IMG/VR virus record: IMGVR_UViG_3300039191_000410
Coordinates: 1 to 20,753 of that record
DNA: 20,753 bases
Source of the DNA: a virus
Direction: 5' to 3' (one strand)
The notes beneath the pieces were generated by a model. The model made no database searches. It was not told the DNA's origin and saw only the letters and a list, made by a program, of their open reading frames with translations. A program made the position numbers and the translations under genes. This document shows positions 1-20,753 of the stretch, piece by piece. How positions within the stretch are numbered: position 1 is the stretch's first letter; each line of letters begins with the position of its first letter.

Positions 1-5847: not shown

Positions 5848-7645
5848 GATATTTTATTATTTTTTCATATACTATATATTCAATTTTATCATACTCCCAA
5901 TAGGGAATCCTCAATAAATCTATATTATTATTTTCACAAAATTTATTTTTAACTTTATCATTACACTTTTGTGTTTTTAGGGATTCCTTTCCTCCAAAAT
6001 GATCTATACTTTCAAAGTGTTGTCTACCATCATATTCTATACATAGATTGTATTCAGGTAAATAAAAGTCAAATGACTTTCTACCTAAAGGATTAAACTT
6101 TTTTTGTGTTTGAAATTTTACATTATTAGTAGTTAATATATTAGATATTTTAACTTCCCCTTTACTACTATTGCATTTAGGACATCCATTTAAATCATAA
6201 TAATGAGATCTGAATAATTGATTAAACTCTCCGTGTTTTGGACAAATTATTTTAATTTTAGAACTAACTCCCTTGTAAATAACTTTGGAATAATCATATT
6301 TGTTATTATGTATATTATTTAATTCTAACTTTTTACCATCCCATAATTCTCTCCACTTTTCATCAGATTTTTTACCCTCTCCAGATTTAGATATTATTTT
6401 TGAGCACTCATCACAAGGAGATATCAACTTCAATAAATTATTACTATGTGTATTTTTCTCACCATGTAAATCACATTTTACTTCAATAATAGAATTAAAT
6501 ATACCATCCCATTTATTACAAGAATATTTCCATCTTTTCCCAAATTTTTTATATAGTCTATTTGTAAATTCATACCAATCTATTTTACTCCTTTTACTTA
6601 AAGAACACGATGGACAACCACTTCCCCTTACATGGTGAAATGGTTTTTGGATAAATTCATCATGTTCTGGACATATTATGATCACATCTTTTTGGTTATC
6701 AACATAATCAACCAATGAATAATTATAATAATTATCATGTATTATTTTAGATTTATTTATAAAATTATCCTTCCTTTTTTTTAAATATTTTTTTTCGCTA
6801 CATTTATTACATCTTTTACCCTTATAGTATAACTTATCATATGAAGTATTAAAAATGTGACCATTTTTACATTTCGATCTTAATTTCGATTTCGTACCAT
6901 CATAGTATAATATTTCTAATATTTCATAACCTTTACTTTTAATATTACTTTTAATATTCTCTTTGGTTATTTTTCTAGATTTTTTAGATTTGGGGTTTAT
7001 AGGTTTAGGTTTTTTATTTTCCTTTTTAGGTTTAAATTTAGGTTTAGATTTTAATTTTTTACAAAATTTACAACCATTACCATTTAAATGGCTATTAGGT
7101 GTTTGTTCAAACTCACCATGTTCTGGACATATAATCAGAACTTTAGTTTTCCAATTATAATATTTAACTTTAGAGTAATCATATTTATTTTTATGGACTT
7201 TTCTACATTTTTTTATAAATTCGTCACCATTAGATCTACAATAATTATCAACTATATCTCTACCGCAATAATAACAACCTTTCCCATTTAAATGGTTATT
7301 AGGTGTTTGTTTAAACTCGCCATGGTTTGGACATATAATTATAACCTTATCAGAGCTTTTTAAATATTTAACTTTAGAGTAATCATATTTATTTTTATGT
7401 ATTAAATTGGATTTAGTTATAAATGATTTCCTATATTGTTCTGTTTTTTCTTTTTTTGAACATTGAATACAAGGAATTAATTGGCTTAAATGGTTACTTG
7501 GTGTTTGATTAAACTCACCATGTTCTGGACATATAATAACAACCTTAGTTTTATTAGTATCGTATTTAACCTTAGAATAGTCATATTTATCCCCATGTTT
7601 ATTTATCGAGCGTTGTATAAACTCACCATTTTTTAAATTCTTCAT
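5837..7645 (-). CDS. Multi-zinc-knuckle protein with C-terminal Vsr-like nuclease domain, probable free-standing homing endonuclease
   Basis: 602 residues. The first three-quarters hold repeated units of about 55-65 residues with the pattern H.NKYDYSKVKY, VIIICPEHGEF.Q.P..HL, then G.GC..C; at least five units plus two diverged ones are visible. Each carries Cys and His able to bind zinc and is of a type linked to DNA recognition. A lysine/proline-rich linker lies near residues 200-220. From about residue 493 a nuclease-like domain follows: GEVKISNIL, FDFYLPEYNLCIEYDGRQHF (about 525-544), KC.DKVKNKFC, and LLRIPYWEYD, like the Vsr/EDxHD branch of PD-(D/E)XK enzymes. Such proteins in phages and giant viruses often behave as homing endonucleases. 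It sits directly before, and overlaps, the frame-broken gp4-like gene. Lysine-rich, very AT-rich codon use supports mobility. Role is inference. Confidence 0.7.
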   Translation of the reverse strand: MKNLKNGEFIQRSINKHGDKYDYSKVKYDTNKTKVVIICPEHGEFNQTPSNHLSQLIPCIQCSKKEKTEQYRKSFITKSNLIHKNKYDYSKVKYLKSSDKVIIICPNHGEFKQTPNNHLNGKGCYYCGRDIVDNYCRSNGDEFIKKCRKVHKNKYDYSKVKYYNWKTKVLIICPEHGEFEQTPNSHLNGNGCKFCKKLKSKPKFKPKKENKKPKPINPKSKKSRKITKENIKSNIKSKGYEILEILYYDGTKSKLRSKCKNGHIFNTSYDKLYYKGKRCNKCSEKKYLKKRKDNFINKSKIIHDNYYNYSLVDYVDNQKDVIIICPEHDEFIQKPFHHVRGSGCPSCSLSKRSKIDWYEFTNRLYKKFGKRWKYSCNKWDGIFNSIIEVKCDLHGEKNTHSNNLLKLISPCDECSKIISKSGEGKKSDEKWRELWDGKKLELNNIHNNKYDYSKVIYKGVSSKIKIICPKHGEFNQLFRSHYYDLNGCPKCNSSKGEVKISNILTTNNVKFQTQKKFNPLGRKSFDFYLPEYNLCIEYDGRQHFESIDHFGGKESLKTQKCNDKVKNKFCENNNIDLLRIPYWEYDKIEYIVYEKIIKYHDK

Positions 7646-7698
7646 AGTATGGTATATATATAAAATATGTACCCCATACAGAATTTATGGATTTATGA

Positions 7699-7932
7699 TT
7701 AAAATAAATCAAGGTATAGATTTTCTATTTCTCTATCGGAGAGTTTATGTAAATATTTAAAGATTTCTTCTTCTGATTCATAATCTTCAAAATCTGTTTT
7801 ATCAGCTAAGTAATCTTCTATTTGTTTCTCGCAACCATATTTAGAGAAACACCCTTTGATAGATTTAAGCATAACATCTATCATCATTTTTTTAGAATCA
7901 CTTGATTCATTAAATTTTCTTAAATATTCCAT
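7699..7932 (-). CDS. Small tagged protein, function unknown
   Basis: A 77-residue protein starting MEYLRKFNESSDSKK at 7932; a longer reading from 8151 is only the antisense-like shadow of the next gene in another frame. The start matches the shared tag, with F-N-E followed by S as a possible processing step. The body is acidic and helical: MIDVMLKSIKGCFSKYGCE with two Cys five apart, then YLADKTDFEDYESEEE, and LHKLSDREIENLYLDLF. No known domain was recognised. It lies 22 bases after the tagged gene at 7955-8446 and has TATAATATATTATAATATA directly before its ATG. Likely an internal head protein or small effector by the tag alone. Confidence 0.7.
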   Translation of the reverse strand: MEYLRKFNESSDSKKMMIDVMLKSIKGCFSKYGCEKQIEDYLADKTDFEDYESEEEIFKYLHKLSDREIENLYLDLF

Positions 7933-7954
7933 TATATTATAATATATTATATTT

Positions 7955-8446
7955 TTATTGTTCCATACCACAGTGTTCACAAACCCATGATTCTTTTTCT
8001 TTATCCCAAAAGAAATCATGTGTATATTCCATACCATCTTCTTCCATTTGTTCTCTACACTCACATTCTTCTGGCTCAAACCAAGGTCCATCTTCCGAAT
8101 CATCTTCATCATCTTCATCATCTTCAAATTCTTCAAACCCATTAGATTCATTGGACTTTGATTTTCTTTTTAAGATTTCCTCAAGTAATATATGTGCCCA
8201 AATTTCTTTATCCTCAGCTTTATTTTTAACTCTATCATCAATTATAGCATTTAAAGAATTTTTAAGGTGATCAAGTGTCATTTTACTAACTGGTATTTTT
8301 TGACCATCCTTTGTGACCCATATAGGTGTTTTAGTTTCTGAATGTGAATATCTATCATCATTAGCAAATTCACCATCAACTCCACCGATATAGTTTGGTT
8401 CACCGTTTACAGATTGATATGTTTCAAATTTTCTTAAATACTTCAT
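7955..8446 (-). CDS. Tagged zinc-ribbon protein, function unknown
   Basis: 163 residues, starting MKYLRKFETYQSVNGEPNY, which matches the shared tag. A second block, WVTKDGQKIPVSKMTLDHLKNSLNAI (about 43-68), is a recurrent phage/bacterial motif with W.T.DG..I....M...HL.N. An acidic linker (EEFEDDEDDEDDSED) follows. The C terminus has CECREQMEEDGM and WVCEHCGMEQ, two Cys pairs that could hold one zinc. The modular make-up (tag, HL.N motif, acid run, zinc ribbon) suggests a small binding protein and not an enzyme. A CTTAATATATAA element sits 17 bases upstream of the ATG. It is divergent from the plus-strand gene at 8499. Confidence 0.75.
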   Translation of the reverse strand: MKYLRKFETYQSVNGEPNYIGGVDGEFANDDRYSHSETKTPIWVTKDGQKIPVSKMTLDHLKNSLNAIIDDRVKNKAEDKEIWAHILLEEILKRKSKSNESNGFEEFEDDEDDEDDSEDGPWFEPEECECREQMEEDGMEYTHDFFWDKEKESWVCEHCGMEQ

Positions 8447-8462
8447 AGTTCTATTTGTTTTT

Positions 8463-8474
8463 TTATATATTAAG
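8463..8474 (-). promoter_or_regulatory. Candidate late promoter in a divergent intergenic space
   Basis: CTTAATATATAA on the minus strand, 17 bases from ATG 8446. The same 52-base space holds TTAAATATATA on the plus strand (8483-8493), ending only six bases from ATG 8499. The space may thus carry back-to-back promoters. Confidence 0.4.
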
Positions 8475-8498
8475 TTCCAATCTTAAATATATAGTAAT

Positions 8499-9203
8499 AT
8501 GGGAGAATTAATAGACGTTATAGAAAACCAATCAAAAGGAAATATTGTTTCTTATTACAAAGAAAACACCACCCTACTTTATAATTATTACAGAGGGGTT
8601 AACCCTCATCCAGATATGGCTCCCAAATATGCAGTAAAACCATTACCTATTAGTAAAATGGAAAGTGGTATGTTTTATTTTATGACATATAAAGATGAAT
8701 CAAATTGGATGAGAAATTCACCTATATTTTTTGTGGATTGGAAAGAATTTGAAGGTAGAATAATTGGTTATGGTATTAACTTAAACTTTATCCCTTTAGA
8801 AGTCAGAGCTTCTATATTTGATGAAATGATCGATAACTTAGAAGAAGAAGATCAAATCAATGGAATATCTTTCGAAGAAATGTATAAGAGGTTATTAAGG
8901 GTAGGATATGAATATTCACTCGTAGAGTATGACATGAGTAGAATAGAGTCTGTTTTCCATATCTCTGTTCATATATTACCACGTTTTTTATATTCATCTT
9001 ATCCTACTAATAAATATGATCCTAAAAAGTTATATAGTATATGGCTCAAAAAATTAGAAACAAGGGAGTTACGACACCAAGAAATAATCACACAGTTATC
9101 AGAAGACTTATTTAAAACAACCGAAGAAATAGAAATGAAGTATGATGCTTTATCAGATCATATGAAAAGATTTAAAAGAAATCATGATAAATTTGGTAAA
9201 TAA
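8499..9203 (+). CDS. Phage protein of unknown function, possible virion component
   Basis: 234 residues, no signal peptide or membrane segment. The central part reads MFYFMTYKDESNWMRNSPIFFVDW and then GRIIGYGINLNFIPLEVRASIFDEMI. This kind of block (a Y-F motif, a 'proline, hydrophobic' strand and G.N..F.P...R) occurs in uncharacterised structural proteins of T4-like phages, but I cannot name the family. The C-terminal 60 residues are a charged probable coiled coil (LETRELRHQEIITQLSED onward). It is the first gene of the plus-strand cluster 8499-10748. A short stem over its stop codon (9193-9212) may be a weak terminator. Function unassigned. Confidence 0.8.
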   Translation: MGELIDVIENQSKGNIVSYYKENTTLLYNYYRGVNPHPDMAPKYAVKPLPISKMESGMFYFMTYKDESNWMRNSPIFFVDWKEFEGRIIGYGINLNFIPLEVRASIFDEMIDNLEEEDQINGISFEEMYKRLLRVGYEYSLVEYDMSRIESVFHISVHILPRFLYSSYPTNKYDPKKLYSIWLKKLETRELRHQEIITQLSEDLFKTTEEIEMKYDALSDHMKRFKRNHDKFGK

Positions 9204-9212
9204 TTTTACCAA
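9193..9212 (+). terminator. Weak possible hairpin over the stop codon
   Basis: TTGGTAAA pairs with TTTACCAA across a four-base loop that includes part of the stop codon. There is no clean T run after it (CCGGTATTTTATT follows), so termination is doubtful. Confidence 0.25.
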
Positions 9213-9261
9213 CCGGTATTTTATTCGTATATTGTATTATTAATCAAAATAAAAAATAAAT

Positions 9262-9705
9262 ATGAAAGGTTTCTCAGCATTTAAAATTACACTTATTACT
9301 CCATCAGAAATGAATGAAGATGAGAGAGTAATGCAAGATATTGACGTTGTTGGAGCATTTGGAGAATTCTTCGATAAAGAATTTGAGTTCCTTGATGGTC
9401 TTGATGATATTAATGAAGATGAGAATGGTATTGTTACAAGTACATGGTATTTGTTTTTGTCCGACTCACAGTATGATAATATTGAAGGGTTTTATAATAA
9501 AGTAAGATCTATCGATGAAAATTGGATTAAACCAATTGAAGATATTACTGATGAAATATTATTAGAAAATAAATATTTCGAGTTGGGTGATATGATTAAA
9601 GAATATTCAGAACAAAATCTAAGTAAAGATGATGTTCTAGATAAGATAAATTCACTTGGGTTTGAAAACCTTTCAGATATTGATAAAAAAATATTAAACA
9701 GCTAA
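9262..9705 (+). CDS. Hypothetical acidic protein with C-terminal VLDKI-type motif
   Basis: 147 residues, strongly acidic. The N-terminal half has the feel of a mixed alpha/beta domain (FSAFKITLITPSEM, then TSTWYLFLSDSQYDNIEGFY). The C terminus, DVLDKINSLGFENLSDIDKKIL, resembles the ILDRISSKGIMSLSRLDKELL segment in the gene at 1629-2060 and related tails in Bacteroidota proteins. It has no tag, despite MKGFSAFK looking vaguely alike. An A-rich leader (AAAATAAAAAATAAAT) precedes the ATG, as is common where Shine-Dalgarno sites are not used. No function assigned. Confidence 0.8.
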   Translation: MKGFSAFKITLITPSEMNEDERVMQDIDVVGAFGEFFDKEFEFLDGLDDINEDENGIVTSTWYLFLSDSQYDNIEGFYNKVRSIDENWIKPIEDITDEILLENKYFELGDMIKEYSEQNLSKDDVLDKINSLGFENLSDIDKKILNS

Positions 9706-9715
9706 AAACAATCAA

Positions 9716-9877
9716 ATGACTAAATTACTCATGTTTATATATGCACTCATCATGTCCATTCTTGGAATAATTTCTATGAATCCAATAGATGTAATGGGTT
9801 GGGTTCTTTCAGGTTTATGGATTCTTTCCATAATGGGATTATATTTATTACCTATTAAAACTAAAAAGGATGTGTAG
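9716..9877 (+). CDS. Small two-span membrane protein
   Basis: 53 residues starting MTKLLMFIYALIMSILGIIS. Two hydrophobic segments (about 4-20 and 27-46) are joined by a short NPIDVMGW turn, and a basic tail KTKKDV follows. This is a helical hairpin of the size of phage inner-membrane peptides. Its start is 11 bases after the stop of the previous gene, and its end overlaps the next gene by eight bases (GATGTGTAG), so it belongs to an operon. A holin-like or superinfection role could be imagined, but nothing in the sequence decides it. Confidence 0.65.
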   Translation: MTKLLMFIYALIMSILGIISMNPIDVMGWVLSGLWILSIMGLYLLPIKTKKDV

Positions 9878-10061
9878 GAAAGAATGTAAAGAATGTCCAT
9901 ATAAGGTTAAAAACTCTCACAATGATAAGTTCTTACAAAGAGTTAATAAACTTCAAGATAAGGAAATTATAGGTGAGACACATACATGTCACATGATATC
10001 TCCTGGTTGGGGATCTCCTAATGATAAAAATGTGTGTATTGGATCTCTGAAAAACAAGTGA
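9870..10061 (+). CDS. Small Cys/His-rich protein, DUF6283-like
   Basis: 63 residues. MCRKECKECPYKVKN gives C-x3-C-x2-CP at the N terminus. ETHTCHMISPGWG supplies CH, and VCIGS near the end supplies another Cys. The order C..CP[YW], then CH, then C.G is that of the small DUF6283 family, known mainly from phages and actinobacteria and thought to bind a metal. Its start codon lies inside the last codons of the membrane-protein gene, indicating translational coupling. The family assignment is from the pattern alone; the function is unknown. Confidence 0.7.
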   Translation: MCRKECKECPYKVKNSHNDKFLQRVNKLQDKEIIGETHTCHMISPGWGSPNDKNVCIGSLKNK

Positions 10062-10094
10062 TTTAGGTTTTTATTAATTAAGAAAAATAGTATT

Positions 10095-10268
10095 ATGACA
10101 AATTTTAAAATGAATGAAGAAATTGGAAATGGAGTAGTGACGCATTGGTCATCCATATTTAAATCTAATAGCATAGACGAAAAAACCACATATGAATCTC
10201 TTGAAGAGGAAGGTTTAGACCAAAAAGTTATTGATTGTATTATTGATAAGACTTTTGGTTCTGAATGA
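10095..10268 (+). CDS. Small acidic hypothetical protein
   Basis: 57 residues: MTNFKMNEEIGNGVVTHWSS at the N terminus, then an acidic helix (YESLEEEGLDQKVIDCIIDK) and FGSE. It follows the Cys-rich gene by 33 bases in the same direction and ends just before a set of inverted repeats. The spacing and codon use are like those of its neighbours, so I take it as real. No function can be assigned. Confidence 0.6.
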   Translation: MTNFKMNEEIGNGVVTHWSSIFKSNSIDEKTTYESLEEEGLDQKVIDCIIDKTFGSE

Positions 10269-10271
10269 TCT

Positions 10272-10331
10272 AAATATTCCGTATCGGAATATGGAATATT
10301 TATTATTTATCTAAAAATGGTCATTTTTTAG
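10272..10331. repeat. Inverted repeats between the small plus-strand genes and the tagged gene
   Basis: AAATATTCC (10272-10280) can pair with GGAATATTT (10293-10301), or ATATTCC with the nearer GGAATAT (10286-10292), so two alternative stems exist. A second stem, CTAAAAATG / CATTTTTTAG (10311-10331), follows. They may end the upstream transcript or bind a regulator just before the promoter at 10340. Confidence 0.45.
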
Positions 10332-10339
10332 TTTATAGT

Positions 10340-10351
10340 CTTAATATATAA
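10340..10351 (+). promoter_or_regulatory. Candidate late promoter before the 10377 gene
   Basis: CTTAATATATAA on the plus strand, the same 12 bases as the element before the gene at 7955-8446. It ends 25 bases before the ATG at 10377 but only four bases before the ATG at 10356. This spacing is the main reason to prefer the downstream start. Confidence 0.45.
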
Positions 10352-10376
10352 TATAATGAACAAAAATAATATTATT

Positions 10377-10748
10377 ATGAAAGATTTAAAACACTTAAAG
10401 ACATTCGAAAATTTTAGAGTAGATGAAGAAATATCTCTTCCTTTTATGGGAAGTAAAAAGAAAGATCTTCTTAAAGGACTAAAGGAAGAAACAGAATTTT
10501 TAGCTTCTAATCCGCTTGCTGATGAGGTTAAAGATCTATATAAAAAGTATAAGTCTGATAAAGATAGAAACGCTTTGAGAAAAGCAAACTCTATACTTAC
10601 TAAATTTGCTGAATCTGAATTAGGTAAAACTAAAAAAGCGGCTACTGACTTTATGAGAAATGTTTATAGAATCATTGAAGATAGAGTTGAAGAATTAGGT
10701 GCTGAAGCTATGAAAGGTGGAAGAGGAGGATCGTCTGCTAGTACATAA
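10377..10748 (+). CDS. Tagged helical protein, candidate internal head protein
   Basis: 123 residues from MKDLKHLKTFENFRVDEE; an ATG at 10356 would add seven residues but sits almost on the promoter element. The start is a longer version of the shared tag, with T-F-E followed by N. The rest is almost wholly helical and lysine-rich (KKKDLLKGLKEETEFLASNP, then LYKKYKSDKDRNALRKANSI, then a long amphipathic helix) and ends in GGRGGSSAST. The size, basic helices and tag fit a DNA-associated internal head protein like T4 IPs. It is the only tagged gene on the plus strand here. A strong terminator follows its stop. Confidence 0.75.
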   Translation: MKDLKHLKTFENFRVDEEISLPFMGSKKKDLLKGLKEETEFLASNPLADEVKDLYKKYKSDKDRNALRKANSILTKFAESELGKTKKAATDFMRNVYRIIEDRVEELGAEAMKGGRGGSSAST

Positions 10749-10765
10749 TAAAATATTATAACAAT

Positions 10766-10797
10766 AAAAAAGGTGAATCAATTGATTCACCTTTTTT
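10766..10797. terminator. Strong bidirectional intrinsic terminator
   Basis: A perfect 20-base palindrome (GGTGAATCAATTGATTCACC, 10772-10791) is flanked by six A before and six T after. It can stop transcription from the plus-strand gene ending at 10748 and from the minus-strand gene ending at 10812. Confidence 0.9.
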
Positions 10798-10811
10798 ATT
10801 TTCACCCATAG

Positions 10812-11101
10812 TTACCAACAGATAATTTTAATAATTGATCTTGATGATTCACATTGAATAAAAGCGTTATTAAAGTATAACGTCCCATATGGAGATAATG
10901 TTGCAAACCCCCTATATTTTAGTCTATCATTCAAGTAGATCTTAAAGTTGAAACTTGTTCTATAACCAGTGTTGTTATAGATCATAAAATTGTTTCTACA
11001 AACACCGTTGTTATCATATGAGAATACGAAATCGGTGAAATTTGCACCATTAGAGTTATAAACATCAACCTTATTATAAGTTGTTGTTTGTGTTTTTTCA
11101 T
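10812..11101 (-). CDS. Open frame without a normal start; restored by one base in an A6 run
   Basis: About 93 codons are open from just after a stop near 11124 to the TAA at 10812, with natural-looking composition: TYNKVDVYNSNGANFTDFVF, then a Tyr/Asn/Phe-rich beta-like body ending in IIKIICW. The frame has no ATG until halfway through. An ATG at 11101 lies one frame away. It is followed directly by AAAAAA (11093-11098), and one extra A, or a -1 slip, would give MKKTQTTTYNKVDV and join the long frame. So this is a gene with a homopolymer frameshift, real or technical, or one using an unusual start such as ATA. It follows IF-3 by 26 bases. The composition suggests a beta-rich binding or virion protein; family unknown. 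Confidence 0.55.
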
Positions 11102-11127
11102 TTGTTTTTATTTTGTTTTTATTTTAA

Positions 11128-11679
11128 TTAGTCATTGTCTGTTATTGGTTTGATAATCACTTCCATTTTTCTACCATTTAATTTTGGCATATTTTCTGCT
11201 GTTCCGTGATCTGAAAGTGATTGCACAAATTCTAAAAGTAATTTTTCACCCCTTTCTTTAAATGTAATTTGTCTACCTCTAAAGAAAACTCCAACTTTTA
11301 CTTTGTTACCCTTTTCTAAGAATTTGATAGCGTTATCTTTTCGATAACTAAGGTCATTTTCTTCGGTATTAGGTCCGAACTTAATCTCTTTAGTTTGAAC
11401 TTTCTTAGATTTCTTTTTCAACTCCTTTTCTTTTTTCTTCTTATCATAAAGGAATTTTTTATAATCTATTATCTTACAAACTGGAGGGTTAGCATTTGGA
11501 GAGATTTCTACCAAGTCCATTTCCATATCCCTAGCCATTGAAAGAGCTTCTCCTTTGGAATAAATTCCAGGAGAGTCGATATTATCACCAACTACTCTTA
11601 CCTCAGTTACCCTGATACGGTTATTTATTCGGTGTTCTTCTTCTTTTTTCTTAAAGTTGTTTCTTCTTCTTTTAGACAT
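11128..11679 (-). CDS. infC: Translation initiation factor IF-3
   Basis: 183 residues, full-length with both domains. The N-terminal domain has HRINNRIRVTEVRVVG and LVEISPNANPPVCKIIDYKKFLYD. A lysine-rich linker follows (KKKKEKELKKKSKK). The C-terminal domain has KEIKFGPNTEENDLSYRKDN, KVGVFFRGRQITFKERG and a final strand KMEVIIKP. IF-3 binds the 30S subunit, keeps 50S away and checks the start codon and initiator tRNA. The sequence is of the Bacteroidota kind, including the basic N-terminal extension MSKRRRNNFKKKEEE. IF-3 genes in phages are uncommon but have been reported in huge phages. The start is three bases after the glutamine synthetase stop, so the two are almost surely cotranscribed. 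All core regions look intact. Confidence 0.96.
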   Translation of the reverse strand: MSKRRRNNFKKKEEEHRINNRIRVTEVRVVGDNIDSPGIYSKGEALSMARDMEMDLVEISPNANPPVCKIIDYKKFLYDKKKKEKELKKKSKKVQTKEIKFGPNTEENDLSYRKDNAIKFLEKGNKVKVGVFFRGRQITFKERGEKLLLEFVQSLSDHGTAENMPKLNGRKMEVIIKPITDND

Positions 11680-11682
11680 ATA

Positions 11683-12708
11683 TTATTTTAAAATTGTTTC
11701 TATTAATTTATTTGATATTAAATAAGGATCAGCATTTGAAGCTGGTCTCCTATCTTCTATATAACCTGGTGTCTTAGAATCATTAATACTACTTGGTATT
11801 CTTATTGAGGCTGTTCTATCACCCTCTCCCCAAGTGAAATCTTCTAATGTAGGTGTTTCATTTTCACCAGTTAACCTTTCTTGGTTACCTTCACCATACA
11901 CTAATATATGATCTTTATGGCTATTTTCCAACTTTTTACAGTAAGAAATTGCGATTTCAGATTTATTTTCTAAGTTTTCCCTTAATTCTTTTGTAGAGAA
12001 GTTAGCATGTAAACCAGATCCATTCCATTCTCCACCACCAAATGGTTTAGGTTCAATATTTATAGTGTAATTATACTTTTCGCCTAACCTATAAAGTAGG
12101 TATCGAGAAACCCATAATTGATCTGATCCATCAAGTGCAGTAACTGGACCAACTTGATATTCCCATTGACCTAACATAACTTCGGCGTTTATACCAGAGA
12201 TATTGATACCCGCTTCTAAACAAGCATCTAAATGTTCCTCAACAAATTTTCTACCCGATACATGATTAGCACCAACACCACAATAATAATCTCCTTGTGG
12301 TTTAGGGTAAGTTCCTATTTGACCAGGCCACCCTAGAGGTCTTTTTGTTGTATTATCATAAATGATATATTCTTGTTCAAACCCATACCATGTTTCATCA
12401 TCATGTTCGATATTTTCTTCAAGTAAACTTCTGTTGTTTGATTCATGTGGAGTCATATCTGAATTGTAAACCGAACACATTACTAATAATGATCCTTCTC
12501 TAAATGGGTCTTTAAAAATGTTTTTTGGTTTTAACATCATTTCTGAATCACCACACTCAGCTTGAGATGTAGATGAACCATCATAATTCCATATAGGTAG
12601 TTCTTCTACTGTAACATTTTCGGGAGTCTTTTTTGTATCCCAAATCTTGGTTTTTGATCTTAACAATTGGACTTTATTTCCATCCAACCAAATATATTCT
12701 AACTTCAT
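11683..12708 (-). CDS. glnII: Glutamine synthetase, type II (GSII)
   Basis: 341 residues, the length of the compact GSII enzymes found in eukaryotes and Bacteroidota, not the 450-700 residues of GSI or GSIII. It makes glutamine from glutamate, ammonia and ATP. Visible motifs: WNYDGSSTSQAECGDSE (41-56), GFEQEY with the metal-binding Glu pair (111, 113), GINAEVMLGQWEYQVGP with Glu 176 and 183, NGSGLHANFS with His 234, ERLTG, DRTASIRIP (298-305) and the closing EDRRPASNADPY. All active-site positions are kept. GSII lacks the Tyr used for adenylylation of GSI. It lies between a DUF2061 protein and IF-3 in one operon. In a phage it would be an auxiliary metabolic gene supplying glutamine for nucleotide and protein synthesis; that purpose is inference. 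Confidence 0.96.
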   Translation of the reverse strand: MKLEYIWLDGNKVQLLRSKTKIWDTKKTPENVTVEELPIWNYDGSSTSQAECGDSEMMLKPKNIFKDPFREGSLLVMCSVYNSDMTPHESNNRSLLEENIEHDDETWYGFEQEYIIYDNTTKRPLGWPGQIGTYPKPQGDYYCGVGANHVSGRKFVEEHLDACLEAGINISGINAEVMLGQWEYQVGPVTALDGSDQLWVSRYLLYRLGEKYNYTINIEPKPFGGGEWNGSGLHANFSTKELRENLENKSEIAISYCKKLENSHKDHILVYGEGNQERLTGENETPTLEDFTWGEGDRTASIRIPSSINDSKTPGYIEDRRPASNADPYLISNKLIETILK

Positions 12709-12751
12709 ATAATAATTTTAGATATTATACTTTGAATCAGATATTTTGTTT

Positions 12752-12985
12752 TTATATTTCACCACTTTTATTGTGATCTATTCCATATTTACTTTTATAC
12801 CATAACCTTTCATGGAAATAATAAAGTATCATCTTAGTGAATAACTCTACTCCCCCAATCTTTAATCCAACCAAAGGGTTTCCTGATATTAACCACGCAA
12901 GTAACATAGTATCTAGTGTACCCACAATTCTCCATGTGATGGTTTTTAAAATATGTCGTTTTTTATCTATCTTTGGTTTTTCCAT
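12752..12985 (-). CDS. DUF2061 membrane protein
   Basis: 77 residues. It matches the small DUF2061 family: KTITWRIVGTLDTMLLAWLISGN, then GLKIGGVELFTKMILYYFHERLW. Two hydrophobic segments (about 15-34 and 39-57) are followed by the conserved YY.HER.W end. Members are integral membrane proteins of unknown role, common in Bacteroidota and often near sulfate-assimilation genes. It is the first gene of the run leading to glutamine synthetase, 43 bases upstream of it. An AATTTAATATATA element starts six bases before its ATG, so if this is a promoter the mRNA would be almost leaderless. Confidence 0.85.
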   Translation of the reverse strand: MEKPKIDKKRHILKTITWRIVGTLDTMLLAWLISGNPLVGLKIGGVELFTKMILYYFHERLWYKSKYGIDHNKSGEI

Positions 12986-13037
12986 ACCGTTATATATTAA
13001 ATTAATTTTGGTTTAAGGTAAAGATTATTTACTTTTA

Positions 13038-13517
13038 ATGAAAACACACTTTAAAGATAAAAACATGAATATAATTTTAATTGGAAATTACAGTGATACT
13101 CTTAGGTATTCTAGTATGTTAAGTAAAGCATATGATTTGATAAAAATAGACAGTGACTTAGTATTAAGTCAAAATAATATTATTGTTGGTAAAAGTGGGA
13201 TGCAGTCTCTATTTGAAACAGTGTTTCATACTTTAATGTTAGAACACATGCAAGTTATGTCTTTTCACCAATTAAAAACTGGATTTGTGTTTATAAAATA
13301 CCCAAAGCATAAATCACAAATTTCAGCAATTGAAAGGAAATTTAATACTAAAATGGATTTAATCATTGATTTATCTGATGGTAAAATGATTAATGATTTG
13401 GATGAGTCAGACGTTCCATTACTTACTATAGACAATAGTAAAAGCTCTGAGGAAATTGGTAATGAAATCCGAAAGTCAATTGTAAGAAGATTTATGAAAA
13501 AATCTGTGGGTTTATAA
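13038..13517 (+). CDS. Hypothetical protein
   Basis: 159 residues; the ATG at 13068 (MNIILIGNYSDTLRY) may be the true start since the first strand of the fold begins there. The order strand (NIILIG), helix (TLRYSSMLSKA), strand (LIKID), then FVFIKYPKH and MDLIIDLSDG looks like a Rossmann-type alpha/beta domain, but there is no P-loop or other known active-site motif. The C terminus is basic (RKSIVRRFMKKSVGL). It is divergent from the DUF2061 gene and its 3' end overlaps the tagged gene at 13512 by six bases in convergent order. No family recognised. Confidence 0.75.
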   Translation: MKTHFKDKNMNIILIGNYSDTLRYSSMLSKAYDLIKIDSDLVLSQNNIIVGKSGMQSLFETVFHTLMLEHMQVMSFHQLKTGFVFIKYPKHKSQISAIERKFNTKMDLIIDLSDGKMINDLDESDVPLLTIDNSKSSEEIGNEIRKSIVRRFMKKSVGL

Positions 13518-14069
13518 AATAAAGTTTGAGATATCAGCTCCATGTTCTCCTAAAATATTCAAAATTTCTTCAAAATAATATTGAGATGGTCTACCATCTT
13601 TAATAAAGGATATAGCTGTTCTTTTATCTATTTGTCCGATTTTTTCTTTAAATTCTGAATCTGGTATATCTGTTTCTTCTAACATATCAATGATCTCCAT
13701 TCTATTTAAAATATAAAAATCTTGTTTTTCCCTATCCATTGTTTTAGCAGTTTTAGGAGAATCGATTTTTTCATTTATTTCGTTATCCATTATAGACTTC
13801 AATATCTCGTGAAGCAATTCATCACCGGGAAGATCCAACCTACCTTCTTTATGTCTATTTTCAAGATTTTTGAGCAAAACATTTAAATCATCATATGTTT
13901 TTAGATTTTCAATAGCTCCTAACAAATCAGATAAACTATATTTCTCTTTAACATCATCAGAAAGACTATCTATAAATTTATATGTTGGTAATAGTTGTTG
14001 TACCAAAAGAGGTAGATCATCTTCATGAATTGACTCGTTAATTTGATTGAATTTCTTTAAATGTTTCAT
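13512..14069 (-). CDS. Tagged helical protein, function unknown
   Basis: 185 residues starting MKHLKKFNQINESIHEDD, one of the clearest examples of the shared tag; I-N-E followed by S is an ideal site for a gp21-type protease. The rest is acidic and nearly all helix, with LLVQQLLPTYKFIDSLSDDV, then LSDLLGAIENLKTYDDLNVL, and a C-terminal block SQYYFEEILNILGEHGADIS. No enzyme motif is visible. An ATTAATATATAA element lies 22 bases upstream of the ATG. Probable internal head protein by the tag; otherwise unknown. Confidence 0.8.
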   Translation of the reverse strand: MKHLKKFNQINESIHEDDLPLLVQQLLPTYKFIDSLSDDVKEKYSLSDLLGAIENLKTYDDLNVLLKNLENRHKEGRLDLPGDELLHEILKSIMDNEINEKIDSPKTAKTMDREKQDFYILNRMEIIDMLEETDIPDSEFKEKIGQIDKRTAISFIKDGRPSQYYFEEILNILGEHGADISNFIL

Positions 14070-14090
14070 ATGGATTATTATTTTCTATCA

Positions 14091-14102
14091 TTATATATTA
14101 AT
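14091..14102 (-). promoter_or_regulatory. Candidate late promoter before the 13512-14069 gene
   Basis: ATTAATATATAA on the minus strand, 22 bases from the ATG at 14069, between that gene and the terminator at 14121-14152. Confidence 0.45.
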
Positions 14103-14120
14103 AAATGAAATCAATTTAAT

Positions 14121-14152
14121 AAAAAAACCGAAACAATATTATGTTTCGGTTT
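14121..14152 (-). terminator. Intrinsic terminator of the late sigma gene
   Basis: On the minus strand, AAACCGAAACA (14152-14142) pairs with TGTTTCGGTTT (14135-14125) across a six-base loop and runs into seven T (14127-14121). It lies 17 bases after the stop of the gene at 14169. Confidence 0.9.
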
Positions 14153-14168
14153 AGTTTAGTTATTGTTT

Positions 14169-14537
14169 TTAAATATTGTGCATTCCTTGCCCATCATTGA
14201 TAGAGTTTATGGAGAACACTTTAGGTTTATAATTGTCATTTGTACCTTTTCTTTTATAAAGTGAATTGAACCCTTTAGCTAATCCTCTTTTAAATACTTC
14301 GGTGAAATAAGCAAATGCGTTTTTTGATTTTTCTTCATTGAAATTATACCAGTTATCATACATATCTAAAAGTCCTGATTGGTAACAATCTTTTCGATCA
14401 TCTTCATTCCAATATCTCATTTTTTTAACTGTTCTTTTTCCTAAGAGTTCCAACATCTTTTCACTCTTTCTTGTTAGGTTTCCTTTAGCTTTAGAAACTA
14501 TTATTTCATAATAAAGTTCTTTGTTTGATAAATACAT
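14169..14537 (-). CDS. gp55: Late-transcription sigma factor, T4 gp55-like
   Basis: 122 residues, shorter than T4 gp55 (185). The start MYLSNKELYYEII matches the family's opening (NNKEL...I). The core DCYQSGLLDMYDNWYNFNEE, then NAFAYFTEVFKRGLAKGFNS and LYKRKG corresponds to sigma region 2, which binds the RNA-polymerase clamp and opens the -10 box. No region 4 is present, as in gp55, so there should be no -35 recognition. In T4 gp55 works with gp33 and the sliding clamp to read late promoters. The repeated TTTAATATATA element in this window is the obvious candidate target. It has its own terminator and stands as a single gene. The family call is good, the target is inference. Confidence 0.8.
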   Translation of the reverse strand: MYLSNKELYYEIIVSKAKGNLTRKSEKMLELLGKRTVKKMRYWNEDDRKDCYQSGLLDMYDNWYNFNEEKSKNAFAYFTEVFKRGLAKGFNSLYKRKGTNDNYKPKVFSINSINDGQGMHNI

Positions 14538-14560
14538 ATTTTGTTTTAGTGGTTTTTTTT

Positions 14561-14590
14561 GAGCTTTTAAAATTATAATTTTAAAAGCTC
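14561..14590. repeat. Perfect 30-base palindrome, arms starting GAGCTTTTAAAATT
   Basis: The two 15-base arms are exact reverse complements. Eight T lie directly to its left (14553-14560) and none to its right, so on neither strand is it followed by a T run in the way of a normal terminator. It lies just upstream of the late sigma gene. A dimeric operator or an mRNA hairpin in the sigma leader are both possible. Confidence 0.75.
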
Positions 14591-14636
14591 AATTATTTGT
14601 TATAGTAAAGTTTTTTAAAAAAGTTTAAAGCATAAA

Positions 14637-14669
14637 GTTACGGAGGTGATTTTTGATCATCTCCGTAAC
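14637..14669 (-). terminator. Long stable hairpin after the 14686-15969 gene
   Basis: GTTACGGAG pairs with CTCCGTAAC and extends through further pairs (about 14 in all, one a likely G-U) around a small loop. It starts 17 bases after the stop of the coiled-coil protein gene. Only a weak T tract follows, so it may protect the mRNA 3' end instead of, or as well as, ending transcription. Confidence 0.65.
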
Positions 14670-14685
14670 AAATTATACATTAAAA

Positions 14686-15969
14686 TTATTTTCTAACAAC
14701 TTCCTTGTACATAGTTTCTTTGGTTGCTTCCAAATCAGAAACTAGTCTATCTTTTTCAGATTTAAGCCCAGTTAAAGCGTCTGATAATGTTTTAGATTCT
14801 CCTAACATTGTAAGGTTTGTTTCAACTTTATCAATGTTTTTATCTAGATCATCAATGTTCATTTCAATTTCTCTAACTCTATCTTCAAGTTTTCTCTTAG
14901 TCTTAACTTCATCACTTATTTTATCTTCATAGAAATAAGTTAAATCGTAACTCATGTTATTCTTAACATCATCGATAAGTTCCATAGCTGATTCGTATTT
15001 GTAAAATGAATTACCATATCTTGAATCACATGTGTATAAATATACATTATCTTTGAAGTTGAATGCGAATGACTCCATGAATGGGTTTGTTAAATTAGAA
15101 ATGTGTTTAACTACATCCAATTCTACAAACTTATCTAAGTTAGAAGATACTTCTCTTATTAGTGGGAAGAAATTCTTATTTACAATAGGTACAATAGGAG
15201 AAGAGAATAAGTTCTCTAAAGTAGTTTCTTTTGAAACTTTTTCTTCATTAATGAATATATCATTACTTTCCTTTGTTGATAAACCTATCGTTAAACTTTC
15301 AGATATTTTAAAATCTACTCTTTCTTCTGATATCTCAGCGTACTTTAGAGCTGATTCTAACGTTCTTAAAAGTCTTAATTTATCTTGATCTTTAACGTGA
15401 TCCTCAAGAACTGTTTTATCTATTGAATCTTCTTTTAACAAGAACCATGAATCCTTTAAGAAAGCTACATGTCCTTCTTCTACTGATTCAACAATAGTGT
15501 AAACTGATGTTGAAGAACCACCATTTAAAAGGTTTTGTCTTTTTTCTGGCGATTGAGTCAAGTTGTGAATAAAAGTCTTAATTTCCGGAACCCAGTCATA
15601 AACTGCTAATTCGTTCATTATCTTAGACATTCTGTCTTCATCGTTATCAAGGTTTATAATCTGTAATAACACATTTAATGGGTGTCTGTATACCATCCCA
15701 TTATCTCTTGATTCAACAACTTTGTATAAATCTTTTAGTTCATAAAGCAGTTCGTGTATTTGTAAATCTTCACCTAAGCTTTCAACTAACGACTTAACAT
15801 CATCTTGATAAGTGTATTTTTCTAGCTTTTCAGATAAAGATTGAATAACTCTTTTCTCAGAAGAATTATCAAGAGCTTTTATATGAGCTTCAACAATATT
15901 CTCAACATCTGACTGTTCATATTCTAACCCTTTTTTAAACCCGAAAAGTTTTACTTTCAAATCTTTCAT
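14686..15969 (-). CDS. Large hypothetical protein with C-terminal coiled coil
   Basis: 427 residues, acidic, with no signal peptide. The N-terminal 160 residues are helical (SLSEKLEKYTYQDDVKSLVE, HPLNVLLQIINLDNDEDR). The middle is mixed alpha/beta, with VAFLKDSWFLLKED and FAFNFKDNVYLYTCDSR. The last 75 residues form a strong heptad coiled coil (KRKLEDRVREIEMNIDDLDK and on). MKDLKVKLFGF is only distantly like the shared tag and I do not count it. An exact TTTAATATATA lies 33 bases upstream of the ATG, so it is probably expressed late and in quantity, fitting a virion or scaffold-like role. Codon use is less AT-rich than in its neighbours, with few rare codons, as for an abundant protein. Family unknown. 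Confidence 0.85.
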   Translation of the reverse strand: MKDLKVKLFGFKKGLEYEQSDVENIVEAHIKALDNSSEKRVIQSLSEKLEKYTYQDDVKSLVESLGEDLQIHELLYELKDLYKVVESRDNGMVYRHPLNVLLQIINLDNDEDRMSKIMNELAVYDWVPEIKTFIHNLTQSPEKRQNLLNGGSSTSVYTIVESVEEGHVAFLKDSWFLLKEDSIDKTVLEDHVKDQDKLRLLRTLESALKYAEISEERVDFKISESLTIGLSTKESNDIFINEEKVSKETTLENLFSSPIVPIVNKNFFPLIREVSSNLDKFVELDVVKHISNLTNPFMESFAFNFKDNVYLYTCDSRYGNSFYKYESAMELIDDVKNNMSYDLTYFYEDKISDEVKTKRKLEDRVREIEMNIDDLDKNIDKVETNLTMLGESKTLSDALTGLKSEKDRLVSDLEATKETMYKEVVRK

Positions 15970-16001
15970 ATTTTAATTTTAATTTTTTAGTATAATTAAA
16001 G

Positions 16002-16012
16002 TATATATTAAA
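16002..16012 (-). promoter_or_regulatory. Candidate late promoter before the coiled-coil gene
   Basis: Exact TTTAATATATA on the minus strand, 33 bases upstream of the ATG at 15969. Confidence 0.5.
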
Positions 16013-16106
16013 TGACATTTACCTATTTTTTCCATATTTTGTTGGAAATCATTTGTTATTGTCATCCTATTATTATATATTTAGATATAATATTAAAAAC
16101 CCACAA

Positions 16107-16307
16107 ATGAGGAAAATAATTTTCAAAATAATAATTTATTTAATTGTATGTATAGGATTCTTATTCCTTGCTGTTATTTCAACACTTAAAAGTGTACCAT
16201 TTTTGATTCCACACATTTTCCTATTAACATCATTTGTTTATTGTTTAAGTTTAATTAAACAAAGAAAAAAGTATATAGAAATAAGAAAAAATAAATTTAA
16301 AGATTAA
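16107..16307 (+). CDS. Small two-span membrane protein
   Basis: 66 residues from MRKIIFKIIIYLIVCIGFLF; an ATG at 16053 would add 18 residues across an AT-rich promoter-like stretch (TTATATATTTAGATATAATA), so the later start is preferred. Two membrane segments (about 4-24 and 32-50) are followed by a basic tail (KQRKKYIEIRKNKFKD). The basic ends predict both termini inside the cell. It is convergent with the tail gene at 16304 and shares four bases with it. Function unknown; a small phage inner-membrane protein. Confidence 0.6.
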   Translation: MRKIIFKIIIYLIVCIGFLFLAVISTLKSVPFLIPHIFLLTSFVYCLSLIKQRKKYIEIRKNKFKD

Positions 16308-17293
16308 TCCCTATCTATCTTCATCTGAATAGTTTCTTGTTCAGAGTCAATTTCAATTTTAACATAATAAATTCCAGTAGAATACTTATCCTTATCACTT
16401 ATATCAAGTGTTAGGTTAACCACACCTTCATCAAACCTTTCCCCAAATTCTATCGTATCTAAAACTCTAGCCATGTGATCAAATATCTTAACAGTAATAT
16501 CACCTGGACTTGATAACGATAACTTTAAATTAACCTCATCATCCTCATTATAATTAGGAACTCTCGGTGTTAGATCAGCATTAAATGAGATAGGTATTTT
16601 ACCTCTTTGAGAATATTTAATTTGGTTATACCAAGTAGCTCCCCTTGCTGGAGCTGTTGTATTTTCATTAAATGCAGGGTAATAACTATGAACTTCAAAA
16701 GCAATAGTTAATTTTTTCTCATCAGTCGTTCCTAAATTATGTTCCCTAGCTATCTCTATTTGGTTTTCGTCTGGAACTACAAGAACGGCATCAATATTCA
16801 TAAAGTTATGTTCAAAGTACATATACTTAAACATCCATAATGTATTCATTATACTTTGAGAAGCCTTGAATATATCAATTTCTGAATTAACTAAAACAGT
16901 CAACTCATAATTTGCAATTATCGGTAAAGCTCTCACTCTCGATAAAACATTCTTAATCTCTTCTTGATTTTCAACTACCATACGTAACCAAACATTAGGG
17001 TTAGCAAATTCCTCACCCTTTATCCTCATACCATTTAAAGTAACATGACCTCTTGGGTACATATCAGTATTCAATTCAACTTTCCTTTCACTAGACGCAA
17101 TATCATCTACAAACGAATCCATTAAATAATCTTCATTACCTGTTAAAGAATAGTAAATCTTACAATCCACATCTTTAGGTCCAGATTCGAAAACATTTGT
17201 CCACTTTATTTTATTTTCAAGGTTAGACAAGAGACATACGGTTAAATCTCTGAAGTAAACGTCATCAAAGTTAAATTTTTCATTTATAGGCAT
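16304..17293 (-). CDS. gp15: Tail sheath stabiliser / tail completion protein, T4 gp15-like, with extra C-terminal Ig-like domain
   Basis: 329 residues against 272 in T4. The first 240 follow gp15: FRDLTVCLLSNLENKIKW with VFESGPKDVDCKIYYSL (T4: FRRY..L...L.SNIQIKRQLESG.K...V.I.Y), then YELTVLVNSEIDIFKASQSI, then DAVLVVPDENQIE and KLTIAFEVHSYYPAF. gp15 forms a hexamer that caps the finished tail and sheath and joins it to the neck. The remaining 80 residues are added: DITVKIFDHMARVLDTIEF and LTLDISDKDKYSTGIYYVKI, an Ig-like strand pattern much like FlgD-type and type IX secretion C-terminal domains of Bacteroidota. A TTTATATATA element lies 24 bases upstream. The gp15 match is from motif memory, not a search. 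Confidence 0.7.
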   Translation of the reverse strand: MPINEKFNFDDVYFRDLTVCLLSNLENKIKWTNVFESGPKDVDCKIYYSLTGNEDYLMDSFVDDIASSERKVELNTDMYPRGHVTLNGMRIKGEEFANPNVWLRMVVENQEEIKNVLSRVRALPIIANYELTVLVNSEIDIFKASQSIMNTLWMFKYMYFEHNFMNIDAVLVVPDENQIEIAREHNLGTTDEKKLTIAFEVHSYYPAFNENTTAPARGATWYNQIKYSQRGKIPISFNADLTPRVPNYNEDDEVNLKLSLSSPGDITVKIFDHMARVLDTIEFGERFDEGVVNLTLDISDKDKYSTGIYYVKIEIDSEQETIQMKIDRD

Positions 17294-17316
17294 CGTTTAG
17301 ATTTATTTCTTTTTAG

Positions 17317-17326
17317 TATATATAAA
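17317..17326 (-). promoter_or_regulatory. Candidate late promoter before the gp15-like gene
   Basis: TTTATATATA on the minus strand, 24 bases upstream of the ATG at 17293. It has the same form as the element before the portal gene. Confidence 0.4.
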
Positions 17327-17373
17327 CTTAAAGTGTCTATCTAAATATAATATTCACATAATAATCAAATAAT

Positions 17374-18324
17374 ATGTTAAAACAGAACTTTTTTAAAACT
17401 AAATATCGACCTAAGAACTTAGATGAACTAGTACTTTTACCTAGAATAAGAAAGATAATTGAAAATGGAATACATAACCATTTTATTTTCTACGGACCTT
17501 ATGGGATGGGTAAAACAGCTTTAGTAGAACTACTGTGTAAAGGTAGACCCTATTTAGAACTTAATACATCAAATGAAACAGGTATTGAAACTTTAAGGAC
17601 AAAGGTAGATGACTTTTGTTCAAAGATGTCAATGTTTGATAGTAAAGATGACTTAAAAATTGTTTACTTAGATGAGATCGATGGTGCATCCTCAGCTTAT
17701 CAAGACGCTCTTAAACGTTTCATTGAAAAGAATGAAAGAAATGTTAGGTTTATAGCTACTACAAATTATATCAATAGAATAGATGGTGGAGCTTTAGATC
17801 GGTTCTTTAAGGTTGACTTTTCTCCACAAGATCAAAAAGAAGTTAAATACCTAAAAGTGAATTATGCTAAACGATTAGTTACAATTTCAAAACAAGAAGA
17901 AATTGATATATCACCTGATGATATAAAAAGTATAGTCAATAAGAATTTCCCATCTTTTAGGAAAATGTTATCAGTCTTACAACATATAAAAATCACTGGT
18001 GAAATGAACTTTTCAGTGAAATCTTTTGATGAAGAATTAAAAACTGACTTATATCAGCAAATTCTAAATTCAGATGATACTGAGAAAAATTATCACTTCC
18101 TTATGGATAAGTTCGGTCCTGATCAAATGGATGAATTAATATCACTTTTAGGTAGACCATTCATAGAGTTTATAGCGGTTAACAAAAAAGATAAAATTTC
18201 TAAGTTAGGAGATATACTTGTTTTAGTAACAAAATATGGAGATATTTTAGACAAAGCAAACTCAGCTGATCCATTAGTAATTGGAACATCATTAATGTAT
18301 GAAATACAAAAAGAATTAAAATGA
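17374..18324 (+). CDS. gp44: Sliding-clamp loader ATPase, T4 gp44 / RFC-like
   Basis: 316 residues, close to T4 gp44 (319). An AAA+ ATPase that opens and loads the DNA-polymerase clamp. Visible elements: N-terminal KYRPKNLDELVL, Walker A GPYGMGKT (41-48), Walker B IVYLDEID (96-103), sensor 1 RFIATTNYI, an arginine in GALDRFFKVDF where the SRC motif normally sits (S and C replaced), and sensor 2 region FPSFRKML as in T4 (FPDFRKT). The C-terminal collar domain is helical. In T4 the loaded clamp also activates late promoters together with gp55, so this gene links to the sigma factor at 14169. It is the first gene of a plus-strand run with folD. The partner gp62 subunit is not in this window. Confidence 0.92.
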   Translation: MLKQNFFKTKYRPKNLDELVLLPRIRKIIENGIHNHFIFYGPYGMGKTALVELLCKGRPYLELNTSNETGIETLRTKVDDFCSKMSMFDSKDDLKIVYLDEIDGASSAYQDALKRFIEKNERNVRFIATTNYINRIDGGALDRFFKVDFSPQDQKEVKYLKVNYAKRLVTISKQEEIDISPDDIKSIVNKNFPSFRKMLSVLQHIKITGEMNFSVKSFDEELKTDLYQQILNSDDTEKNYHFLMDKFGPDQMDELISLLGRPFIEFIAVNKKDKISKLGDILVLVTKYGDILDKANSADPLVIGTSLMYEIQKELK

Positions 18325-18384
18325 TTTTTGAAAACCATTTATTTATAATATATTAGATATATACGAATTGATAAAAATTAAAAG

Positions 18385-19245
18385 ATGAACGAAATTACTA
18401 TTTTAGATGGAATTAAAGTTTCCAACGAAATTAAAGAAGATCTCAGACGAGATATAAAAAAACTACCTAGAAAACCTAGAATGTCTATTATCATGGTTGG
18501 TGATGATCAAGCATCACAAGCTTACGTTAATGCTAAGGTAAGAAGTTGTAAAGAGGTTGGTATTGATTGTCAACTAATTTTAATGCCTGAGGAAACACGA
18601 CAAATAGATTTGTTAAACCAAATATCATCTCTAAATGATGATTCTAAAGTTGATGGATATATTGTTCAACTCCCATTACCCCAACACATTGATAAGGATA
18701 AAGTTATTGATAAAATATCTCCCGAGAAAGATATCGATGGTTTTCATCACACCAATATTGGTAGAATGACTTTAAATCTACCAACTATATTACCAGCAAC
18801 TCCTTTTGGGATAATGTCATTGATAAGACATTACAATATTGAACTAGAGGGTAAAAATTGTGTTGTAATTGGTAGAAGTGATATTGTTGGATTACCTATC
18901 AGTATAATGATGGGACACGATGATCAATGTACAGTAACATCTTGTCATGTGAATACTAATAACTTAAAAGATTTCACTAAGATGGCTGACATTCTAATCG
19001 TATCAGTTGGGATTCCTAATTTCGTAACTGAAGACATGGTTAAAGAAGATAGTGTTGTTATTGATGTTGGTATAAACAGAGATGAAGAAGGAACACTAAT
19101 AGGAGATGTTGATTTTGATAACGTTTCAAAGAAAACATCATATATTACACCAGTTCCTGGTGGAGTCGGTCCTATGACAATCGTGTCACTTATGCGTAAC
19201 CTAGTTTACGCCACAAAAAATAATGTTGAAAATGGATACTATTAA
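18385..19245 (+). CDS. folD: Bifunctional methylene-THF dehydrogenase / methenyl-THF cyclohydrolase
   Basis: 286 residues, normal FolD length. It interconverts 5,10-methylene-, methenyl- and 10-formyl-tetrahydrofolate with NADP+. Key parts: SQAYVNAKVRSC with the Tyr and catalytic Lys (47, 51), DGYIVQLPLPQHID with the Gln, EKDIDGFH with the Asp, PATPFGIM, the dinucleotide site VVIGRSDIVGLPIS, and the signature TPVPGGVGPMTIVSLMRN. All are intact, so it should be active. In a phage it would feed one-carbon units to purine and thymidylate synthesis during DNA replication, or formyl groups to initiator tRNA; the latter would suit a phage that also carries IF-3. TTAGATATATA lies about 21 bases upstream. 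Its end overlaps the next small gene by 14 bases. Confidence 0.96.
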   Translation: MNEITILDGIKVSNEIKEDLRRDIKKLPRKPRMSIIMVGDDQASQAYVNAKVRSCKEVGIDCQLILMPEETRQIDLLNQISSLNDDSKVDGYIVQLPLPQHIDKDKVIDKISPEKDIDGFHHTNIGRMTLNLPTILPATPFGIMSLIRHYNIELEGKNCVVIGRSDIVGLPISIMMGHDDQCTVTSCHVNTNNLKDFTKMADILIVSVGIPNFVTEDMVKEDSVVIDVGINRDEEGTLIGDVDFDNVSKKTSYITPVPGGVGPMTIVSLMRNLVYATKNNVENGYY

Positions 19246-19390
19246 AATAGGAAACACTGTTAAATGGTTAGGTAATAGATATGAAGTAATTGAAGTTATC
19301 GGATCAAAAGTTTTACTTAAACAGAAATTCTCAATAGGAACAGTTCTAGATAAACCTGTTAATATAGCAGATTTAGAAATAGATAAGTAA
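19232..19390 (+). CDS. Small hypothetical protein
   Basis: 52 residues beginning MDTIKIGNTVKWLGNRYEVI. It reads as a short all-beta domain: KIGNTVKWLGNRYEVIEV, then KVLLKQKFSIG, then KPVNIADLEI, a KOW/SH3-like strand pattern. The start lies within the last five codons of folD, so translation is probably coupled. It ends nine bases before the next small gene. No family recognised. Confidence 0.65.
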   Translation: MDTIKIGNTVKWLGNRYEVIEVIGSKVLLKQKFSIGTVLDKPVNIADLEIDK

Positions 19391-19399
19391 TATATATAT

Positions 19400-19543
19400 A
19401 TGAGTATGAGTAAAGAAGATATAAGGGATAAATACTATTTGATGAAAAACCAAAGAAAAATACATTTAGATTGTATTAAAAAGGGTTATTCAATATTAAA
19501 AATACCAAGTGGTAAAATTTATAAAATTAAAGAACTCGGATAA
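19400..19543 (+). CDS. Small basic hypothetical protein
   Basis: 47 residues starting MSMSKEDIRDKYYLMKNQRK, lysine-rich, with one helix and a short hairpin (YSILKIPSGKIYKIKEL). It follows an AT-repeat (TATATATATA) that ends at its start codon. Its TAA shares a base with the ATG of the next gene (TAATG), a typical sign of coupled translation. The function is unknown. Confidence 0.6.
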   Translation: MSMSKEDIRDKYYLMKNQRKIHLDCIKKGYSILKIPSGKIYKIKELG

Positions 19544-19698
19544 TGGAAGAAGATAATATAAAAACTAATTACTGCATACGAGACAAATATGGAAAGATGT
19601 GGATAGAAACTAAAGACTTCTTTTCTAATAATAAAGTTAGGGAAATGATCAATAAATTAAAAAATAGTGATTTGGTTAAATCAATTGATAAAAAATAA
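19543..19698 (+). CDS. Small hypothetical protein
   Basis: 51 residues beginning MEEDNIKTNYCIRDKYGKMW, with a predicted beta hairpin and a C-terminal helix (NKVREMINKLKNSDLVKSID). It starts on the last base of the previous stop codon (TAATG) and ends two bases before the convergent baseplate gene. No function assigned. Confidence 0.6.
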   Translation: MEEDNIKTNYCIRDKYGKMWIETKDFFSNNKVREMINKLKNSDLVKSIDKK

Positions 19699-19700
19699 TA

Positions 19701-20075
19701 TTAACCAAAGAACGCATTTACTTCTGCGTCTCGAATTTTAACATCAATAAACATCATGTCTGAGAATTCCATAGGGTTTTGAGAAAATGTAACATTTAAC
19801 TCATACCCTATATCATCTAATTCAGGTATATAATCTGAAAATTGCTTAGCTAACTCTCCTTTCACAAAATCAGCATTAACATTAGTTTCAAATAAATATC
19901 TTTGTAGATCTCCACCAAAGTTAGGATCTCCAAGTAACTCACCTCTATTTGTAAAAAGAATCATTTCTATTTTCTGAATAATAACTTTAATTATTTCATC
20001 CTCAATTATCTCTATATCGTTAAATTTAGGATGTCCTGGGAATTTTATGTAAAAATCTGTAAAATCTAAAGCCAT
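19701..20075 (-). CDS. gp25: Baseplate wedge protein, T4 gp25-like
   Basis: 124 residues, near the size of T4 gp25 (132). The family motif is clear: MILFTNRGELLGDPNFGGDLQRYLF (about 38-62), with the R-G-E and F-G signature also seen in P2 gpW-type and type VI TssE proteins. The C terminus IGYELNVTFSQ and MMFIDVKIRDAEV follows as the usual strand pair. gp25 sits at the hub end of the baseplate wedge and starts sheath assembly. An exact TTTAATATATA lies 23 bases before the ATG, so it is a likely late gene. It is convergent with the small plus-strand genes. The start MALDFTDFYIKFPGHP is well placed. Confidence 0.92.
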   Translation of the reverse strand: MALDFTDFYIKFPGHPKFNDIEIIEDEIIKVIIQKIEMILFTNRGELLGDPNFGGDLQRYLFETNVNADFVKGELAKQFSDYIPELDDIGYELNVTFSQNPMEFSDMMFIDVKIRDAEVNAFFG

Positions 20076-20097
20076 TTTTTATGTTGTTTTATACACT

Positions 20098-20108
20098 TAT
20101 ATATTAAA
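20098..20108 (-). promoter_or_regulatory. Candidate late promoter before the gp25-like gene
   Basis: Exact TTTAATATATA on the minus strand, 23 bases upstream of the ATG at 20075. Confidence 0.5.
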
Positions 20109-20166
20109 TTACCCACATTTCATTAAAATTAATCTTTAAATTATTTTTTTAACCCGATTTTTTTGT

Positions 20167-20174
20167 TATCTTTG
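20167..20174 (+). promoter_or_regulatory. Host-type (Bacteroidota sigma-A) -7 promoter element
   Basis: TATCTTTG fits the Bacteroidota -7 consensus TAnnTTTG exactly and lies about 40 bases before the ATG at 20215. The -33 element is weak (a T-rich stretch near 20144). It suggests early transcription by host RNA polymerase for the gene that follows, unlike the late-type elements elsewhere. Confidence 0.6.
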
Positions 20175-20214
20175 TATATAATAATCAGAAACAAATTTAA
20201 ATAAGTAAAAAAAT

Positions 20215-20753
20215 ATGACTAAAGTATTATATTGTCACGGTATGGGTGGTTTTGGAATTACCAACCAACAAGTACTAAGAGAATTCCAATCTAGAGGGAT
20301 AGAATTAATATCTCCAACAATAAATTATGAACTTTTCATAAATAACAATCACCTATTCGATACTCTCAAAGAGTTAGCAGAGGATGTAGACATGATCGTA
20401 GGTAACAGTATGGGAGGGTTTTTCTCATATAACCTATCAAAAGCAACTGGTAAACCATCAGTAAACTTCAACCCCGCTATTTCACCAATAACAACATCTT
20501 ATAATTGGTTCAATAATGTTACAAATTATGAACCAAGTGAAGATCAATCAAAGAGTGTTATTTATATGTCAACAAGAGACTTTGTAGTAGATCACGATGC
20601 GGGAATGGAATATTTAGATTCCCAACCAGACTTTATCAAAGACTCTGATTTTATTGAAAGGTTAGAGGGTGAAACACACTCACTATCATTTTATACAATC
20701 TTTAATAAAATGATTGAACTTAAAAATGAACTATTTGGAGAAGAGTATTATGA
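20215..20753 (+). CDS. Alpha/beta-hydrolase (YqiA-like esterase), 3' end outside window
   Basis: At least 179 residues; the frame is still open at the window edge. It starts MTKVLYCHGMGGFG with the HG oxyanion strand. The nucleophile elbow is GNSMGG (Ser 65). Likely triad partners are Asp 122 or 126 (STRDFVVDHD) and His 155 (GETHSLSF). The short lid and the order of elements match the small YqiA/UPF0227-type esterases, which hydrolyse simple esters; the natural substrate here is unknown. It is preceded by a host-type promoter, so it is probably expressed early. A role in modifying host metabolites or surface esters could be imagined but is not shown. Confidence 0.8.
   Translation, partial: MTKVLYCHGMGGFGITNQQVLREFQSRGIELISPTINYELFINNNHLFDTLKELAEDVDMIVGNSMGGFFSYNLSKATGKPSVNFNPAISPITTSYNWFNNVTNYEPSEDQSKSVIYMSTRDFVVDHDAGMEYLDSQPDFIKDSDFIERLEGETHSLSFYTIFNKMIELKNELFGEEYY

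Follow-up and report, generated by a model that had tools for sequence, protein, structure and literature searches.

A metagenomic fragment of 20,753 bases from an IMG/VR record (hereafter the window, meaning the whole stretch of DNA that was analysed) carries a gene for a class II glutamine synthetase (GSII) next to infC, the gene for translation initiation factor IF-3. The locus raises the question of whether this glutamine synthetase (GS) is genuine, how long phages have carried it and what it would do during infection. The best explanation, which we regard as likely, is that the window encodes a genuine and probably active GSII that has long been resident in huge T4-related phages, probably phages of Bacteroidota.

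Gene content and phage origin of the window

The phage origin of the window is firm. Genes for a T4-type portal, a clamp loader and gp25- and late-sigma-like proteins flank GSII, and the earlier note's reading of the stretch as phage DNA is borne out by these hallmark genes on both sides and by synteny that recurs elsewhere. The portal gene (3520..5229, minus strand; Portal_T4, E 1.9e-58; 64% identity to LR756502) forms the left side of a conserved block. Next to it lies a gp4-like head-completion gene (5276..5847, minus strand; split over two ORFs by a frame break at a run of 11 A residues), whose name is our own reading, made without a profile match. The block also holds o8499 (8499..9203, plus strand) and o16304 (16304..17293, minus strand), two conserved proteins without assigned function. 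Its right side begins with a late sigma factor-like gene (14169..14537, minus strand; phrog_234, E 6e-7), whose product is 66-80% identical in relatives. It continues with o14686 (14686..15969, minus strand), a clade-specific protein whose only matches in the phage collection were in five records of huge phages, a gp44-like clamp loader ATPase (17374..18324, plus strand; phrog_168, E 6.7e-51) and a gp25-like baseplate wedge protein (19701..20075, minus strand; phrog_261, E 3.2e-7, with Pfam GPW_gp25 below cut-off).

The window portal is nearest to those of the huge phages of Al-Shayeb et al. (634-735 kb), at 64%, 61%, 56% and 50% identity, and the five records nearest to o14686 are likewise 634-735 kb phages from that study. 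The largest genomes described there were placed in the Mahaphage clade, and Bacteroidetes hosts were predicted for the genomes over 634 kb (Al-Shayeb et al., 2020; PMC7162821). The order of portal, late sigma, clamp loader, gp25 and o14686 genes is the same in the Mahaphages LR756502 and LR745206 as in the window. Read from the portal, the clade-specific protein and the gene order of a 20.7-kb fragment, within which no terminase was recognised, the window probably belongs to a Mahaphage-type lineage of huge phages, whose genomes span 540-735 kb. The T4-type portal and the synteny rule out a giant eukaryotic virus or a cellular contig as the source. The host was probably a member of the Bacteroidota, and the similarity of the window IF-3 is in keeping with this: it scored up to 203 bits against Bacteroidota IF-3 (54-57% identity in the best matches) and more weakly, up to 145 bits, against Pseudomonadota IF-3.

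Several other features of the window were recorded. A complete FolD (methylene-THF dehydrogenase/cyclohydrolase) is encoded at 18385-19245, with counterparts in Lak phages (47-49% identity) and LR745206 (52%). An ankyrin-repeat-like protein at 2-439 is open at the left edge of the window. The window shares the frame break of the gp4-like gene at the 11-A run with L160, a near-identical contig; the gp4-like gene of L005 (about 8372-8924) is broken at a 10-A run, and the gene is unbroken in L007 and L148; the frame could be restored by polymerase slippage or recoding. Immediately upstream of the window's gp4-like gene is a gene for a free-standing HNH endonuclease.

Several otherwise dissimilar small proteins share an MKHLKKFESF-like leader, five of them in the window (1381-1626, 3200-3484, 7955-8446, 10356-10748 and 13512-14069) and four in L148 (4659-5132, 5137-5907, 13531-13863 and 13908-14342). 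The strict form of the leader was present in 10 of 230 ORFs from 11 phage sequences, as against none of 60 ORFs from cellular loci. It is reminiscent of the capsid-targeting leader of T4, which is cleaved by the prohead protease.

The GSII gene and its product

The ORF at 11683..12708 is on the minus strand, starts with ATG and encodes 341 amino acids followed by a stop codon, with no internal stops. The NCBIfam GlnII profile matched over its full length (positions 4-328 of 333; E 3.4e-112), and Pfam Gln-synt_N and Gln-synt_C both scored above their gathering thresholds. The GlnII score of 375 bits is below the equivalog cut-off of 500 bits, a database naming threshold that does not imply a biological feature; 29 Bacteroidota GSII proteins also fall below it (370-430 bits), so that the cut-off shuts out a whole branch rather than the window protein alone. 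Solved GSII enzymes matched the window protein with E values from about 1e-96 (plant GSII) to 1e-83. The GSI profile (462 positions) aligned with it at positions 46-365 only; the beta-grasp and GS catalytic domains are present and the C-terminal extension of GSI is not, and the 341-residue chain is within the span of about 330-370 amino acids typical of GSII. The adenylylation loop sits in the C-terminal part of GSI.

Sixteen catalytic or ligand positions were checked against maize GS; the window protein has the maize residue at each, and none of them varied across the GSII rows, 84 viral and 59 cellular. From GSI and GSII structures, we take these positions to be the metal ligands, the ammonium-site aspartate, the flap glutamate, arginines, the glutamate-binding Asn-Gly and the nucleotide site. 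An AlphaFold model (pLDDT 87.5) superimposed on maize GSII (2d3a) with a TM score of 0.92 and an rmsd of 1.7 Å, and the best 50 PDB matches listed for the model were all GSII enzymes (TM 0.88-0.92). Domain order and active site are those of bacterial GlnII and the cytosolic GS of plants and animals (about 46% identity and TM 0.90-0.92 to maize 2d3a and Streptomyces 4bax); unlike these enzymes, the window GSII is phage-encoded, diverged and placed in a virus-only clade. The ORF encodes a genuine class II glutamine synthetase, and the claim of a complete type II enzyme with all its active-site residues stands; the strand, left unstated in the earlier note, is the minus strand.

The dN/dS ratio in close GSII pairs was about 0.03-0.12 (distant pairs, in which dS is saturated, were left out), and by this measure strong purifying selection acts on the close pairs. 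Such selection, together with an active site that is intact, argues for an enzyme that is predicted to be active. Both also bear on a role other than glutamine synthesis, either as a moonlighting protein or pseudo-enzyme (for example, a decoy for host nitrogen sensing) or as a ligase with another substrate. Distant amidoligases of the GS fold are frequent in phages, and a divergent GS homologue near the GSII of another jumbo phage, L065, has changed glutamate-binding and flap motifs, which indicates that functional drift occurs in phages. However, the ammonium, metal, glutamate and nucleotide-site residues checked are invariant throughout the 84 viral rows and selection on the close pairs is strong, and we regard such a role as quite improbable.

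The GSII-infC junction

The earlier note had described the GSII gene as packed between a DUF2061 gene and infC, and its linkage to IF-3 as a novel combination. The infC gene (11128..11679, minus strand; Pfam IF3_N and IF3_C, NCBIfam infC above cut-off) is on the same strand as GSII, with its ATG 3 nt past the GSII stop codon (TAA-TAT-ATG). On this side the packing is as tight as described; on the other, the gene for the small DUF2061 membrane protein (12752..12985, minus strand; PF09834, E 1.1e-23) ends 43 nt upstream of the GSII start, a looser arrangement than had been implied.

A functional module, by which the phage would co-regulate glutamine supply and translation initiation, could account for the 3-nt gap on one strand, and the junction between the GSII C-terminus and infC is repeated in contig L160. 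That contig is near-identical to the window and the junction was seen again only there, so the arrangement looks lineage-specific. Among 40 viral-contig records with GSII, many of them fragmentary, none yielded an IF-3, and, unlike in the window, it was not found in LR756502 or LR745206. LR756501 encodes both proteins about 99 kb apart, and LR756504 and LR756500 have IF-3 without GS. The neighbours of GSII also vary among relatives; in L005 they are, by eye, a small DNA-binding-like membrane protein and an adenylate-kinase-like protein. IF-3 in huge phages had itself been reported in 2020 (PMC7162821). The module reading is accordingly given little probability and was dropped as a conserved feature, as IF-3 was not found in the 40 GSII records and is unlinked in relatives. 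The spacing was thus correctly noted, and a meaningful combination of the two genes was not upheld. From the comparison of gene neighbourhoods, the adjacency of GSII and infC most likely represents a lineage-specific arrangement, and a functional pairing is unlikely.

GSII in a conserved slot of huge phages

A pattern scan identified at least 243 IMG/VR stretches that encode GSII relatives, and synteny was counted in the best 80 of these. The block was defined as the portal, o8499, gp4-like, sigma, o14686, o16304, clamp loader and gp25 genes. Two or more block genes lie beside GSII in 38 of the best 80 of at least 243 loci, and 34 of the same best 80 have block genes on either side of the slot. 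In most block-bearing loci GSII is between the gp4-like and sigma genes, and in a subgroup (L008, L010, L012-L014, L016, L072 and L073) it is on the portal side of the gp4-like gene. GSII is also inside the same block in the complete phages LR756502 (642 kb) and LR745206 (634 kb). The search of viral databases for GSII near phage hallmark genes that the earlier note had proposed was therefore positive, with 38 block loci and two complete phages.

The slot can also be empty. LR756504, a 636-kb relative, keeps the block, with about 0.3 kb between its gp4-like and sigma genes. A search of its genome gave no GS gene, which indicates that this phage, at least, can do without one. In LR756501 (735 kb), GSII is located elsewhere than in the slot. 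GSII is encoded in four GenBank huge-phage records, which represent three distinct genomes. With these records, at least 243 IMG/VR stretches and a published GS in moraphages (PMC12619734), the description of the enzyme as very unusual in phages was overstated. Judged from synteny, GSII is a long-standing resident gene of a huge T4-related phage lineage, and a stray pick-up is excluded. As a homologue of a host enzyme that lies between phage hallmark genes and is under purifying selection, it is a candidate auxiliary metabolic gene.

Phylogeny of the viral GSII proteins

In a GSII tree of 97 rows, the window protein is one of 12 rows that form a virus-only clade (support 100/98); it lies closest to L007 (64% identity) and L005 (63%). 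A second virus-only clade of nine rows (support 100/99) holds LR756502 and LR745206, whose GSIIs occupy the window's slot but are about 50% identical to the window protein. Both clades occupy the same genomic block. A common origin of the two, tested for a group that was named after inspection of the tree, was not rejected (p-AU 0.162). The window GSII is diverged from all sampled bacterial GSIIs, and in one pattern-limited scan of 84,980 genomes no bacterial GSII more than 70% identical was found inside the viral clade. Viral GSIIs are long-branched, so their kinetics could differ.

These data were set against recent capture of the gene from the current Bacteroidota host, as a transient auxiliary metabolic gene. 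In a broader tree the viral GSIIs are united with Bacteroidota GSII, and the GSIIs of L150 (a 735-kb phage) and L036 fall among Saprospiraceae sequences; the GSII of LR756501, placed among Saprospiraceae GSIIs, is a probable separate acquisition. For the window, however, the highest identity to any cellular GSII found is about 54%, as against 64% to a phage GSII; the virus-only clade is well supported and the same slot is used in many diverged phages; and the GC3 of the gene (0.19) is in line with that of other phage genes. The tree gives no support to a recent capture of the window GSII, which we consider very improbable. An assembly chimera or bacterial contamination that put a cellular GS into a phage contig, conceivable for a metagenomic fragment of only 20.7 kb, is refuted for practical purposes by the hallmark phage genes on both sides of GSII, by the same junction in near-identical contig L160 and by synteny that recurs in dozens of contigs and two complete phages.

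Predicted role during infection

On the reading preferred here, that of a long-resident and probably active enzyme, GSII would convert glutamate, ammonium and ATP to glutamine in the infected cell. It is predicted to act outside host control, having no adenylylation loop and belonging to a class absent from most sampled Bacteroidota. A full-length GSII match was obtained in only 29 of 148 sampled Bacteroidota genomes, so that the class of the phage enzyme would often differ from that of the likely host's. With this class and no adenylylation loop, the glutamine pool would stay high, and during the copying and translation of a very large phage genome it may supply the synthesis of nucleotides, amino acids and amino sugars. 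The points that we infer are enzyme activity, when the gene is expressed, the escape from host control, the benefit to metabolism and the phylum of the host, along with the phage control of nitrogen assimilation suggested in the earlier note.

Glutamine-dependent enzymes encoded by the phage itself were considered as a sink and are unsupported in the two syntenic complete phages, LR756502 and LR745206, in which no glutamine amidotransferases of PF00117 or PF13522 were found; any glutamine would there feed host enzymes. In L065, which represents a separate jumbo-phage lineage, a purF-like gene about 6 kb away from GSII and a neighbouring guaB-like gene (both named by eye) fit a nucleotide-related role in that phage. 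The divergent GS homologue of L065 (13509-14789; 426 amino acids) lies about 2.5 kb from its GSII, has WAGSG in place of WNGSG, lacks the flap HET motif and is possibly a changed or inactive GS. Near it are nagB-, purF- and guaB-like genes and nifS/iscU-like genes.

Relation to published phage glutamine synthetases

That GS occurs in huge phages of Bacteroidota is already known: in the available part of the report on moraphages, GS is present in 9 of 25 and is discussed as a nitrogen auxiliary gene (PMC12619734, 2025). Moraphages are large phages with predicted Bacteroidota hosts, as is the window phage, and form a lineage of their own (200-307 kb); GS class and genomic position are not stated in that part of the text. 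Genes named glnA on virome and jumbo-phage contigs have been assigned to nitrogen assimilation (PMC13037316; PMC11944383), in the available portions without the class, synteny and phylogeny given here for the window. The words glutamine and nitrogen are absent from the main text on the Mahaphages (PMC7162821). The GSII class, the conserved Mahaphage-type slot and the two virus-only clades were not found stated in the accessible parts of the published reports of phage GS.

Phage GSII adds no new kind of system, and a virus-only GSII clade of diverged sequences can go unseen in lists of 'glnA auxiliary genes'. Some of the largest known phages would, given an active enzyme, carry their own entry point for ammonium into metabolism. 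The gene offers a testable handle on the nitrogen demand of a phage of more than 600 kb, for which the versions of the slot with and without GSII form a natural comparison. A broader proposal, tentative and in our view slightly on the doubtful side, is that GSII is ancestral and near-core in the largest known phage lineage, where a single acquisition from a Bacteroidota-like source was followed by a split into two highly diverged viral versions in the same slot. Were this true, the infection programme of these phages would include nitrogen assimilation as a regular component, and not as the work of an occasional auxiliary gene.
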